Shown here one piece after another: positions 1 to 64,000 of a stretch of 64,000 nucleotides of DNA (positions within the stretch are counted from its first letter, which is position 1; each line of letters begins with the position of its first letter). This stretch comes from Undibacterium sp. GTDB lineage: Bacteria > Pseudomonadota > Gammaproteobacteria > Burkholderiales > Burkholderiaceae_D. Position numbers and translations under genes: made by a program. The notes under the pieces are model-generated. The model did not search any database and had not been told where the DNA came from. It saw only the letters and a program-made list of their open reading frames with translations. The stretch spans positions 62,001 to 126,000 of the forward strand of contig JAUSNO010000010.1 of assembly GCA_030645915.1 (NCBI GenBank). Reading direction: 5' to 3'.

Positions 1-1196
1 ATATAAGTACGGCGATGTCCGCGTATCTCAGCCTCATCACGCACACCGCCTAAAGCCATACGCACAAATTTACGATTTGTGGCACGAGCAATCGACTGTC
101 CGAGAGATGTCTTACCAACACCCGGAGGGCCCACGAAGCACAAAATTGGCGCTTTCAGCTTATCAACCCGCTGCTGTACGGCAAGATATTCCAGAATTCG
201 TTCTTTGACTTTATCGAGACCGTAATGATCATCCTCTAAAACTTTTTCAGCATGAGTCAGATCATTATTAACTTTGGATTTTTTCTTCCAAGGTAAATTA
301 ACAACGGTATCAATATAATTTCTGACTACGGTCGCTTCTGCCGACATGGGCGACATCATTTTGAGTTTTTTCAACTCATTCATCGCCTTGTCACGCGCTT
401 CTTTAGGCATTTTCGCCGCAACGATTTTTTTCTCGAGCTCGTCTATATCCGCACCTTCCTCGCCCTCGCCCAGCTCTTTCTGAATCGCCTTGACTTGCTC
501 ATTCAGATAATACTCGCGTTGAGATTTCTCCATTTGACGTTTGACGCGGCCACGGATACGCTTTTCGACTTGTAGAATATCCAGCTCACCCTCAAGCTGT
601 CCAAGCAAATGTTCAAGGCGTTTTGCAACACTGAATATTTCCAGAATCACTTGTTTCTGCTCCAGCTTCAGTGGTAAATGCGCTGCGATGGTGTCACCCA
701 AACGCCCCGCATCATCAATACCAGACAGCGATGCTAGAATTTCCGGAGGAATCTTCTTATTCAGTTTGACGTATTGATCAAATTGCTGAACGATCGCACG
801 GCGCATTGCCTCGACCTCTGAGTCGTCACCCTCATCAATTGCGACAGGCGTCAAATCGGCGGTGAAATGGGATTCAGTTTCAGTAATTTTATGAATACGT
901 GCGCGTTGTGCGCCCTCCACCAATACCTTTACGGTACCATCGGGCAATTTCAGCATTTGCAAAATATTGGCGATACAACCGATTTCGTATATATCATCGG
1001 CAGAAGGCTCATCCTTGGCTGCTGCTTTTTGTGCAGCAAGCATGATGCTCTTGCCCTGCTCCATCGCAGCTTCTAAAGCCTTAATAGATTTTGGGCGGCC
1101 GACAAATAGTGGAATCACCATGTGTGGAAACACTACGACATCGCGTAATGGTAACAAGGGCAATTCAGTTCGTTCTGTAATCATGGGAGTTGTCAT
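1..1196 (-). CDS. lon: ATP-dependent protease Lon, N-terminal part (cut by window edge)
   Basis: Lon is a cytoplasmic AAA+ serine protease that degrades misfolded and regulatory proteins. About 398 codons from the start are present; the rest, including the protease domain, lies beyond base 1. The start is ATG at 1194-1196, giving [20 protein letters not shown], the usual opening of the Lon substrate-binding domain. An AAGG ribosome binding site stands just upstream. The reverse strand near base 130 encodes the Walker A motif GPPGVGKTS at about residue 355, matching the family position. It follows clpX, separated by a terminator and a 212-bp gap that may carry its own promoter. A weak sigma-32-like CTTG...CCAAT pattern is there, but I would not rely on it. 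Confidence 0.96.
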
Positions 1197-1273
1197 GGCG
1201 CACCTTTTTCAAAATTTCTAATGGGTAGATTGGCGCACTAGGCTGAAACACAAGCCCGTCATCCGAAAAAACA

Positions 1274-1313
1274 ATAAAAAAAAGCCACTCAGAGATAAGT
1301 CCGGGTAGCTTTC
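1274..1313 (-). terminator. Rho-independent terminator after clpX
   Basis: On the minus strand the stem AAGCTAC/GTGGCTT (7 bp, one G-U pair) encloses a 16-base loop and is followed directly by a run of eight T. It lies downstream of clpX and upstream of lon, so it should separate their transcripts at least in part. Confidence 0.7.
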
Positions 1314-1408
1314 CGATTGAAGCTAATATTTTATTGTTTGAGTAAATTGTACTGCGATTTCATTTTAGTCGCGAACAAAATAAATTTCAATCAATGGAAA
1401 AAATCAAA

Positions 1409-2680
1409 TCAAGACTTTGCACCCGAAACCTTTGGTTGCTCGTTGTAAATCAACAATGGCTTAGCTCCATTGGCAATAGTATTTTCATCAATAACCACTT
1501 TTGACACATTTTGCTCACTCGGAAGATCATACATAATATCGAGAAGTGCATGCTCAAGAATGGAGCGCAATCCGCGAGCACCTGTCTTGCGAGCAACTGC
1601 TTTTTTTGCGATGGCATGCAATGCAGCAGGTCTAATTTCAAGCTCGGTTCCTTCCATCTCCAACAATTTAGAGTACTGTTTTATTAGAGCATTTTTTGGT
1701 TCGACCAAAATCTGAATTAATGCATCCTCATCTAACTCATTGAGTGTCGCAATCACGGGTAAGCGGCCGACCAATTCCGGAATCAAACCAAACTTAATTA
1801 GATCCTGCGGCTCTGCATCTTGCATAATCTGGCTCGCCGTGCGTTCAGATTGGCTCTTGACACTTGCAGAAAATCCAATGCTACTACGTTCCGATCGCTC
1901 TGAAATAATCTTGGACAAACCATCAAATGCTCCACCACAAATGAACATAATGTTAGTCGTATCAATCTGAATGAAATCCTGATTTGGATGTTTGCGACCG
2001 CCTTGTGGAGGTACTGATGCCATCGTCCCCTCAATCAATTTGAGTAGAGCTTGCTGCACTCCTTCACCCGACACATCGCGGGTAATCGAGGGATTATCAG
2101 ATTTACGCGAAATCTTATCAATCTCATCGATATAAACGATACCCTTTTGAGCGCGCTCAACTTCGTAATTGCAATTTTGCAATAATTTTTGGATGATGTT
2201 TTCAACGTCTTCACCAACATATCCAGCTTCAGTTAATGTAGTCGCATCGGCAATCACAAATGGCACATTCAACATACGCGCTAAAGTTTGCGCGAGCAAG
2301 GTCTTACCAGAACCTGTCGGACCAACAAGCAAAATGTTGCTCTTGGAAAGCTCAACATCATCCTTCTTACCCAGATGCTTAAGGCGTTTGTAATGATTGT
2401 AAACAGCAACTGCCAAAATTCTTTTTGCTGTTTGCTGACCAATCACATACTGATCTAACAATCCCGTAATTTCTATGGGCGTAGGGAGTTCAGTTTTAGC
2501 ACTAGAAATTGTATCAAGACTACTAATTTCATCACGGATGATGTCATTACAAAGATCAATGCATTCATCACAAATGAACACAGATGGCCCAGCAATTAGC
2601 TTCTTAACCTCATGTTGGCTCTTGCCACAAAATGAGCAATAAAGCAGCTTTTCGCCAGTGGAAGATTTTTTATCGGGCAT
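1409..2680 (-). CDS. clpX: ClpXP protease ATP-binding subunit ClpX
   Basis: ClpX is the AAA+ unfoldase that recognises substrates and feeds them to the ClpP peptidase chamber in the cytoplasm. The 423-residue length is normal. The N-terminal zinc-binding domain has C15, C18, C37 and C40. Walker A, GPTGSGKT, is at 120-127 and Walker B, VYIDEIDK, at about 182-189. An LIGF/IGF-type ClpP-contact loop region (SSIGFSA) is near residue 268. Start [20 protein letters not shown] is standard. It lies downstream of clpP in the conserved tig-clpP-clpX-lon order, with a strong terminator between clpP and clpX. Confidence 0.98.
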
Positions 2681-2793
2681 AGTGCAAATAGTATTTAACG
2701 TAAATTGAGGGCAATATTACTTACAAATCATCTTTCAGCAGAATGAGATGCAAGCTTTAAACAGGATCACAAAGTGATTATAGAGCACAATAG

Positions 2794-2830
2794 AAAAAAC
2801 GCCCGCTGTAGTTAGGTGCGGGCGTTTTTA
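2794..2830 (-). terminator. Terminator between clpP and clpX (bidirectional stem)
   Basis: A 12-bp stem, AAAAACGCCCGC/GCGGGCGTTTTT, encloses an 11-base loop. T runs lie on both strands, and on the minus strand it falls after clpP. It would uncouple clpP from clpX transcription unless read through, and clpX may have its own promoter in the 113 bp between this element and its start codon. Confidence 0.85.
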
Positions 2831-2842
2831 TTTTTCAAAAAA

Positions 2843-3469
2843 TCAGGAGCGATGCGTCAAAACTTTATCTACTAAACCATATTCTGCAGCGATATCAGCA
2901 GACATGAAATTATCACGTTCAGTATCTTTAGCAATTTGTTCAATTGTCTGACCAGTCTTTTCTGCCAAAATTCCATTCAGTCGTTCGCGCAAATACAATA
3001 TCTCGCGTGCTTGAATTTCAATATCGGTAGCTTGCCCTTGAGCACCGCCTGAAGGCTGATGAATCATGATACGGGAGTTAGGTAACGAAAACCGCTTACC
3101 TTTAGCACCAGCCGCCAATAAAAAAGCACCCATGGACGCGGCCATTCCTGTACACAGCGTCGATACGTCAGGTTTAATAAACTGCATGGTATCGTAGATC
3201 GCCATACCAGCTGAAACCGAACCTCCAGGAGAGTTAATGTACAGTGAGATATCCTTCTCAGGATTCTCACTTTCCAAAAACAACATCTGCGCAACAATCA
3301 CGTTAGCCGCCTGATCATTGACCGGACCAACCAGGAAAATCACCCGCTCTTTAAGCAACCGAGAATAGATATCGTAAGCTCTTTCGCCACGACCACTTTG
3401 CTCAATCACCATCGGCACCATGCCAAGCATGTTGGTTTCCAGCGCAGAATTACGAACAATACCTGTCAT
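2843..3469 (-). CDS. clpP: ATP-dependent Clp protease proteolytic subunit ClpP
   Basis: ClpP is the tetradecameric serine peptidase that degrades proteins unfolded by ClpX or ClpA. The protein has 208 residues, as expected. The catalytic triad is visible: S112 in [10 protein letters not shown]137 in IMIHQPSGG and D186 in ERDNFMS. The start [30 protein letters not shown] is typical for betaproteobacteria. The gene lies only 15 bp after tig on the same strand, so the two are probably co-transcribed. Confidence 0.98.
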
Positions 3470-3484
3470 GTGTTTTCCTAATGA

Positions 3485-4834
3485 TTATGCTTGTTGATTG
3501 CTGCCCATCAACTCATCGAAAGGCAGAATTTTTTCTGTCACTTTTGATTTACCCAATACATAAGTGACGACGTTTTCTTCCAATACAAGTGCTTCAACTT
3601 CAGCCAAGCGATTGCGATCACTAAAATAGTATTTAACAACTTGCTGCGGGTCTTCGTAGCTCTGAGCAAAGTCTTCAACTTGCGCTTTAATTTGCTCGAT
3701 AGTTGCTTGCAACTTATTCGCTTTAACAAGTTCTGCCAAAATCAAACCAAGACGAACGCGACGTTCTGCCTGTGCATTGAACAATTCAATCGGGAAAGGC
3801 ACGTCTTTTACATTCATGCCACGTTGCGCCATATCCTGACGTGTCATTTCAGCCAGTCGTTCCGCATCCTGAGCAACCAAAGCCTGAGGAACATCAAATT
3901 CAATGGCCTTTACCAACGCATCCATTACGCTGTCTTTAGTTTTCGCTTTAACGCGTCCCTTGACTTCACGCTCCAAATTATCTTTGATGTCGTTACGCAT
4001 TTTAACCAGATCGCCGTCTTCTACACCGAGCATCTTGGCAAATTCAGCATCAACTTCTGGCAAATGCGCCCATTCCAAATTTTTTAACGTGATGGTGAAT
4101 TCTGCAGTTTTACCCGCTACATCTTTACCATGATAATCGTCAGGAAAAGACAAAGGGAAAGTCTTGCTTTCGCCAACTTTCATGCCGATTGTTGCAGCTT
4201 CAAACTCAGGCAGCATGCGTCCTTCGCCGAGAACAAAAGAAAAGTCATCCGCTTTACCGCCTGGAAATTCGACACCGTCAATCTTGCCAACGAAATCCAA
4301 GGTAGCACGGTCATTGAGCTGAGCCGATTGATCAGCACCGCCGTCACCATGAACGCCCTGCTCGCCTTTTACATGGTAATGAACACGTTGCTTGCGAAGA
4401 ATATCGATAGTCTTATCGATTTCGGCATCAGTGACATCGGTTTTTACCTGATCAACTTCTGCTAAAGACAGGTCACCGACGACGAAATCAGGATAGACTT
4501 CAAAAGTGGCGTTAAAAGCCAAACTGCCTTCAACTACATCATCACCAGATTTTGGTTCAATCTTAGGATAACCGGCAACACGCAGATTATTATCATTCGC
4601 GGCAGTGCTAAATGCTTGACCTACTTTATCGTTCAGCACTTCGTTTTCAACTTGATAGCCATATTGCGCAGCGACCATCTTCATTGGCACTTTACCTGGA
4701 CGGAAGCCGGGTGCTTTTGCTGTGCGAGCGCGCACTTTTAAACGTTTCTCAACTTCGGATTGCATCTCTGCTATCGGGAAGGAGATCGTGATACGGCGCT
4801 CTAATTTATCTAAAGTTTCGACTGCAGTTGCCAT
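3485..4834 (-). CDS. tig: Trigger factor (ribosome-associated chaperone)
   Basis: Trigger factor binds the ribosome exit tunnel and shields nascent chains; it also has a peptidyl-prolyl isomerase domain. The 449-residue product begins [20 protein letters not shown], with the ribosome-binding signature [12 protein letters not shown] in the N-terminal domain. The FKBP-like domain covers roughly residues 150-245 ([10 protein letters not shown]...), followed by the helical substrate-binding C-terminus. The frame is open further upstream, but that extension would translate through tRNA-Leu, so ATG at 4834 is the right start. It heads the tig-clpP group. Confidence 0.97.
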
Positions 4835-4861
4835 GAAAATGTCCAAATATAAAAAATTCTG

Positions 4862-4949
<88 letters not shown>

Positions 4950-4983
4950 GGATGAAAATACGTTCTAACATCAAACCAGCACA

Positions 4984-5018
4984 AAAGCAAAAGGCGACCC
5001 CAAATTCAAGTGTCGCCC
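4984..5018 (-). terminator. Probable terminator after the RND pump operon
   Basis: On the minus strand the stem GGCGAC/GTCGCC with a 13-base loop is followed by TTTTGCTTTTG. It lies between the end of the RND transporter gene (5158) and tRNA-Leu, so it should stop efflux-operon transcription before the tRNA. Confidence 0.55.
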
Positions 5019-5157
5019 GTTACTACTACGTGTGGCATTTCAACTTCAGTCGCGTATTCTACTGGATTTTAATGCAGTTGGTGTCGTTTTTTTCGTATTG
5101 CTTTACCAATAGGACTTGCTTGCTCCATCTCGGTTTGAAATGGGCAAGAAATCTACT

Positions 5158-8100
5158 TTATATCGGCTTTTTCACCCTAAACCAAGCTGCATATAAGGCT
5201 GGTAGAAACAACAAAGTCAAGGCAGTGGCAATAATTAATCCACCCATGATCGCGACCGCCATGGGGCCCCAAAATACCGATCTTGATAACGGGATCATCG
5301 CCAACACCGCTGCCGCAGCGGTCAAAATGATAGGGCGAAAACGTCTGACCGCGGCCTCTACAATCGCCTCCCAAGCAGGAACACCGGCCTCTCTATCCTG
5401 TTCAATTTGATCAATCAAAATAACAGAGTTTCGAATAATCATGCCGAACAAGGCAATCACGCCCAACTGTGCAACGAAACCGAACGGTCTTTGCAATAAC
5501 AGCAATGCCATTGCCGCTCCCGCTATGCCCAAAGGACCGGTCAGGAAGACCAATAAAGATCGCGAAAAGCTATGCAGTTGCAACATGAGTAAAGTGAAAA
5601 TAATAAAAATCACTAGAGGTACGTTTGCAGCAATAGATGCCTGCGCTTTTCCGCTATCGGCGGCTGCACCTGCCAACTCGATCTTGTAGCCCGGCAAAAG
5701 ACTGGCACGTATCTCATCGAGTTGAGGAGAAATCTGCGACGAAACAGTCGGCCCCTGAATGCCATCGGCCACATCAGATTGCACCGTAACAGCCCATTCA
5801 CGCCCTTCCCGCCAGACCACACCTGGCTCCCACACCATGGAAATATGCGCCAACTGTGAAAGCGGAACCGATTTGCCGCTCGCGGTCGGAATGTTTGCAC
5901 CGCCCAAGGCATTTATGGTGGAACGCTCGTCAACCGGTTGGCGCACAACGATATCGATCAATTTATTGGCATCTCTAAATTGACCGACTGTCGTGCCGGT
6001 CAAAATAGTATTGGCGGCTCGCATCACATTTTGCGAAGTCACACCCAGAGCGCGCAACTTATCCTGATCCATATCGATACGAACGACCTTGACAGACTCA
6101 TTCCAGTTGTCATTGACCCCGACAGTATTGGGATTCGCGCGCATCACATTCTTGACCCGGTCTGCGATTTCACGAACTTTACCCACTTCCTGCCCCGTCA
6201 CTCTAAATTGCACTGGATAAGGTACTGGCGGTCCATTTGGCAACAATTTCACGCGACCGCGTACTTCAGGAAAATCCGTCTTGAATATCTGTATTATTTT
6301 CAAACGCAATGCGGCACGCGCTTTCAAATTTTTTGGCAAGACAACAATTTGCGCGACATTCGTTTGCGGAAAAATCTGATCCAGCGGCAAGTAAAAACGT
6401 GGACTTCCGGTGCCAACATAACTGGTGACGCTCTCAACATCCTCTTGCTTCTGGATAAACGCTTCAAATTTCTTAGCCTGTGCCTCAGTCGCAGCAAACG
6501 CAGAACCCTCTGGCAACCATAATTCGACCATCAGCTCTGTCCGACTCGAATCGGGGAAGAACTGTTGCTCAATAAACTTAAAGCCATACACACCAAGGCC
6601 AAATACCGACAAAGTTATGATGATGGTCGTTTTTCTCCATTCGACACACCAGTTAACCAAGGAACGGAAACGACTGTAAAACGGCGTATCAAATAATTCG
6701 TGATGCCCGTCAGCAGAGGACGATGGCTTCACTTTTAACAAGAGATATCCCAGGTAAGGCGTAAATAGCACCGCGACCAACCAGGAGATGATCAATGCCA
6801 GTGCGTTCACTGAAAACATTGAAAAGGTATATTCGCCCGCGGCAGACTTCGCCAGACCAATCGGCAGGAAACCCGCTGCAGTAATCAGGGTACCAGTCAA
6901 CATCGGCATTGCCGTTGACGTATAGGCAAAGGTCGCTGCGTCAAATCGTGAGAAGCCCTCTTCCATCTTGCGTACCATCATTTCAACCGCAATGATGGCA
7001 TCATCAACCAGCAAACCCAGAGCGATGATCAATGCGCCGAGCGAAATTTTATGCAAATCGATATCCAGCATCCGCATAAACAAAAAAGTCACCGCCAACA
7101 CCAAAGGTATGGTCAGACCGACCACCAGTCCTGGCCTGAAATCAAGACGAAATGGTTTCGTATGCAAACCAAGCGCCAGAAAACTGACCGCCAGCACAAT
7201 GATGACCGCCTCAATCAAGGTATTGACAAATTCACCGACCGAAGAAGCCACCATTTTGGGCTGATCGGAAACCCGCTCAATCTGTATCCCGACCGGCAAC
7301 TTGCTCTTGAGGGAACTCATCTCAACCTCAAGATGTTTCCCCAGGTCGATAATATTGCCCCCCTTCTCCATGGAGATGCCCAAGCCGATCACTTCCTTAC
7401 CATTGAAGCGCATCTTGTCTTGCGGCGGATTTTTATATTCGCGTTTGATGGTCGCAAAATCTCCCAGACGGAAAGTCGTGCCATTGGCACGCAACTGCAG
7501 ATTTTCCAAATCTTTGACGCTCATTAAAGCGCCTGAAATTCGCACTTGCAAGTTATCGCTGGAAGTCGTCAGGACGCCTGTCGCTTCAATCGTGTTTTGC
7601 GAGTTGATTTGCCCTACGATGACATCGAAAGGAACACCCAATTGCGAGAATTTTTTTTGCGAAAATTCAATATTGATTTTTTCATCCTGCACACCGAACA
7701 ATTCAACCTTGGAGACAGCTGGAATATGCAAGAATTGTTGACGGACAAAATCCGCATATTCTTTCACTTGTTCATAGGTAAAACCGTCACCAGAGAGTGC
7801 AAATATGGAGCCGTAGGTATCACCAAATTCATCATTAAAAAATGGACCCATTACACCAGCAGGCAGCGTTCCCTTAATATCTCCAATTTTTTTGCGCACC
7901 TGATACCAGGACTGCGTGGTTTCTTTAGGTGGAGTCGATTCGCGCAATTGAAGGATGATTAAAGTTTCACCCGGCTTGGAATAACTGCGGATTTTGTCGA
8001 TATACGGCACTTCTTGCAATTTCTTTTCTAACTTATCGGTGACTTGATCAGCCATTTGCAGCGCTGTCGCTCCTGGCCATACTGCACGCACCACCATCGC

Positions 8101-8250
8101 CCGGAAAGTAAATGGCGGATCTTCATCCTGACCGAGTCGCGCATAACTAAAAATACCGCCCAACAATAAGGCGACAATCAGGTAGCGCGTAAGCGGAATA
8201 TGCTCTAACGCCCATCGCGAAAGATTAAAACCTCGGGACGAGTCGCTCAT
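5158..8250 (-). CDS. RND family efflux transporter, inner-membrane pump
   Basis: This is a proton-driven inner-membrane pump of the resistance-nodulation-division superfamily (AcrB/HAE-type fold) that exports compounds through a periplasmic adaptor and an outer-membrane channel. The 1030-residue length is typical. The first membrane helix is at about residues 20-38, with a cluster of helices at about 345-560 and another near the C-terminus. The proton-relay pair D416-D417 is seen in GLLVDDAIIAVEMM, as in hydrophobic-compound pumps rather than heavy-metal ones. The gene overlaps the upstream adaptor gene by 4 bp (ATGA), implying translational coupling. No outer-membrane channel gene is in the window. 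Substrate cannot be told from sequence. Confidence 0.93.
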   Translation of the reverse strand: MSDSSRGFNLSRWALEHIPLTRYLIVALLLGGIFSYARLGQDEDPPFTFRAMVVRAVWPGATALQMADQVTDKLEKKLQEVPYIDKIRSYSKPGETLIILQLRESTPPKETTQSWYQVRKKIGDIKGTLPAGVMGPFFNDEFGDTYGSIFALSGDGFTYEQVKEYADFVRQQFLHIPAVSKVELFGVQDEKINIEFSQKKFSQLGVPFDVIVGQINSQNTIEATGVLTTSSDNLQVRISGALMSVKDLENLQLRANGTTFRLGDFATIKREYKNPPQDKMRFNGKEVIGLGISMEKGGNIIDLGKHLEVEMSSLKSKLPVGIQIERVSDQPKMVASSVGEFVNTLIEAVIIVLAVSFLALGLHTKPFRLDFRPGLVVGLTIPLVLAVTFLFMRMLDIDLHKISLGALIIALGLLVDDAIIAVEMMVRKMEEGFSRFDAATFAYTSTAMPMLTGTLITAAGFLPIGLAKSAAGEYTFSMFSVNALALIISWLVAVLFTPYLGYLLLKVKPSSSADGHHELFDTPFYSRFRSLVNWCVEWRKTTIIITLSVFGLGVYGFKFIEQQFFPDSSRTELMVELWLPEGSAFAATEAQAKKFEAFIQKQEDVESVTSYVGTGSPRFYLPLDQIFPQTNVAQIVVLPKNLKARAALRLKIIQIFKTDFPEVRGRVKLLPNGPPVPYPVQFRVTGQEVGKVREIADRVKNVMRANPNTVGVNDNWNESVKVVRIDMDQDKLRALGVTSQNVMRAANTILTGTTVGQFRDANKLIDIVVRQPVDERSTINALGGANIPTASGKSVPLSQLAHISMVWEPGVVWREGREWAVTVQSDVADGIQGPTVSSQISPQLDEIRASLLPGYKIELAGAAADSGKAQASIAANVPLVIFIIFTLLMLQLHSFSRSLLVFLTGPLGIAGAAMALLLLQRPFGFVAQLGVIALFGMIIRNSVILIDQIEQDREAGVPAWEAIVEAAVRRFRPIILTAAAAVLAMIPLSRSVFWGPMAVAIMGGLIIATALTLLFLPALYAAWFRVKKPI

Positions 8251-9440
8251 TTGGCGGCTCCCGCATCAGCACTTTTATTAGCCTCTGGATTTGTCTTCTG
8301 GCTAATAACAGGTTCCACACCCAAGATGGTGACTTTCTGGCCTGGCTTGAGCAAATTAACTCCCGCTGTCACGATAGTCTGGCCGACCGACACACCTGAA
8401 GACACCAACACATCCTGACCGCTAGACCCCGCCAATTGCACTGGCACTAATTTAACGACGCCACCATCAACGATCCAGACTGAAGTCACATTTTTGTCCT
8501 GAAACAAAGCGGTCATTGGCAATTTAATCATCGCAGTGGGATTTTTTGCTACGAAAGAAACCACTGCGGTCATGCCGAGCTGGATATTTTTGCTTGAATC
8601 CGGGAGTGCCAGCTTGGCGGCATAAGTACGGGTAACAGGATCTGCAATCGGTGACAATTCGCGCAGTCGCGCGGAAATAAGCTCGGAAGGATTCACCCAC
8701 AAGCGAACCCGAATATCTTTAATCAGCCTGATGGTATTGACTTTGTCTTCGGGGATACCAATGACCACATCCATTTCTCCAGATTGCGCCACGCGCATTA
8801 CCGGTGTACCTGCCGCAACCACCTGCCCCGCTTCCGCCTCGATTGCGGTTACTACCCCATCCACATCGGAAATCAGGGTCGTGTATGTGGTTTGGTTTGA
8901 TTGATTCTTAAATGCTGCCAGCGCTTGTTCATAGCTAGATTGTGCTGCTTTATAGGCTGTTTCTTTTCCATCCAGCACTGCTGCAGCGACAAAGTTTTTA
9001 TCACGCAACTCTTGGTATCGCTTGAATTCAGCTTTCGTCAAGTCACGACTACTTTCAGCTGCACTTAAGCCGGCTTTAGCCTGCGCCTGAGCCAAAGCCA
9101 CGTCCTGAGGATCGAGCTGCATCAGCACCTGGCCACGTTTCACCTGCGTGCCGACGTCTACCTTGCGCGCAATGATTTTTCCACCGACACGAAAACCTAA
9201 TTTGGATTCAACGCGCGGCCGCACTTCTCCAGAAAACTCAGCAACAATATCTGCATTATCCGCCACGACTTTAATTGCTCGTACCGGCCGGATGTCTTCT
9301 GTTTTTTCGACATTTTTTGAGCATGCGGCAAGCATGAGCAGTCCTGCCATAGCAATGAGTGACAAGTGTGCGCTCCCGCTTCGATGCTGCCCGGATGAGC
9401 GTGAAATCTTGGGAAGAATGACCTTTAATGATGTAGGCAC
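8247..9440 (-). CDS. RND efflux periplasmic adaptor (membrane fusion lipoprotein)
   Basis: The 397-residue protein is a membrane fusion protein that links the inner-membrane pump to an outer-membrane channel. A signal region ends in a lipobox (LMLAAC) with C40, so it is likely a lipoprotein. The biotinyl-lipoyl-like half-motifs ESKLGFRVGGKIIARKVDVGTQ (about 78-100) and DVDGVVTAIEAEAGQVV bracket a coiled-coil hairpin rich in A, K and Q (about 115-180). Beta-barrel and membrane-proximal domains follow. The start at 9440 gives a longer N-terminus than the signal core needs, so a later start is possible. It forms an operon with the pump gene downstream. Confidence 0.92.
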   Translation of the reverse strand: MPTSLKVILPKISRSSGQHRSGSAHLSLIAMAGLLMLAACSKNVEKTEDIRPVRAIKVVADNADIVAEFSGEVRPRVESKLGFRVGGKIIARKVDVGTQVKRGQVLMQLDPQDVALAQAQAKAGLSAAESSRDLTKAEFKRYQELRDKNFVAAAVLDGKETAYKAAQSSYEQALAAFKNQSNQTTYTTLISDVDGVVTAIEAEAGQVVAAGTPVMRVAQSGEMDVVIGIPEDKVNTIRLIKDIRVRLWVNPSELISARLRELSPIADPVTRTYAAKLALPDSSKNIQLGMTAVVSFVAKNPTAMIKLPMTALFQDKNVTSVWIVDGGVVKLVPVQLAGSSGQDVLVSSGVSVGQTIVTAGVNLLKPGQKVTILGVEPVISQKTNPEANKSADAGAAK

Positions 9441-9684
9441 GAGAGTTTTCCTTTACTATTCCGGCACAAGGGTAAGTCGCAACATTGTCGTCATTCTATA
9501 CGCAGTGCGAAACTTAATATCTTCCTAAAACCGAACCTGTTCGTTGATTAAATGGGATGAAATTACCAGTTACTTGTTGATTTTCTGCCAAAAAATCAAA
9601 TTACTGACTCATCGGTTAGTAATTATAATGGGGCTTCTTTTTTTTGCCAATGACTTTCGAGTCATTAATTTTTCTATTCGAAAC

Positions 9685-10494
9685 ATGTCAGTTGATCATT
9701 ACGAAAATTTCCCGGTAGCATCGATCCTCCTGCCCGCTCGGCTCAAGCCTGCGGTAACGGCTATCTACGCGTTCGCCAGGACCGCTGACGATATTGCAGA
9801 TGAAGGAAACGCCAGCTCTGAACAGCGCTTTTCAGCACTAGACCAATATGACGATGAACTCATTAACATTCAAAAAAATATTCCCAGCCAACACCATTTA
9901 TTTCAAACCCTGGCATCGATCATCAGCGAGCATCAGCTCCCCCTTCCCGCTTTCCATCATCTGATTTCTGCCTTTAAGCAGGACGTCGTGACGAAACGCT
10001 ATCAAAATTATGCTGATTTACTCAATTATTGCGGGCGCTCTGCCAATCCGGTGGGGACCTTGATGCTTCACCTCTATCAGGCAGCGACACCTCAAAACAT
10101 CAAGGATTCTGATGCGATTTGTTCAGCGCTCCAGCTCACCAATTTCTGGCAAGACATTGCCATCGACTGGCATAAGCAGCGTGTTTATATACCGCAGAAA
10201 GATTTGCTTCATTTCAATATTGGCGAAGAACAAATTGATGCCGGGAATGTCGATGCGAATTGGACAGAGATGATGCGCTTTCAAACGCAAAGGACACGCG
10301 ACTTAATGCTCAGTGGTAGCCAACTTTGCAATCGGTTGCCCGGCAGAATTGGTTGGGAACTTCGGCTGGTGGTACAAGGCGGTCTGCGCATATTAGAACG
10401 TCTGGACAAGGTTGACGGTGACATTTTTCAACAACGGCCACAATTAGGAAAACCAGATTGGATCATCGTGCTATGGCGCGCTTTATGGATGTAG
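9685..10494 (+). CDS. hpnC: Squalene synthase-type enzyme HpnC
   Basis: HpnC is a trans-isoprenyl synthase family enzyme. In the bacterial HpnCDE route it converts presqualene diphosphate (made by HpnD) to hydroxysqualene, the step before HpnE. Two aspartate-rich motifs bind magnesium-diphosphate: D35-D36-x2-D39 in ARTADDIADE, and NFWQD (153-157) with D161. The ATG at 9685 (MSVDHYENFPVAS) matches the family start; upstream in-frame TTG codons only add low-quality sequence. The product has 269 residues. Unusually it is separated by about 2.6 kb from hpnD and hpnE, with which it is normally contiguous. Confidence 0.9.
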   Translation: MSVDHYENFPVASILLPARLKPAVTAIYAFARTADDIADEGNASSEQRFSALDQYDDELINIQKNIPSQHHLFQTLASIISEHQLPLPAFHHLISAFKQDVVTKRYQNYADLLNYCGRSANPVGTLMLHLYQAATPQNIKDSDAICSALQLTNFWQDIAIDWHKQRVYIPQKDLLHFNIGEEQIDAGNVDANWTEMMRFQTQRTRDLMLSGSQLCNRLPGRIGWELRLVVQGGLRILERLDKVDGDIFQQRPQLGKPDWIIVLWRALWM

Positions 10495-10835
10495 CATCCT
10501 TTGATCTTGTGTGATCACAAACACTTTCATCGTAGCATCTCTTGTGACACATTGAAATCAAAAAAACGAGCACCGCCACCACGCACAGTACATGCGCCTT
10601 TGCGGGCAATCACGTCGGCAACCCGCATGGATGCTGCGTGATAGCGGTGCCACTATTTAAAAAAACTTTATGTTTTCAATGTAGATGCATTCACGTCCAT
10701 CAGATTTCGCCACATCGCCCTTACCAAACAAAGCAACACGCCCACCATCAAGACATTACAAATTTCTATTGTATTAATGCGGTAAAGCGCCTTACCATTC
10801 GGCCTAGAGATTTATGTTTTTTAAAAGTACAAAAT
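10495..10835. other. Gap without a convincing gene, holding palindromic element copy A
   Basis: The 341 bp between hpnC and the small lipoprotein gene contain a weak TTGTG/CACAA hairpin just after hpnC and one copy of the interspersed palindromic element (10570-10650). An open frame begins inside the repeat and runs into the lipoprotein gene, but its upstream part looks like random coding. Confidence 0.7.
10570..10650. repeat. Interspersed palindromic element, copy A
   Basis: An 81-bp imperfect inverted repeat. The outer arms are GCACCGC (10570-10576) and GCGGTGC (10644-10650); inside them are CACGCA...CATGCG and CGCATGG...TGCGTG. A shorter inner stem, TGC/GCA, closes the variable centre. 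The same arm sequences recur at 15379-15450, 20347-20420 and 54897-54944, always between genes. Confidence 0.8.
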
Positions 10836-11057
10836 ATGCGAACCTGGCTCATCCATCCTTTGCTCCTGCTATGCGTCTTTATCCTTAATGGATGTACCGT
10901 CTTGGCAGTTGCCGATGCGGTTGTTTCTACCACGGTAAAAGTGGGGAGTGCCGTAGTTGGCACCGCAATTGATGTCACCAGAGCGGGCGTCCACGCAGTG
11001 ACCAGTAGTGACAGCGATACGGACAAGAGCGGCGACAAAAACAATGGCAAAAAATAG
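10836..11057 (+). CDS. Small lipoprotein of unknown function
   Basis: A 73-residue product starting MRTWLIHPLLLLCVFILNGC. The N-terminus is a lipoprotein signal peptide with lipobox LNGC, so cleavage before the Cys near residue 19 and membrane anchoring are likely. The mature part is Val/Ala/Thr-rich (VADAVVSTTVKVGSAVVGTA) with an Asp/Lys/Ser-rich hydrophilic tail ending NNGKK. Similar short lipoproteins with alternating V-A-T segments are common in Burkholderiales, but no role can be assigned. It sits between hpnC and the M24-type peptidase gene on the same strand. Confidence 0.75.
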   Translation: MRTWLIHPLLLLCVFILNGCTVLAVADAVVSTTVKVGSAVVGTAIDVTRAGVHAVTSSDSDTDKSGDKNNGKK

Positions 11058-11112
11058 CGTCATGCAGGACAAGTATTTTCAGCATTCCCAATCAAGATAA
11101 GCTCAGCCTGAC

Positions 11113-11817
11113 ATGCCCACCGAATTGCAAATCGCCACACATCGCAAGGCGCAAAGCGCCGCGAAATCGGTCCTTGACAGGCTTCTTGAAGCCATCACGC
11201 CCAATGACACGGAACGAAGCATCGCGACCAAAGCGCATGAAATGCTGAGCGAGCTAGGCTACCCCGAAACATGGTATTACCATTGTCCCGCCTTAGTCTT
11301 ACTGGGCTCGCGTAGCTGTCTCTCGGTTTCGGGTAAAGACTACCAGGCCAGCAACGAAAGAGTTGGTTCCGTCAACCTGGTGACGATAGATCTCAGCCCG
11401 ACGGATGAGCAGATCTGGGGCGACTGCGCGCGCTCTTTTGCGATAGAAAATGGCAAAGTCACGACAACACCGAGATCATTGGAATTCAAGAATGGCATGC
11501 TTTTCCTGCAACAGCTGCAGCAACAAATGCTGCGCATAGCGCGTCCGGAACTCAGCTTTGGCCAATTATTCGACTGGGCCAATGTGCGCATACGCGAGAG
11601 TGGCTTTGTCAATCTTGACTATAGAAATAATGTGGGACACAGCATCGCCATTTCTCGTGAAGAGCGGCAATTCATTCAAACCAACAACGCGATCGCCCTC
11701 GGCGATGCGCCGTTCTTCAGCTTTGAACCATTTGTGCGTCTAAAAGGCGGGAACTGGGGCTTCAAGCATGAAGATATATTTTTCTTCAATCAAGCTGGCT
11801 TGCTTGAAAAGCTATAG
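11113..11817 (+). CDS. M24-family metallopeptidase-like protein
   Basis: The 234-residue protein has the pita-bread fold signature of the M24 family (methionine aminopeptidase, Xaa-Pro dipeptidase). All five expected metal ligands have plausible candidates: D in VTIDLSP, D in WGDCARSF, H in NNVGHSIAI, E in FSFEPFV and E in KHEDIFFF. It lacks the N-terminal creatinase-like domain of Xaa-Pro dipeptidases, so it is closer in size to methionine aminopeptidases, though its surrounding sequence is divergent. The substrate is unknown. Its position inside a split hpn cluster is unusual and no link to hopanoid synthesis is evident. Confidence 0.8.
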   Translation: MPTELQIATHRKAQSAAKSVLDRLLEAITPNDTERSIATKAHEMLSELGYPETWYYHCPALVLLGSRSCLSVSGKDYQASNERVGSVNLVTIDLSPTDEQIWGDCARSFAIENGKVTTTPRSLEFKNGMLFLQQLQQQMLRIARPELSFGQLFDWANVRIRESGFVNLDYRNNVGHSIAISREERQFIQTNNAIALGDAPFFSFEPFVRLKGGNWGFKHEDIFFFNQAGLLEKL

Positions 11818-11915
11818 TCGCTTTTGTCGGGCTACTTTCCGTTGAATAGTGGACTAAGAAATTAAGCAAATAGCCATAATCTCTTAGCCATATAACATAA
11901 AGCAGCGATAAAAAG

Positions 11916-12794
11916 TTATACGCAAGTGATCGCCACGTTAATTGCGGTGACTGGCGTATTCAATACCGCCGTGCCAGTACCATTCGTAACGGTGCATGTC
12001 TGGCCAACGGGTTGCGTTGCAATGGTAATCGCGTATGGCGCGCCATTCAACAGACTTTTATTGAACGTTCCGGCACCGATCGCCGTCATTGACAACAGAT
12101 CATCGCCATTGTTCGCCAAAGTGACGAAAAGTCCTGTTTTAAGACCTGCCAGGGTAACGCCAACCGGCACACCGGGAACACAATTCACAGCGACATTTTT
12201 AGCAGCTGCCAAGTTTGTGTTATCAGCAGTACCTTCGCCATTTAAAACGGAACAAACTTGCGCCGCAGGTTGGGAGTAAATATTGACCGAGTATTTATAT
12301 CCGCTAACAATATAATTTGGCAGGGTAAAAGCGCCATTTGCTACGAGCAACGGAGGCTGCGATATGGACACCGTATTAGAATCTATGCTAACGCCACTTT
12401 TAGTACTGATACCGAGACTGGTGCCAGTGACCAAACTGCTCAAAGTACCGCTCAGTTGCACATTTGGAACGCAATTAACAGCAACATTAGTCACGGGCGT
12501 TTCGCCGGCCATTTTCCCGGTTCCATTGGTTATGCTGCAATGGACAGGATTAGGCTGAGTGGCAACACGGATACTATAAGTACCGTTACTGGCGACTCTA
12601 AATGAAAAAGGGCCGTCAGCGTTGAGTACCGAAGTAAAATTTGCTTCATTGCCCAAAGTCAAAACGCTAAGCGAATCAGTGGTCAATCCTTTGACATTTC
12701 CTCCCACAGAGGTATAGACAAAACCACCACATCCAACCAATGCCAATGTCAGAGCGGCTCCAGCGATAATTGCTTTATTTTTTACATTAACCAA
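11916..12794 (-). CDS. Exported lipoprotein with three tandem repeats
   Basis: A 292-residue protein with a lipoprotein signal (LTLALVGC; Cys about 22). The rest is three tandem units of about 85-95 residues, roughly 29-108, 109-204 and 205-292. Each unit runs through a Gly/Leu-rich strand, a phrase like (Y)xVxIxxQPxxxxCxVxNGxG, and ends with NVAVNCV or a variant. Each therefore carries two Cys that could form one disulfide per repeat. Such repeats are common in secreted or surface-anchored proteins of betaproteobacteria and are probably beta-sandwich modules. Function is unknown. It is divergent to hpnD and convergent with the M24-type gene. Confidence 0.8.
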   Translation of the reverse strand: MVNVKNKAIIAGAALTLALVGCGGFVYTSVGGNVKGLTTDSLSVLTLGNEANFTSVLNADGPFSFRVASNGTYSIRVATQPNPVHCSITNGTGKMAGETPVTNVAVNCVPNVQLSGTLSSLVTGTSLGISTKSGVSIDSNTVSISQPPLLVANGAFTLPNYIVSGYKYSVNIYSQPAAQVCSVLNGEGTADNTNLAAAKNVAVNCVPGVPVGVTLAGLKTGLFVTLANNGDDLLSMTAIGAGTFNKSLLNGAPYAITIATQPVGQTCTVTNGTGTAVLNTPVTAINVAITCV

Positions 12795-13142
12795 GATAAA
12801 TTCTGCCTATAAAATTCGATGAAAACAAGGCGAGCCAGCATAGCGGCTCAAAATAATATTGATGATCTATTTTGATCTTTTACTTCAGCCTGGCGCGTCC
12901 ATCTTTGCGACTGTAACTGCAAACCCAAGCTAAAAAAATATCCCAATCACGCCAATATAAAGCGACTTGCCATTGTACAGCATGGATATGTAATTTTTAT
13001 CCATGCCAATGTGTGACGAACAGGCAGCTATCGCCTACCGATTACACTTTCTACTTTGTGATCTCGGGCGCAGTCGGATACCATACCAACTTTGCGGCAA
13101 CTCATTTTGGGTCGCCAAGCGCCTCAAACCACACTAGCCTGT
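12795..13142. other. Divergent intergenic region, no gene seen
   Basis: About 350 bp between the repeat lipoprotein (minus) and hpnD (plus). It should contain promoters for both. I see no convincing small gene or hairpin. An in-frame TTG at 13092 would add 17 residues to HpnD but lacks support. Confidence 0.6.
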
Positions 13143-13976
13143 ATGTCCCCAGACGAATATTGCCAACAAAAAGCCGCCCAGAGTGGTTCCAGTTTTTACT
13201 ACAGTTTTCTGTTCCTTCCGACAGAAAGGCGGCGCGCTATCACTGCCTTGTATGCATTTTGCAGGGAAGTCGACGATGTCGTCGATGAAACGATGGACGA
13301 TGCCATCGCGCGCACCAAGCTAAGCTGGTGGCGCCAGGAAATCAAAGCGATGCTCGCGGGTGAACCGACGCATCCGGTGACCAAGGCCTTGCAGCCGCAT
13401 ATGGCCACCTATGCACTGGAGGGTGCCCATTTACTTGCCATCATCGACGGTATGGAAATGGATTTGAATCAAAACCGCTACCTGGACTTTATCGCCCTGC
13501 AAAAATATTGCTGGCACGTGGCGGGTGTGGTCGGCGTACTGTCTGCGAGCATTTTTGGCATCAGCAATCCGCGCACCAAAGAATTTGCAGAAAAATTAGG
13601 GCTGGCGTTTCAGATGACCAATATCATTCGCGATGTGGGTGAAGACGCCCGCAAGGGACGCATCTATTTGCCCGTCAACGAATTGCAGCAATTTAATGTC
13701 ACCGCCGCAGACCTGCTGAACGCGCGTCACAGCGCCCAGTTTGAAGCGCTGATGCAATTTCAGTTTGAACGCACGCAAAAACTCTATGACGAGGCCTTTG
13801 CCCTATTGCCGGCGGAAGACCGCAAATCCCAACGTACCGGACTTATCATGGCCGTTATCTACCGTGCGCTGCTGGTAGAGATACAGCGCGATGGTTTCCA
13901 CGTGCTGACTCAGCGCATCTCGCTGACACCCATCCGCAAACTGTGGCTGGCGTGGAAGACCTATATTCGTGGTTAA
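13143..13976 (+). CDS. hpnD: Presqualene diphosphate synthase HpnD
   Basis: HpnD condenses two farnesyl diphosphates to presqualene diphosphate, the first committed step of bacterial squalene synthesis. The product has 277 residues from ATG 13143 (MSPDEYCQQKAAQSGSSFYY), the usual family N-terminus. The two substrate-binding motifs are D44-D45-x2-D48 in CREVDDVVDE and D164-x3-D168 in NIIRDVGEDARKGRIYLP. The stop codon overlaps the start of hpnE by 8 bp, so the two are translationally coupled. Confidence 0.93.
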   Translation: MSPDEYCQQKAAQSGSSFYYSFLFLPTERRRAITALYAFCREVDDVVDETMDDAIARTKLSWWRQEIKAMLAGEPTHPVTKALQPHMATYALEGAHLLAIIDGMEMDLNQNRYLDFIALQKYCWHVAGVVGVLSASIFGISNPRTKEFAEKLGLAFQMTNIIRDVGEDARKGRIYLPVNELQQFNVTAADLLNARHSAQFEALMQFQFERTQKLYDEAFALLPAEDRKSQRTGLIMAVIYRALLVEIQRDGFHVLTQRISLTPIRKLWLAWKTYIRG

Positions 13977-15363
13977 GTTGGTCAATAAGATGGTCAACAA
14001 GCCGGTCAAGAAAATTGCGGTAATTGGTGCGGGCTGGGCTGGCTGTAGCGCCGCGGTCGCGCTAGCCGAACAAGGCCATCAAGTCAGCCTGATCGAAGCC
14101 ACCCGTAGCTTGGGCGGGCGAGCCAGAAAGGTGGAAATAAATGGCTATGCGCTGGACAATGGCCAGCATATCCTGCTAGGCGCCTATACCGCTACGCTTG
14201 CCATCTTGCGCAAAATCGGCATAGACACAGAGACGGCTCTGTTACGCCTTCCCTTGCAGATGTGTTACCCGGAACACAGTCAGGGCATGCAGTTTGTGGC
14301 GCCAACACTGCCAGCGCCCTTGCACTTGTTAATCGCATTGTTACGCGCCAAAGGCCTAAGCCGTGAAGATAAATTATCGCTGGCGAGATTCTCCACCACG
14401 GCGCGCTGGATGGGCTGGCAACTGCATCAAGACTGCAGCGTAAGCGAACTGCTCCGGCGTTTCGATCAGACCGAGCGTCTGTGCAAGCTGATGTGGGTAC
14501 CGCTTTGCATTGCGGCGCTAAACACGCCCCCAGAACGCGCTTCCGCAAAAATATTTCTCAATGTATTGCGTGATAGCCTTGGCGCTCATCGTGCTGCATC
14601 CGACATGCTGCTGCCTCGCGTAGACTTATCCGCGCTGCTACCGGAAGCTGCCGCCGCTTTTATTACACAGCACGGAGGCGAAATCGTCACTGGCCTGTCC
14701 GTTAAAAAACTCACGCAGTATTTCGACCAAAGCTGGGAGCTGGAAACCAACGCAAGCAATCAGGCAACAAATGTGAAATGGGATGCGGTCATCATTGCGA
14801 CCGATCTCGATCATGCCAGGCGCCTGCTCGATAACACCAGCGTGACAGACAAAACATCAGCACCCAACCTCAATACCGATTTCAGCTACGAGCCGATTAC
14901 CACCTGCTACTTGCAGTATCCCAAAGATACATCGCTGCCTCGCCCTTTTTTTGCCTTGATCGATGACGCGGCATCAAAGCAATGGGGACAGTTTGTCTTT
15001 GACCGTGGCCAATTGCATCAGGATCAAAAAGGCTTAATGGCGGTGGTAGTCAGTGCATCCACTCACGCTATCGAACTAAGCCATACAGAGCTGGCAGCTG
15101 ATATCGCGCAGCAACTGGCAAAAGACTTCCAGTCTGCCGCATTGGCAACGCCAATCTGGCACCAGATCATCTCAGAAAAACGCGCTACTTTTTCCTGCAC
15201 AGCGGGATTAAAACGCCCGGTCAATCAAACCGGGATGGCGGGTTTACTGATCGCCGGAGACTATACCGACTGCGATTATCCCGCCACCCTGGAAGCCGCC
15301 GTTCGCAGCGGCGAAAAAGCGGCGCAGGAGCTGAGTGCAAGCCTAGGAATCGTTAGGAAATAA
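13969..15363 (+). CDS. hpnE: Hydroxysqualene dehydroxylase HpnE (FAD-dependent amine oxidase fold)
   Basis: HpnE reduces hydroxysqualene to squalene in the HpnCDE pathway. The protein (464 residues from GTG 13969) has a Rossmann FAD-binding motif IAVIGAGWAGCSAA (G20, G22, G25) and a following acidic LIEA strand end plus GGRARK, as in phytoene-desaturase-like enzymes. The C-terminus has the second FAD motif LIAGDYTDCDYPATLEAAVRSG. An alternative ATG lies at 13990, 7 codons in; neither start has a strong ribosome binding site, but coupling from hpnD makes 13969 reasonable. Confidence 0.9.
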   Translation: MVKLVNKMVNKPVKKIAVIGAGWAGCSAAVALAEQGHQVSLIEATRSLGGRARKVEINGYALDNGQHILLGAYTATLAILRKIGIDTETALLRLPLQMCYPEHSQGMQFVAPTLPAPLHLLIALLRAKGLSREDKLSLARFSTTARWMGWQLHQDCSVSELLRRFDQTERLCKLMWVPLCIAALNTPPERASAKIFLNVLRDSLGAHRAASDMLLPRVDLSALLPEAAAAFITQHGGEIVTGLSVKKLTQYFDQSWELETNASNQATNVKWDAVIIATDLDHARRLLDNTSVTDKTSAPNLNTDFSYEPITTCYLQYPKDTSLPRPFFALIDDAASKQWGQFVFDRGQLHQDQKGLMAVVVSASTHAIELSHTELAADIAQQLAKDFQSAALATPIWHQIISEKRATFSCTAGLKRPVNQTGMAGLLIAGDYTDCDYPATLEAAVRSGEKAAQELSASLGIVRK

Positions 15364-15378
15364 TTCAAAAAGCACCAT

Positions 15379-15450
15379 GCCACCACGCACTATCCATGCG
15401 CCTCTTCAGGTCATCAGGCTTGAAACCCGCATGGATAGTGCGTGCCGGGC
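15379..15450. repeat. Interspersed palindromic element, copy B
   Basis: The best copy of the family. The arms CACGCACTATCCATGCG (15384-15400) and its exact reverse complement (15428-15444) make a perfect 17-bp stem around a 27-base centre that itself has a TTCA/TGAA stem. It lies between convergent hpnE and the LytTR regulator gene and is followed by a T-rich stretch (15456-15462), so it could also help end transcription. Confidence 0.85.
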
Positions 15451-15484
15451 TTGCCGTTTTTTAATTTTCAACCAAAAGCAACGC

Positions 15485-16243
15485 CTACATTCCTTTAAAG
15501 CGCCAGGCGTGACTTTGGCTCACTTTAAGCTGCTCCTGATGGCCGCGCAGCTCGATTTTAATCAGGCCGACTTCATCACGCCTCGCCCGCAAAATGGCGT
15601 TGGCGTTGACCAGAATCCCGCGATGAATTTGCCAGAATTGTTCCGGGTCCAACCCGCGCTGCAACTCTTTAATGGGCGTACGCACCAGCGCTTCCTCTGT
15701 TGCACTCACCACTCTGGTATAACGCGTATCCGCTTCAAAAAAAAGAACGTCCGCAACGGGAATAATTTGTATCGTCTTACCTGAATTTGCGCTGATCCAG
15801 CGTATCCGTTCTGTTTGCCCGGTATCGCGTATGCGCCTATCCAATTCGCTCATCACGCGCAGCAGATCCGGCGCCGACATTACCGTATCGATCTGTGAAC
15901 GCAGACGCGTTACCGTCTGACTCAAACGGTCTTGCTGTATGGGTTTAAGCAAATAATCAACCGCGCCTAAACTGAATGCCTCTATCGCATGTTTGTCATA
16001 CGCCGTGATGAAAACAATGCGGCATCTGCCGTTAGTGGCGCGGGCAACATCCAGACCGCTCAAATCAGGCATGCGAATATCCAAAAAAGCGATATCCGGC
16101 TGATACTCGACAATCGCCTCTAGCGCGTCGCTACCATCCTCACACTCTGCGACGATGCGCAATTCTGGCCAAACGATGGAGAGCATGCGTCGCAGATCGC
16201 TGCGTTGCAGATCCTCGTCATCGGCAATTACGGCTGTGGGCAT
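15485..16243 (-). CDS. LytTR-type response regulator
   Basis: A DNA-binding response regulator of the LytR/AlgR class. The receiver domain (1-120) has the acidic pocket D8-D9 and the phospho-acceptor D55 in AFLDIRMPDLSGLD. The C-terminal LytTR domain (about 145-250) includes the signatures ILFFEADTRYTRV-like and FWQIHRGILVN. Start ATG 16243 is supported by an AGGAG site 6 bases upstream; the product has 252 residues. It lies 34 bp after the sensor kinase gene on the same strand, so the two form a two-component operon. Target genes are unknown; this class often controls exopolysaccharide, motility or cell-wall functions. Confidence 0.92.
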   Translation of the reverse strand: MPTAVIADDEDLQRSDLRRMLSIVWPELRIVAECEDGSDALEAIVEYQPDIAFLDIRMPDLSGLDVARATNGRCRIVFITAYDKHAIEAFSLGAVDYLLKPIQQDRLSQTVTRLRSQIDTVMSAPDLLRVMSELDRRIRDTGQTERIRWISANSGKTIQIIPVADVLFFEADTRYTRVVSATEEALVRTPIKELQRGLDPEQFWQIHRGILVNANAILRARRDEVGLIKIELRGHQEQLKVSQSHAWRFKGM

Positions 16244-16277
16244 TTTTTCTCCTGTCCGTGTGGATGGTTTATGCGGC

Positions 16278-17567
16278 TTAGATGGCTGAAATGGCGAGCG
16301 AAACCGGCAAGAAAATACGCGCCAGAACCCCGCCATCTTCATTGGTTTCCAGTAGCAATGAAGCACGATTGCCATATAGCTGCTTCAGGCGCTCGCGAAT
16401 GTTGGTGAGGCCAATACCGCTGCCTGAACCAGTGGCGCCAAAACCAACGCCATTATCGCTCACGCACAATGCCAGCACTTCAGCACCATTCTCCAGCGCG
16501 CGTTTTGCCGTCACCGCGATATGCACCGGCCCCTTCTTGAGCTCAATGCCATGCTTGACCGCATTTTCAACCAGGGAAATGAGCATCAACGGCGGTATCG
16601 TTAACTCTGCCAGCGCGGGATCAGAATCAACGCTAAAGCTAAGGCGGGGAATGCGGAAATGAATCACGCCCAGGTAAGCGCGGATAGCGTTGAGCTGCGC
16701 GTCCAGCGTGACCAGTGCGTTGGCGCCGTCATCGCGCATTTGCGGTATGGTGGAGCGTAAATAATCGACCAGGTGATCGATGATCGCCACCCCTCGTGCC
16801 GGATCGCTGAGAATGGCAGAACGGACACCCGACAAGGTATTGAATAAAAAATGCGGTTCTATCTGGCTCGCCAAGACCGACAAACGCAGTTCCGCCTCAT
16901 TGCGTTCTTTCTTGTAGCGATCGATTTCTTGCTGCTGCAGCGCCTCTTGCAGGGCATGACGTTGTTTGAAGTAGTCGATCAGATCCAGGCTGCCGCCCCA
17001 CCAGATAAACAACACCAATATCAGCAGCTGATTGATGACTGCATTTCTAACAAAATCCTTGTCGGTTTTCTTCTCCACTGGCACGCCGGCTTCTGTGTCA
17101 ATTTTTTTCGTTGCCTTTAGCGCCTCGATACGCTCCATTTCCGCCTGAACAGTGGGAATATGTTGAGGCTGGCTAAACCAGAAAAAACCTTGTGCAACAA
17201 TGATGCCGAGACACAAGGCCAGGGTGATACCGAGCGCTTCTTTTCTTCCTGGCCAGCCACGCAGACGAATCCGCACCGCCAGCCATCGCCCTAGCAACAA
17301 GGAAGCCGTCACCGACAACCATGCGCTCAATTCCGCGAGGTAGTAAAACCACCGCCTTAGTCCATCGTGACCAAAAATACTCGCGACAATCAAGATTAAA
17401 GCAAGAAATACCATGGGCACAGAATACGACAAGGCACGATACTTAAACCATGTCTGACTAAACACCGGATACTGTTGCGCACGACTTCCCCAGCTGCCAA
17501 ATTTTCCGGCGATGGCATTTGGAATAGCTTGCTCGGTCGCGACGACATGATCAAAACGCTGAGCCAT
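16278..17567 (-). CDS. Sensor histidine kinase of the LytS/AlgZ class
   Basis: A membrane sensor kinase, 429 residues. Hydrophobic segments at about 48-66, 74-100, 110-132 and 176-196 give about four membrane passes. A charged 40-residue stretch (about 140-175) lies between the third and fourth. The His_kinase domain has H239 in QIEPHFLFNTL, and the ATPase domain has the N box at N335 in SLVENAVKHG plus the G motifs DNGVGFG and GIGLTNIRERL. Partner of the downstream LytTR regulator. The ligand or stimulus is unknown. Confidence 0.92.
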   Translation of the reverse strand: MAQRFDHVVATEQAIPNAIAGKFGSWGSRAQQYPVFSQTWFKYRALSYSVPMVFLALILIVASIFGHDGLRRWFYYLAELSAWLSVTASLLLGRWLAVRIRLRGWPGRKEALGITLALCLGIIVAQGFFWFSQPQHIPTVQAEMERIEALKATKKIDTEAGVPVEKKTDKDFVRNAVINQLLILVLFIWWGGSLDLIDYFKQRHALQEALQQQEIDRYKKERNEAELRLSVLASQIEPHFLFNTLSGVRSAILSDPARGVAIIDHLVDYLRSTIPQMRDDGANALVTLDAQLNAIRAYLGVIHFRIPRLSFSVDSDPALAELTIPPLMLISLVENAVKHGIELKKGPVHIAVTAKRALENGAEVLALCVSDNGVGFGATGSGSGIGLTNIRERLKQLYGNRASLLLETNEDGGVLARIFLPVSLAISAI

Positions 17568-17610
17568 ATTTTTCTCACATGTTAGGCATTAATGTACGCA
17601 CCAAGGCGTT

Positions 17611-17656
17611 GAAAAACCGATGTTTTGACAGGATGTGTATCCTGTCAAAACATCGG
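17611..17656 (-). terminator. Strong Rho-independent terminator with 18-bp perfect stem
   Basis: Perfect arms at 17617-17634 and 17639-17656 enclose a 4-base loop. On the minus strand the stem is followed by TTTTTC. It lies downstream of the beta-lactamase-fold gene (ends 17671) and upstream of the sensor kinase gene, so it should separate the two transcripts. Confidence 0.85.
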
Positions 17657-17670
17657 GCAAACCCACTTCC

Positions 17671-19893
17671 TTAAGCCCAGAGTCGAATACCGACGACACC
17701 CCAATACGTCAGGTATGCGGTTGCGATCAGTAAGGGGATCGTCACAAATACTGAAAACGCGACCACATATCGGCCAATCCCATTCTGGCGTGCGCGCCAC
17801 AAAGACAGCGCACCGGCAATCGATGCCATGGCGAAGACCAGAGTGGCGGCATTAATTGCAGCAGAATATAGCGTTAAATGACCGAGATGAGCGATTAAAT
17901 TTTCGCTCGCCAAATGGAATAAACCAGGTACGGCGACAAAGCTTAGTACGGCAATGAACGGCCACACTTTGATCCAAAGCTCTTGTGGGCGTCGCCACTT
18001 CCTGCTCAATCCGGCAATGATCCAGCAGGGTGAATACAGGATGATGAGCGCCGAAGCTAATGCCAGCCAGGCAACCAGCGCGATCTCTCCGTAGGCTTGC
18101 CAGGTCGGAATACGTTTCATTGTAGTGCCGGCCTCAATAAATACACCTTCGCTATTTGGCGTGATCAAGGCGACGGTCGCGATGGGATCTGCCATTAATC
18201 GAAATAGATTGCCAGAGACAGCAACGAACATGGTTTCCCGCTGTGTGATTGCCCTGGACATTAACTTGCCATTGTCAAAAGAAAAACGCGTGAGTCCGAA
18301 AAGTCGATCGAAGAAATGCATATTCTCATTGCGCGGCGAGGCTGGCTCGTACCAACCGACATGGGTTTCTGTGTCGTTCGGTAATGCGGCGATTGCCGGC
18401 AGCACAGGCTTTGTTAAACCGCGTGCAATATACGCCTGGATCGCATTCCGGATGTTTCTGAATGCCTCGCCATTTCCCGTGTTAATACTGAAAAAAAATC
18501 CTACGCCATGTTCAGGCAAATATGCCAGTGTAGTCAGCCCGCCTTCGACACCCCCGTTATGCCCATGAAAAACCAGGCCGTCATTGATGGACGTATAGTT
18601 GTACAAGCCGTATCCGGCCTTCAAACCCGCTTGCGCGGCCCAATTTCTGCTCGGCGTTTCTATCCTGTCCAACGCAGTTGCTGGCAGCACGGGCAAGCCA
18701 TTGACTTCACCCCGATGCAAAAAGAATGCCAGATAGCTAGCCATGTCATTGGCCGAGGCATTGATGGAACCGGCTGGTCGGAACAGGATGTTCCAGTAAG
18801 GATAAGGGGTTTTACCGTCGGCATGATAGAGCGTCGTTGCGCGCTCTGCGCCAGGCTGAAAGTAGGTCGCCGTCTTCATACCTATCGGTGCGAAAAAATG
18901 CCGCTGCACATAGTCTTCAAAACGCTGGCCGGTGATTTTTTCCACGATCATGGCGGCAACCGCCGGCCCTGAATTACAGTAGGACATCCTGGTCCCGGGC
19001 TTCCAGCGCGAGATGCGGGATTGATGACTAAAGTCCAGCGCGTCGCGTAAACCTATGTTTGGCGCGTCCTTCGCATATTCACTAAAATGCATATCGTCCC
19101 ATCCCGTGGTGTGCTCAAGCAAATCCACGACACGAACCGGATCGGTGTCTTCCCAGCGATTGTCGAACCAGACTTCAGGCACCAACTGACGCACCGGATC
19201 TTGCATTGAGAGCTTACCTTGGTTGACCAATTGTAGAATTGCCAGCGCGGTAAAGTTTTTGGAGGTAGAGCCTATGCGAAACAAGGTATCGGCAGTGGAA
19301 GCGCGGTTGGTAGCGACATCGGCTTTGCCCAATCCGGCGGCCCACTCAACGCCGTCCTTGCGCACAATTGCCAATGACATACCTGGCGTATGTGTGTCAG
19401 CCAATATTTTTTCCAGCTCTTTTTTCAGTTCCGCTATCGTGAGTGCGACGAAATGCCATGCTTGCACAGTATCGGTGTAGCTAGCCGCACCGGAGGCCGG
19501 GATGTCAAATTCCCGATTGGCGACTTTCCCCCCTGCTGCCTGTGTTTCAACGGTATCCCAGGAACCGAGAGTAAATTTAAATTTGACCTGACCACGCACA
19601 CTCGCCGGCAAAGTTATCGCGTACTTGCCTTGCCCTTGCGCCGCAAGGCGATACGCCTGCGCACCAGGTTGCCAGCCATTGAATGAGCCAGCCACGTAAA
19701 TAATGGCATCTTTAGGAGTATTGGCCGGAACATCAGTAAGAATAATCGTCAGGCCATTTTTTTCCTCTTTAGCTCGCAACGTATTGTCTGCTTGTGCATG
19801 CGAGACAAATAGTGCGAAAAATAGAGCGGCGAAAACCAGCGGTAATCGCTGTGCCTTATAAAAAATTGCCGTTATTGTCGAATTGAAAGTCAT
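17671..19893 (-). CDS. Serine beta-lactamase-fold protein with N-terminal sandwich domain and membrane C-terminus
   Basis: A 740-residue exported protein. Residues 1-35 are a signal peptide (FAALFFALFVSHAQA). Residues about 40-145 resemble a starch/glycogen-binding-like beta-sandwich (IYVAGSFNGWQPGAQAYRL). Residues about 150-520 are a class C beta-lactamase/D-aminopeptidase fold with catalytic S209-x2-K212 (GSTSK), Y305-C306-N307 (YCN) and a third-site HGHNGG motif at 443-448. After about residue 590 there are three or four hydrophobic segments, ending VGIRLWA. The full active-site set suggests an esterase or peptidase; there is no evidence that it is a resistance enzyme. It is transcribed alone, bounded by terminators on both sides. 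Confidence 0.85.
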   Translation of the reverse strand: MTFNSTITAIFYKAQRLPLVFAALFFALFVSHAQADNTLRAKEEKNGLTIILTDVPANTPKDAIIYVAGSFNGWQPGAQAYRLAAQGQGKYAITLPASVRGQVKFKFTLGSWDTVETQAAGGKVANREFDIPASGAASYTDTVQAWHFVALTIAELKKELEKILADTHTPGMSLAIVRKDGVEWAAGLGKADVATNRASTADTLFRIGSTSKNFTALAILQLVNQGKLSMQDPVRQLVPEVWFDNRWEDTDPVRVVDLLEHTTGWDDMHFSEYAKDAPNIGLRDALDFSHQSRISRWKPGTRMSYCNSGPAVAAMIVEKITGQRFEDYVQRHFFAPIGMKTATYFQPGAERATTLYHADGKTPYPYWNILFRPAGSINASANDMASYLAFFLHRGEVNGLPVLPATALDRIETPSRNWAAQAGLKAGYGLYNYTSINDGLVFHGHNGGVEGGLTTLAYLPEHGVGFFFSINTGNGEAFRNIRNAIQAYIARGLTKPVLPAIAALPNDTETHVGWYEPASPRNENMHFFDRLFGLTRFSFDNGKLMSRAITQRETMFVAVSGNLFRLMADPIATVALITPNSEGVFIEAGTTMKRIPTWQAYGEIALVAWLALASALIILYSPCWIIAGLSRKWRRPQELWIKVWPFIAVLSFVAVPGLFHLASENLIAHLGHLTLYSAAINAATLVFAMASIAGALSLWRARQNGIGRYVVAFSVFVTIPLLIATAYLTYWGVVGIRLWA

Positions 19894-19970
19894 GAATCTG
19901 TATCCGATCTAAAAATTTGGAAGAGCGCATGCAAACGGCTCTCTCAATGGAATAAGGTAAGAAACACAGA

Positions 19971-20011
19971 AAACAGGCAAATCAAACCGAGAACAATATG
20001 CCTGTTTTTTG
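19971..20011. terminator. Bidirectional terminator hairpin downstream of radA
   Basis: Arms AAAACAGGCA (19971-19980) and TGCCTGTTTT (20000-20009) enclose a 19-base loop, with T6 on the plus strand and a weaker tract on the minus strand. It falls between radA and the next minus-strand gene. Confidence 0.6.
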
Positions 20012-20206
20012 CGTCAAACCACACCTTAAACAATCAGATTAAATAAAACAGGGAATTGGGATGAACAGCGTTTTGATTGACATGAAGAGGGGCTTTTATG
20101 CCATGACAACTTTATTCTCAGTTACCAAAACATAAGGACGGAATCGAATCAAAAAAATTTAACCGAGAATTTCCATTTGGATTTGAGATGATGACGGATG
20201 CACTTT

Positions 20207-20281
20207 TCAAGGCAGTTTTGGCGTGAATGAGGCGCTCATGGCTAGCCATGAGCAACGAAGAACGGCAAAAATGACTGAAAA
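20207..20281. repeat. Compound palindrome with perfect 20-bp core
   Basis: The core GCTCATGGCT/AGCCATGAGC (20234-20253) is a perfect palindrome. It is flanked by a longer imperfect inverted repeat: the reverse complement of 20204-20224 closely matches 20255-20280 (ACGsCAAAAmTG..CTGAAAA). Nothing here looks coding. Confidence 0.65.
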
Positions 20282-20346
20282 TGCGCCGTCAGCGCTCAAA
20301 TAGCACCTCTGGTGCGTCTAATGGAAAATCTCGGTTTAATGACCCC

Positions 20347-20420
20347 TGCCACCACGCACTGTTCATGCGGGTTTCCAGCCACTCTGCCCTGCAACCCGCA
20401 TGGGCATTGCGTGGTGGGCA
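20347..20420. repeat. Interspersed palindromic element, copy C
   Basis: Arms share ACCACGCA (20351-20358) with TGCGTGGT, and CATGCGGGTT (20364-20373) with AACCCGCATG (20393-20402). This copy is close to the 3' end of radA and may form part of its transcript end. Confidence 0.8.
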
Positions 20421-20465
20421 TGCCTGCATTTCAAAATTGCTGGCTCGGCATGCACATGCAAGGTA

Positions 20466-21848
20466 TCAATCCACCAGCCCATCGACATCGCGAATCTTGT
20501 TTAAGGCTTCGTCGATTCTGTCCACGCCAATAATCTGCAAACCCTCGATCTTCTGCTTTGGAGCGTTGGATTTAGGGATCAAGGCGATGGAAAAACCCAG
20601 TTTGGCCGCTTCGCGCAAACGCTCCTGACCTCGCGGTGCAGGGCGAATTTCGCCTGCCAGACCAACCTCGCCAAACACGACCAGGCCGCGCGGCAGAGGT
20701 TTATTACGCATCGATGAATTGATTGCCAGCAGCACCGCCAGATCGGCAGCCGGTTCGGTAATTTTTACGCCACCTACCGCATTGATGAAAACATCCTGAT
20801 CAAAAGCGGCGACACCGGCATGGCGATGCAATACGGCCAGCAGCATCGCGAGACGATTCTGATCCAGACCAACTGACAGCCGCTTGGCATTCGGTGCATG
20901 TGAGGTATCAACTAGCGCCTGTATCTCAACAAGCAGCGGTCGAGTGCCTTCCTGGGTCACCATGACGCACGAGCCTGCCACCTGGGTGTCGTGCTGCGAC
21001 AAAAAAAGTGCAGAAGGATTTGAGACACCCTTGAGGCCACGTTCTGTCATCGCGAAAACGCCAAGTTCGTTGACGGCACCAAAGCGATTCTTGATGGCAC
21101 GCACCAGGCGAAAACTGGAATGCGTATCGCCCTCAAAATACAATACCGTATCCACAATATGCTCCAAGACGCGCGGTCCGGCCAGAGCGCCCTCTTTCGT
21201 CACGTGCCCAACCAGGATCATCGTGATGTTCATGGTCTTGGCAACACGCGTCAGCTGCGCGGCGCATTCGCGCACTTGCGCAACAGAACCCGGGGCAGAA
21301 CTGAGGGCGTCGGAATACATGGTCTGAATCGAATCAATCACGACGACCTGAGGCTTATAATCAACCAGCGTATTGAGAATTTTCTCCAGCTGGATTTCTG
21401 CCTGCAAATGCAAATCTTTAGCGTCCACGGCCAATCTTTTTGCTCTTAGCGCTATTTGCGCACCGGATTCCTCACCGCTGACGTACAACACTTTTTTTAT
21501 GCGCGACAAACTCGACAGGGCCTGCAACAGCAAGGTTGACTTGCCGATACCGGGATCACCACCAATCAAAACCACGCCACCAGGTACCAGGCCGCCGCCA
21601 AGAACGCGATCAAATTCTTCGATACCAGTACCGAAACGCGGGATATCTTCGGTTTCAATATCGGCCAGATTCAACACAGGCGCGGTTTGCGCCAAACTTT
21701 GATGGGTGCCGGAATAACGATTGCCACCGGTCTCGACAATGGTTTCAACCAAAGTGTTCCACTGTTGGCAAGACGGACATTGCCCCGCCCATTTGTTGAT
21801 TACGCCACCGCATTCGGTGCAGGTGTAGTTGGTTTTCGGTTTGGCCAT
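20466..21848 (-). CDS. radA: DNA repair protein RadA
   Basis: RadA is a RecA-like ATPase/helicase that promotes branch migration in recombination. The 460-residue protein has the N-terminal zinc finger C10-x2-C13...C24-x2-C27, Walker A GGDPGIGKST at 96-105, the RadA-specific KNRFG motif (IKNRFGAVNELG) near residue 255, and a Lon-like C-terminal domain ending around residue 450. Start MAKPKTNYTCTECGG is standard. Divergent from the LplT-type transporter gene. Confidence 0.97.
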   Translation of the reverse strand: MAKPKTNYTCTECGGVINKWAGQCPSCQQWNTLVETIVETGGNRYSGTHQSLAQTAPVLNLADIETEDIPRFGTGIEEFDRVLGGGLVPGGVVLIGGDPGIGKSTLLLQALSSLSRIKKVLYVSGEESGAQIALRAKRLAVDAKDLHLQAEIQLEKILNTLVDYKPQVVVIDSIQTMYSDALSSAPGSVAQVRECAAQLTRVAKTMNITMILVGHVTKEGALAGPRVLEHIVDTVLYFEGDTHSSFRLVRAIKNRFGAVNELGVFAMTERGLKGVSNPSALFLSQHDTQVAGSCVMVTQEGTRPLLVEIQALVDTSHAPNAKRLSVGLDQNRLAMLLAVLHRHAGVAAFDQDVFINAVGGVKITEPAADLAVLLAINSSMRNKPLPRGLVVFGEVGLAGEIRPAPRGQERLREAAKLGFSIALIPKSNAPKQKIEGLQIIGVDRIDEALNKIRDVDGLVD

Positions 21849-21997
21849 TTTTGAAGAAGAGAGATAATCGTTTGAATCGCAAAGTACTGATATTTTAACC
21901 AGTATTCAATATTTTGCTTATCCTATTTCAAGAAATTCGCCGGCTTTTCATGGTATAAAGCAAGTCGGTGACATTTTGTAACAGGCTAATAAAAAGA

Positions 21998-23260
21998 ATG
22001 AAACGCGGTTTTTATACGATCATGGCAGCGCAGTTTTTTTCGTCGCTTGCTGATAACGCGCTACTGATCACAGCGATGGTACTGCTCGCGACCATGGAAG
22101 CCCCAGCATGGATGACGCCACTGCTCAAGTTATTTTTTGTGCTGTCGTACGTTCTATTGGCCGCTTTCGTCGGCGCGTTTGCAGATTCACTCCCCAAGGG
22201 AAAGGTGATGTTCATCACCAACATGATCAAGGTGAGCGGGTGCGCCTTGATGTTTTTTGACGTGCATCCATTAATTGCCTACGCGGTCGTTGGATTTGGT
22301 GCGGCCGCGTATTCACCTGCCAAATACGGCATTCTGACTGAATTACTCCCGCCAGAAAAACTGGTCGCGGCCAATGGCTGGATTGAAGGCCTGACCGTTA
22401 CGTCAATCATCCTGGGTACGGTTCTGGGTGGCGCGCTAAGTAACCCTGAAATATCGACGATGCTTTTGCAGTTTGATTTTCCTGTTTTTGATTTTGGGAT
22501 TGATACGCCTGCCGAAGCCGCACTGTTTGTAGTGACAGTCTCTTATGCACTAGCTGCCCTCTTCAATTTGCAAATTCCTGACACCGGCGCCCGATATGAT
22601 CATCAGCAACGTAATCCCATTAAACTCGTAGTTGATTTTGGCAACTGTTTTGTCATTCTTTGGAAAGACAAGTTGGGACAAATTTCACTCGCTGTGACTA
22701 CCCTATTCTGGGGCGCTGCCGCCACCTTACAATTTATCGTGCTCGACTGGGCAAAACAATCACTACATATGCCACTCAATAAAGCCGCTATTTTGCAAGG
22801 TGTTGTTGCATTAGGCGTTGCATTGGGTGCAGTCGGTGCCGCTCGATTTGTTCCATTAAAGCGATCACTTTGCGTCATGCCTTTGGGAATTGCCATGGGT
22901 CTGGTCGTGATTACCATGACAATGATCAAGGATGTTCGCCTTGCTTACCCCCTATTGATACTGGTTGGTGCACTGGGTGGTTATTTTATGGTTCCTATGA
23001 ACGCATTGTTGCAGCATCGCGGCCATGTATTGATGAGCGCAGGGCATTCCATTGCGGTACAAAACTTCAATGAAAACCTGTCAATATTGGTGATGCTGGC
23101 GCTGTATGCATTGATGGTGTCGTTCAACCTGAACATTTATGTCGTCATCGTGCTGTTTGGATTATTTGTTGCCGGAACCATGTATCTGGTGATGCGCAAG
23201 CATGCCGCAAATCAGTTGGAGTTTGACTCTATCGCACTCATTGGCGAGCACAAGCATTAG
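21998..23260 (+). CDS. lplT: Lysophospholipid transporter LplT-type MFS protein
   Basis: A 420-residue major facilitator protein with about 12 membrane helices. Its start MKRGFYTIMAAQFFSSLADNALLI and the motif YSPAKYGILTELLPPEKLVAANGWIEG are characteristic of LplT, which flips lysophospholipids to the cytoplasmic face for reacylation. In enterobacteria lplT pairs with aas; no acyltransferase is adjacent here. ATG 21998 was chosen over an upstream GTG because it matches the family start. It converges with the DUF1853 gene, with 11 bp between them. Confidence 0.87.
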   Translation: MKRGFYTIMAAQFFSSLADNALLITAMVLLATMEAPAWMTPLLKLFFVLSYVLLAAFVGAFADSLPKGKVMFITNMIKVSGCALMFFDVHPLIAYAVVGFGAAAYSPAKYGILTELLPPEKLVAANGWIEGLTVTSIILGTVLGGALSNPEISTMLLQFDFPVFDFGIDTPAEAALFVVTVSYALAALFNLQIPDTGARYDHQQRNPIKLVVDFGNCFVILWKDKLGQISLAVTTLFWGAAATLQFIVLDWAKQSLHMPLNKAAILQGVVALGVALGAVGAARFVPLKRSLCVMPLGIAMGLVVITMTMIKDVRLAYPLLILVGALGGYFMVPMNALLQHRGHVLMSAGHSIAVQNFNENLSILVMLALYALMVSFNLNIYVVIVLFGLFVAGTMYLVMRKHAANQLEFDSIALIGEHKH

Positions 23261-23271
23261 TAAATACGGTG

Positions 23272-24246
23272 TTAAGTCCCGACTTTACGCGGTAAGCGCT
23301 GTTGACGTTTTTCTTGTGCGCGTACAGGCCAATCGTTTGGCACAACCATGCCACGACAAAATTCTTGCATCACATCCCCATTTTTTCGCATGATAGCCAG
23401 CATTACCGGAGCGCTATCTCGTTGAAAATGTCGATGCAAGGCATCGTGCAACATCGCTTTCTCCATCACTGCAGATAAACTCGTTTGCGCAGGGGCCAGC
23501 CATTGCAGTCGCTCCAAAATCAAAAAATAGGAGATGGCTAGCCGACTGACGTCATCTACCGTCCACCAATAACCACGACAATGGTTGTCTGCAATACATT
23601 CAACCAAGGTCCGCGGTATTGTCGATTCGCGATAAAATAGCCACCCCTTGATCAGCGCTTTTGCTGCAATCACTTTTTCAGGAAGTAGCTTCTGCGCGGC
23701 TGCATGGTGCGACAAGGCCAATTGCTGGCGAAATATCTTATCCATTTTAGCGCCTAGCGTATCGGCCAAATTAGGACCTAGATAATCAAATAAATCCGCT
23801 TGATAGGTCGCATCTTCGTCTTCTTCAAATAAATAAAATTTAGTGGCGATCTCCCAATGAAGCAGCCCTTCTGGCAGACGCAACAAAAAGTCAAATTCGC
23901 CTAGCGTTGCAAATCCATCCACATGCACTTGTAATCCATGTGCGTAAAGCATGCCTTGATGCTTGAGATAGAACGCCAGGAGATTTTCAGCATAATGTCC
24001 TAGACGCCGATGTTTATGAAGCGCCAAAGCCTCGTGCAATTCGGTAGGATGTTGATCAAGGTCCGCTAACCACGCTTGAAGTACCGCATAGTCGGGCAGA
24101 AAAAGATTGGCAATTTGGTGCTTCCAGACCGGAGATTCTTTCGCTAGCATGCTAGGCGACGTCAGTATCCATGCCAGTGAGCGCACATGCGGATCATGTA
24201 GCGTCTGCCACTGAGTGTGGAATAAGTCCTGGAAAGTTTCCATCAT
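23272..24246 (-). CDS. DUF1853 family protein
   Basis: A 324-residue protein with the DUF1853 hallmarks: RRLGHYAENLLAFYLK, FATLGEFDFLLRL and HWEIATKFYL. The E-x-D...E-x-x-x-K pattern (GEFDF...WEIATKF) recalls PD-(D/E)xK nuclease-like folds, but catalysis is unproven. It is the last gene of the tsaB-rimI-udg-DUF1853 group, 13 bp after the glycosylase-like gene, so probably in the same operon. Confidence 0.85.
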   Translation of the reverse strand: MMETFQDLFHTQWQTLHDPHVRSLAWILTSPSMLAKESPVWKHQIANLFLPDYAVLQAWLADLDQHPTELHEALALHKHRRLGHYAENLLAFYLKHQGMLYAHGLQVHVDGFATLGEFDFLLRLPEGLLHWEIATKFYLFEEDEDATYQADLFDYLGPNLADTLGAKMDKIFRQQLALSHHAAAQKLLPEKVIAAKALIKGWLFYRESTIPRTLVECIADNHCRGYWWTVDDVSRLAISYFLILERLQWLAPAQTSLSAVMEKAMLHDALHRHFQRDSAPVMLAIMRKNGDVMQEFCRGMVVPNDWPVRAQEKRQQRLPRKVGT

Positions 24247-24259
24247 GCTTGGTAGATAT

Positions 24260-24997
24260 TCAGTGAACTTCTATCGAGTTCAATGCAAGACATAGATCTG
24301 ACCAAACGCTGCTTTTTTCCATTGGATGACTGAGTAAATACATAGGGTCAAAAGTGACTGTCATTGGTTTCCCGCCATATTGATGCAAGCGGCCACGCAA
24401 ATCATTGATAGCCGTGTTGCTATCCAACCCAAGCAAAGAGATAGCAGCCGTCTTACCAAGCGAAACAATGATGGAAGGGTCGATTAGGTCGATTTGCGTC
24501 TTGAGACAATCGACACATACCAATATCTCATCCTTATTTTCCTGGCTGTCGTTAACTTTGTGTGGGTTTCCAGTGACGATATTGACAATACAGGCATTGA
24601 CCCCTCGTTGCATATTTAGGGCGCGCAATATGTTGGTAAGCAATATGTCACTTGCAGCAATCAAGGATTCTGCCTGAGCATTTTCACTATCAAACACACT
24701 TTCGTAAATGAACAGGCATTTCATGCCAGCAGCTTGCGACCAGAATACGGCATTCGACTGGGCATGGGACGCGTGAAATCTGCCACACACAAGGCAACTG
24801 GAGGTATTGTCGGCGTTAACAATGACGTTTTTCGTCGTTGCCTGGCTTATCACACTCGCTTTATCGTCTAGATGTGATGTAGTCTGCTGCGGCACCAATG
24901 CACGCACCGGAAGCGTATTTACTGATTCATTTTCGCGCAGCTTCCAAATTGGGCCAATACCCATTTCTGCGAGCATATTTTCTTGTTGATGATTCAT
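24260..24997 (-). CDS. Degenerate uracil-DNA glycosylase family 4-like protein
   Basis: The 245-residue protein matches family 4 uracil-DNA glycosylases in fold and position (after rimI) but lacks key residues. LIDPSIIVSLGKTAAISLLG and DLRGRLHQYGGKPMTVTF are clearly recognisable. The catalytic-loop GEAPG motif is replaced by IYESV (about 97-101), the KCRPPGNR segment by VTGNPHKVND, and HPAYLL by DPMYLL (217-222). Of the four iron-sulfur Cys, C68, C71 and C161 have candidates but the KCRPP Cys is absent. It may be inactive or have another role. The reading frame is intact and the gene overlaps no neighbour. Confidence 0.75.
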   Translation of the reverse strand: MNHQQENMLAEMGIGPIWKLRENESVNTLPVRALVPQQTTSHLDDKASVISQATTKNVIVNADNTSSCLVCGRFHASHAQSNAVFWSQAAGMKCLFIYESVFDSENAQAESLIAASDILLTNILRALNMQRGVNACIVNIVTGNPHKVNDSQENKDEILVCVDCLKTQIDLIDPSIIVSLGKTAAISLLGLDSNTAINDLRGRLHQYGGKPMTVTFDPMYLLSHPMEKSSVWSDLCLALNSIEVH

Positions 24998-24998
24998 A

Positions 24999-25460
24999 TT
25001 AGGGACAACACAGTTCTTTCCTCATCACAATCGCGTCTTCTCGTGCGCCATCCAAGGCTGGGTAATACGCTTTTCTACGTCCAATTTCAACAAAGCCGTA
25101 TCGTTGGTAAACATCAATCGCCCTTTGATTGCTCAAGCGAACTTCCAGCAATATGGAGGAAACATTTTGTTCGACTGCGTATGCATTCATTTTATCAAGC
25201 AAGCAGCGCGCAATTCCTTGTCGCTGGAAGTCTGCAGCCACCGCCAAATTTAGTAAATGCATCTCATCGACCACCGGCATTAAAATAAAATAGCCCGATA
25301 AATTCTGTAACTTGCTACGTAATCCATACACAGCGTGCCCACTATACATAGAGTCAAGAAAATTGCCCCTTGTCCATGGGTGTGAATACACCTGCTCTTC
25401 AACCGCTAACATTTCATCAACGTCTGCAAAACCTAACTGGCAAAAAGTGTAGTCGCTCAT
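24999..25460 (-). CDS. rimI: Ribosomal protein bS18 N-acetyltransferase RimI
   Basis: A 153-residue GNAT acetyltransferase. The acetyl-CoA-binding motif is AADFQRQGIARCLLDKM, and the C-terminal YQRYGFVEIGRRKAYYP is typical of RimI. RimI acetylates the N-terminal Ala of S18. It follows tsaB by 16 bp and is followed by the glycosylase-like gene after 1 bp, which fits one operon. Confidence 0.93.
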   Translation of the reverse strand: MSDYTFCQLGFADVDEMLAVEEQVYSHPWTRGNFLDSMYSGHAVYGLRSKLQNLSGYFILMPVVDEMHLLNLAVAADFQRQGIARCLLDKMNAYAVEQNVSSILLEVRLSNQRAIDVYQRYGFVEIGRRKAYYPALDGAREDAIVMRKELCCP

Positions 25461-25476
25461 CCGATGATGCGATCCG

Positions 25477-26160
25477 TCAATTATTTTTTACAAGTGCACG
25501 CTCAGCCGTCGTCAGCGCAATTTTATTTCGCAGATACAAAGGCTGCGCATCCGCTGCCGCCAATTGTTTTTCCATTGAAAAATCAATCAAAGCAAGTCTC
25601 GCAATCTGTTCTGCATGCGGCATTTTGTTGATTATTTTTTCTGTAGTCCCATCTTTAAGCGCAATACCATTGCCGAGTACCAAAGTAAGCTTGTTTAAAT
25701 TCGCGTAAGCAAATACTTGCTCGCCTGTGGACAATGCAGGTTCACTGACTTGCGTCCAAACTTTATTCTGATAATGATAGTGCGCCCAATAAACTTCACC
25801 CATGCGCGCATCTAGAACACAGACGACATCATCCGCCAGCTGGGACTCATACGCCGCTTGCGCCATCGCTAACAAACTCACTATGGGTAAAATCGGCAAA
25901 TCAGCTCCAAATGCCAAACCCTGCACTATACCGCAAGCGGTTCTGACGCCAGTAAATGCACCAGGCCCACAGCCATAAGCAATAGCGGTACATTGTTTAA
26001 GTGTGACGCCAGCCTCTTTTAATATGTCCTGTATCGCCGGCAAAACGCCTTGCGAATGCGTTTGTACACCGGTGAGCTCACGACAAATCAAACCACTCTT
26101 GCTGAGCAAGGCGATCGATGCCATTTCGGTAGAAGTTTCAATTGCGAGGAGTGTTGTCAT
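25477..26160 (-). CDS. tsaB: tRNA threonylcarbamoyladenosine synthesis protein TsaB
   Basis: TsaB is the partner of TsaD and TsaE in making t6A37 in ANN-decoding tRNAs. The 227-residue protein starts MTTLLAIETSTEMASIAL and has the ASKHA-fold motif GCGPGAFTGVRTACGIVQGLAFG, plus DARMGEVYWA. First gene of the tsaB-rimI-udg-DUF1853 run; divergent from the thioredoxin-like gene, whose start is 83 bp away. Confidence 0.95.
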   Translation of the reverse strand: MTTLLAIETSTEMASIALLSKSGLICRELTGVQTHSQGVLPAIQDILKEAGVTLKQCTAIAYGCGPGAFTGVRTACGIVQGLAFGADLPILPIVSLLAMAQAAYESQLADDVVCVLDARMGEVYWAHYHYQNKVWTQVSEPALSTGEQVFAYANLNKLTLVLGNGIALKDGTTEKIINKMPHAEQIARLALIDFSMEKQLAAADAQPLYLRNKIALTTAERALVKNN

Positions 26161-26243
26161 GCACGTATTTTACAGTGTCCTGCCTAAATTCGACCAAATG
26201 CACCCGGCATTTATCTCGTCAGTTTCATAGGTTAAAATATAGT

Positions 26244-26681
26244 ATGAGTACATTAGCTGACAATACTGACAATCTTGATTCGATCAAGATTAAATTACAA
26301 TCCAAACCATGGTTGGTCGCCTGCCTATGCGCCGCGTGGTGCGATACGTGCCAGGTCTACCGCAAACAATTTGATGCACTCGCCGCCAAACATCCCGACA
26401 AATGTTTTGCCTGGATAGACATAGAGGATCAGGCTGAACTTGTCGATGCATTAGATATCGAGAATTTTCCAACAATTTTAATTGAGTACCAGGACGATGT
26501 TTTATTTTTTGGCACTATGCTTCCTGATGCCACGCAAGTAGACCGATTATTGCATTCATTTATTGCGTCACTGGCAGATAATGGCAGCCAACAAGCAATT
26601 GCAAAAAGCAATTCACTCATTCGGGATATCCCACAGGGTTGGAACTTGCGACGCCTTATTTTAGAAAATAAGCATTCCTGA
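26244..26681 (+). CDS. Thioredoxin-like protein
   Basis: A 145-residue cytoplasmic protein with a thioredoxin fold. The redox motif is C33-x2-C36 in AAWCDTCQVY, and the cis-Pro region is IENFPTILI. Start ATG 26244 (MSTLADN) is preferred over an upstream frame opening that would overlap the tsaB start. The protein is a stand-alone thioredoxin relative and its partners are unknown. Confidence 0.85.
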   Translation: MSTLADNTDNLDSIKIKLQSKPWLVACLCAAWCDTCQVYRKQFDALAAKHPDKCFAWIDIEDQAELVDALDIENFPTILIEYQDDVLFFGTMLPDATQVDRLLHSFIASLADNGSQQAIAKSNSLIRDIPQGWNLRRLILENKHS

Positions 26682-26721
26682 TAAAAAATGCACTGACAAG
26701 AGTTTTAGAAAAATTCGCAAG

Positions 26722-26756
26722 AAAAAAGGGACTAGATTTGCATCTAGTCCCTTGAA
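26722..26756 (-). terminator. Terminator of tRNA-Arg copy 1
   Basis: On the minus strand a 12-bp stem AAGGGACTAGAT/ATCTAGTCCCTT closes a GCAA tetraloop and is followed by T6. Confidence 0.9.
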
Positions 26757-26758
26757 TC

Positions 26759-26835
26759 TGGTGCGGCTGGCAGGAATCGAACCCACGACCCCTTGGTTCG
26801 TAGCCAAGTACTCTATCCAGCTGAGCTACAGCCGC
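26759..26835 (-). tRNA. tRNA-Arg (ACG anticodon), copy 1
   Basis: A 77-base cloverleaf on the minus strand beginning GCGGCUGUAGCUCAG and ending CAGCCGC-A-CCA with encoded CCA. The anticodon arm is CUUGG-CUACGAA-CCAAG, giving ACG (read as inosine), for CGU/CGC/CGA codons. Confidence 0.97.
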
Positions 26836-26984
26836 GAAAAACAAAATTATAGCACAGAGACAATGGAATAAAAAGCCTAGCCTCTAAAAATTCGCGCATG
26901 ACTAAAAAATTAAACGACAGCCATTTAAAATCGAAACCGCACAATTAACAAGATCGCAAATTCAATTTTTAGCATCAGAAAAAG

Positions 26985-27019
26985 AAAAAAGGGACTAGAT
27001 TTGCATCTAGTCCCTTGAA
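26985..27019 (-). terminator. Terminator of tRNA-Arg copy 2
   Basis: Same 12-bp stem, GCAA tetraloop and T6 tail as copy 1. If it works efficiently, copy 1 downstream needs its own promoter in the 143-bp spacer. Confidence 0.9.
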
Positions 27020-27021
27020 TC

Positions 27022-27098
27022 TGGTGCGGCTGGCAGGAATCGAACCCACGACCCCTTGGTTCGTAGCCAAGTACTCTATCCAGCTGAGCTACAGCCGC
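27022..27098 (-). tRNA. tRNA-Arg (ACG anticodon), copy 2
   Basis: Identical in sequence to the copy at 26759-26835, with CCA encoded. It is the upstream copy on the minus strand. Confidence 0.97.
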
Positions 27099-27175
27099 GA
27101 AGATCGACACTATAGCATAACTATCCGTATTTTATAAGCCCTATGCAGTCAATTTTACTCAACCGGATACGTTTT

Positions 27176-29053
27176 CTAAATTTCAACCTGAGCACCAACC
27201 TCGATCACACGATTGCTTGGTATTTGATAGTAATCGGCTGCGTCGCGTGCATTACGCGACATCGTCACAAATAAGCCTTCACGCCATCTTGCCATTCCAC
27301 TACCGGGAGTTGAAACAATAGTCTGGCGGGAAATAAAGTACGAGGTTTCCATAGGTTCAAAACTCAGTCCATAGGGTTCACACAAAGCCAAAGCATTTGG
27401 AATATCCGGCTCATTCTTAAAACCGTAATAAACGTCGATTTGATAGCAAGCATTACCCAGATCCGTCACCTTAATTCTTTCAGAAAATGGCACCCAAGGA
27501 ACCTCTCGATTATGCAAAGTCAAAAAAATCACTCGCTCATGCAAAATTTTATTATGAGATAAATTGTGCAACAAGGCATGCGGCACTCCATCCGCCTCTC
27601 CACGCAAAAATACCGCCGTACCTGCCACCCGGATCGGCGCTGACACGAAAAGGGACTCAAGGAATTCCTCGAGAGGAATTGCATGTTTTTTCAAATTACC
27701 AAACACCAGTTCGCGGCCGCGTTTCCAAGTCAACATCACGGTAAAAATAACCAGGCCAAGGGCAATCGGAAACCAGCCACCATGGAAAAATTTAAGCGCA
27801 TTAGCAGAAAACAAAGAGATATCAATGATCAAAAAGAAACCGGTAGCTGCAATACACAATAGAAGATTGTATTTCCAACCGTAACGAATAACGAAAAAGG
27901 TCAGCAAAGACGTGACCAGCATCGTTCCTGTATTAGCGATACCGTACGCAGAAGCCAGGTGGGTGGAAGATCCGAAACCAATCACCGCGCCAGCCACGAC
28001 AATGAGTTGCAGCCAATTTGCCATCGGAATATAGATCTGGCCGATTTCCATGGACGAAGTATGAATAATTTTCATTCTAGGTAAAAAGCCCAAGGAAATT
28101 GCCTGCTTGGTCATCGAAAAAGTGCCAGAAATCGTCGATTGGGAGGCAATCACAGCAGCCATCGTTGACAGGATCACAAGTGGATAAATGCTCCACGCCC
28201 CAAGTTGGTTATAAAAGGGATTAGTCACAGCAGTAGGATTAAGCATCAGCAACGCGCCCTGCCCCAGATAATTCAAACCGAGTGCAGGAAACACCACCAA
28301 GAACCATGCCATACGTATCGGCTTTGCGCCGAAATGCCCCATATCTGCATACAAGGCTTCTGAACCTGTAAATGCCAAAACCACTGCACCCAATGCAAAG
28401 AACGCCACCCACCTATTTTCAAGCAAAAACTGCAATGCATACCATGGGTTAAATGCCATCAAAATTGACGGCTCACGCGCGATGTTGTAAGTACCCATAC
28501 CTGCCAGTACGACAAACCACAATATCGTAATAGGACCGAATAGCTTTCCGATTCCCGCAGTCCCCTTACGTTGCACTGCATACAAACCGATCAAGATGAT
28601 CAGGGTAATCGGAACGACAAATTCCTTTAGCGTTGGCGTGGCAACCTCAATCCCCTCAATGGCAGAGAGCACAGTCATGGCTGGCGTAATCACGCCATCA
28701 CCATAAAATAAAGATGCGCCCATTAATCCTAAAACCGTTAAGGGAAAATACAACCGCGAATTCTTGCTGACAGACTCAAGAGCGAGTGCCGTCAAGGCCA
28801 TAATGCCGCCTTCACCTCTATTTGCCGCACGAAGCACCAAAGTCACATACTTTAATGACACAATGAAGATTAAACCCCATAAAATCAATGACACGATGCC
28901 AAAAATATTGGCATGGTTTAACGGTAATCCATGTTCTTTAGAAAATACTTCCTTCATCGTATAAAGTGGGCTGGTGCCGATATCACCATAGACAATACCG
29001 ATCGCAGCAACGGTGAGCGCGGTTAAGCTACTTTTAGTGGTTTGGGTAGACAA
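27176..29053 (-). CDS. kup: Low-affinity potassium transporter Kup
   Basis: Kup is a proton-coupled K+ uptake protein of the KUP/HAK family. The 625-residue length is normal. About 12 membrane helices cover residues 10-440, beginning with VAAIGIVYGDIGTSPLYTMKEVF, the family signature. A cytoplasmic C-terminal domain of about 170 residues follows (VFLRGEADGVPHALLHNLSHNKILHE). Single gene with upstream AT-rich DNA before the tRNA-Ser terminator. Confidence 0.96.
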   Translation of the reverse strand: MSTQTTKSSLTALTVAAIGIVYGDIGTSPLYTMKEVFSKEHGLPLNHANIFGIVSLILWGLIFIVSLKYVTLVLRAANRGEGGIMALTALALESVSKNSRLYFPLTVLGLMGASLFYGDGVITPAMTVLSAIEGIEVATPTLKEFVVPITLIILIGLYAVQRKGTAGIGKLFGPITILWFVVLAGMGTYNIAREPSILMAFNPWYALQFLLENRWVAFFALGAVVLAFTGSEALYADMGHFGAKPIRMAWFLVVFPALGLNYLGQGALLMLNPTAVTNPFYNQLGAWSIYPLVILSTMAAVIASQSTISGTFSMTKQAISLGFLPRMKIIHTSSMEIGQIYIPMANWLQLIVVAGAVIGFGSSTHLASAYGIANTGTMLVTSLLTFFVIRYGWKYNLLLCIAATGFFLIIDISLFSANALKFFHGGWFPIALGLVIFTVMLTWKRGRELVFGNLKKHAIPLEEFLESLFVSAPIRVAGTAVFLRGEADGVPHALLHNLSHNKILHERVIFLTLHNREVPWVPFSERIKVTDLGNACYQIDVYYGFKNEPDIPNALALCEPYGLSFEPMETSYFISRQTIVSTPGSGMARWREGLFVTMSRNARDAADYYQIPSNRVIEVGAQVEI

Positions 29054-29253
29054 GTGAAACCCTTAGTAATAAATGGTGCATTGCACAATAGATGATCGCA
29101 ACGTGAATTTCAAGAAGGAAATTTTAAATATTTCAGAAATATGTATAAGAACAACAGTTGTCGACACTCTGCAAAGTTTTCAGTTGCCTGTCAATTGAAA
29201 AATATAATCGTCGAGAAAGATGTACGCATCTTATTATTTTGAGCATATTGAAA

Positions 29254-29289
29254 AGAAAAATGCCCGCTTAATTTGCATTAAGCGGGCAC
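29254..29289 (-). terminator. Terminator of tRNA-Ser
   Basis: On the minus strand, stem TGCCCGCTTAAT/ATTAAGCGGGCA (29261-29272 with 29277-29288) closes a GCAA tetraloop, followed by TTTTTC. Same loop type as both tRNA-Arg terminators. Confidence 0.9.
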
Positions 29290-29297
29290 CAATTCTT

Positions 29298-29391
29298 TGG
29301 AGGAGATGGTGAGATTCGAACTCACGATTCAGGTTTAAGCCCAAATGCTTCCTTAGCAGGGAAGTGCCTTCGGCCACTCGGCCACATCTCC
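29298..29391 (-). tRNA. tRNA-Ser (GCU anticodon)
   Basis: A 94-base class II tRNA on the minus strand, beginning GGAGAUGUGGCCGAGUGG and ending CAUCUCC-U-CCA. The anticodon arm is CUUCC-CUGCUAA-GGAAG, giving GCU for AGC/AGU. It has the long variable arm of tRNA-Ser and an encoded CCA. Confidence 0.97.
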
Positions 29392-29490
29392 ACACTTTCA
29401 CAACCAACTATTGTTGGCCGTAATCAAGACCGAAATAATAGCTGTTAGTTCTGATTTGGTCAACAACTACTGAATAATCAACCTATTTTT

Positions 29491-30741
29491 TTAAGCTGAT
29501 TCGAGACCAAATGCTTTATGCAGAGAACGCACTGCCAGCTCCATATATTTCTCATCGATAAGCACAGAAATCTTAATTTCTGATGTGGAGATCATCTGTA
29601 TATTGATGCCCTCTTCCGATAAGGTGCGGAACATTTGCGATGCGATACCAACGTGACTACGCATGCCAACACCAACTACAGAAACCTTGGATACTTTAGG
29701 ATCTCCGATAATGCTACCAGTAGAAATATGCTCTTTAACGCTAGCATTCAAGACGTCCATCGCTTTATTGTATTCGCCACGCGGCACGGTGAACGTGAAA
29801 TCGGTCTTACCTTCGACAGATTGATTCTGAATAATCATGTCGACTTCGATATTAGCGTCAGCAATCGGACCAAGTATCTGGTAGGCGATGCCTGGCTTAT
29901 CAGGCACACCAAAAACGGTGATTTTTGCTTCATCACGGTTAAACGCGATGCCAGTGATGGTAGCTTGTTCCATGTGTGTATCTTCCTCAAACGAAATCAG
30001 GGTGCCGGACTTAGCTTCTTCTTCCAGCGGCATTAATGGATCTGTCAGCGATGACAGTACGCGGGTTGGCATGCGATAGTTACCTGCAAATTCCACCGAA
30101 CGAATTTGAAGAACTTTTGAACCCAATGATGCCATCTCCAGCATCTCTTCAAATGTCACAGTGTTGAGCCGGCGCGCGTCAGACACCACACGTGGATCAG
30201 TAGTATAGACGCCATCTACGTCCGTATAGATCATGCACTCCTGCGCTTTCAATGCGGCAGCAACCGCTACCGCAGAAGTATCAGAACCGCCACGACCTAG
30301 GGTTGTAATATTGCCTTTGTCATCCACCCCCTGAAAGCCGGTAATAATGACAATCTTGCCAGCATCAAGATCAGCGCGGACTTTAGTATCATCGATAGAT
30401 CCAATGCGTGCTTTGGTGTGGGATGAATCCGTTTTGATCGGGACTTGCCAACCAGCGTAAGAAACCGCCTGCTTACCAATTGCCAGCAAGGCCATCGCCA
30501 AGAGGCCGACAGAAACTTGTTCACCAGTTGATGTGATCATGTCAAGTTCACGAGGGTCAGGCTCGGCCATAATCTCTCTGGCTAAACCGATAATACGATT
30601 GGTTTCGCCCGACATTGCTGACGGCACAACGACAATCTGGTGACCGGCGTCATGCCATTTGGCGACGCGTTTGGCGACGTTCTTGATGCGGTCTGTTGAC
30701 CCCATCGAAGTGCCGCCGTATTTGTGGACAATTAAAGCCAT
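29491..30741 (-). CDS. lysC: Aspartate kinase
   Basis: Phosphorylates aspartate in the first step of lysine, threonine, methionine and diaminopimelate synthesis. The 416-residue monofunctional enzyme starts MALIVHKYGGTSMGSTDRIKNVA with the KYGGTS nucleotide/substrate motif. It continues with ITGFQG and TTLGRGGSDTSAVA. Two C-terminal ACT domains (about 265-410) should bind lysine and/or threonine for feedback inhibition. A promoter-like sequence lies about 60 bp upstream, and I see no lysine riboswitch in the short leader. Confidence 0.97.
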   Translation of the reverse strand: MALIVHKYGGTSMGSTDRIKNVAKRVAKWHDAGHQIVVVPSAMSGETNRIIGLAREIMAEPDPRELDMITSTGEQVSVGLLAMALLAIGKQAVSYAGWQVPIKTDSSHTKARIGSIDDTKVRADLDAGKIVIITGFQGVDDKGNITTLGRGGSDTSAVAVAAALKAQECMIYTDVDGVYTTDPRVVSDARRLNTVTFEEMLEMASLGSKVLQIRSVEFAGNYRMPTRVLSSLTDPLMPLEEEAKSGTLISFEEDTHMEQATITGIAFNRDEAKITVFGVPDKPGIAYQILGPIADANIEVDMIIQNQSVEGKTDFTFTVPRGEYNKAMDVLNASVKEHISTGSIIGDPKVSKVSVVGVGMRSHVGIASQMFRTLSEEGINIQMISTSEIKISVLIDEKYMELAVRSLHKAFGLESA

Positions 30742-31201
30742 AGAATTTGAGGAAAAATAGAAGAATAACGGGTGAAAAATGCATTAAAAGAGCCGCGTAC
30801 TGTACATGTTGCTACGCAAAATAACAAGGCACAACTGCTCAAATTTTAAGCAACAAAGATGCGAACACCCGAGGAATTAACTCGATAAGATTGAATAATG
30901 ATGACGGCGAAGAAAAAAACTGAAAGAAATTTTTCTTTTTGGAAAATAACAGCCGTTACTTCAAATCAGGTATCAAGTAGATATTTGAGTAAAAAATGGG
31001 AGTATGTTCAATTATTGCCCAGCAAGGCACTAAAAATAAGCGTTAAAAAATATACTGCCTACCAGTATAAAATAAAATTAGCTGATCAGAATGAAATGAG
31101 GTCTCACTCCGCTGATCTTCTTAAATGACTTAATCGCATAAGGATATGAAAAATAAATTGCAAATTTCAGTCAGATAAATTTACCTGCTCATTAAGCAAT
31201 T
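30742..31201. other. 460-bp AT-rich region upstream of lysC, no convincing gene
   Basis: It contains the lysC promoter candidate and, on the plus strand, an open frame of 76 codons (30898-31128). That frame has no ribosome binding site at a proper distance, a lysine-rich low-complexity product and no recognisable family, so I do not call it a gene. Confidence 0.6.
30799..30827 (-). promoter_or_regulatory. Candidate sigma-70 promoter of lysC
   Basis: On the minus strand TTGTTA and TACAGT are separated by 17 bases, about 58 bp before the lysC ATG. The spacing is ideal and four of six bases match in each box. Prediction only. Confidence 0.45.
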
Positions 31202-31768
31202 TTATTTTTTATTTGTAGCCGGAAACAATTTACGCCAGCCATCCAAGCCCAAATCACGCAGCGTTTGCATATTTTTCTCGTAAATTGCATCGGCTTCAGG
31301 GAACGCGAGCACTGCCTTATCGATGCTCTCTTCACGCAGCAAATGCAGCGTAGGGTAAGGTGAGCGGTTCGTAAAATTTTCAATATCATCGAATTTTGTA
31401 TCGGCAAACTGATAATCGGGATGAAAGCTCGCTATTTGTAAAATCCCATCCAGATCGGCATCTTCCAATGCCGCATCAGCCACATCCAAAAACTCGTTGT
31501 AATCCAAAAAATCATTCAGCGCATAAGGATGAATTAACAATGTTGTTTCCAGCTTTTCTGTATTTGCCTCAGCAAGAACCTCTAACTCACGAATTAAGTC
31601 CTGCAGCAAATCCTCTGGTGTTTGTGCCTCACTGACAACATAGCGAATTTGCTCCTTGATCTGCACTGCCTTGGCAAAAGGGCATAAATTCAAGCCAATC
31701 ACGGCTTTTTCCAGCCAGTCCTGAGTTGAGGCGATGATTTCTGCTGGAGGAATGATAGGTGCTGTCAT
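31202..31768 (-). CDS. DUF1415 family protein
   Basis: A 188-residue cytoplasmic protein beginning MTAPIIPPAEIIASTQDWLEKAVIGLNLCPFAK, the family signature. Other typical pieces are LLIHPYALNDFLDYNEFL, QIASFHPDYQFADT and RSPYPTLHLLREESID. The function of the family is not known to me. ATG 31768 was chosen because upstream in-frame sequence is AT-rich and unlike the family. Adjacent to rpiA on the same strand (67 bp). Confidence 0.88.
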   Translation of the reverse strand: MTAPIIPPAEIIASTQDWLEKAVIGLNLCPFAKAVQIKEQIRYVVSEAQTPEDLLQDLIRELEVLAEANTEKLETTLLIHPYALNDFLDYNEFLDVADAALEDADLDGILQIASFHPDYQFADTKFDDIENFTNRSPYPTLHLLREESIDKAVLAFPEADAIYEKNMQTLRDLGLDGWRKLFPATNKK

Positions 31769-31835
31769 ATTGATTTGAAAATTGAATGATTGAATAATTA
31801 AATGAATGTAAAACGGATACTCCTTACCCGTCAAA

Positions 31836-32510
31836 TTAAAAAATCAAGGTCTTGACGCCTTCGGCCGTACCTAATAAACAAACGTTTGCACCATGTCTGG
31901 CGAATAAGCCGACAGTGACGACACCAACGATATTATTAATTTCCGCCTCAAGCGTCGATGGGTCCTTGATTTGCAGCCCGTGCACGTCAATAATCACATT
32001 GCCATTGTCAGTCAGCATTGGCACGCCATCCTTTACACGCACGCGGGCATCGCCGCCGATTGCATTAAGTTGGCGAGCCACCACAGCTTGTCCCATGGGA
32101 ATAACCTCTACCGGCAGCGGAAATTTTCCTAACGTAGCGACCAGTTTAGAACCATCCGCAATGCAAATAAATTTCCCGGCAACGGACGCGACAATTTTTT
32201 CGCGCGTCAGTGCTGCACCACCACCTTTAATCATTGCGCCTTGCGCTGTAATTTCATCTGCGCCGTCGATATAAACAGGCATAGAAGTGATCTCATTTAA
32301 ATCAAAAACCTTTATGCCATGTCCACGCAAACGTTCAGCCGTGGCATCTGACGATGCCACGGCACCTTTAATTTTATGCTTGATTTTGGCAAGTTCATCG
32401 ATGAAAAAATTAGCAGTAGAACCAGTGCCTACGCCGACAATTTCATTCTCAACCACATATTGAATAGCAGCTTGCGCAACGGCTTGTTTGAGTTCGTCTT
32501 GAGTCATCAT
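31836..32510 (-). CDS. rpiA: Ribose-5-phosphate isomerase A
   Basis: Interconverts ribose-5-phosphate and ribulose-5-phosphate in the pentose phosphate pathway. The 224-residue product has [39 protein letters not shown] and the active-site [14 protein letters not shown], all conserved in RpiA. It lies between the kinase gene and DUF1415 on the same strand. Confidence 0.96.
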
Positions 32511-32557
32511 ATAAAAGAAGAAAGAAATAAAAAATTAAATATTGGAATAATTCGATG

Positions 32558-33595
32558 CTAAACAACCAGTGGCGGCTCGTCCATCAGCGCAATCTGTTCA
32601 CGCAATTCGAGTATGCGGTCTTGCCAGTAACGCTGGGTATTAAACCAGGGAAAAGCCTGTTTAAATGCCGGATCATCCCAGCGCTGCGCGAGCCATGCAG
32701 CGTAATGCAGCAAGCGCAAACTCCGCAACGCCTCAATCAAGTGCAATTGGCGCGGCTCAAAATTATAAAAATCCTCGTATCCTGCCAAAATATCGCACAA
32801 TTGCGCTGTCATTTCCGCTCGCGAGCCTGACAGCAGCATCCACAAATCCTGAATCGCCGGCCCCATGCGGCTATCATCAAAATCGACAAAATGGGGCCCC
32901 GGATGCGCGCCGGATTCTGTCCACAAGACGTTCCCCATATGACAGTCCCCGTGCAAACGTATCGGCGCAATCACTCCGGCACGATCAAAACAACGTGCAA
33001 CGCCTTCCAGCAACAATTTTGTCGCGCTTTGATAAGCAGCCAATAAGTCAGGAGGAATAAAATCATGTGCCAGCAAAAATTTGACCGGTTCATCACCAAA
33101 AGTATGCATATTAAGCGAAGGACGATGCTGGTAGGCCCGCAGAGCACCAACCGCGTGAATCCGGCCAATGAAACGCCCCAACCATTCTAATGTTTCTGGC
33201 GTATCCAGTTCTGGTGCACGGCCACCTTGCCTGGGAAACACAGAAAATCGATAGCCCTGGTAATGATGTAAACTTTGACCATGCGCATTGATTAAAGCCG
33301 GCACCACTGGTATCTCAAGCGCACTGAGTTCGTTGACAAAGGCATGCTCTTCCAGTATCGCCGCATCACTCCAGCGTTTTGGCCTATAGAATTTGGCCAC
33401 AACCGGCGCGCCATCCTCTATCCCCAACTGATAAACGCGATTTTCGTAACTATTGAGCGCCAGCAGGCGGCCATCACATGGAAACCCGGCGCTACACATC
33501 GCGTCGAGCACACAATCTGGATTGAGTCCGGCGAATGAATCGACATCATTAACTGTCGCTGGCGAGGGAATAAAAAGTTCAGTCATAGCCGTCAT
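32558..33595 (-). CDS. srkA: Stress response kinase A (YihE/SrkA-type protein kinase)
   Basis: A 345-residue aminoglycoside-phosphotransferase-fold Ser/Thr kinase. The N-terminal lobe has [24 protein letters not shown]. The catalytic loop is [13 protein letters not shown], and the metal-binding [17 protein letters not shown] follows; these match YihE/SrkA, a kinase linked to envelope stress and MazF-dependent death in Escherichia coli. Starts at 33595 and 33586 are both possible; no clear ribosome binding site decides. Confidence 0.88.
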
Positions 33596-33686
33596 TGTAC
33601 GTGCATTCTCCCCCACGAATGAGATACAAAGCGCTACACTTCCGGTATTCCCATTTCCGCCTTATTTTTATTATAAGAAGATCATC

Positions 33687-34385
33687 ATGCATCTCGACGA
33701 ACCGCTCAGCGACAAAGAATTCAACGAATTGGACAAATTTCTCATGTCAGATCGCGTCGGTGACGACGGCATGACAATGGACGCGCTTCATGGCTACCTG
33801 ACGGCAATTGCCTTAGGGCCAGAATCGATTCCCATGGTCGAATGGTTGCCTCTGGTATGGGGCTTACCAGATCAGGCAGAGCCACAATTCAAAAATGAAA
33901 AAGAATTACAAAAAATCTCAAATCTGATCGCTCGATTCATGAATGAGATCCAGATTACCTTTGAAGTTGCTCCGCAAGAGTTTGAACCTCTGTTTTGCGT
34001 CATGGAACAAGACGGCAAAGAACTGATCGATGGTGAAACTTGGGCATGGGGATTCTGGGAAGGCATGCAATTGCGTGAAGAAGCGTGGGAAGCCGCATGG
34101 GAATCCGATATTGGGCCGCTGTTACACCCGATCTATCTGTTAGGCGCTGAAGAAATCAAAGAAGAAGAAATGAAACTGGTCGACACGCCTGAAAAATGCC
34201 ATAAACTTGCGCTTGCGCTGGAGGCATCAATACCAGAAATTCGGCGCTTCTGGGCACCGTTACGAAAGTCTGGCGTCACAACAATTAAACGCGATGCGCC
34301 GAAAGTCGGACGCAATGATCCATGCCCTTGCGGCAGCGGCAAAAAATTTAAAGTTTGCTGCGGGGCTGAGCCGACGATTCATTAG
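33687..34385 (+). CDS. YecA/UPF0149 family protein with SEC-C zinc motif
   Basis: A 232-residue protein. Residues 1-190 are the YecA/YgfB (UPF0149) helical domain ([22 protein letters not shown]). Residues about 205-227 are a SEC-C motif [19 protein letters not shown], a zinc site also found in SecA. Such proteins may bind SecB or ribosomes, but the role here is inference. ATG 33687 is preferred; upstream in-frame codons overlap the divergent kinase gene. Confidence 0.88.
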
Positions 34386-34488
34386 TTTTTATCGGCGGGG
34401 CCTGAGTGAACCCTCTAGCGTTTTGCTTTCTAGGCCCAATCTTGTGTGCTACTTTAACCGCTTTCAATCCTTATTCACGGAGTAGCAC

Positions 34489-34743
34489 ATGAGCCTGCAA
34501 GACCAATTCAATCAAGCCCTCACAGATTCCAAGAATTTGCCAGAACGTCCTGACAACATGACGCTGCTCAAGATTTATGCACTATTCAAACAAGGCAGTA
34601 CCGGCGATGCAACAGGCGACAGGCCAGGCATGACAGACTTCGTCGCAAGGGCTAAATTTGATGCATGGGCAGCATTGGCAGGAACCACGCAAGAAGCTGC
34701 AATGCAACAGTACGTTGACTTGATCAACAGCCTTAAAGACTAA
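34489..34743 (+). CDS. Acyl-CoA-binding protein
   Basis: An 84-residue ACBP-fold protein that binds long-chain acyl-CoA esters in the cytoplasm. LLKIYALFKQGSTGDATGDRPGM and RAKFDAWAALAGTTQEAAMQQYV correspond to the conserved ligand-binding helices 2 and 3. A GGAG ribosome binding site sits 7-8 bases before the ATG. These small proteins are typical of Burkholderiales and fit the fatty-acid/PHB metabolism in this window. Confidence 0.93.
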   Translation: MSLQDQFNQALTDSKNLPERPDNMTLLKIYALFKQGSTGDATGDRPGMTDFVARAKFDAWAALAGTTQEAAMQQYVDLINSLKD

Positions 34744-34751
34744 CAAATAAA

Positions 34752-34815
34752 GGGGAGTATATTTCGATACGCTTGTCATTCGTGCGCAAACGTCGAAAAT
34801 ATCAATGTACTCCCC
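34752..34815. repeat. Large intergenic inverted repeat
   Basis: GGGGAGTA (34752-34759) pairs with TACTCCCC (34808-34815), and TATTTCGA with TCGAAAATA just inside. It lies between two convergent genes. No T tract follows, so it is not a classical terminator. Confidence 0.6.
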
Positions 34816-34833
34816 ACCAGTATCTAGTTTAAT

Positions 34834-35811
34834 TTATATCAACGCTGCAGGATTGAGCAAATTGGGCGGACGCCTATTTTGTAAGGCGGCAATCAAATTA
34901 TCCGCCGCACAATTCGCCATCGCGCGCCGCGTAGGTTCGGTGGCACTGGCAATATGCGGCGTTAAGACTACATTGTTGAGCGTTAAAAAATCAGAATGAA
35001 ATTTCGGCTCGTTTTCGAACACATCCAATCCTGCTGCGGCAATCGTTTTATGTCTTAACGCATCGATCAACGCGACGTCATTCACAATGCCGCCACGCGC
35101 CAGGTTCACCAGCGTAGCGGTCGGCTTCATCATCGCCAGCTCATCCTCAGATATCGTATGGTGAGTGCCTGAAGAATAGGGCAATACCAGCATCACGTGA
35201 TCTGCTCGCGCCAACAATTCCTCTTTAGTTACATACTGCGCATTATTTGCGTGCGCCTCCTGCTCAGGCGTAAGTCGGGTGCGATTATGGTAGATGACGT
35301 GCATATCAAAGCCCATGGAACGACGCGCAATAGCCTGACCAATCCGCCCCATACCGATAATGCCCAGTGTTGAACCGTGAATATCACTCCCCAGAAAATA
35401 ATCGTAACGCCATTTATCCCATTTGCCGGCGCGCAACCAATGCTCCGACTCGGTGACTCTACGTGCCGTTGCCATCAGTAAGGCCCAACCAAAATCAGCA
35501 GTGGTTTCATTCAACACGTCAGGCGTGTTACTCGCCAGAATACGGCGGGCAGTACAGGCCGGCAAATCGAGGTTGTCGTAACCAACAGCCATGTTTGCAA
35601 TCGCCTTAAGCTCAGGGAGTTGCTCCAGCACTTCTGCATTAAAGCGGGCGCTGGCAGTACACAAGACGCCACTCTTCCCCTGCATTTTTTGCACTAGCTC
35701 TTGCGGTGTAAAAACGCGGTCATCCTGATTCGACTCAACTTCAAAATGGGAAGATAAGCGACTAATAACTTCAGGGAAAATCGCTCGTGCAATTAAGATA
35801 GACGGTTTCAT
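34834..35811 (-). CDS. D-2-hydroxyacid dehydrogenase (glyoxylate/hydroxypyruvate reductase type)
   Basis: A 325-residue NAD(P)-dependent oxidoreductase. The Rossmann motif GMGRIG is at 153-158 and is followed by a basic stretch including HNRTRL, suggesting NADPH use. The catalytic residues R239 (LARGG), E268 (ENEP) and H286 (TPHIAS) are all present. MKPSILIARAIFPEV at 35811 is the family start; a longer open frame overlaps the antiporter gene. It lies 8 bp after the antiporter gene on the same strand. The substrate cannot be fixed; glyoxylate, hydroxypyruvate or 2-ketogluconate are options. Confidence 0.9.
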   Translation of the reverse strand: MKPSILIARAIFPEVISRLSSHFEVESNQDDRVFTPQELVQKMQGKSGVLCTASARFNAEVLEQLPELKAIANMAVGYDNLDLPACTARRILASNTPDVLNETTADFGWALLMATARRVTESEHWLRAGKWDKWRYDYFLGSDIHGSTLGIIGMGRIGQAIARRSMGFDMHVIYHNRTRLTPEQEAHANNAQYVTKEELLARADHVMLVLPYSSGTHHTISEDELAMMKPTATLVNLARGGIVNDVALIDALRHKTIAAAGLDVFENEPKFHSDFLTLNNVVLTPHIASATEPTRRAMANCAADNLIAALQNRRPPNLLNPAALI

Positions 35812-35819
35812 GTTGTCAC

Positions 35820-37241
35820 TCAAAAAAAGATTAAGGTCATCAGGGCAAATAACGGCAGCAAAATGCAGCACGACCACGCCATATAGCCAAAGAAGGAAGG
35901 CATCAAGATACCGCGCTGTTCTGCAATGGCTTTGACCATCATGTTCGGTGCATTGCCGATATAGCTCATCGCACCCATAAAAACAGCACCGCAAGAAATC
36001 GCCGCCAAAGTGCCTGGTAATTGATTCATCAATGCCATCGGATCACCGCCGGCGGTATTAAAAAAAACCAGATACGTTGGCGCATTATCCAAGAATGAAG
36101 ACAACAGGCCACTGGCCCAGAAATACATGCCATTGATAGGCTGTCCCTGCGCATCTGAAACGCCACGAATAACGGCTGAAAACGCCCCCATCTCACCTGC
36201 TTTAAGTATGGAAATCACAGGCACAATAGTAATGAAAATCGCGGCAAAAAGTTTTGCTACCTCAATAATAGGCCCCCAAGTAAACTCATTACCTTCACGC
36301 GCAATCGCGGGAGTAATTTTGAGCGACAACATCAACAAAGCAAGCAATCCGATATCACGCAAAACGTTTTGCAACTCCTGCTCCATTCCCAGAAATACAA
36401 ACTTGATGCCAGGCTTCCACAGACCGCTCATCAATACCAACAATATCACCCCGAGCAAAAGGATAAAATTAATTCTCCCTTCAATTTTGACCGCAGAATC
36501 AGGCGTAGGATCAAGTCTTGCTGGACGTTGCTCTTCACGGCGATGAAAATAAAATCGGTCCAGCAAATAGAACATCAGCAATAAACTTGCGCAAAGAAAC
36601 AATGTCTGGCCATAGAGATTTTTCAGCGTCCATAAAAAATCTACACCCTGCAAGAAGCCAAGAAACAAAGGGGGATCACCCAATGGCGTCAATGCGCCAC
36701 CGGCGTTTGCCACCAGAAAAATGAAAAATACCATGACATGTTTTACATGCTGACGATTATCGTTAGCGCGAATCAGTGGACGAACCAACAACATCGCTGC
36801 GCCGGTTGTCCCCATCACACTGGCCAAAAATGTTCCCAGCGCTAATAGCCCGGTATTTAATTCCGGAGAACCATGCAAATTGCCACGCACACAAATCCCG
36901 CCTGCAACCACAAATAAAGTCGACAAGAGAATAATGAACGGAATATATTCAGCAAATAAGGTATGCGCTGTACTTGTCAAGGCCTGAGCAACGCCAAACT
37001 GCGCCGCACAAGGCAACAAAAAAAACATACTCCAGCCGAAAGCGATTTTGCCGAAATGATGATGCCATAGCCTTGGCATCATCATAGGCATGATTGCGAT
37101 ACTCAATAACAAACCAATAAAAGGAATTGACCATGCAACGGAAAGTTGCACGCCATTCAAGTCGGCAGCAAACACATACCCTGGCAGGAAAATAAGCAAA
37201 CATCCAAACGCAGCGATCATGACAAGAGATTTTGAATTCAT
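35820..37241 (-). CDS. Sodium:proton antiporter (NhaD/CitM-like ion transporter family)
   Basis: A 473-residue inner-membrane protein with about 11-12 hydrophobic segments, beginning with a signal-like helix MNSKSLVMIAAFGCLLIFLPGYVFA. The motifs MGTTGAAMLLVRPLIRAN and VANAGGALTPLGDPPLFLGFLQGVDFLW are typical of NhaD-type antiporters in the ion transporter superfamily. SFLDNAPTYLVFFNTAGGDP near residue 390 is another conserved pore segment. ATG 37241 was chosen over upstream in-frame codons. Confidence 0.85.
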   Translation of the reverse strand: MNSKSLVMIAAFGCLLIFLPGYVFAADLNGVQLSVAWSIPFIGLLLSIAIMPMMMPRLWHHHFGKIAFGWSMFFLLPCAAQFGVAQALTSTAHTLFAEYIPFIILLSTLFVVAGGICVRGNLHGSPELNTGLLALGTFLASVMGTTGAAMLLVRPLIRANDNRQHVKHVMVFFIFLVANAGGALTPLGDPPLFLGFLQGVDFLWTLKNLYGQTLFLCASLLLMFYLLDRFYFHRREEQRPARLDPTPDSAVKIEGRINFILLLGVILLVLMSGLWKPGIKFVFLGMEQELQNVLRDIGLLALLMLSLKITPAIAREGNEFTWGPIIEVAKLFAAIFITIVPVISILKAGEMGAFSAVIRGVSDAQGQPINGMYFWASGLLSSFLDNAPTYLVFFNTAGGDPMALMNQLPGTLAAISCGAVFMGAMSYIGNAPNMMVKAIAEQRGILMPSFFGYMAWSCCILLPLFALMTLIFF

Positions 37242-37593
37242 GTTTTTATTTTTAACAATGATGAACGTAAACAGACGATGCAAAGGCAAATAATAGAGCG
37301 TAATGAGCCACAATAGCTTGAATTCTATCCATAGAAAAATCGAATAACTTTCAATCTAAGCACGTAAATTCGATGTACATCAAATGCCTATTGTGAGAAA
37401 TCGGTTAAATTACACCTCGTATTTTATTTATGTGTTGAATATGCTCTGCCAAATCCATCGCATTTGCTTATTCGTAATTTATCTAAGTCTAATTTGTGAG
37501 TTACGTCAAATTACCTTAAAATACAAGGCTTTGCAGTTATAGGCGTATTTATAACTGTGCCGAACACCCCGAATTCTTGAAGATAGGACTGTT
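37242..37593. other. Divergent 352-bp regulatory region before fdxA
   Basis: An AT-rich region between the antiporter gene and fdxA. It contains a good sigma-70 promoter for fdxA (37494-37522) and an 8-bp hairpin near the expected 5' end of the transcript (37534-37557). No gene seen. Confidence 0.7.
37494..37522 (+). promoter_or_regulatory. Candidate promoter of fdxA
   Basis: TTGTGA and TAAAAT are separated by 17 bases. Transcription would start near 37530, giving a leader of about 65 bases that opens with the hairpin CAGTTATA/TATAACTG (37534-37541 with 37550-37557). Confidence 0.5.
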
Positions 37594-37917
37594 ATGACCC
37601 ACGTTGTGACCGAATCCTGCATCCGTTGCCGCTATACCGATTGCGTGGATGTATGCCCGGTGGACTGCTTTCGCGCAGGCCCAAATTTCTTGGTAATTGA
37701 TCCCGATGAATGCATTGATTGCGCTGTATGCGTAGCCGAATGCCCGGTCAATGCAATTTATGCGGAGGAAGATGTGCCTGCTGATCAACAGCAATTCATC
37801 AAGATCAATGTTGAATTGACGCGCAACTGGCCATCCATCACCAAAACCACGACCCCGCTACCGGATGCTGATGACTGGAAAGATGTCAAAGACAAATTGC
37901 AACACTTGGTGCGTTAA
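37594..37917 (+). CDS. fdxA: Ferredoxin FdxA (7Fe-8S type)
   Basis: A 107-residue low-potential electron carrier. The first cluster is bound by C9, C17 and a distal Cys (3Fe-4S type, with C12 and C21 nearby), and the second by C40-x2-C43-x2-C46-x3-C50 (4Fe-4S). Sequence MTHVVTESCIRCRYTDCVDVCPVDCF is that of FdxA. It is followed 61 bp later by a ferredoxin-NADP reductase, its likely partner. Confidence 0.95.
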   Translation: MTHVVTESCIRCRYTDCVDVCPVDCFRAGPNFLVIDPDECIDCAVCVAECPVNAIYAEEDVPADQQQFIKINVELTRNWPSITKTTTPLPDADDWKDVKDKLQHLVR

Positions 37918-37978
37918 TTAAAACCGAAACCAAAAATATTAATTGCCCTCGCATTTTTATCAGGAAACACGAAGTCGT

Positions 37979-39046
37979 ATGGAAAACAAACAAATAAACC
38001 CATCGCAAGTTATTGAAGCCGATGCGGTTATCGTTGGTGCTGGGCCGGTAGGCCTGTTTCAGGTATTTGAGCTTGGCCTTTTGGAAATCAAGGCACATGT
38101 CATCGACTCTCTGCCTGTAGTTGGTGGTCAATGCGTAGAACTTTATCCTGATAAACCTATTTATGATATCCCTGCGGTACCTGTATGCACTGGTCAAGAA
38201 TTGACTGACAATTTGCTTAAACAGATAGAACCGTTTGAACCAACCTTTCACTTGAATCAGGAAGTGACACTGGTACAACGTCGTGAAGACGGTCGCTTTG
38301 ATTTGGAAACATCCATAGGCACCCGCTTCATCACCAAAACTATTTTCATCGCTGCCGGTGTTGGCTCGTTCCAGCCACGCACGTTGAAGGTTGAAGGAAT
38401 AGAAGCATTTGAAGGTTCGCAATTGTTTTACCGAGTAAAAGATCCGAGTCAATTTGAAGGCAAGAATCTAGTCATCTGTGGCGGCGGTGATTCTGCATTG
38501 GACTGGGCATTGGCGCTGGCAGGTAAAGCAGAATCAGTCGTTGTCTTGCATCGTCGAGAAGATTTTCGTGCAGCTCCTTCGTCAGTCGCAAAGATGAAAG
38601 AAATGTGCGACAACTACGAAATGCAATTTATCATTGGTCAAGTCACGGGAATTGAGACCAAAGAAGATAAATTATCGGAAATAAAAGTGACTGGTGCCGA
38701 CGGAGTCACTCGTCGTTTGCCATTGGATACCTTATTGGTATTTTTTGGTCTCTCGCCAAAACTGGGACCGATTGCGGAATGGGGTCTGGATATCGAACGC
38801 AAACAACTCAAAGTAGTTAACACTGAGAAGTTTGAAACTAATATTCCAGGTATTTTTGCAGTAGGAGATATTAATACCTACCCTGGTAAGAAAAAACTCA
38901 TTCTGTCAGGATTCCATGAGGCGGCTCTGGCGGCTTTTGGCGCTGCACCGTATATTTTCCCGGATAAAAAAATCCATATGCAATACACAACTACGTCACC
39001 AAAACTGCATAAGATTTTAGGCGTAGAAACACCGGTATTCGATTAA
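37979..39046 (+). CDS. Ferredoxin/flavodoxin-NADP reductase, thioredoxin-reductase-like type
   Basis: A 355-residue flavoprotein. The FAD motif GAGPVGLF is at 20-27, [18 protein letters not shown] follows, and the NADP motif [14 protein letters not shown] is near 165. It lacks the CxxC of thioredoxin reductases, which marks it as a ferredoxin-NADP reductase of this class. Start ATG 37979 has AGGA 13 bases upstream. Adjacency to fdxA supports transfer of electrons between NADPH and FdxA. Confidence 0.92.
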
Positions 39047-39066
39047 TTTACGGAATGACGAAATAC

Positions 39067-39103
39067 AAAAAAGGCATCACAACTCTTGTGATGCCTTTTT
39101 TTA
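39067..39103 (+). terminator. Rho-independent terminator after the ferredoxin reductase gene
   Basis: A 16-bp stem (AAAAAAGGCATCACAA and its complement) closes a 3-base loop, followed by T residues. Ends the fdxA-reductase unit. Confidence 0.92.
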
Positions 39104-39279
39104 TTTATCAAAAAAATATTTTTCATTACATAAAAGTAAGGATTTAACGCTTATTTACAATGTGGAAGCGTGCAATCGCACAGTCGTGCCACAATTAATC
39201 AAAAGTGGTTTATGATGCATTGCAACAAGCGAGAATTATTCTATTGCTCGGTTTAAATATTTTCCGGAAAGACTTGATC

Positions 39280-40515
39280 ATGCTTTATCAATTTCATGAA
39301 CTAAATCGCGCTTTCCTCACCCCATTAACTCAATGGGCAGAAGCAACATCAAAAATGTTTGCGAGTCCAGTCTCGCCTCTGGCGCACACGCCCTATGCAC
39401 AACGCATTTCTGCTGGGTACGAATTATTGTTCCGTCTTGGCAAAAATTACGAAAAGCCTGAGTTTGAGATTACCTCAACTGAAATTGCAAAGCAGTCAGT
39501 CAACATATTACAAGGCAATGCGCTTATCAAACCTTTTTGTAAATTGGTGCATTTCAAAAAAGATTTGTCGGACAAAGAATTAACTAAACTAAAGCAGCCT
39601 AAAGTTTTGCTGGTTGCGCCGTTATCCGGTCATCATGCGACTCTTTTGCGTGACACTGTGCGTAGTTTACTGCCGGAACACGATGTCTACATTACTGACT
39701 GGATTGATGCTCGTTTGGTGCCACTTTCTGAAGGTGCGTTTCATTTAAACGACTACATTTTTTATGTGCAGGAGTTCATCCGCTTGCTCGGCCCAGATGT
39801 TCATGTCATCGCGGTCTGTCAACCTACCGTTCCTGTGCTGGCAGCCATCTCATTGATGGCCAGTGCTAACGACCCAAAACTTCCAAAATCAATGACGATG
39901 ATGGGCGGCCCTATTGATCCGCGCAAATCACCTACTCAAGTAAACAATCTGGCCACAGAGAAAAAATTCTCATGGTTCGAGAACACCGTGATTTACAACG
40001 TACCAGCAAATTATCCTGGATATGGTCGTAAAGTGTATCCAGGCTTTCTTCAACACACAGGTTTTGTGGCGATGAATCCCGATCACCATGCGCAAAGTCA
40101 TTGGGATTTTTATCAACATCTGGTTAAAGGTGATGACGAATCTGCAGAACAGCATCGTAAGTTCTACGATGAGTACAATGCAGTCCTAGATATGCCCTGC
40201 GAATATTATCTTGACACAATTAAGACAGTGTTTCAGGAATTCCGCCTACCAGCAGGAACGTGGGAAGTTGATGGTCATTTGGTGCGTCCGCATGACATTA
40301 AAACAGTTGCATTATTTACCGTCGAAGGTGAACTCGACGATATATCTGGACCAGGACAAACTCAGGCAGCTCACGATTTGTGTAGCGGCATTCCGTCCAA
40401 CATGAAACAAGATTTTGTTGCGCCTGGATGCGGTCATTACGGTATATTTTCAGGCCGTCGCTGGCGCGAAATAATTTGTCCAAAAGTTGGCGCATTCATT
40501 AAAGAACACTCTTGA
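39280..40515 (+). CDS. phaZ: Intracellular polyhydroxybutyrate depolymerase PhaZ
   Basis: Hydrolyses stored PHB granules to 3-hydroxybutyrate oligomers. The 411-residue protein starts MLYQFHELNRAFLTPLTQWAEA. The nucleophile is Cys rather than Ser: C180 in VIAVCQPTVP, as in the Ralstonia-type intracellular enzymes. The acid lies in EGELDDISGPGQT and the His in GCGHYGIFSG. GGAAAG upstream supports ATG 39280. It fits with 3-hydroxybutyrate dehydrogenase and CoA-transferase genes elsewhere in the window. Confidence 0.93.
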   Translation: MLYQFHELNRAFLTPLTQWAEATSKMFASPVSPLAHTPYAQRISAGYELLFRLGKNYEKPEFEITSTEIAKQSVNILQGNALIKPFCKLVHFKKDLSDKELTKLKQPKVLLVAPLSGHHATLLRDTVRSLLPEHDVYITDWIDARLVPLSEGAFHLNDYIFYVQEFIRLLGPDVHVIAVCQPTVPVLAAISLMASANDPKLPKSMTMMGGPIDPRKSPTQVNNLATEKKFSWFENTVIYNVPANYPGYGRKVYPGFLQHTGFVAMNPDHHAQSHWDFYQHLVKGDDESAEQHRKFYDEYNAVLDMPCEYYLDTIKTVFQEFRLPAGTWEVDGHLVRPHDIKTVALFTVEGELDDISGPGQTQAAHDLCSGIPSNMKQDFVAPGCGHYGIFSGRRWREIICPKVGAFIKEHS

Positions 40516-40533
40516 TCATGCAACATTGCTAAA

Positions 40534-40564
40534 GAAAGCCGCCTTTGTATTGGCGGTTTTTTTA
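40534..40564 (+). terminator. Terminator after phaZ
   Basis: Stem AAGCCGCC/GGCGGTTT (one G-U pair) with an 8-base loop, then a T run. Confidence 0.8.
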
Positions 40565-40631
40565 TGCATGGTATATTTCTCACATATATTAATATGATTA
40601 CCTTTCAAATAATCGAAACGGGAGATATCGT

Positions 40632-40832
40632 ATGCGAATTTCACTTTGCATTATCGTTATTGGTCTTCTATCAGCATGTGGAAAATCCGACGATCCATCG
40701 CCTGTAAAAATCATTGAATCACAACGGCGACAATTACAAAACGCAAAAGACGTGGGGAAGTCATTGGAAAAAGCAGCAGAAACTCAACGCCAGGAAATCG
40801 ACGCACAAACTGCAAGTCAAACGGATAAATAA
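40632..40832 (+). CDS. Small lipoprotein of unknown function
   Basis: A 66-residue product with a lipoprotein signal MRISLCIIVIGLLSAC (lipobox LSAC, Cys 16). The mature part is a charged Gln/Lys/Glu-rich helix (ESQRRQLQNAKDVGKSLEKA), likely a short coiled coil. A GGGAGA site lies 8 bases before the ATG. No family recognised. It stands alone between phaZ and rnfB. Confidence 0.75.
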   Translation: MRISLCIIVIGLLSACGKSDDPSPVKIIESQRRQLQNAKDVGKSLEKAAETQRQEIDAQTASQTDK

Positions 40833-40852
40833 TAGGAACTGTTTTTCTGATC

Positions 40853-40871
40853 ATCGCTAAATTTTAGCGAT
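40853..40871. repeat. Short perfect hairpin after the small lipoprotein gene
   Basis: ATCGCTAAA and TTTAGCGAT flank a single T. It may be an mRNA 3' end structure; there is no T run. Confidence 0.5.
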
Positions 40872-40983
40872 TCTGGAATCAAGCCAAATCAAATTATAAA
40901 AACAATGCCATTCGTTTTGAAGCGATTTGCATTAAGAGGGATAATAGTCACTATCATTAATGTCGAATTGAAACGAAATACCT

Positions 40984-41658
40984 GTGTCTCAAAAAATAGC
41001 TGATCAAATAGAAAACATCCTGCCGCAAACCCAGTGCACAAAGTGTGGTTATCCTACATGTCGCCAATATGCAGAAGCAATTGCCGAAGGTGCAAACTTC
41101 AATCAATGCCCCCCGGGAGGACAGAAAGGCATCAACAGACTTGCTATATTGCTGGACAGACCATCAGTTCCTCTAAACATTGGTCACGGGCTAGAACGAC
41201 GACGGCCGGTCGCAGTCATTGAAGAGGCACACTGCATTGGCTGCACCTTATGTATTCAAGCATGCCCGGTTGATGCCATCATTGGTGCTGCCAAACAGAT
41301 GCACACAGTTATATCGCATCTATGCACCGGCTGTGATTTATGTGTCGCACCCTGTCCCGTAGATTGCATCAGCATGGTCGAAGTGACCGTCAATACCGGT
41401 TGGGACGCATGGTCACAAAATGAAGCGGATCAGGCGCGTCGCCATTTTGACTTGCGTAAAAAAAGATTATTACGTGAACAATCTGAAACCGAAGATAGGC
41501 TACTCGTCAAGGCAGCTGCGAAATTTCTTACGGTATCAGAAGAAATTGCATTGACTGATGAAGAAATTAAAGAAAAAGAACGAAAAAAAACTACCATTTC
41601 TGCTGCGATAGAACGCATTCGGCTCAAAAAATCAAAAGAAAAAAATACCCAACCTTAA
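40984..41658 (+). CDS. rnfB: RnfB/RsxB-like ferredoxin subunit
   Basis: A 224-residue iron-sulfur protein. The N-terminal cluster has C18-x2-C21-x4-C26...C42 ([12 protein letters not shown]...CPPGG), as in RnfB. Two 4Fe-4S motifs follow: [12 protein letters not shown] and [12 protein letters not shown]. Unlike enterobacterial RnfB it lacks the N-terminal membrane helix, and the other rnf genes are absent nearby. It has a charged C-terminal extension after residue 145. The start is GTG 40984. This soluble form next to nth is common in Burkholderiales. Confidence 0.88.
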
Positions 41659-41682
41659 TTCTTACTCAAAAATACGATATCC

Positions 41683-42330
41683 ATGAACGCAGCAAAAAGA
41701 TATGCCATATTCAGTCGGTTCCGATCACAAAATCCGCATCCAACTACTGAATTAGAATACACCACACCGTTTGAATTACTTATTTCAGTTTTGCTTTCTG
41801 CACAGGCAACGGATGTATCTGTGAACAAGGCAACAAAAAAACTTTACCCCATCGCCAATACACCTGAGACCATCTATGCACTTGGAGTGGATGGCTTAAT
41901 ACCATACATACAAACCATAGGCCTATTCCGAACCAAGGCCAAGAACATCATCAAAACCTGCAGCATTCTTATAAATAATCACCAAAGCACAGTACCGCGC
42001 TCACGCGAAGCGCTAGAAGCTTTGCCAGGAGTTGGCCGGAAGACTGCCAATGTCGTGCTCAATACCGCATTCGGAGAGCCTACTATTGCGGTAGACACCC
42101 ATATCTTCCGTGTATCCAACCGTACCGGTCTCGCACCAGGAAAAACCGTTGAAGCTGTTGAGGAAAAATTACTAAAATTTACGCCCACAGAATTTAGAAT
42201 GGATGCACATCACTGGCTGATACTGCATGGCCGTTACACCTGCATGGCACGCACACCTAAATGCTGGAACTGCATGATCGCCGATTTATGCGAATTCAAA
42301 CAAAAAACGCCCTTACCAAAAACCGTATAG
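41683..42330 (+). CDS. nth: Endonuclease III
   Basis: DNA glycosylase/AP lyase for oxidised pyrimidines. The 215-residue protein has the helix-hairpin-helix LEALPGVGRKTANVV, catalytic K120 and D138, and the C-terminal 4Fe-4S motif C-x6-C-x2-C-x5-C (CMARTPKCWNCMIADLC). It follows rnfB by 24 bp, probably in one transcript. Confidence 0.97.
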   Translation: MNAAKRYAIFSRFRSQNPHPTTELEYTTPFELLISVLLSAQATDVSVNKATKKLYPIANTPETIYALGVDGLIPYIQTIGLFRTKAKNIIKTCSILINNHQSTVPRSREALEALPGVGRKTANVVLNTAFGEPTIAVDTHIFRVSNRTGLAPGKTVEAVEEKLLKFTPTEFRMDAHHWLILHGRYTCMARTPKCWNCMIADLCEFKQKTPLPKTV

Positions 42331-42336
42331 GGGCGC
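42302..42336 (-). terminator. Possible terminator of the nitroreductase gene, inside the nth 3' end
   Basis: On the minus strand CGCCC/GGGCG with a 17-base spacer is followed by T6. It lies 50 bp past the nitroreductase stop and overlaps the last codons of nth, convergent. Confidence 0.45.
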
Positions 42337-42387
42337 TAACGTGTCGAAAGTGATCCGCAATTATGCCCGATGAGTCACGATTACTTA

Positions 42388-42969
42388 TCAAACAATTTTA
42401 CAGGCCTCATCAAATGTCAAGCGAGGCGAGCGCGGGAAAAGTTTTTCCGAAACGCCATAGCCAAGATTACAGATAAAATTCACTTTTACTTCAGTTCCGG
42501 CGAAGAAGGTAGCATTCACTTTATCTGCATCAAACCCGGACATTGGGCCACAATCTAGTCCAATCGCCCGTGCCGCCAGCATCAGATAAGCGCCTTGCAA
42601 TGAAGAGTTACGAAACGCGGTGGCATCTATTAATGCTTGGTTACCAGCAAACCATGAACGTGCATCCGCATGTGGAAACAATTGTGGCAATTTTTCGTAA
42701 AATGCCATGTCCATGCCAATAATCGCAGTCACAGGTGCCGTCCTCGTCTTGTCTTGGTTGCCGGGCGCCATACATGTCAGCAGTTTGGTTTTCTCCCCTT
42801 CCGATCTAACAAACACGAGACGTGCAGGTGAACAATTAGCAGAAGTGGCACCCCACTTCATTAAGTCGTAAATTTGTTGCAATTGTGCATTTGTCACTGG
42901 TTTGTTATGCCATTCATTATGTGTACGTGCACCGGTAAATAAAGTCACGAGATTTTCTTGCGATAGCAT
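42388..42969 (-). CDS. Nitroreductase-family flavoprotein (malonic semialdehyde reductase RutE-like)
   Basis: A 193-residue FMN-dependent oxidoreductase. [15 protein letters not shown] at the N-terminus, [18 protein letters not shown] and [21 protein letters not shown] closely match RutE/YdfG-like reductases. Without other rut genes, malonic semialdehyde reduction is only a family-level guess. Convergent to nth. Confidence 0.87.
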
Positions 42970-43084
42970 GATTTTCCTTTTTATGTAATTTGAGTCATTG
43001 GATAATAGCTGAAATTAAAAATCCTACAGAGCATGGCATATCGATTGCCAGTAAAATACAATATATTCAGTCTTTTTAATCAAT

Positions 43085-43516
43085 ATGTTTACACCTAGCC
43101 AACAAGATGTCCGTCGTTTTTTTTGCGAGGCATTCAGAAAACGTCAAGCCGGTGAAATCCTTACTCCATTAGAAGCAATTGCCTCCGATTGGATTAACCA
43201 GCATGAAGAATACGATATAGTATTGCGCGATCTAGATACTGCATTATCTGCCGATTACAGTGTTGAGAAAGGGAACAGCAACCCCTTTCTTCATCTTTCA
43301 ATGCACCTATCCATTTCAGAACAAATTGCTGTTGACCAACCGAGGGGAGTGCGTGCCGCATTCGATGTCCTAACAACTAAATTTAATTCACAGCATGAGG
43401 CTCATCACGAAATCATGGAATGTTTAGGCGAAATGATTTGGCATTCACAACGTAGCGGATTACCACCAGACGGAGATGCCTACATAGAAGCTTTACGCAA
43501 ACGCATCAGCCGTTAG
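43085..43516 (+). CDS. DUF1841 family protein
   Basis: A 143-residue protein with the family core FLHLSMHLSISEQIAVDQPRGVR and HEIMECLGEMIWHSQRSG. Cytoplasmic, function unknown. A bidirectional terminator separates it from the cytochrome genes. Confidence 0.88.
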   Translation: MFTPSQQDVRRFFCEAFRKRQAGEILTPLEAIASDWINQHEEYDIVLRDLDTALSADYSVEKGNSNPFLHLSMHLSISEQIAVDQPRGVRAAFDVLTTKFNSQHEAHHEIMECLGEMIWHSQRSGLPPDGDAYIEALRKRISR

Positions 43517-43529
43517 ATTCAATCACTAT

Positions 43530-43562
43530 AAAAAAAGCCACGAAATTCGTGGCTTTTTTTAT
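43530..43562. terminator. Bidirectional terminator between DUF1841 and cytochrome c genes
   Basis: Near-perfect stem AAAAAAGCCACGAA/TTCGTGGCTTTTTT with essentially no loop; T runs on both strands serve the two convergent genes. Confidence 0.9.
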
Positions 43563-43577
43563 TTATAAATTAAATAA

Positions 43578-43925
43578 TTATTTTTGTAAAATCAGACTGC
43601 CGGGCAAACTGTTTAAGTAAGCTGCAATATTTTGAATGTCAATATTGGACAAAGCCTTAGCCTGAGCTCCCATAATTGCATTGCCACGACCATAAGCACC
43701 ATCTGCACCACGCTGATAGGCTTTCAGGGCTTGCGCGAGATAGTCTTTATGTTGGCCAGCAAGCTTTGGATAACTTGGGTCGATTGGAATACTATAATTT
43801 GCACCATGACACGAAGCGCAATTAAACTTCTCTGCTGCAAGCTTCCCAGCTTCTATATTTCCTGCCGCAATAGCAGCAAATGAAGAGAGTGAAAGTATAG
43901 TAAGCAAAAGTATATATTTTTTCAT
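43578..43925 (-). CDS. Periplasmic cytochrome c (class I, c553-like)
   Basis: A 115-residue protein with a Sec signal peptide (MKKYILLLTILSLSSFAAIAA) and haem motif C36-x2-C39-H40 (CASCH). The distal Met ligand is probably in AIMGAQAKAL. It lies 15 bp downstream of a second small cytochrome gene, so they likely act together as electron carriers. Partner oxidase or reductase unknown. Confidence 0.9.
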   Translation of the reverse strand: MKKYILLLTILSLSSFAAIAAGNIEAGKLAAEKFNCASCHGANYSIPIDPSYPKLAGQHKDYLAQALKAYQRGADGAYGRGNAIMGAQAKALSNIDIQNIAAYLNSLPGSLILQK

Positions 43926-43940
43926 TATCTGCTCCTGTTT

Positions 43941-44261
43941 TTATTTTTGTTGTGAGTAATAAGCAGCCAAATCGGCAATATCTTGATCAGACAAACTAGC
44001 GGCAATACCACGCATCGATGGATGTTTACGATCACCTTTACGATATGCCTTCAAAGCGCTATCAATATAACCAGCAGATTGACCACCGATCATTGGAACT
44101 TGATAAACTTCAGGAAAAACCGCTTTATATCCTGGGATAGCATGGCAACCAATGCACATAGCAACCTTATTTTCAGCAGCCTTCGCATTACCGATCACAT
44201 CTGCCGCAACAGCAACCTGTATGGTGCTCATGAGGCAAACAATAGCAAACATTTTTTTCAT
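43941..44261 (-). CDS. Periplasmic cytochrome c (class I)
   Basis: A 106-residue protein with a signal peptide (MKKMFAIVCLMSTIQVAVAA) and haem motif C36-x2-C39-H40 (CIGCH). HPSMRGIAASLSDQDIADLAAYY carries the likely Met ligand and the final helix. First gene of the cytochrome pair. The two proteins resemble the two halves of a di-haem c4 cytochrome split into separate genes. Confidence 0.9.
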   Translation of the reverse strand: MKKMFAIVCLMSTIQVAVAADVIGNAKAAENKVAMCIGCHAIPGYKAVFPEVYQVPMIGGQSAGYIDSALKAYRKGDRKHPSMRGIAASLSDQDIADLAAYYSQQK

Positions 44262-44512
44262 ATTAGCAGAGATAGAATTATCTAATTAACGGTTTGATGT
44301 AAGTCAGCATTCTAGCTGATTACGATCAAATTTGCGCAAAAATTGCACCATTTATGATTTCACTGCAGCATTTTTGTATTTTTTAATATTCGATTGCGTG
44401 ATTTTGAAATAGAACAGACGTTCGCAAAAATCAATTTTCTCGCTTATACTAAACGACAAAGCCTCAAAATTTCTCGATAGATCCATTGAACTCAAATACA
44501 CGACAACAAGCT

Positions 44513-45367
44513 ATGAAACAAACTACCCGATTTGACGGTGCGCAAAATTATGTCGCAACTGATGATTTGAAATTAGCGGTCAATGCAGCCCTCACTCTAC
44601 AGCGCCCTTTGCTTATCAAAGGTGAGCCTGGAACCGGTAAAACTATGCTGGCAGAGGAAGTAGCAGCGGCTCTGAACATGCCCTTATTGCAATGGCATAT
44701 TAAATCCACGACTAAAGCCCAACAAGGATTATATGAATATGATGCAGTGTCCCGGTTAAGGGATTCTCAATTAGGCGATGAGCGCGTCAGAGACATACAT
44801 AATTATATTGTCAAAGGAGTTTTATGGCAGGCATTTACTGCTGACGAGCCTGTCGTTTTACTCATTGATGAGATCGACAAAGCAGACATAGAATTTCCTA
44901 ACGACTTACTACGTGAGCTCGATCGGATGGAATTTTATGTTTATGAAACCAGAGAGATGGTATGTGCCAAACACAGGCCACTCGTCATCATCACATCGAA
45001 TAATGAAAAAGAATTGCCGGATGCATTCTTACGTCGCTGTTTCTTTCATTACATAAAATTTCCAGATAAAGACACGATGAAAAAAATTGTCGATGTCCAC
45101 TTCCCAAAATTAAAAAATGATTTGCTCGCACAAGCATTACAAACTTTTTACGAAGTTCGCGAAGTTGCAGGCTTAAAGAAAAAACCTTCAACTTCAGAAT
45201 TAATTGACTGGTTAAAGTTACTTTTGGCAGAAGACATTCCGGCGGATGTATTGCGTAGCAAAGATAACAAAATGACTGTTCCTCCATTGCACGGCGCATT
45301 GCTAAAAAATGAACAAGACGTTCATCTTTTTGAACGTCTTGTGTTTATGTCACGAACAAATCGTTGA
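44513..45367 (+). CDS. MoxR-family AAA+ ATPase
   Basis: A 284-residue AAA+ ATPase. Walker A GEPGTGKT is at 37-44, Walker B LLIDEIDKAD at about 118, and sensor 1 is ITSNNEKELPDAFLRRCFFHYI. ATG 44513 (MKQTTRFDGAQNYVATDDL) fits the family start better than a TTG 27 bases upstream. MoxR ATPases normally act with a von Willebrand factor A protein, usually the next gene. No such gene follows here. Confidence 0.88.
   Translation: MKQTTRFDGAQNYVATDDLKLAVNAALTLQRPLLIKGEPGTGKTMLAEEVAAALNMPLLQWHIKSTTKAQQGLYEYDAVSRLRDSQLGDERVRDIHNYIVKGVLWQAFTADEPVVLLIDEIDKADIEFPNDLLRELDRMEFYVYETREMVCAKHRPLVIITSNNEKELPDAFLRRCFFHYIKFPDKDTMKKIVDVHFPKLKNDLLAQALQTFYEVREVAGLKKKPSTSELIDWLKLLLAEDIPADVLRSKDNKMTVPPLHGALLKNEQDVHLFERLVFMSRTNR
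45314..45341. repeat. Stem-loop within the MoxR-type 3' coding end
   Basis: Perfect 11-bp arms CAAGACGTTCA (45314-45324) and TGAACGTCTTG (45331-45341) around a 6-base loop with TTTT. It resembles a terminator stem placed within the last 20 codons. Confidence 0.5.
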
Positions 45368-45552
45368 AATAAAATCCAAAACCTAACCATTAATATGGAC
45401 GAGATCCAAATTACGATGTGAAATTTTCGCTAGCTAGCCCCGCCTAGTTTAAAATTTTCTTAATATGAAAATAATTTCGAAAAAATATAGCGTTGGCTAA
45501 AATAATATTTTTTTAAATAATTAAAAATATTTTGTATGAATTTCAAGAAATT

Positions 45553-45933
45553 TTATTTTAAATTTGGCATAAGTAAATAAAGAATAGAAGATAACTCTTC
45601 TTTAATCTCAAACAAATTTAAGGGTAATTTTTTCATGTCATCTTGCCCATCAGAGATGCTACCGGGCGCACTCAATTTATTTCTGGCTCCATTAATTGTA
45701 AAGCCCTGCAAATACAATAATTCTCGAATACGACGAATTAGTAGGACTTCATGATGCTGATAATATCGGCGATTACCGCGTCGTTTAACCGGTTTTAATT
45801 GAGTAAATTCTTGTTCCCAATAACGCAATACATGTGGTTTAACACCACATAAATCACCGACCTCTCCAATAGTAAAATATCGTTTCGCCGGGATCGGCGG
45901 CAATACAAATGCTTCCATTTTGAGTTCGCTCAT
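45553..45933 (-). CDS. MerR-family transcriptional regulator
   Basis: A 126-residue DNA-binding protein. The winged HTH is at about 18-85: KRYFTIGEVGDLCGVKPHVLRYWEQEF, then RRGNRRYYQHHEVLLIRRIRELLYLQGFTI. The short C-terminus has no metal-binding Cys, so the effector is unknown. This MerR protein next to ihfA is a conserved betaproteobacterial arrangement (8-bp gap), probably co-transcribed from pheT/ihfA. Confidence 0.92.
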   Translation of the reverse strand: MSELKMEAFVLPPIPAKRYFTIGEVGDLCGVKPHVLRYWEQEFTQLKPVKRRGNRRYYQHHEVLLIRRIRELLYLQGFTINGARNKLSAPGSISDGQDDMKKLPLNLFEIKEELSSILYLLMPNLK

Positions 45934-45941
45934 AAAGGAAT

Positions 45942-46355
45942 TCAGGCTGCGTGGGCGAGAGGTTGACTATTCAGATCGTCAACCATACCTTTTAATTTTT
46001 GACTGGCATGAAAAGTAACGACGCGACGCGCGGTAATAGGAATTTCTTCACCGGTTTTTGGATTGCGACCAGGACGCTGTGGCTTGTCGCGTAATTGAAA
46101 ATTACCGAAGCCAGACAACTTTACTGCCTCGCCTCTTTCGAGAGCATCACGAATTTCACCAAAGAAGGTTTCAACCATATCCTTAGCCTCGCGCTTGTTC
46201 AAGCCTACTTGTTCAAACAACAGTTCAGCTAACTCCGCCTTCGTAAGTGTTGGCAATTCTTTTTCTGCTTGTGAACGCGCTTTAGCTTCACGCATCGCAC
46301 GGTTCAAATCTGCATCAAGAACCGATTGAAGTTCAGCGGTAGTCACGTCATTCAT
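45942..46355 (-). CDS. ihfA: Integration host factor subunit alpha, with N-terminal extension
   Basis: IHF alpha bends DNA as a heterodimer with IHF beta. From LTLTKAEL-like [27 protein letters not shown] the sequence is canonical, with the intercalating loop [25 protein letters not shown]. About 34 extra residues precede it ([20 protein letters not shown]...), Ala/Glu-rich and helical. A TAGGG site 10 bases upstream supports ATG 46355, so the extension is probably translated; no Met occurs nearer the canonical start except residue 21. Confidence 0.93.
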
Positions 46356-46435
46356 TATCTAGACCCTACTTGTTATTATTTTATATGATGAAATTCACTT
46401 ATCTGATTGGTTTTTACACCAATCATTATAAGGAC

Positions 46436-48862
46436 TCAACGCAGCCTTGCACCAAAACCAACCATCACTGCATCAACGAGAATGGTCGTTGCGGCATCCA
46501 CTTTTTCATCCTGAAGCGTGCTAAGAGTATCTTGCAAGCTAAAGCGAAAAGCAAGACTTTTTTCGTCAGACTCCAACCCTTTTCCACGATATTCATCAAA
46601 CAAAACAATGGCTTGCACAATTTTACATGCCTCATTTTTTCTCGCAGCATCATGAAAAGTATCAAGTAAATCTTGCACAGAAACCGAGTGTTTGACAACA
46701 AATGCAATATCACGAATAACCGCCTGAAACTTCGATATCTCTTGATACATTGGCAAAATACGTGACTGCAAGTTGGCGACATTTACTTCAAATAAAACCG
46801 GTGCGAAGGGCATATCATATTTCTGTTGCAATCTGGGATGTAGCTCTCCAATCACACCAATAATTTGATTATCACATTCAATTTGTGCTGAACGTCCCGG
46901 GTGTAATGCAGGGTGATTTGCTTTAACAAAACGTAAAAGCTGCGGTGCAAATAATGCCTCCAGATCAGCTTTAAGATCGAAAAAATCAACGTTCCTTGTA
47001 ACCTGCCCCCATTGTTCATCCGCAACAGGTCCATATGCCAAACTGGCGAGCCGCTTAGGCTGATCATATCCCGCGATACTCAAAGGACCATCTAACGTAT
47101 GAGCGTTTCGTAAGTATACCGCAGCAATTTCAAATATTCGGACACGTCCTATTTTTCGATTTAGGTTATAACGCGTATTTGCTACCAAACTTCCAAGCAA
47201 ACTTGATCTCATCACACTCATCTGACTTGCGATGGGATTTTGCAATTTAATTGGCGCATCGTTATCAGAAAAATCCTTTTCCCATGCTTCGTCCACAAAA
47301 CTGTAATTCACAACCTCTTGATAATCGAGATCGGCAACTTGTCGGCGAAGAGTAAACAAGGACCGCTGGCTTTCAGGTGTGATTCGCATGGCGTTCGCTG
47401 CAATAGGCGGCAATGCTGGAATATTTTCAAAACCATAAACACGCACCACTTCCTCGATAAGATCTTCTTCAATCTCTATATCGAAACGATAGGAAGGAGG
47501 TGTCACAAAAAACAAACCTGGCTCATGATCAAAAGTAAGCCCCAAACGTGTAAAAATATCGGCAATTTGCTCATCAGACAGCATCACACCAATGACCTTG
47601 ACTGCTCGGGCAGTTCTCATTTTCACTGGGCTACGCTTCGGGAGATTAACGATGTGATCATCGACCGGGCCAACTTTGACTTGAGTAGATCCGCCGCAAA
47701 TCTCAACGATCAAGGTGGTGATTCGCTCAATATGCTCAACTGTTGTTGCATAGTCGACGCCTCGTTCAAAACGATGCGCTGCATCGGTTGAAAAATTAAA
47801 TTTGCGTGCTCTTCCTTGTATCGCTTGTGGCCACCAGAAAGCCGCTTCCAGATAAATATTTTCAGTGTCAAGCGTGACTGCAGTAGCGTCTCCGCCCATG
47901 ATGCCAGCCAAGGATTCGATTTCTTTATCATCCGAGATAACACCAACCCACTCATCCACGGTAACAGTAGTACCGTTGAGTAATTTCAACGACTCGCCAT
48001 TCCTGCCCCATCGCACATGCAAACCTCCATGGATCTTATCAAGATCAAACACGTGGCTCGGACGCCCCATCTCAAGCATAACGTAATTTGAAATATCAAC
48101 CAGTGCAGAAATCGGCCGCTGACCGCTACGTTCCAACCGTTGTTTCATCCATTCTGGCGTCAGGGCTTTCGCATTCACACCACGAATAATTCGTCCGGTA
48201 AAACGACCACACAAATCTGGTGCAGAAACTTTGACTGGCAGCTTATCTTGTAATGTAACGGTTGTAATGTGTAATTCCGGCAAAATCAGTGCGGTTCCGG
48301 TCAATGCAGAAACTTCTCTCGCAACACCAAGCACAGAAAGACAGTCGGCTTTATTAGGAGTCAACTTAATGGTAAATTTAAGATCATTTAATTGATAATA
48401 ATCGCGGAAATTTTGCCCAACCTGAGCATCAACCGGGAGATCCAACAAACCTCCATGTTCATCCGATAATTTCAGTTCTCGCGCAGAGCACAACATACCT
48501 TGCGACTCTATGCCACGCAATTTCCCCACCTTAATTTCGAATGGCTTACCATCTGCACCTGGCGGCAATATAGCGCCAGGCATTGCACAAGGCACTTTCA
48601 TGCCAACACGAACATTCGGTGCACCACACACAATATTCAACAACGTACCTGTGCCTACATTCACCTGACAGATATTGAGTCGATCAGCATCTGGGTGTTT
48701 GACGATCTCAAGAATTTCAGAGACCACCACATTATTAAATGGAGGAGCAACTTCTTCCACCTCCTCCACTTCTAATCCCGACATAGTCAACAAATGTGCT
48801 AATTCATCCGAAGTCATCTTCGGATCAACCATGGTGCGTAACCAGTTTTCAGAAAATTGCAT
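46436..48862 (-). CDS. pheT: Phenylalanyl-tRNA synthetase beta subunit
   Basis: The 808-residue beta chain of the alpha2-beta2 enzyme, carrying tRNA binding and the editing site. N-terminal [36 protein letters not shown], a tRNA-binding OB domain (about 40-150), B3/B4 editing domain (about 210-390), B5 domain, and the C-terminal ferredoxin-fold anticodon-binding domain ([14 protein letters not shown]). Follows pheS by 96 bp. Confidence 0.97.
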
Positions 48863-48958
48863 AATTCAGCCGTGAGTATGTACTTTAGGTACGAGGTAAT
48901 CGTTAAATAAGTAAGTAAAAACTTACCTTGAAATTATTTTTGGTCTAGTTAAATGACA

Positions 48959-49975
48959 TCAATTAAATTGTTTGAGAAAACGTAAATCACCTTCATAGAA
49001 CAGACGTAAATCGTTAATTCCGTAACGCAACATAGCAAGGCGTTCTAAGCCTGAACCAAAAGCAAATCCTATATATTTTTCCGGATCCAGCCCCATGTTG
49101 CGAATCACGGAAGGATGTACCTGCCCAGAGCCTGAAACCTCTAACCAGCGCCCCTTTAGCGGGCCACTTCCAAACGCAATATCGATTTCGGCAGAAGGTT
49201 CAGTAAAAGGAAAATAAGACGGGCGAAAACGCACCTGCAAGTCATCTGTTTCAAAAAAGGCTTTGACGAAATTGAGATAGACGCCTTTCAAATCAGCAAA
49301 GCTGATATTTTCATCAATCCACAGTCCTTCAACCTGGTGAAACATCGGGGAATGAGTCGCATCGCTGTCAACCCGATAAGTACGCCCTGGAGCAATCACC
49401 TTAATAGGAGGTTGATGCATACGTGCATACCGTACTTGCATCGGGCTTGTATGGGTCCGCAACAACAATGGCTTACCAGTGCTATCGTTCCCCTCAATAT
49501 AAAAAGTATCCTGCATCGAACGTGCAGGATGATTTTCCGGGCTATTCAATGCAGTGAAATTAGTCCAGTCATTTTCGATTTCTGGTCCATCGGCCACCTC
49601 AAAACCGATAGAGCGAAAAATTTCCTCTACTCGCTGCCAAGTCCGCATAACGGGATGAATGCCCCCAATTCCACGACCACGTCCAGGCAAAGTAACGTCT
49701 ATGGCTTCAGCATTAAGTCGAGTTTGCATTTGTGCATTTGCCAAAGCATCGCGGCGCTCGGTAAGTGCACTTTCAATCTGCTCTTTAACGACGTTAATGA
49801 TGGCACCCTGCGCCTTACGGTCTTCTGGCGTCAGCTTACCTAAGCCCTTCATTTGTTCGGTAATTTGCCCTGTTTTTCCAAGGTAAAGTGCTTTGGCATT
49901 TTCTAAAGCAGCGGCGTCTTGTGCCGCGGAAAAGTCTGTTCGGGCTTGAGTTACAAGATGATCTAAGGGATTCAT
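48959..49975 (-). CDS. pheS: Phenylalanyl-tRNA synthetase alpha subunit
   Basis: Catalytic subunit, 338 residues from ATG 49975 ([15 protein letters not shown]). The N-terminal coiled coil is residues 1-90; class II motifs include [29 protein letters not shown] and [14 protein letters not shown]. The frame stays open upstream through the rplT-pheS intergenic hairpin, but that segment is not like PheS and is not counted. Confidence 0.97.
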
Positions 49976-50042
49976 GCGATTTTTCCCAACTAAGGGTAGC
50001 GGATAAGGTAACTGATTGCGAAAAACAAAAATATAATACTCA

Positions 50043-50080
50043 AAACAAAACGGGGCACAGGAATCAACCTCTGCCCCGCT
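50043..50080 (-). terminator. Terminator or attenuator between rplT and pheS
   Basis: On the minus strand CGGGGCA-AGG/CCT-TGCCCCG with one mismatch is followed by TTTTGTTTT. A second hairpin (ATTCGC/GCGAAT) lies just upstream. It may limit read-through from the ribosomal protein genes into pheST. No Phe-rich leader peptide precedes it. Confidence 0.65.
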
Positions 50081-50125
50081 TATCATACAAATTCGCAGGT
50101 AGCGAATCTGCACTTATCTACATAC

Positions 50126-50485
50126 TCAAGCAGCCAATGTCGCTTTAACTTGATTAACAATAGCAGTAAATGCTGGCTTATCCATTACAGCCATATCAGC
50201 CAAGACCTTACGATCAAGTTCGATACAAGCTTTTTTCAGGCCATTCATGAACACGCTGTATGTCATTCCATGCTGACGCGACGCTGCATTGATACGAGTA
50301 ATCCACAAAGCGCGGAATACACGTTTTTTGTTGCGACGATCACGATATGCATATTGACCAGCACGCATAACTGCTTGCTTAGCAATACGATATACCTTGC
50401 TACGACGACCGCGATAGCCTTTGGCTAAATCGAGAACTTTTTTATGACGGGCACGAGCTGTAACCCCACGTTTTACTCTAGGCAT
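50126..50485 (-). CDS. rplT: 50S ribosomal protein L20
   Basis: A 119-residue rRNA-binding protein, [34 protein letters not shown]20 also represses its own operon in relatives by binding the leader mRNA. Follows rpmI by 28 bp. Confidence 0.99.
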
Positions 50486-50513
50486 AGTAACTCCTTAATA
50501 GATGAGTATGAGG

Positions 50514-50711
50514 TTAAGCGTTTGGCATCATACGCATGACTGATACTGTGTCATGAGCATTAACGTTCGTGATACCGCGCAATTGGCGTTTATTCTTAGT
50601 GGTCTTTTTTGTCAAAATGTGACGCTTGAAAGCGTGACCACATTTGATCGTTCCACCTGGACGTACACGAAAGCGCTTTTTAGCAGAGCTCTTTGTTTTC
50701 ATTTTTGGCAT
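50514..50711 (-). CDS. rpmI: 50S ribosomal protein L35
   Basis: A 65-residue basic protein, [33 protein letters not shown]. Preceded by a 194-bp leader after infC that includes the hairpins CTGTC/GACAG, directly before the start, and AGTGAA/TTCACT. Such structures fit L20-type control of rpmI-rplT, but this is inference. Confidence 0.98.
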
Positions 50712-50905
50712 AGCACATCTGTCTTTACGACAGCTCCAATTTTATATGATGGTAGGTGGCAACAATAACGATGCACTTGGATGCCTACTTCTCACTTAGT
50801 TAGGGAGTGAAATCGAGTTCACTACCCTTTTACAAAAAAACCTTCCATAAAAAGCAAGGCCATTTGCAAATTTCTCATTCAAAATAAAATTTGAATTTAA
50901 TAAAA

Positions 50906-51427
50906 TTACTTTTTCTTCTTAGGTGACAAAATCATAACCATCTGTCTACCTTCCATCTTAGGAAACTGTTCGACTTGGCCATACGGCTCAAGATCAAGTT
51001 TCAAGCGCTCCAGCATACGCATACCAATTTCCTGATGCGCCATTTCACGACCGCGGAAACGCAATGTGATTTTAGTCTTATCACCATCATCCAAAAACTT
51101 AGTCAGATTACGCAACTTAATGTTGTAATCGCCATCATCAGTACCGGGACGGAATTTAACTTCCTTGACCAAAATTACTTTTTGCTTCAACTTGGCTTCG
51201 TGAGCTTTTTTCTGCTCTTGGTACTTAAACTTGCCATAATCCATCAAACGGCAAACTGGCGGTTGCGCAGTCGGTGCGATTTCCACCAAATCGACGTTAG
51301 CTTCTTCCGATAAACGAAGAGCTTCACTCAGTTTAACGATGCCCAAAGGCTCATTTTCAACGCCGGATAAGCGCACTTCTAGCGCTGTAATTTCACCGTT
51401 GATGCGATGTGACTTGTCGGTAGCTAT
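50906..51427 (-). CDS. infC: Translation initiation factor IF-3 with AUA start codon
   Basis: IF-3 keeps ribosomal subunits apart and checks start codons. Conserved coding ([22 protein letters not shown]) extends 17 codons above the first ordinary start codon (GTG at 51376), up to ATA at 51425-51427. That ATA has AAGGA seven bases upstream. The full product is 173 residues, the normal size. IF-3 is known to discriminate against AUU/AUA-type starts, which autoregulates infC in Escherichia coli, so the AUA start is likely genuine. It follows thrS by 59 bp. Confidence 0.93.
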
Positions 51428-51486
51428 TGTAGTTTCCTTCGAAAAATAAATAAATTGGCCATGCTCTTTCGCTCTGACTTATCTGG

Positions 51487-53394
51487 TTATACTTTGTTTG
51501 CCACGTCATTAACGAGACGTTCCAACAAAGCTTCTTGAGTCATTACACCCAAGTCCAGATTACCACGCGTACGCACAGCCACAGTGTTTGCATCCCGCTC
51601 CTTATCGCCAACAACAACGATATAAGGTAACTTTTGCATAGAATGCTCGCGTATTTTATAGGTTATTTTCTCATTACGCAAATCTGTATGCACCCTAAAC
51701 CCTTGTTTCTTCAGGTTTTCCGCTACTGACTTAACATAATCTGCTTGTGATTCTGAGATATTGAGCACGACAATCTGTACCGGAGCAAGCCATAATGGCA
51801 ATGCACCAGCGTGATTTTCTATCAAAATGCCGATAAACCGCTCCATGGAACCGACGATCGCCCGGTGTAACATAACGGGCACTTTACGTGAATTATCGTC
51901 AGAGACGTATTCAGCAGAAAGACGACCGGGCATCGAGAAATCTACCTGCATGGTTCCCACCTGCCATGGACGTCCCAAGCTGTCTTTAAGATGATACTCA
52001 ATCTTCGGACCATAAAAAGCCCCTTCGCCTGGCAACTCGTCCCACGCCATTCCACACTCACGTAGAGCCGAGCGTAAAGTTTCTTCAGCCCTATCCCAAG
52101 TGTCGTCAGAACCGATACGGTTATCTGGTCGCAACGCAACCTTAATTGCAATATTTTCGAATCCAAAATCAGCATATACCTTCATCGCCTGAGAGTGAAA
52201 TGCAGCGACCTCTCCTTGAATCTGCTCCTCAGTACAAAAAATATGTCCATCATCCTGAGTAAATCCACGTACGCGCATAATGCCGTGCAAAGCACCTGAC
52301 GGCTCATTGCGATGGCACTGACCAAATTCACCATAGCGCAAAGGTAATTCGCGATAGCTGCGCATATTGGCATTAAAAATCTGGACGTGCCCAGGACAGT
52401 TCATCGGCTTCAACGCATAATTGCGATTTTCCGATTCAGTGCTGAACATGTTTTCACGATAGTTTTCCCAATGCCCTGTCTTCTCCCACAAGGTGCGGTC
52501 CAAAATTTGCGGAGCCTTAACTTCCTGATAACCGCAATCCTGATAAACCCGTCGCATATATTGTTCAATTTGCTGCCAAATCGTCCAACCTTTAGGATGC
52601 CAAAAAACCAGACCCGGCGCTTCGTCTTGAAAATGGAATAGATCCAGTGCCTTACCGAGTTTGCGGTGATCTCGCTTCTCAGCTTCTTCCAACATATGCA
52701 AGTACGTTTCCTGATCTTCTTTTTTTGCAAACGCCGTACCATAAATACGTTGCAGCATTTCGTTTTTTGAGTCTCCTCGCCAGTAAGCGCCGGCCAATTT
52801 CATCAATTTAAAAACTTTCAACTTGCCAGTCGATGGCACGTGCGGACCACGGCACAAATCAGTGAATGCACCCTCAGTGTATAAGGAGACATCCTGATCA
52901 GCGGGAATTGACTCTATGATCTCAGCCTTATATGCCTCACCGATTGATTTAAAGTAGGCAACAGCCTCATCACGCGGTAAAACTTTGCGAGTAATCAGCT
53001 CATCCTTCTTAGCCAGCTCGGTCATTTTTTTTTCAATTACCACCAGATCGTCTGGGGTAAATGGGCGCTTATATGAAAAATCATAGAAAAAGCCGTTTTC
53101 AATCACCGGGCCGATAGTCACTTGCGCCTCCGGGAATAATTCTTTTACTGCATACGCCAACAAGTGCGCAGTCGAGTGACGAATGACTTCGAGGCCATCA
53201 ACGTCTTTATCGGTGATGATGGACAAATCCACATCAGACTCGATTAAGTACGAAGTATCAACTAATTTGCCATTGACCTTACCTGCCAGTGCAGCCTTAG
53301 CCAAGCCGGCACCGATACTCGACGCCACACCTGCCACAGTAACGGCAGAATCAAATTGACGCTGCGATCCATCTGGAAGTCGAACTGAAATCAT
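51487..53394 (-). CDS. thrS: Threonyl-tRNA synthetase
   Basis: Charges tRNA-Thr. The 635-residue enzyme has an N-terminal TGS domain ([16 protein letters not shown]), the editing domain with [11 protein letters not shown], class II catalytic motifs with the zinc-binding [10 protein letters not shown], and a C-terminal anticodon-binding domain. GGAG six bases before ATG 53394 fixes the start. Its leader has two terminator-like hairpins and a Thr-rich short peptide (see 53517-53567), suggesting attenuation control. Confidence 0.97.
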
Positions 53395-53451
53395 TTTAGT
53401 CTCCATGCCGGCAAGGCTTACCGGAAGTTGTTCATTGAATTTTAAAAAAAT

Positions 53452-53525
53452 AGACGAAAAAAAACGCGGACTAGCCGCGTTTATTTTCAATACCAACAGA
53501 CGAAAAATAACACCGACTAGCGTCG
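53452..53525. repeat. Imperfect direct repeats carrying the two thrS leader terminator tails
   Basis: 53452-53479 and 53498-53525 match at 23 of 28 positions (AGACGAAAAA...GACTAGC). Each supplies the T tract and the 3' arm of one hairpin on the minus strand, as if one terminator arose from the other by duplication. Confidence 0.7.
53455..53484 (-). terminator. thrS leader terminator 1 (promoter-distal)
   Basis: On the minus strand AAACGCGG-CTAGT-CCGCGTTT is followed by a run of T. It stands about 60 bp before the thrS ATG, too close for a typical promoter after it, so it probably lies within the thrS transcript as an attenuator. Confidence 0.8.
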
Positions 53526-53558
53526 CTCACAAATGCTTGTGCTCGTAGTTCGCGGTGT
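53503..53558 (-). terminator. thrS leader terminator 2 overlapping the leader peptide
   Basis: On the minus strand ACACCG (53558-53553) pairs with CGGTGT (53515-53510), followed by TTATTTTT. An inner stem TTGTG/CACAA-type (53528-53541) folds the enclosed leader codons. The 5' arm is the Thr-Pro codons ACA-CCG of the leader peptide. Confidence 0.65.
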
Positions 53559-53567
53559 CATAACCAT
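53517..53567 (-). CDS. Putative Thr-rich leader peptide of thrS
   Basis: A 16-codon frame: [16 protein letters not shown], with four Thr codons (ACA, ACT, ACG, ACA) in seven positions. The ATG at 53567 is preceded by GAGAAAGG with five bases spacing, a strong ribosome binding site. The stop TAG is directly before the 3' arm of terminator 2, and codons 4-5 form its 5' arm. A ribosome paused at the Thr codons for lack of Thr-tRNA would block that hairpin. This matches the logic of amino-acid attenuators such as thrL and trpL. Not visible to standard gene finders because of size. Coding is inferred. Confidence 0.55.
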
Positions 53568-53618
53568 GATGCCTTTCTCGCTCTTACTCAGTATTGCTTT
53601 GTTTAGTACTATAAATTC

Positions 53619-53695
53619 TGGTGGGCGGTGCAGAATTCGAATCTGCGACCCCTTGGATGTCGACCAAGTATTCTAACCAGCTGAACTAACCGCCC
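53619..53695 (-). tRNA. tRNA-Val (GAC anticodon), with C33
   Basis: A 77-base cloverleaf on the minus strand, GGGCGGUUAGUUCAG to ACCGCCC-A-CCA. The anticodon arm is CUUGG-UCGACAU-CCAAG. The 7-base loop puts GAC at 34-36, C at position 33 instead of the near-universal U, and A at 37. Discriminator A73 fits Val. It lies upstream of thrS on the same strand. Confidence 0.9.
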
Positions 53696-53921
53696 GAAGA
53701 GCCGAAACTATAGCAAATATCAAGCGTAGCGTAAAGGTTTTTTCAGCATTTTTTATTGAGTATTCGCTACAACAGAAAATTCCCAACTCAAATTTTACGA
53801 ATAGGCCACATATGGCACGGGGCTTTGTGATGGTAAATTAATTAAGCAGTTACACTATCGAAATTCTCAATGTAGCTAGTCATATTAAACAACATCAACT
53901 CGGCTAAACCGAAACAAAGTC

Positions 53922-54881
53922 ATGACAGAAAAATCCAATTTCGATAAAGGCACTCATTTGCACGAACACAGGCATGGCGATGCCGTGCATGTGCATTTTT
54001 TTGAAAATCGCAGTCAAAAAATCCTTGCCTGGGCACTTGGCCTTACGCTCAGCTTTGCAGGCGTGGAGGTTGCCTTTGGCTTCTTATCTAACTCACTGGC
54101 GCTGATTTCTGACGCTGGGCACATGGTCACCGATGCCGCCGCCCTCGGTTTGGCATTGCTCGCGCAATTGATCGCAAAACGCCCTCCCACGGCAAAAAAT
54201 TCTTTTGGTTTTGGTCGAGCTGAAGCCCTAGCTGCATTTGTCAATGGCCTAATCATGTTAGCGGTAGTTGGCTGGATTGTGTTTGAAGCGATACAACGCC
54301 TATCACATCCTGAATCCGTTCAAGGTGCTGCAGTGATGATGGTGGCCAGCATTGGTTTGACGATAAATATTATCGTCGCCTGGGTTTTGTCGCATGACAA
54401 AGAAAGCCTCAACACTAAAGCTGCGCTGGTGCATGTCATGGGAGACTTGCTAGGCTCGGTTGCTGCGATTATTTCTGGCGCCGTGATTTACTACACCGGA
54501 TGGATGAAAATTGATCCCATCCTGTCCATTTTTGTTTCGCTTTTAATTCTAAAATCAACGATAGGCGTACTTACGTCGTCCTATCATTTTTTGATGGAAG
54601 GTGTACCGCACCATATCGATTATCTACAAATTGGTGATGATTTGGAAGCGACGGAAGGCGTACAGTCGGTTCACGATTTACACGTTTGGGAAATGTCGCC
54701 CGGCCATCCTGCACTCATTGGCCATTTGGAAATCGACGATCTATCCGCATGGCCGCGCATCCTGGAAAACGTCAAAATCATGCTACTCACCAAGCATAAA
54801 ATTGATCACATCACCTTGCAACCCGAAGCCTCAGGGATGGATCTGCGTGAAGAATCGACACACATTATTTCATTAAAATAA
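53922..54881 (+). CDS. Cation diffusion facilitator (zinc/cadmium/cobalt exporter)
   Basis: A 319-residue inner-membrane antiporter with six membrane helices, CzcD/ZitB-like. A His-rich N-terminus (HLHEHRHGDAVHVHFFE) may bind metal. Transport-site residues are in SDAGHMVTDAAAL (helix 2) and HVMGDLLGS (helix 5), and the cytoplasmic domain contains VHDLHVWEMSPGHPALIGHLEI. Exports Zn2+ or related ions in exchange for protons. Stand-alone gene divergent from thrS/tRNA-Val. Confidence 0.9.
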   Translation: MTEKSNFDKGTHLHEHRHGDAVHVHFFENRSQKILAWALGLTLSFAGVEVAFGFLSNSLALISDAGHMVTDAAALGLALLAQLIAKRPPTAKNSFGFGRAEALAAFVNGLIMLAVVGWIVFEAIQRLSHPESVQGAAVMMVASIGLTINIIVAWVLSHDKESLNTKAALVHVMGDLLGSVAAIISGAVIYYTGWMKIDPILSIFVSLLILKSTIGVLTSSYHFLMEGVPHHIDYLQIGDDLEATEGVQSVHDLHVWEMSPGHPALIGHLEIDDLSAWPRILENVKIMLLTKHKIDHITLQPEASGMDLREESTHIISLK

Positions 54882-54896
54882 AAATACGCAACACAA

Positions 54897-54944
54897 CATC
54901 CATGCGCCTTTGCCGAGCAAAACAGGCTGCAGACCGCATGGATG
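54897..54944. repeat. Interspersed palindromic element, copy D (shortened)
   Basis: CATCCATGCG (54897-54906) pairs perfectly with CGCATGGATG (54935-54944); a TGC/GCA inner stem is kept. The outer CCACCACGCA arms seen in copies A-C have decayed. It lies between the convergent exporter gene and relA. Confidence 0.75.
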
Positions 54945-54963
54945 CTGCAGATTCAATTTGAAA

Positions 54964-57201
54964 TTATTGCCTGCGAACTTCCTGTACCCCATTTACCTCT
55001 CGTATGACAGCCAAGGCTTTTTGCAATTGAGCTGTACCACCAATCTCGGCAGTAAATGACATACGTGCCTGAGATTTGGCGCTTTGCGTATTGACTCCAA
55101 TAACATTAATTTTTTCGCGAGAAAAGACTTCAGAAATATCACGCAGCAATCCTTGTCTGTCTTGCGCCAATACAAAAATATCCACCGGATATACGGTCTC
55201 TTTGCCGTGCTCACCCCAAGTGGTTTGAATTACACGTTCGGGGGCTTTGTTGCGCATTTCGGCAAAATTTTTACAATTCAACCGATGAATCGATACGCCC
55301 TTCCCACGCGTGACGAAACCGACGATTTCATCTGGCGGCGCAGGCTTGCAGCAACGCGCCAATTGCGTCATCAAACCATCCGTCCCAACCACCAACACGC
55401 CTGATTTGGCGCCTTGCGTGACACTGGAAGCACGGCTCTTGTTAGTGATGCTGATCTCGTCAGGCGCTACAGGTTCTGGGTTATCACGCAAGACATTTTC
55501 AATCTGACGCAAACTAAACTCTTCCTTACCAACCGACAAAAACAAATCATCGACATTGGCAAAACTCAGCTTACGCGCCAAATCTTCTAAATTGACGGCA
55601 GTTTTCCCTTCACGCTGCAGGGTTCTCTCAACTAGTGCTCGACCGTTTGAGAGTGTTTCCTGCTGATCAATCACATTAAACCACGCGCGAATTTTGCTAC
55701 GAGTACGCGAACTGGCTGAATAATCTGCACCTAACCAATCGCGTGAAGGTCCGGTCTGACTGGAGCCGCTCTTGAGTGTGATAATTTCTACTGTTTGGCC
55801 ATTTTTCAACGGCGTATTCAACGGCACCATCACGTTATCAACACGTGCGCCACGGCATCGATGTCCCACATCCGTATGCAACTGGTAAGCAAAATCAACC
55901 GGCGTAGAACCACTAGGTAATTCGATCACCCTCGCCTGCGGCGTCAACACATAGATTCGATCATCAAGTGATGCCGCCTTGATCTTTTCGACCCATTCAC
56001 GTTGCAATTCTTCCTGACCGACAACGACATCAGCGACTTCGGTTTTCCATGCCAGCAATTGTCTCAGCCAGGCAATCTTCTCGTCATATTCTTGTGCCAG
56101 AAAATTAGACCCACCGGCTTCCTTGTAACGCCAGTGTGCCGCGACGCCATATTCAGAAAATTGATGCATTTCACGCGTGCGGATTTGCACCTCTAGCGGT
56201 CTACCATCCTCTACCACCACAACAGTATGCAAAGACTTATAACCGTTAGGTTTGGGCCGTGAAATATAGTCGTCAAATTCTTCAGGGATCGACGTCCAGA
56301 TATTGTTCAAAATGCTCAGTACGGTGTAACAATCCTTGATGTCATCGACAATAACTCTAAATGCGCGAACATCATAAAGGTCATCAAAATTGACATCTTT
56401 ACCTTTCATTTTTTTCCAGATACTGTAGATGTGCTTAGGGCGACCGGATACGTCCGCCTGTACACCAACCGCCGTCAGTTCGGCTTTGAGTCGCGCGATC
56501 GCAGAGACGACGAAGCTTTCTCGCTCCATGCGTTTTTCTTCCAGCATTTTGGCAATACGCTTGTACTGAACCGGCTCCAGAAAACGGAAAGATAAATCTT
56601 CAAGCTCCCACTTCAACTGCCACACGCCAAGTCGATTGGCAAGTGGCGCATACAGATCCATGGTCTCACTGGCGTATTGCTGAGCGGCGCCATCTTCGCG
56701 CTTGCAATCGGCGAAATAGCGCAATGTCGTCAAACGAGAGGCTAACCTGACCAATACGACACGCATGTCGGTGGCCATGGCCAGCACCATCTTGCGCAAG
56801 GTCTCCATCTGACTGGCTGTTTTTTCTGCTTCGTCCTTGCCGCGCCCGATATCATGCTGCGTCAGCATTGCCTCGCGTAACCGCATCAGGCGACGAATAC
56901 CCGTGACCAGGATTCCGATTTCCTGGCCAAAACGCGTCTCTATTTGTTCTGCAGCGAGTGGATTGAGTTCGGGCAATTCAAATAACAAACCCGCAATACG
57001 CGTATCCACATCCGATTTCAACATTGCCAAGGTTGATACCACGCCCAGAACAAATTGCAGTGCATTTTGTTCTGTGACGACGTTACGATTAATATAGAAA
57101 GGAGTAACGAATTCCAGCGCGACCATTACGCGCTCTGACTCTGCCGCGGTCAACCCCTCCAGCAATGGAGACTCCGAGACACCCGCTGATATGGATACCA
57201 T
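54964..57201 (-). CDS. relA: GTP pyrophosphokinase RelA
   Basis: Makes (p)ppGpp on stalled ribosomes. The 745-residue protein has a degenerate HD hydrolase domain (GLLFELPEL replaces the HD motif, about 70-80), so hydrolysis is unlikely. The synthetase domain includes RPKHIYSIWKKM, DDLYDVRAFRVIV and EFDDYISRPKPNGYKSLHT; the acidic EFDD is the RelA rather than SpoT signature. TGS (LPSGSTPVDFAYQLHTDVGHRC), zinc-finger-like and C-terminal ACT domains follow. It starts 3 bp after the ridA-type gene. Confidence 0.96.
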   Translation of the reverse strand: MVSISAGVSESPLLEGLTAAESERVMVALEFVTPFYINRNVVTEQNALQFVLGVVSTLAMLKSDVDTRIAGLLFELPELNPLAAEQIETRFGQEIGILVTGIRRLMRLREAMLTQHDIGRGKDEAEKTASQMETLRKMVLAMATDMRVVLVRLASRLTTLRYFADCKREDGAAQQYASETMDLYAPLANRLGVWQLKWELEDLSFRFLEPVQYKRIAKMLEEKRMERESFVVSAIARLKAELTAVGVQADVSGRPKHIYSIWKKMKGKDVNFDDLYDVRAFRVIVDDIKDCYTVLSILNNIWTSIPEEFDDYISRPKPNGYKSLHTVVVVEDGRPLEVQIRTREMHQFSEYGVAAHWRYKEAGGSNFLAQEYDEKIAWLRQLLAWKTEVADVVVGQEELQREWVEKIKAASLDDRIYVLTPQARVIELPSGSTPVDFAYQLHTDVGHRCRGARVDNVMVPLNTPLKNGQTVEIITLKSGSSQTGPSRDWLGADYSASSRTRSKIRAWFNVIDQQETLSNGRALVERTLQREGKTAVNLEDLARKLSFANVDDLFLSVGKEEFSLRQIENVLRDNPEPVAPDEISITNKSRASSVTQGAKSGVLVVGTDGLMTQLARCCKPAPPDEIVGFVTRGKGVSIHRLNCKNFAEMRNKAPERVIQTTWGEHGKETVYPVDIFVLAQDRQGLLRDISEVFSREKINVIGVNTQSAKSQARMSFTAEIGGTAQLQKALAVIREVNGVQEVRRQ

Positions 57202-57204
57202 AAT

Positions 57205-57555
57205 TTATTCTTGCGCCGCAATGACCACGATTTCAATCAACCATGCCGGGTTGGCCAGCTGAGCCTGCACCGTGGCGCGTGGCGGAGAATTGCCCTTTGC
57301 CACCCATGCATCCCACGCCTGATTCATGCCTGAAATATGATGAATATCCGACAGAAAAATCTGACATGCAAGGATGCGAGACTTATGACTGCCCGCCTCC
57401 GCCAGCAATCGATCAACATGGCCCAACACTTCTGTAGTTTGGCCAACAATATCGGCAGTAATATCATCCGGAATTTGTCCAGCCAGGTAAATAGTCTTGT
57501 TGAAAATTGCGGTTTCTGACAAACGTTGACCGACATGAAATCGTTGAATGCTCAT
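57205..57555 (-). CDS. RidA/YjgF family protein
   Basis: A 116-residue protein (MSIQRFHVGQRLSETAIFNKTIYLAGQI). RidA proteins hydrolyse reactive enamine/imine intermediates; the substrate-binding Arg is in ATVQAQLANPAWLIEIVVIAAQE-like C-terminal sequence (PPRATVQAQ). Immediately upstream of relA on the same strand, so co-transcribed. ATG 57555 with GGA upstream is favoured. Confidence 0.9.
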   Translation of the reverse strand: MSIQRFHVGQRLSETAIFNKTIYLAGQIPDDITADIVGQTTEVLGHVDRLLAEAGSHKSRILACQIFLSDIHHISGMNQAWDAWVAKGNSPPRATVQAQLANPAWLIEIVVIAAQE

Positions 57556-57662
57556 TTTGTTCCAAATAAAATTAGATGATGTCTCTAGCAGACTATCGGA
57601 CTTAGGAGTTGACGGCTGCAAAATCACCTGGACGGTGCATATTTCACCGGAGTGCCGGCCAC

Positions 57663-57702
57663 CGGCTTTTTGGTCAATATCTAGATATTGACCAAAAAGC
57701 CG
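57663..57702. repeat. Perfect 40-bp palindrome
   Basis: The half-site CGGCTTTTTGGTCAATATCT (57663-57682) is followed directly by its exact reverse complement (57683-57702) with no spacer. It lies between the alpha/beta hydrolase stop and the ridA-type start. Could extrude as a cruciform or form a hairpin with a CTAG loop. No T run follows on either side. Confidence 0.9.
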
Positions 57703-57783
57703 ATGAAATCTGCCCTCGCCCAGCCGATTTTTCGCTTCGACACCCTAAGTCCGACAGGCTGCTGGCTCGATTACAGCGCAGTC

Positions 57784-58650
57784 TTAGCTCAACAAGAAAT
57801 TTCTAGCGATGGCAATTTGCTCAGGCTGCACAAAAGTGGGGGCATGACCCACGCCTGCAATTTCAATCAATTGCGCATGTGGCCCGCGTTGCGTCATTTC
57901 TTGCGCCGCTGATATGCTCAATAAATCGGAATCGCCACCGCGCACCAACAGCGTTTGGCATGTAATGGCATCATAAGCTTTCCAAAGCATAGCTTGTGCC
58001 GCCACCGCCAGCTCCGGAGTAATCGCCTTAACAGGAACGGACAGGTTCAAATCATAATGCCGTATCCACTTTCCATCCTGGTTTTTCTTTAATACGTCGG
58101 CCGCCAACTTATGCCATTGCGCCTCAGTATGCGCCCCAAACGAGATGGACACTTCACGTATATACGCTGCAGCTTCGTCGAACGTATCAAAACGTACATC
58201 CTGACCGATATAGTCACCAATACGCGCAATCGCCTCTAAATTCAAGGATGGCCCTACATCATTTAATATCAACTTCCTGATGGGGTTATTTGGCATTGAT
58301 GCCAATCCCATGCCGATTAAACCGCCCATGGAGGTACCAAACCAATCAACCGTTTCCACGTCCAATCGCGCCAGCAAAGTCACCATATCACTCACATACT
58401 GGGGAACTTGATAAAACTGAGGATTAGGCAGGCTATCAGACTGGCCACGCCCAACTATATCGGGGCAAATCACCCGATAATGATCAGATAGCGCTTGAGC
58501 CAAGACGTCAAAATCATCTGAAACACGAGTAATGCCGTGCACGCACACCAGAACATTGGGATTATCGAAATCGCCCCACTCTTTGTAAGAGATTCGATGT
58601 AATCCAGCAGGAGAAAGACACTGCACTGACTTGCGTTTGACTTGCATCAT
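57784..58650 (-). CDS. Alpha/beta hydrolase
   Basis: A 288-residue soluble hydrolase. The oxyanion region is VCVHGITR (about 35-42), nucleophile S107 in GTSMGG, acid D probably in RGGDSDLLS, and His in GVGHAPTF. Typical of esterases and C-C hydrolases; the true substrate is unknown. It lies upstream of ridA-relA on the same strand but separated by 228 bp including the 40-bp palindrome. Confidence 0.88.
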   Translation of the reverse strand: MMQVKRKSVQCLSPAGLHRISYKEWGDFDNPNVLVCVHGITRVSDDFDVLAQALSDHYRVICPDIVGRGQSDSLPNPQFYQVPQYVSDMVTLLARLDVETVDWFGTSMGGLIGMGLASMPNNPIRKLILNDVGPSLNLEAIARIGDYIGQDVRFDTFDEAAAYIREVSISFGAHTEAQWHKLAADVLKKNQDGKWIRHYDLNLSVPVKAITPELAVAAQAMLWKAYDAITCQTLLVRGGDSDLLSISAAQEMTQRGPHAQLIEIAGVGHAPTFVQPEQIAIARNFLLS

Positions 58651-58798
58651 TACTACCTTTCGAACTGATATTCAACATTCCCCAGTATTTTTACTAGGGT
58701 GGATAGTCTGACATTTTACTGTTCGTTGGGATTAAAATCATCGAAGAATTGATCAATCATAATTTCTTTACATAAATAACAATTTTACAGGAGTCATC

Positions 58799-59593
58799 AT
58801 GCAAGCTCACCCACTCAAAGACAAGACCGCACTGGTCACCGGCTCCACCTCGGGAATTGGCTTAGGCATCGCCAGATCATTAGCGGCGGCGGGCGCCAAT
58901 ATTGTATTCAACGGCTTTGGCGACCTCAATGAAATCAGCGCACTAAGAGCCGCAGTTGAGCAGGAATTCGGCGTCACCACAGCCTACCATGGTGCAGATA
59001 TGGGTAAGCCAGAACAAATCACGGCGATGATGGTGGAAGCATCCAAACAATTTGGCGGTATTGACATCCTCGTTAACAATGCCGGCATACAGCACGTGGC
59101 AAATATTGAAGATTTTCCGGTTGACAAATGGGATGCCATCATTGCCATCAACTTGAGCTCCGCCTTCCACACGACACGTCTGGCATTGCCAGGCATGAAA
59201 GCAAAAAACTGGGGGCGAATTATTAACCTCGCTTCGGTGCATGGCCTGGTTGCCTCAGCGCAAAAATCAGCTTACGTTGCTGCAAAACATGGCTTGGTTG
59301 GCTTTACCAAATCGACCGCGCTTGAAACCGCGCAGACCGGCATTACGTGCAACGCCATTTGTCCGGGCTGGGTATTGACGCCACTGGTACAAAAACAGGT
59401 GGATGCACGTGCAGAGAAAGATGGTGTCAGCAACGAAGTTGCCAAAAAATTGCTTTTGGCCGAGAAACAGCCGTCGGGCGAATTTGTCACTCCGGAACAA
59501 CTTGGTGCATTGGCAGTGTTCTTTTGTAGTGATGCTGCAAATCAGATACGCGGCGTGGCATGGAATATGGATGGCGGCTGGGTGGCACAATAG
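58799..59593 (+). CDS. hbdH: D-3-hydroxybutyrate dehydrogenase
   Basis: An SDR enzyme oxidising 3-hydroxybutyrate to acetoacetate with NAD+. The 264-residue protein has TGSTSGIGLGIA (14-25), NNAG at 93-96, and the catalytic S146, Y159 and K163 (SAYVAAKHG). The following segment CNAICPGWVLTPLVQKQVDARAE with the C-terminal QIRGVAWNMDGGWVAQ is characteristic of HBDH. An AGGAG ribosome binding site precedes ATG 58799. Works after PhaZ in PHB use. Confidence 0.92.
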   Translation: MQAHPLKDKTALVTGSTSGIGLGIARSLAAAGANIVFNGFGDLNEISALRAAVEQEFGVTTAYHGADMGKPEQITAMMVEASKQFGGIDILVNNAGIQHVANIEDFPVDKWDAIIAINLSSAFHTTRLALPGMKAKNWGRIINLASVHGLVASAQKSAYVAAKHGLVGFTKSTALETAQTGITCNAICPGWVLTPLVQKQVDARAEKDGVSNEVAKKLLLAEKQPSGEFVTPEQLGALAVFFCSDAANQIRGVAWNMDGGWVAQ

Positions 59594-59603
59594 ATTAAAT
59601 AGG

Positions 59604-59638
59604 CAAAAAGGGCGGAAAACCTTTCCATTTCGCCCTTC
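59604..59638 (+). terminator. Likely terminator after the hydroxybutyrate dehydrogenase gene
   Basis: Outer stem AAGGGCG/CGCCCTT with an inner GGAAA/TTTCC hairpin. The T-rich tail begins 6-8 bases later, so the signal is moderate. Confidence 0.5.
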
Positions 59639-59690
59639 TGGTTCTATATTTAGTCACCATCAATTTCATTTTCTTATCAAGGAGATTGCC

Positions 59691-60230
59691 ATGTCTCAAA
59701 TGACCAAAATACTTATGCTGTCTGTGCTGTCAGGATCACTTTTTAATGGCAGCGCCCATGCCGCAGGAAAAATGAAGCCTGGGTTATGGGAAATGAGCAT
59801 GCAATCAGACGCCATCAAGGCCATGCCCAAAATGCCGCCAGCGCAAATGGAACAAATGAAGAAGATGGGTATCAAAATGCCAATGATGCAGGACGGGGCA
59901 ATGAAGACCTCCGTTTGCATCAGCAAAGAAATGGCAGAACAGAATCATCCGTCGGCGATGCAAAAAAATCAGGCTGGTTGCAAGCCACAAAATATTGCGC
60001 AGAGCGGCAATGATTTTTCGATGGAGCTCATCTGTGATAGCCCTGAACTCAAAGGCATAGGAACCATCAGGGGAAGCTATAACGGCAGCGACAGTGTGAG
60101 GTCGACCTATGATTTCAAGGGCACATCGCACAATAATCCCGTCACTCAACACATGGAAACTACGGGGAAATGGCTGTCTCCCGACTGCGGCGACATCAAG
60201 CCCGCCAGTGACTATCAGAAGAAAAAATAG
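59691..60230 (+). CDS. Exported Met-rich DUF3617 protein
   Basis: A 179-residue protein with a Sec signal (VLSGSLFNGSAHA, cleavage near residue 24). The mature part begins GKMKPGLWEMSMQSD, the DUF3617 pattern, and has four Cys likely forming disulfides (SVCISKE, AGCKP, LICDSP, SPDCGD). Residues about 45-70 are Met-rich (MPKMPPAQMEQMKKMGIK). Periplasmic, function unknown. AAGGAGA precedes ATG 59691. Confidence 0.85.
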   Translation: MSQMTKILMLSVLSGSLFNGSAHAAGKMKPGLWEMSMQSDAIKAMPKMPPAQMEQMKKMGIKMPMMQDGAMKTSVCISKEMAEQNHPSAMQKNQAGCKPQNIAQSGNDFSMELICDSPELKGIGTIRGSYNGSDSVRSTYDFKGTSHNNPVTQHMETTGKWLSPDCGDIKPASDYQKKK

Positions 60231-60341
60231 AGGGAGTATCTGAAAAATACGTTAAATACGCACGTCAATATTGCGTTAAAAAGCAATATGACCATATACT
60301 CATCTCCAGTATATAGATGCAAGCGACTAAATTACCATTAA

Positions 60342-60379
60342 AAAAAGCGCATGACAGCTAAGCTGTCATGCGCTTTTTA
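60342..60379. terminator. Bidirectional terminator with 18-bp perfect stem
   Basis: AAAAAGCGCATGACAGCT and its reverse complement flank a single A. It serves the convergent DUF3617 and CoA-transferase genes. Confidence 0.9.
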
Positions 60380-60395
60380 CCGAACAGCACCAATA

Positions 60396-61037
60396 TTAAG
60401 CGATAGCGCTCACATCCAATGCCGCTTCAGTCTTGGCGATAATTTCTTCTTTAGTGACACCACTGGCCAACTCAATCAATTTCAGACCTTGTGGCGTCAC
60501 ATCAATGACTCCAAGATCAGTAATGATGCGATTGACTACGCCCACCCCGGTCAGCGGCAAATCGCAAGCCTTAAGTATCTTGTGCGCATCACCCTTGGCG
60601 ACATGCTCCATCAAGACCACGACACGCCCGACACCAGCCACCAGATCCATGGCGCCGCCCATGCCTTTAACCATCTTGCCCGGGATCATCCAATTGGCCA
60701 GATCACCGGTCTGACTCACTTGCATCGCGCCTAAAATAGCCAGATTGATTTTGCCACCGCGAATCATGGCAAACGAATCTGCGGAACTAAATATCGACGA
60801 TCCCGGTAAAGTTGTGACAGTTTGCTTGCCGGCATTAATCATATCGGCATCCACTTCCGCTTCTGTCGGAAAAGGGCCAATGCCAAGTAAGCCGTTTTCG
60901 GATTGCAGCCAAACATCCATTCCCTTTGGCACATGATTAGCAACCATCGTCGGCAATCCGATGCCAAGGTTCACGTAAAAGCCATCCTGCAATTCTTGTG
61001 CCGCACGCGCAGCCATTTCATCACGATTCCATGCCAT
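60396..61037 (-). CDS. scoB: 3-oxoacid CoA-transferase subunit B
   Basis: The catalytic beta subunit, 213 residues, of succinyl-CoA:acetoacetate-type CoA-transferase. The glutamate that forms the CoA thioester is E47 in [22 protein letters not shown] and [15 protein letters not shown] match family I transferases. It follows the alpha subunit by 43 bp on the same strand. Converts acetoacetate, formed by hydroxybutyrate dehydrogenase, to acetoacetyl-CoA. Confidence 0.94.
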
Positions 61038-61080
61038 GTTAATTTTCCTGTCTATATGTTCTGAGAATAATACGGCGTTC

Positions 61081-61779
61081 TTATGAAGGGCGAACAGTAC
61101 GCTGCTCTATGCGTTTTTCTGGATTCGCATTGACAACGATACGCTGCACATAAATACCCGGCGTGTGGATCTCATCAGGATCAAGGTCTCCGATTTCAAC
61201 CAGCACTTCAACTTCTGCCACGGTAATTTTCCCCGCCATTGCGACGTTAGGATTGAAATTGCGGGCAGTTTTACGGTAAACCAAATTACCGGCCTTATCC
61301 GCCTTGTAGGCTTTCACCAAAGACACGTCAGACACCAGCGAGCGCTCCATGACATATTGCTGGCCATCAAACTCACGGATCTCTTTACCCTCTGCCACGA
61401 TCGTACCAACACCTGTCTTGGTAAAGAAGGCTGGAATCCCGGCTCCGCCAGCGCGCAATTTCTCGGCTAACGTCCCTTGCGGCGTAAATTCCAGCTGCAA
61501 CTCGCCCGCCAGATATTGGCGTTCAAATTCCTTGTTCTCCCCTACATAAGATGAGATCATTTTTTTTATCTGTCTTGTTGTAAGCAATTGCCCCAAACCA
61601 AATCCATCAACACCCGCATTATTTGAGATTGCAGTCAGATTTTGTACGCCGGAGTCACGCAAGGCCGCAATTAAGGCCTCAGGTATACCGCATAAGCCAA
61701 AACCCCCGACGGCTATCGTTTGTCCGTCTTTAACAATACCTGCCAATGCCGATGCCGCGTCAGGATATACCTTGTCCAT
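61081..61779 (-). CDS. scoA: 3-oxoacid CoA-transferase subunit A
   Basis: The 232-residue alpha subunit. [20 protein letters not shown] then [17 protein letters not shown] (CoA-binding glycine-rich loop), [17 protein letters not shown] and [16 protein letters not shown] are typical. First gene of the scoAB pair; divergent from the PAS-LuxR regulator gene 264 bp away, which may control it. Confidence 0.94.
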
Positions 61780-62043
61780 AACCGTCCTTTTTTCTGTGTA
61801 AATTTTTATCTGGAGTCAAGCTGAAAAAGTGCAACAATTTCAGTTCTGGCGCACAGCATAGGATGCTATGCTGATGCGCGCAATACCGTAAAACTACCTG
61901 ATTATATTCACTCTTTAACACCGTGTGTTGATGAGTAAAGCATGATATAAATCGTGGCGTCATGAAAACCCAGGCAGCCGTAAAAACAGTCGCAAAAATA
62001 ATCACAATGATAGCCACATAAAAAAAGAGACTCCAAGAACATC

Positions 62044-62604
62044 ATGAACGCAGCGCATGCCATTAACTTTGAATCTATTTTCCAACATGCTCCTGTCGGC
62101 ATGTGCGTCTCGCAAAACCGCATCATTCGCGCATGCAACGATGATCTGGCACGCATGTTCGGCTATGAAAAAGAAGGCTTGCTGGGGCAATCCTTTCTGG
62201 TTCTTTATCCTACTCCGGATGAGTTTGAACGAACCGGTGCCAGAATTACGCCCATCATGAATACCAAAGGCTGCTATTCCGATGAGCGAATCATGAAACG
62301 CGCAAATCAGGAGCTCTTTTGGTGTCATGTCTCAGGGCGCGGTCTACATAAAGAAGATCCGCATGCGGCGGGCATCTGGACCTTTGAAGACTTAAGCTCC
62401 AAGCGCGCAGTGTCGGCAGAACTAACCCCGCGCGAGCGAGAAATTGCGGCTTTGCTAGTCGAAGGAAAAACCAGCAAAATCATTGCCCGACAAATCAATT
62501 TAAGTCCAAGAACAGTTGAAATGCACAGGGCCAAACTGATGCGTAAGTTTAGCGCCTCAACCTCAAGTGAACTCGTCCATAAGTTATTAAGAATTGCCAA
62601 TTGA
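62044..62604 (+). CDS. PAS-LuxR transcriptional regulator
   Basis: A 186-residue regulator. Residues about 8-120 form a PAS domain (FEHAPVGMCVSQNRIIRACNDDLARMFGY-like start at FQHAPVGM, then the C-terminal WTFEDLSSKR). Residues about 125-185 are a LuxR HTH: LTPREREIAALLVEGKTSKIIA, then LSPRTVEMHRAKLMRKF. No receiver domain and no transmembrane segment, so it probably senses a cytoplasmic ligand or redox signal. Divergent to scoAB, the best guess for its target. Confidence 0.88.
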   Translation: MNAAHAINFESIFQHAPVGMCVSQNRIIRACNDDLARMFGYEKEGLLGQSFLVLYPTPDEFERTGARITPIMNTKGCYSDERIMKRANQELFWCHVSGRGLHKEDPHAAGIWTFEDLSSKRAVSAELTPREREIAALLVEGKTSKIIARQINLSPRTVEMHRAKLMRKFSASTSSELVHKLLRIAN

Positions 62605-62721
62605 TTGCGGCAACTTAATCACAAAAATCCCCTTGAAAAATGATGCTTCAGGTGACTTTACATGCCATCAACGATGATCTTCTGCCGGCATGCAAATTTT
62701 TCGTCAACTGTATTTACTTAA

Positions 62722-63498
62722 TCACTGGGCGCTCATTCCGTCATCGGCAGTGACGATCGTGCCGTTTAAAAAACGCGACTCTTCTGCTGCCAGCAACAAC
62801 AAAAGCCCGTCAAGATCCTCTGGAACACCGACACGTTTTCTAGGTAACATCTCAATCAACTTCTTACCCTGATCACTGTTGAAATGTTCTGCATTGATTT
62901 CAGTAGAAATATAGCCAGGGCAAATGGCATTGACATTGATTCCGAACTTACCCCATTCAACCGCCATCGACTTCGTCATATGAACGACAGCCGCCTTGCT
63001 GATGCAATAAATTCCAATTTGAGGCAGCACACGCAGACCAGCAACCGACGCAATATTAATGATGCGATGTTGTTTTTTATGGTCACCTTTATAGCGGGCG
63101 ATCATTCTTTTCGCAGTCTCTTGCGCCACAAAAAAAGCGCCGCGTTGGTTGGTATCCATCACGTAAGCATAATCTTCCGGGGTGACATCGACCAGTCTTT
63201 GCGTGGTCGACACTCCAGAATTATTGATCAGAATATCGATAGGCCCCGCTTCTGTTTCAGCGTGTGCAATTGCAGACTTGATGCTGGCATAATCGGTGAC
63301 ATCTAAAGCAACAACGTGCGCAGCGCCACCTTCAGCTTCGATTTCAGCACGCAATTCTTTGAGTCTGTCTATGCGACGTGAAGCCAACACAACCTGCGCC
63401 CCAGCCTGCGCCAGAATTTTTGCAAAACGAGCGCCGAGACCGCTGGAGGCACCAGTAACAAGTGCGATTTTTCCTTCAAAATTAACTTCGATTCCCAT
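62722..63498 (-). CDS. Short-chain dehydrogenase/reductase
   Basis: A 258-residue classical SDR. TGASSGLGARFA cofactor motif (15-26), NNSG at 92-95, and catalytic S151, Y164 and K168 (YCISKAA). The basic ASRRIDRLKEL after the second strand suggests NADP(H). Start ATG 63498 has GGGAG nine bases upstream. Substrate unknown; next to an ETF-ubiquinone oxidoreductase gene, which would fit acyl-CoA metabolism. Confidence 0.88.
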   Translation of the reverse strand: MGIEVNFEGKIALVTGASSGLGARFAKILAQAGAQVVLASRRIDRLKELRAEIEAEGGAAHVVALDVTDYASIKSAIAHAETEAGPIDILINNSGVSTTQRLVDVTPEDYAYVMDTNQRGAFFVAQETAKRMIARYKGDHKKQHRIINIASVAGLRVLPQIGIYCISKAAVVHMTKSMAVEWGKFGINVNAICPGYISTEINAEHFNSDQGKKLIEMLPRKRVGVPEDLDGLLLLLAAEESRFLNGTIVTADDGMSAQ

Positions 63499-63801
63499 CT
63501 GTTTCTCCCACAATATTTTTTGAATAATCGTACTACTCTAAATGACCAGCTATGATGACATAGCCGCTATGAATCCGTTTCATATATTGCAAATATCCTT
63601 CGTTTCTAAGCGCTGCCAGAGCTAACAAGCATGAAAATACTGCATCTTGTGCACCTCTCTGCGATAATTCTTCTATTTACTTGTTCGCCAACAAAAATGC
63701 TATTAAAAAACACCCTACTTGCAGATTGCAGTCACAGCATATACCATGCTCATTATAAATAAGCACGTTCGTTCGTAAATTTTAAAAAAGAGATTTAAGC
63801 C
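63499..63801. other. Divergent AT-rich promoter region
   Basis: About 300 bp between the SDR gene and the ETF-ubiquinone oxidoreductase gene. It should hold promoters for both; no hairpin, repeat or gene stands out. Confidence 0.6.
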
Positions 63802-64000
63802 ATGACAGCTACGACACAAAGCCTCATAGAACAATACGGTCCGCGCGATGCGATGGAATACGATGTAGTCATTGTCGGCGGCGGTCCTGCCGGCCTATCA
63901 GCCGCCATTAAGCTAAAACAGCTGGCAGCAGAAACCGGCCGCGAGGTCTCGGTCTGTGTACTTGAAAAAGGCGGCGAACCTGGTGCACACATACTCTCTG
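63802..64000 (+). CDS. Electron transfer flavoprotein-ubiquinone oxidoreductase, N-terminal part (cut by window edge)
   Basis: The first 66 codons are present: MTATTQSLIEQYGPRDAMEYD, then the FAD motif VVIVGGGPAGLSAAIKLKQL and CVLEKGGEPGAHILS, typical of ETF-QO, which passes electrons from ETF to ubiquinone during acyl-CoA oxidation. The iron-sulfur domain lies outside the window. A short AAAGAGA site precedes ATG 63802. Confidence 0.93.
   Translation, partial: MTATTQSLIEQYGPRDAMEYDVVIVGGGPAGLSAAIKLKQLAAETGREVSVCVLEKGGEPGAHILS

Follow-up and report, generated by a model that had tools for sequence, protein, structure and literature searches.

A putative threonine leader-peptide attenuator of thrS behind a tRNA-Val gene in Undibacterium and other Burkholderiales

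The thrS gene of Undibacterium sp. is very probably under the control of a ribosome-mediated transcription attenuator of the trp type, in which a leader peptide would be translated, ribosomes would stall and expression would respond to threonine. The locus lies in a window of 64,000 nucleotides, the whole stretch of DNA analysed (contig JAUSNO010000010.1, assembly GCA_030645915.1). The features computed are an open reading frame, a frame-specific excess of threonine, a terminator, an alternative 2:3 pairing and a promoter signal before tRNA-Val. A first-pass annotation had proposed a ribosome-mediated attenuator of thrS with threonine control codons, and the proposal is supported by the frame-specific threonine, the steady terminator and the match between cognate 2:3 segments. 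Judged from the sequence, the anatomy is that of a classical four-segment attenuator: segment 1 carries Arg-Thr codons, segment 2 overlaps the stop codon, segments 3 and 4 form the terminator, and segments 2 and 3 form the antiterminator. By the same reading, the switch is the second of two predicted hairpins and not the first.

The tRNA-Val and thrS locus

The features of the locus are as follows.

51487..53394, minus strand: thrS, threonyl-tRNA synthetase, the regulated gene; long open reading frame with ATG at 53394, recovered throughout the relatives
53457..53469, minus strand: segment 4 (CCGCG, 53469-53465) and the T tract, to 53457, of the intrinsic terminator; terminator scan
53470..53481, minus strand: segment 3 (AACGCGGCTAGT), which supplies the terminator's 5′ arm and loop and pairs with segment 2 in the antiterminator; swap test and alignment A1
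53509..53521, minus strand: segment 2 (GCTAGTCGGTGTT), overlapping the stop codon; alternative partner of segments 1 and 3
53517..53567, minus strand: leader open reading frame, stop codon at 53519-53517, conserved start at the second ATG (53561); frame-specific threonine excess
53546..53558, minus strand: segment 1 (ACACCGCGAACTA), encoding Thr-Pro-Arg-Thr; base-paired to segment 2 in the predicted fold, conserved in A1
53573..53580, minus strand: candidate ribosome binding site, within GAGAAAGG; read from the sequence
53619..53695, minus strand: tRNA-Val (GAC); ARAGORN, Rfam tRNA 62 bits
53707..53735, minus strand: promoter-like site TTTACG-17-TATAGT before tRNA-Val; promoter scan

The open reading frame at 51487-53394 is presumably thrS, as the first-pass annotation had named it. 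That annotation had also described a threonine-rich frame between tRNA-Val and thrS with a ribosome binding site before it and TAG at its end. This is confirmed at 53567-53517 of the minus strand, where the codons read ATG GTT ATG ACA CCG CGA ACT ACG AGC ACA AGC ATT TGT GAG CGA CGC TAG. The first ATG (53567) is without conservation, and in many relatives only the second can be the start. Directly upstream of the frame in the window is GAGAAAGG, and the AGAAAGG of the candidate ribosome binding site is retained in most rows of alignment A1, which consists of 52 of 88 non-redundant sequences chosen by us as Oxalobacteraceae-like.

Two other observations concern this locus. The tRNA-Val of the window is of a sequence type (GGGCGGTTAGTTC...) that differs from that of many congeners (GACGCGTAGCTC...; L024, L113-L117 and L119), as if the gene at that position had been exchanged. 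A small inverted repeat, CCGGTAA GCC TTGCCGG, is found just before the thrS ribosome binding site (about 53407-53425); it recurs in some congeners, L004 and L005 among them, but not in all.

Threonine codons of the leader in relatives

Searches for thrS recovered the gene from 40 of 43 genomes in the genus, from 115 of 116 in a sample of the family and from 295 of 300 in a sample of the order; a scan of genome contigs retained 80 named thrS loci. In some genomes of the window's genus the thrS upstream region is identical to that of a named Undibacterium (L010 and L033), and the window is taken to be Undibacterium on that basis. The 246 upstream regions located comprise 226 distinct ones, each of at least 100 nt; four (L002, L003, L236 and L247, two of them mis-set regions) were excluded before counting. 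Nearly all are from Burkholderiales, and a few named records are from unclassified Proteobacteria or Gammaproteobacteria. Dissimilar representatives, sharing less than 35% of 10-mers, number 137, of which 86 have leader and terminator. The match to thrS at one locus (G136:C1:1946730-1948629) falls into two overlapping parts that differ in frame, so the gene would be broken or its sequence in error.

An open reading frame with CGAAC in an Arg(CGA)-Thr frame is present in 162 of the 226 distinct regions. Structural leaders were picked by this string, a few picks being doubtful (e.g. L153 and L169), and the first threonine after arginine is therefore present by selection. A count free of selection for CGAAC gives an ATG or GTG frame with at least three threonines in seven codons in 65 of the 137 dissimilar regions; the same rule picks out 4.0% of dinucleotide shuffles and, among reverse complements, 10.2%. 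Valine is the only other amino acid with such an excess, a weaker one (25.5% vs 6.2%), which is probably due to open reading frames that run through the tRNA-Val gene, e.g. MVGVVGSSPIEPTNE.

Following CGA-ACN in the 86 representatives, threonine makes up 165 of 688 residues (24.0%) in the leader frame, and 30 and 48 of 688 (4.4% and 7.0%) in the other two frames. The second and third codons after arginine (+2 and +3) encode threonine in 46 and 54 of the 86, and all four threonine codons are used. The frame-specific excess, with all four codons in use, reflects selection on the amino acid. Threonine is kept despite differing nucleotides in leaders such as MFRTTTTTGK, MFRTRTTTQR and MLFRTRTRTF. 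Threonine-poor leaders also exist, e.g. MTPRTFLLKR with two.

A CGAAC leader was not found in 64 of the 226 regions, Polynucleobacter included, and a few of these 64 have threonine frames with another residue in place of arginine, e.g. MVMTPLTTLERLIR. Within the order sample, the CGAAC leader is present in 12 of 22 families outside the window's own family, two of the 12 coming from doubtful picks. On this sequence comparison, the predicted thrS leader extends beyond Oxalobacteraceae. The first-pass annotation had proposed the upstream regions of relatives as a check, and there threonine is enriched in the reading frame only and a terminator follows the leader at a steady distance. A loss of threonine codons in relatives, which would have spoken against the proposal, is not general, but some relatives have two threonines only or are without a recognizable leader.

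Terminator, alternative pairings and transcript

The terminator scan of the window calls only the second hairpin a terminator, and a good one, with a stem of 53482-53475 and 53469-53462 followed by a T run; the second terminator that had been placed before thrS at 53455-53484 is thus borne out. The first hairpin (53503-53558), which had been described as terminator-like, does occur in the minimum-energy fold (-35.8 kcal/mol, z -2.7; matched or beaten by 3 of 200 shuffles), but the scan does not call it. It is more likely a leader-side 1:2 protector hairpin than a first terminator. A terminator is found behind the leader in 160 of the 162 leader-bearing regions, with a median of 36 nt from the leader stop to the stem.

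The 3:4 pairing holds in 96.9% of A1 cells (slid versions reach at most 64.8%) and displays covariation, with six cells changed on both sides and none of 500 shuffles having as many. For 2:3 the paired share is 95.3% of cells, against no more than 49.4% for slid versions, and covariation of this helix in A1 is not above shuffles (0.152 vs 0.151). Among the 86 representatives, cognate 2:3 duplexes have a mean energy of -13.16 kcal/mol, as against -11.72 kcal/mol for duplexes with swapped partners (z -6.6, 0 of 2000 permutations), and the cognate beats the median swap in 64 of 86. Ten runs of a composition-only control, in which segment 2 was shuffled, span z -2.4 to 1.3.

The 1:2 pairing holds in 90.4% of A1 cells (core pairs; slid versions at most 46.2%), where no compensatory change was found. 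Its swap-test result (z -1.8, 62 of 2000) does not exceed that of the 1:3 pairing taken as negative control (z -2.1, 43 of 2000). Dinucleotide shuffles of the spacer, carried out for 84 of the 86 representatives, give p ≤0.05 for 2:3 in 27 and for 1:2 in 7; outside the Oxalobacteraceae-like set the count is 5 of 37 for both. The Cupriavidus-like sequences (L086, L093, L096, L110 and L212) support 1:2 and not 2:3. Taken over the sequences compared, both conservation and the match between genomes support the predicted 2:3 antiterminator, and conservation alone supports the putative 1:2 hairpin. Another candidate for the switch, the leader pair CCGCG/CGCGG, was rejected, as relatives with a GCACGG terminator keep CCGCG.

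Folding of the leader RNA in the window predicts the terminator with a probability of 0.987 when no ribosome is present; a ribosome placed on the threonine codons changes this to 0.178, and one placed at the stop codon to 0.992. Masking of the threonine codons, which the first-pass annotation had named as a check, thus lowers the terminator probability in the window, but it brings the probability below 0.5 in only 21 of the 86 representatives; the corresponding numbers are 5 for the free RNA and 4 with a ribosome at the stop. Since the equilibrium terminator survives masking in most relatives, these would need a switch that works while the RNA is being transcribed. Before segment 4 is made, a 2:3-like pairing is the best predicted fold both in the window and in L024, and we infer that it fits a switch of this kind.

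In the proposed mechanism, transcription would start before tRNA-Val and pass through the tRNA into the leader, where a ribosome would translate the leader peptide. When charged tRNA-Thr is scarce, the ribosome would stall at the threonine codons and cover segment 1; segment 2 could then pair with segment 3, no terminator would form and thrS would be transcribed. When tRNA-Thr is charged, the ribosome would reach the stop codon and cover segment 2, and the 3:4 terminator would form. An untranslated leader would form the 1:2 hairpin, and the terminator as well. A leader and a switchable terminator before thrS would probably mean more enzyme when charged tRNA-Thr is scarce.

Between 53390 and 53900, TTTACG-17-TATAGT is the sole promoter-like site, with 1.2 such sites expected by chance. 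The 48 nt preceding tRNA-Val in relatives have an average sigma-70 score of 8.47 of 12 (shuffles 4.88; at least 9 in 71 of 120). Neither the 48 nt preceding the leader (3.81 vs 4.99 for shuffles; at least 9 in 0 of 97) nor the 48 nt that follow the terminator (5.33 vs 4.93; at least 9 in 1 of 111) show a promoter signal. A tRNA-Val gene on the same strand lies within 900 nt in 121 of the 162 leader-bearing regions. Co-transcription of tRNA-Val with thrS is probable from these signals. Table 2 of PMC9045368 assigns a mapped start site of Cupriavidus metallidurans to thrS under the tag Rmet_R0015, which we infer to be the tRNA before thrS.

It is conceivable, if improbable, that the terminator merely ends the tRNA-Val transcript, with thrS being transcribed from a separate promoter downstream and the leader frame being incidental. 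Terminators commonly follow tRNA genes, and tRNA-Val with a terminator also occurs in some relatives that have no recognizable leader; however, such an arrangement does not account for a threonine excess limited to one frame, for the 48 nt after the terminator being without a promoter signal, or for the cognate 2:3 match. The attenuator is preferred.

A covariance model built from A1 finds one strong match in the window's own genome, at thrS (122.5 bits; next 26.5). Of 59 family genomes, many of them sources of A1 sequences, 54 have a match, in each case with one at thrS, and four further weak matches in this set lie away from thrS. Neighboring open reading frames were listed for two weak matches elsewhere. 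As further leaders, the weak matches in the own genome and in relatives were rejected: they resemble ordinary terminators, and no threonine-rich frame was seen. At G082:C3:325382-325583 the model matches the leader in two pieces, as if something had been inserted between leader and terminator. Rfam includes Trp and Thr leaders, and none of its amino-acid leader families matches at gathering score, the best of leader type being Leu_leader with 13.5 bits vs 50. The Rfam T-box family has no match at the window locus.

Control of thrS in other orders and in known systems

In Escherichia coli, threonyl-tRNA synthetase (ThrRS) binds an anticodon-like hairpin in the thrS operator and represses translation. 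Operators of this type were sought as an anticodon-like hairpin that has an NGU loop and lies no more than 110 nt from the thrS start. The comparison drew on 58 genomes of the class, including the window's own, and used those 29 of the others that scored best and had a kept locus, a small sample biased to the most similar ThrRS proteins. The hairpin is found in 17 of these 29 (12 CGU and 5 GGU as called; L256 and L259 have more than one candidate each), and in 0.5% of shuffles; other loop triplets give 0 to 3 of 29. The hairpin was not found in the window within that distance of thrS. It occurs in 4 of the 137 dissimilar regions, three being the terminator itself, and the four look like terminators or chance occurrences. 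The threonine-rich frame (at least three in seven codons) occurs in one of the 29 genomes from other orders, L263; the raw count is 3 of 31, and two of those three are the window itself. In L255, L271, L274 and L275, also from other orders, the operator-like hairpin has GGU replacing CGU in the anticodon-like loop, as if it mimicked a different tRNA-Thr.

ThrRS or another protein might bind the conserved leader RNA and repress thrS, as ThrRS does in E. coli, with the open reading frame being secondary. The core nucleotides of the leader are conserved even at third codon positions in Oxalobacteraceae, as for an RNA element. Set against this, the anticodon-like hairpin is commoner in the other orders than in the regions here, in the proportions given above, and threonine persists where nucleotides differ, as in MFRTTTTTGK and the two leaders named with it; repression of this kind is very unlikely. 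Least credible of all is an arrest peptide, with a nascent chain carrying Arg-Thr, rather than tRNA charging, stalling the ribosome: MTPRT and FRT cores do recur, but the residues around Arg-Thr are highly variable except for threonine, and leucine replaces arginine in f21 leaders such as MVMTPLTTLERLIR.

The attenuator proposed here has parallels in known systems. Leader-peptide attenuation is long known, synthetases included: the E. coli pheST operon is likewise a synthetase operon under transcription attenuation, through the pheM leader peptide, and differs in having phenylalanine codons, whereas thrS has threonine codons and a position behind a tRNA gene. The trp and thr attenuators of E. 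coli share the four-segment logic, with control codons in or next to segment 1, but control biosynthesis operons and not a synthetase gene. The thrS operator of E. coli also exerts autogenous or feedback control of thrS; it senses the synthetase, whereas the proposed attenuator would sense charged tRNA. The T-box of thrS in Firmicutes likewise acts by antitermination in response to uncharged tRNA-Thr, but reads the tRNA directly without translation, where the attenuator would act via a translated leader.

The kind of switch is thus known, and what would be new is the gene, thrS, and the lineage, for which no report was found in the open-access literature. No report of a thrS leader peptide was found there either, and the work of Lopatovskaya et al. 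from 2010, whose title reportedly covers attenuation of aminoacyl-tRNA synthetase operons in bacteria, may already predict one. That work is cited in PMC4833913.

The balance tips slightly towards a replacement of thrS control at the base of the betaproteobacteria, whereby a leader-peptide attenuator that senses the charging of tRNA-Thr took the place of ThrRS feedback on an anticodon-like operator. The attenuator would lie inside a tRNA-Val-thrS transcript, and one promoter would then provide constant tRNA-Val and threonine-controlled thrS. The leader is also a conserved, unannotated small open reading frame in many genomes. If the replacement is true, a large bacterial group controls an essential synthetase by sensing tRNA charge, whereas its sister orders rely on protein feedback. 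The swap of control mechanisms would be directly testable on one gene.
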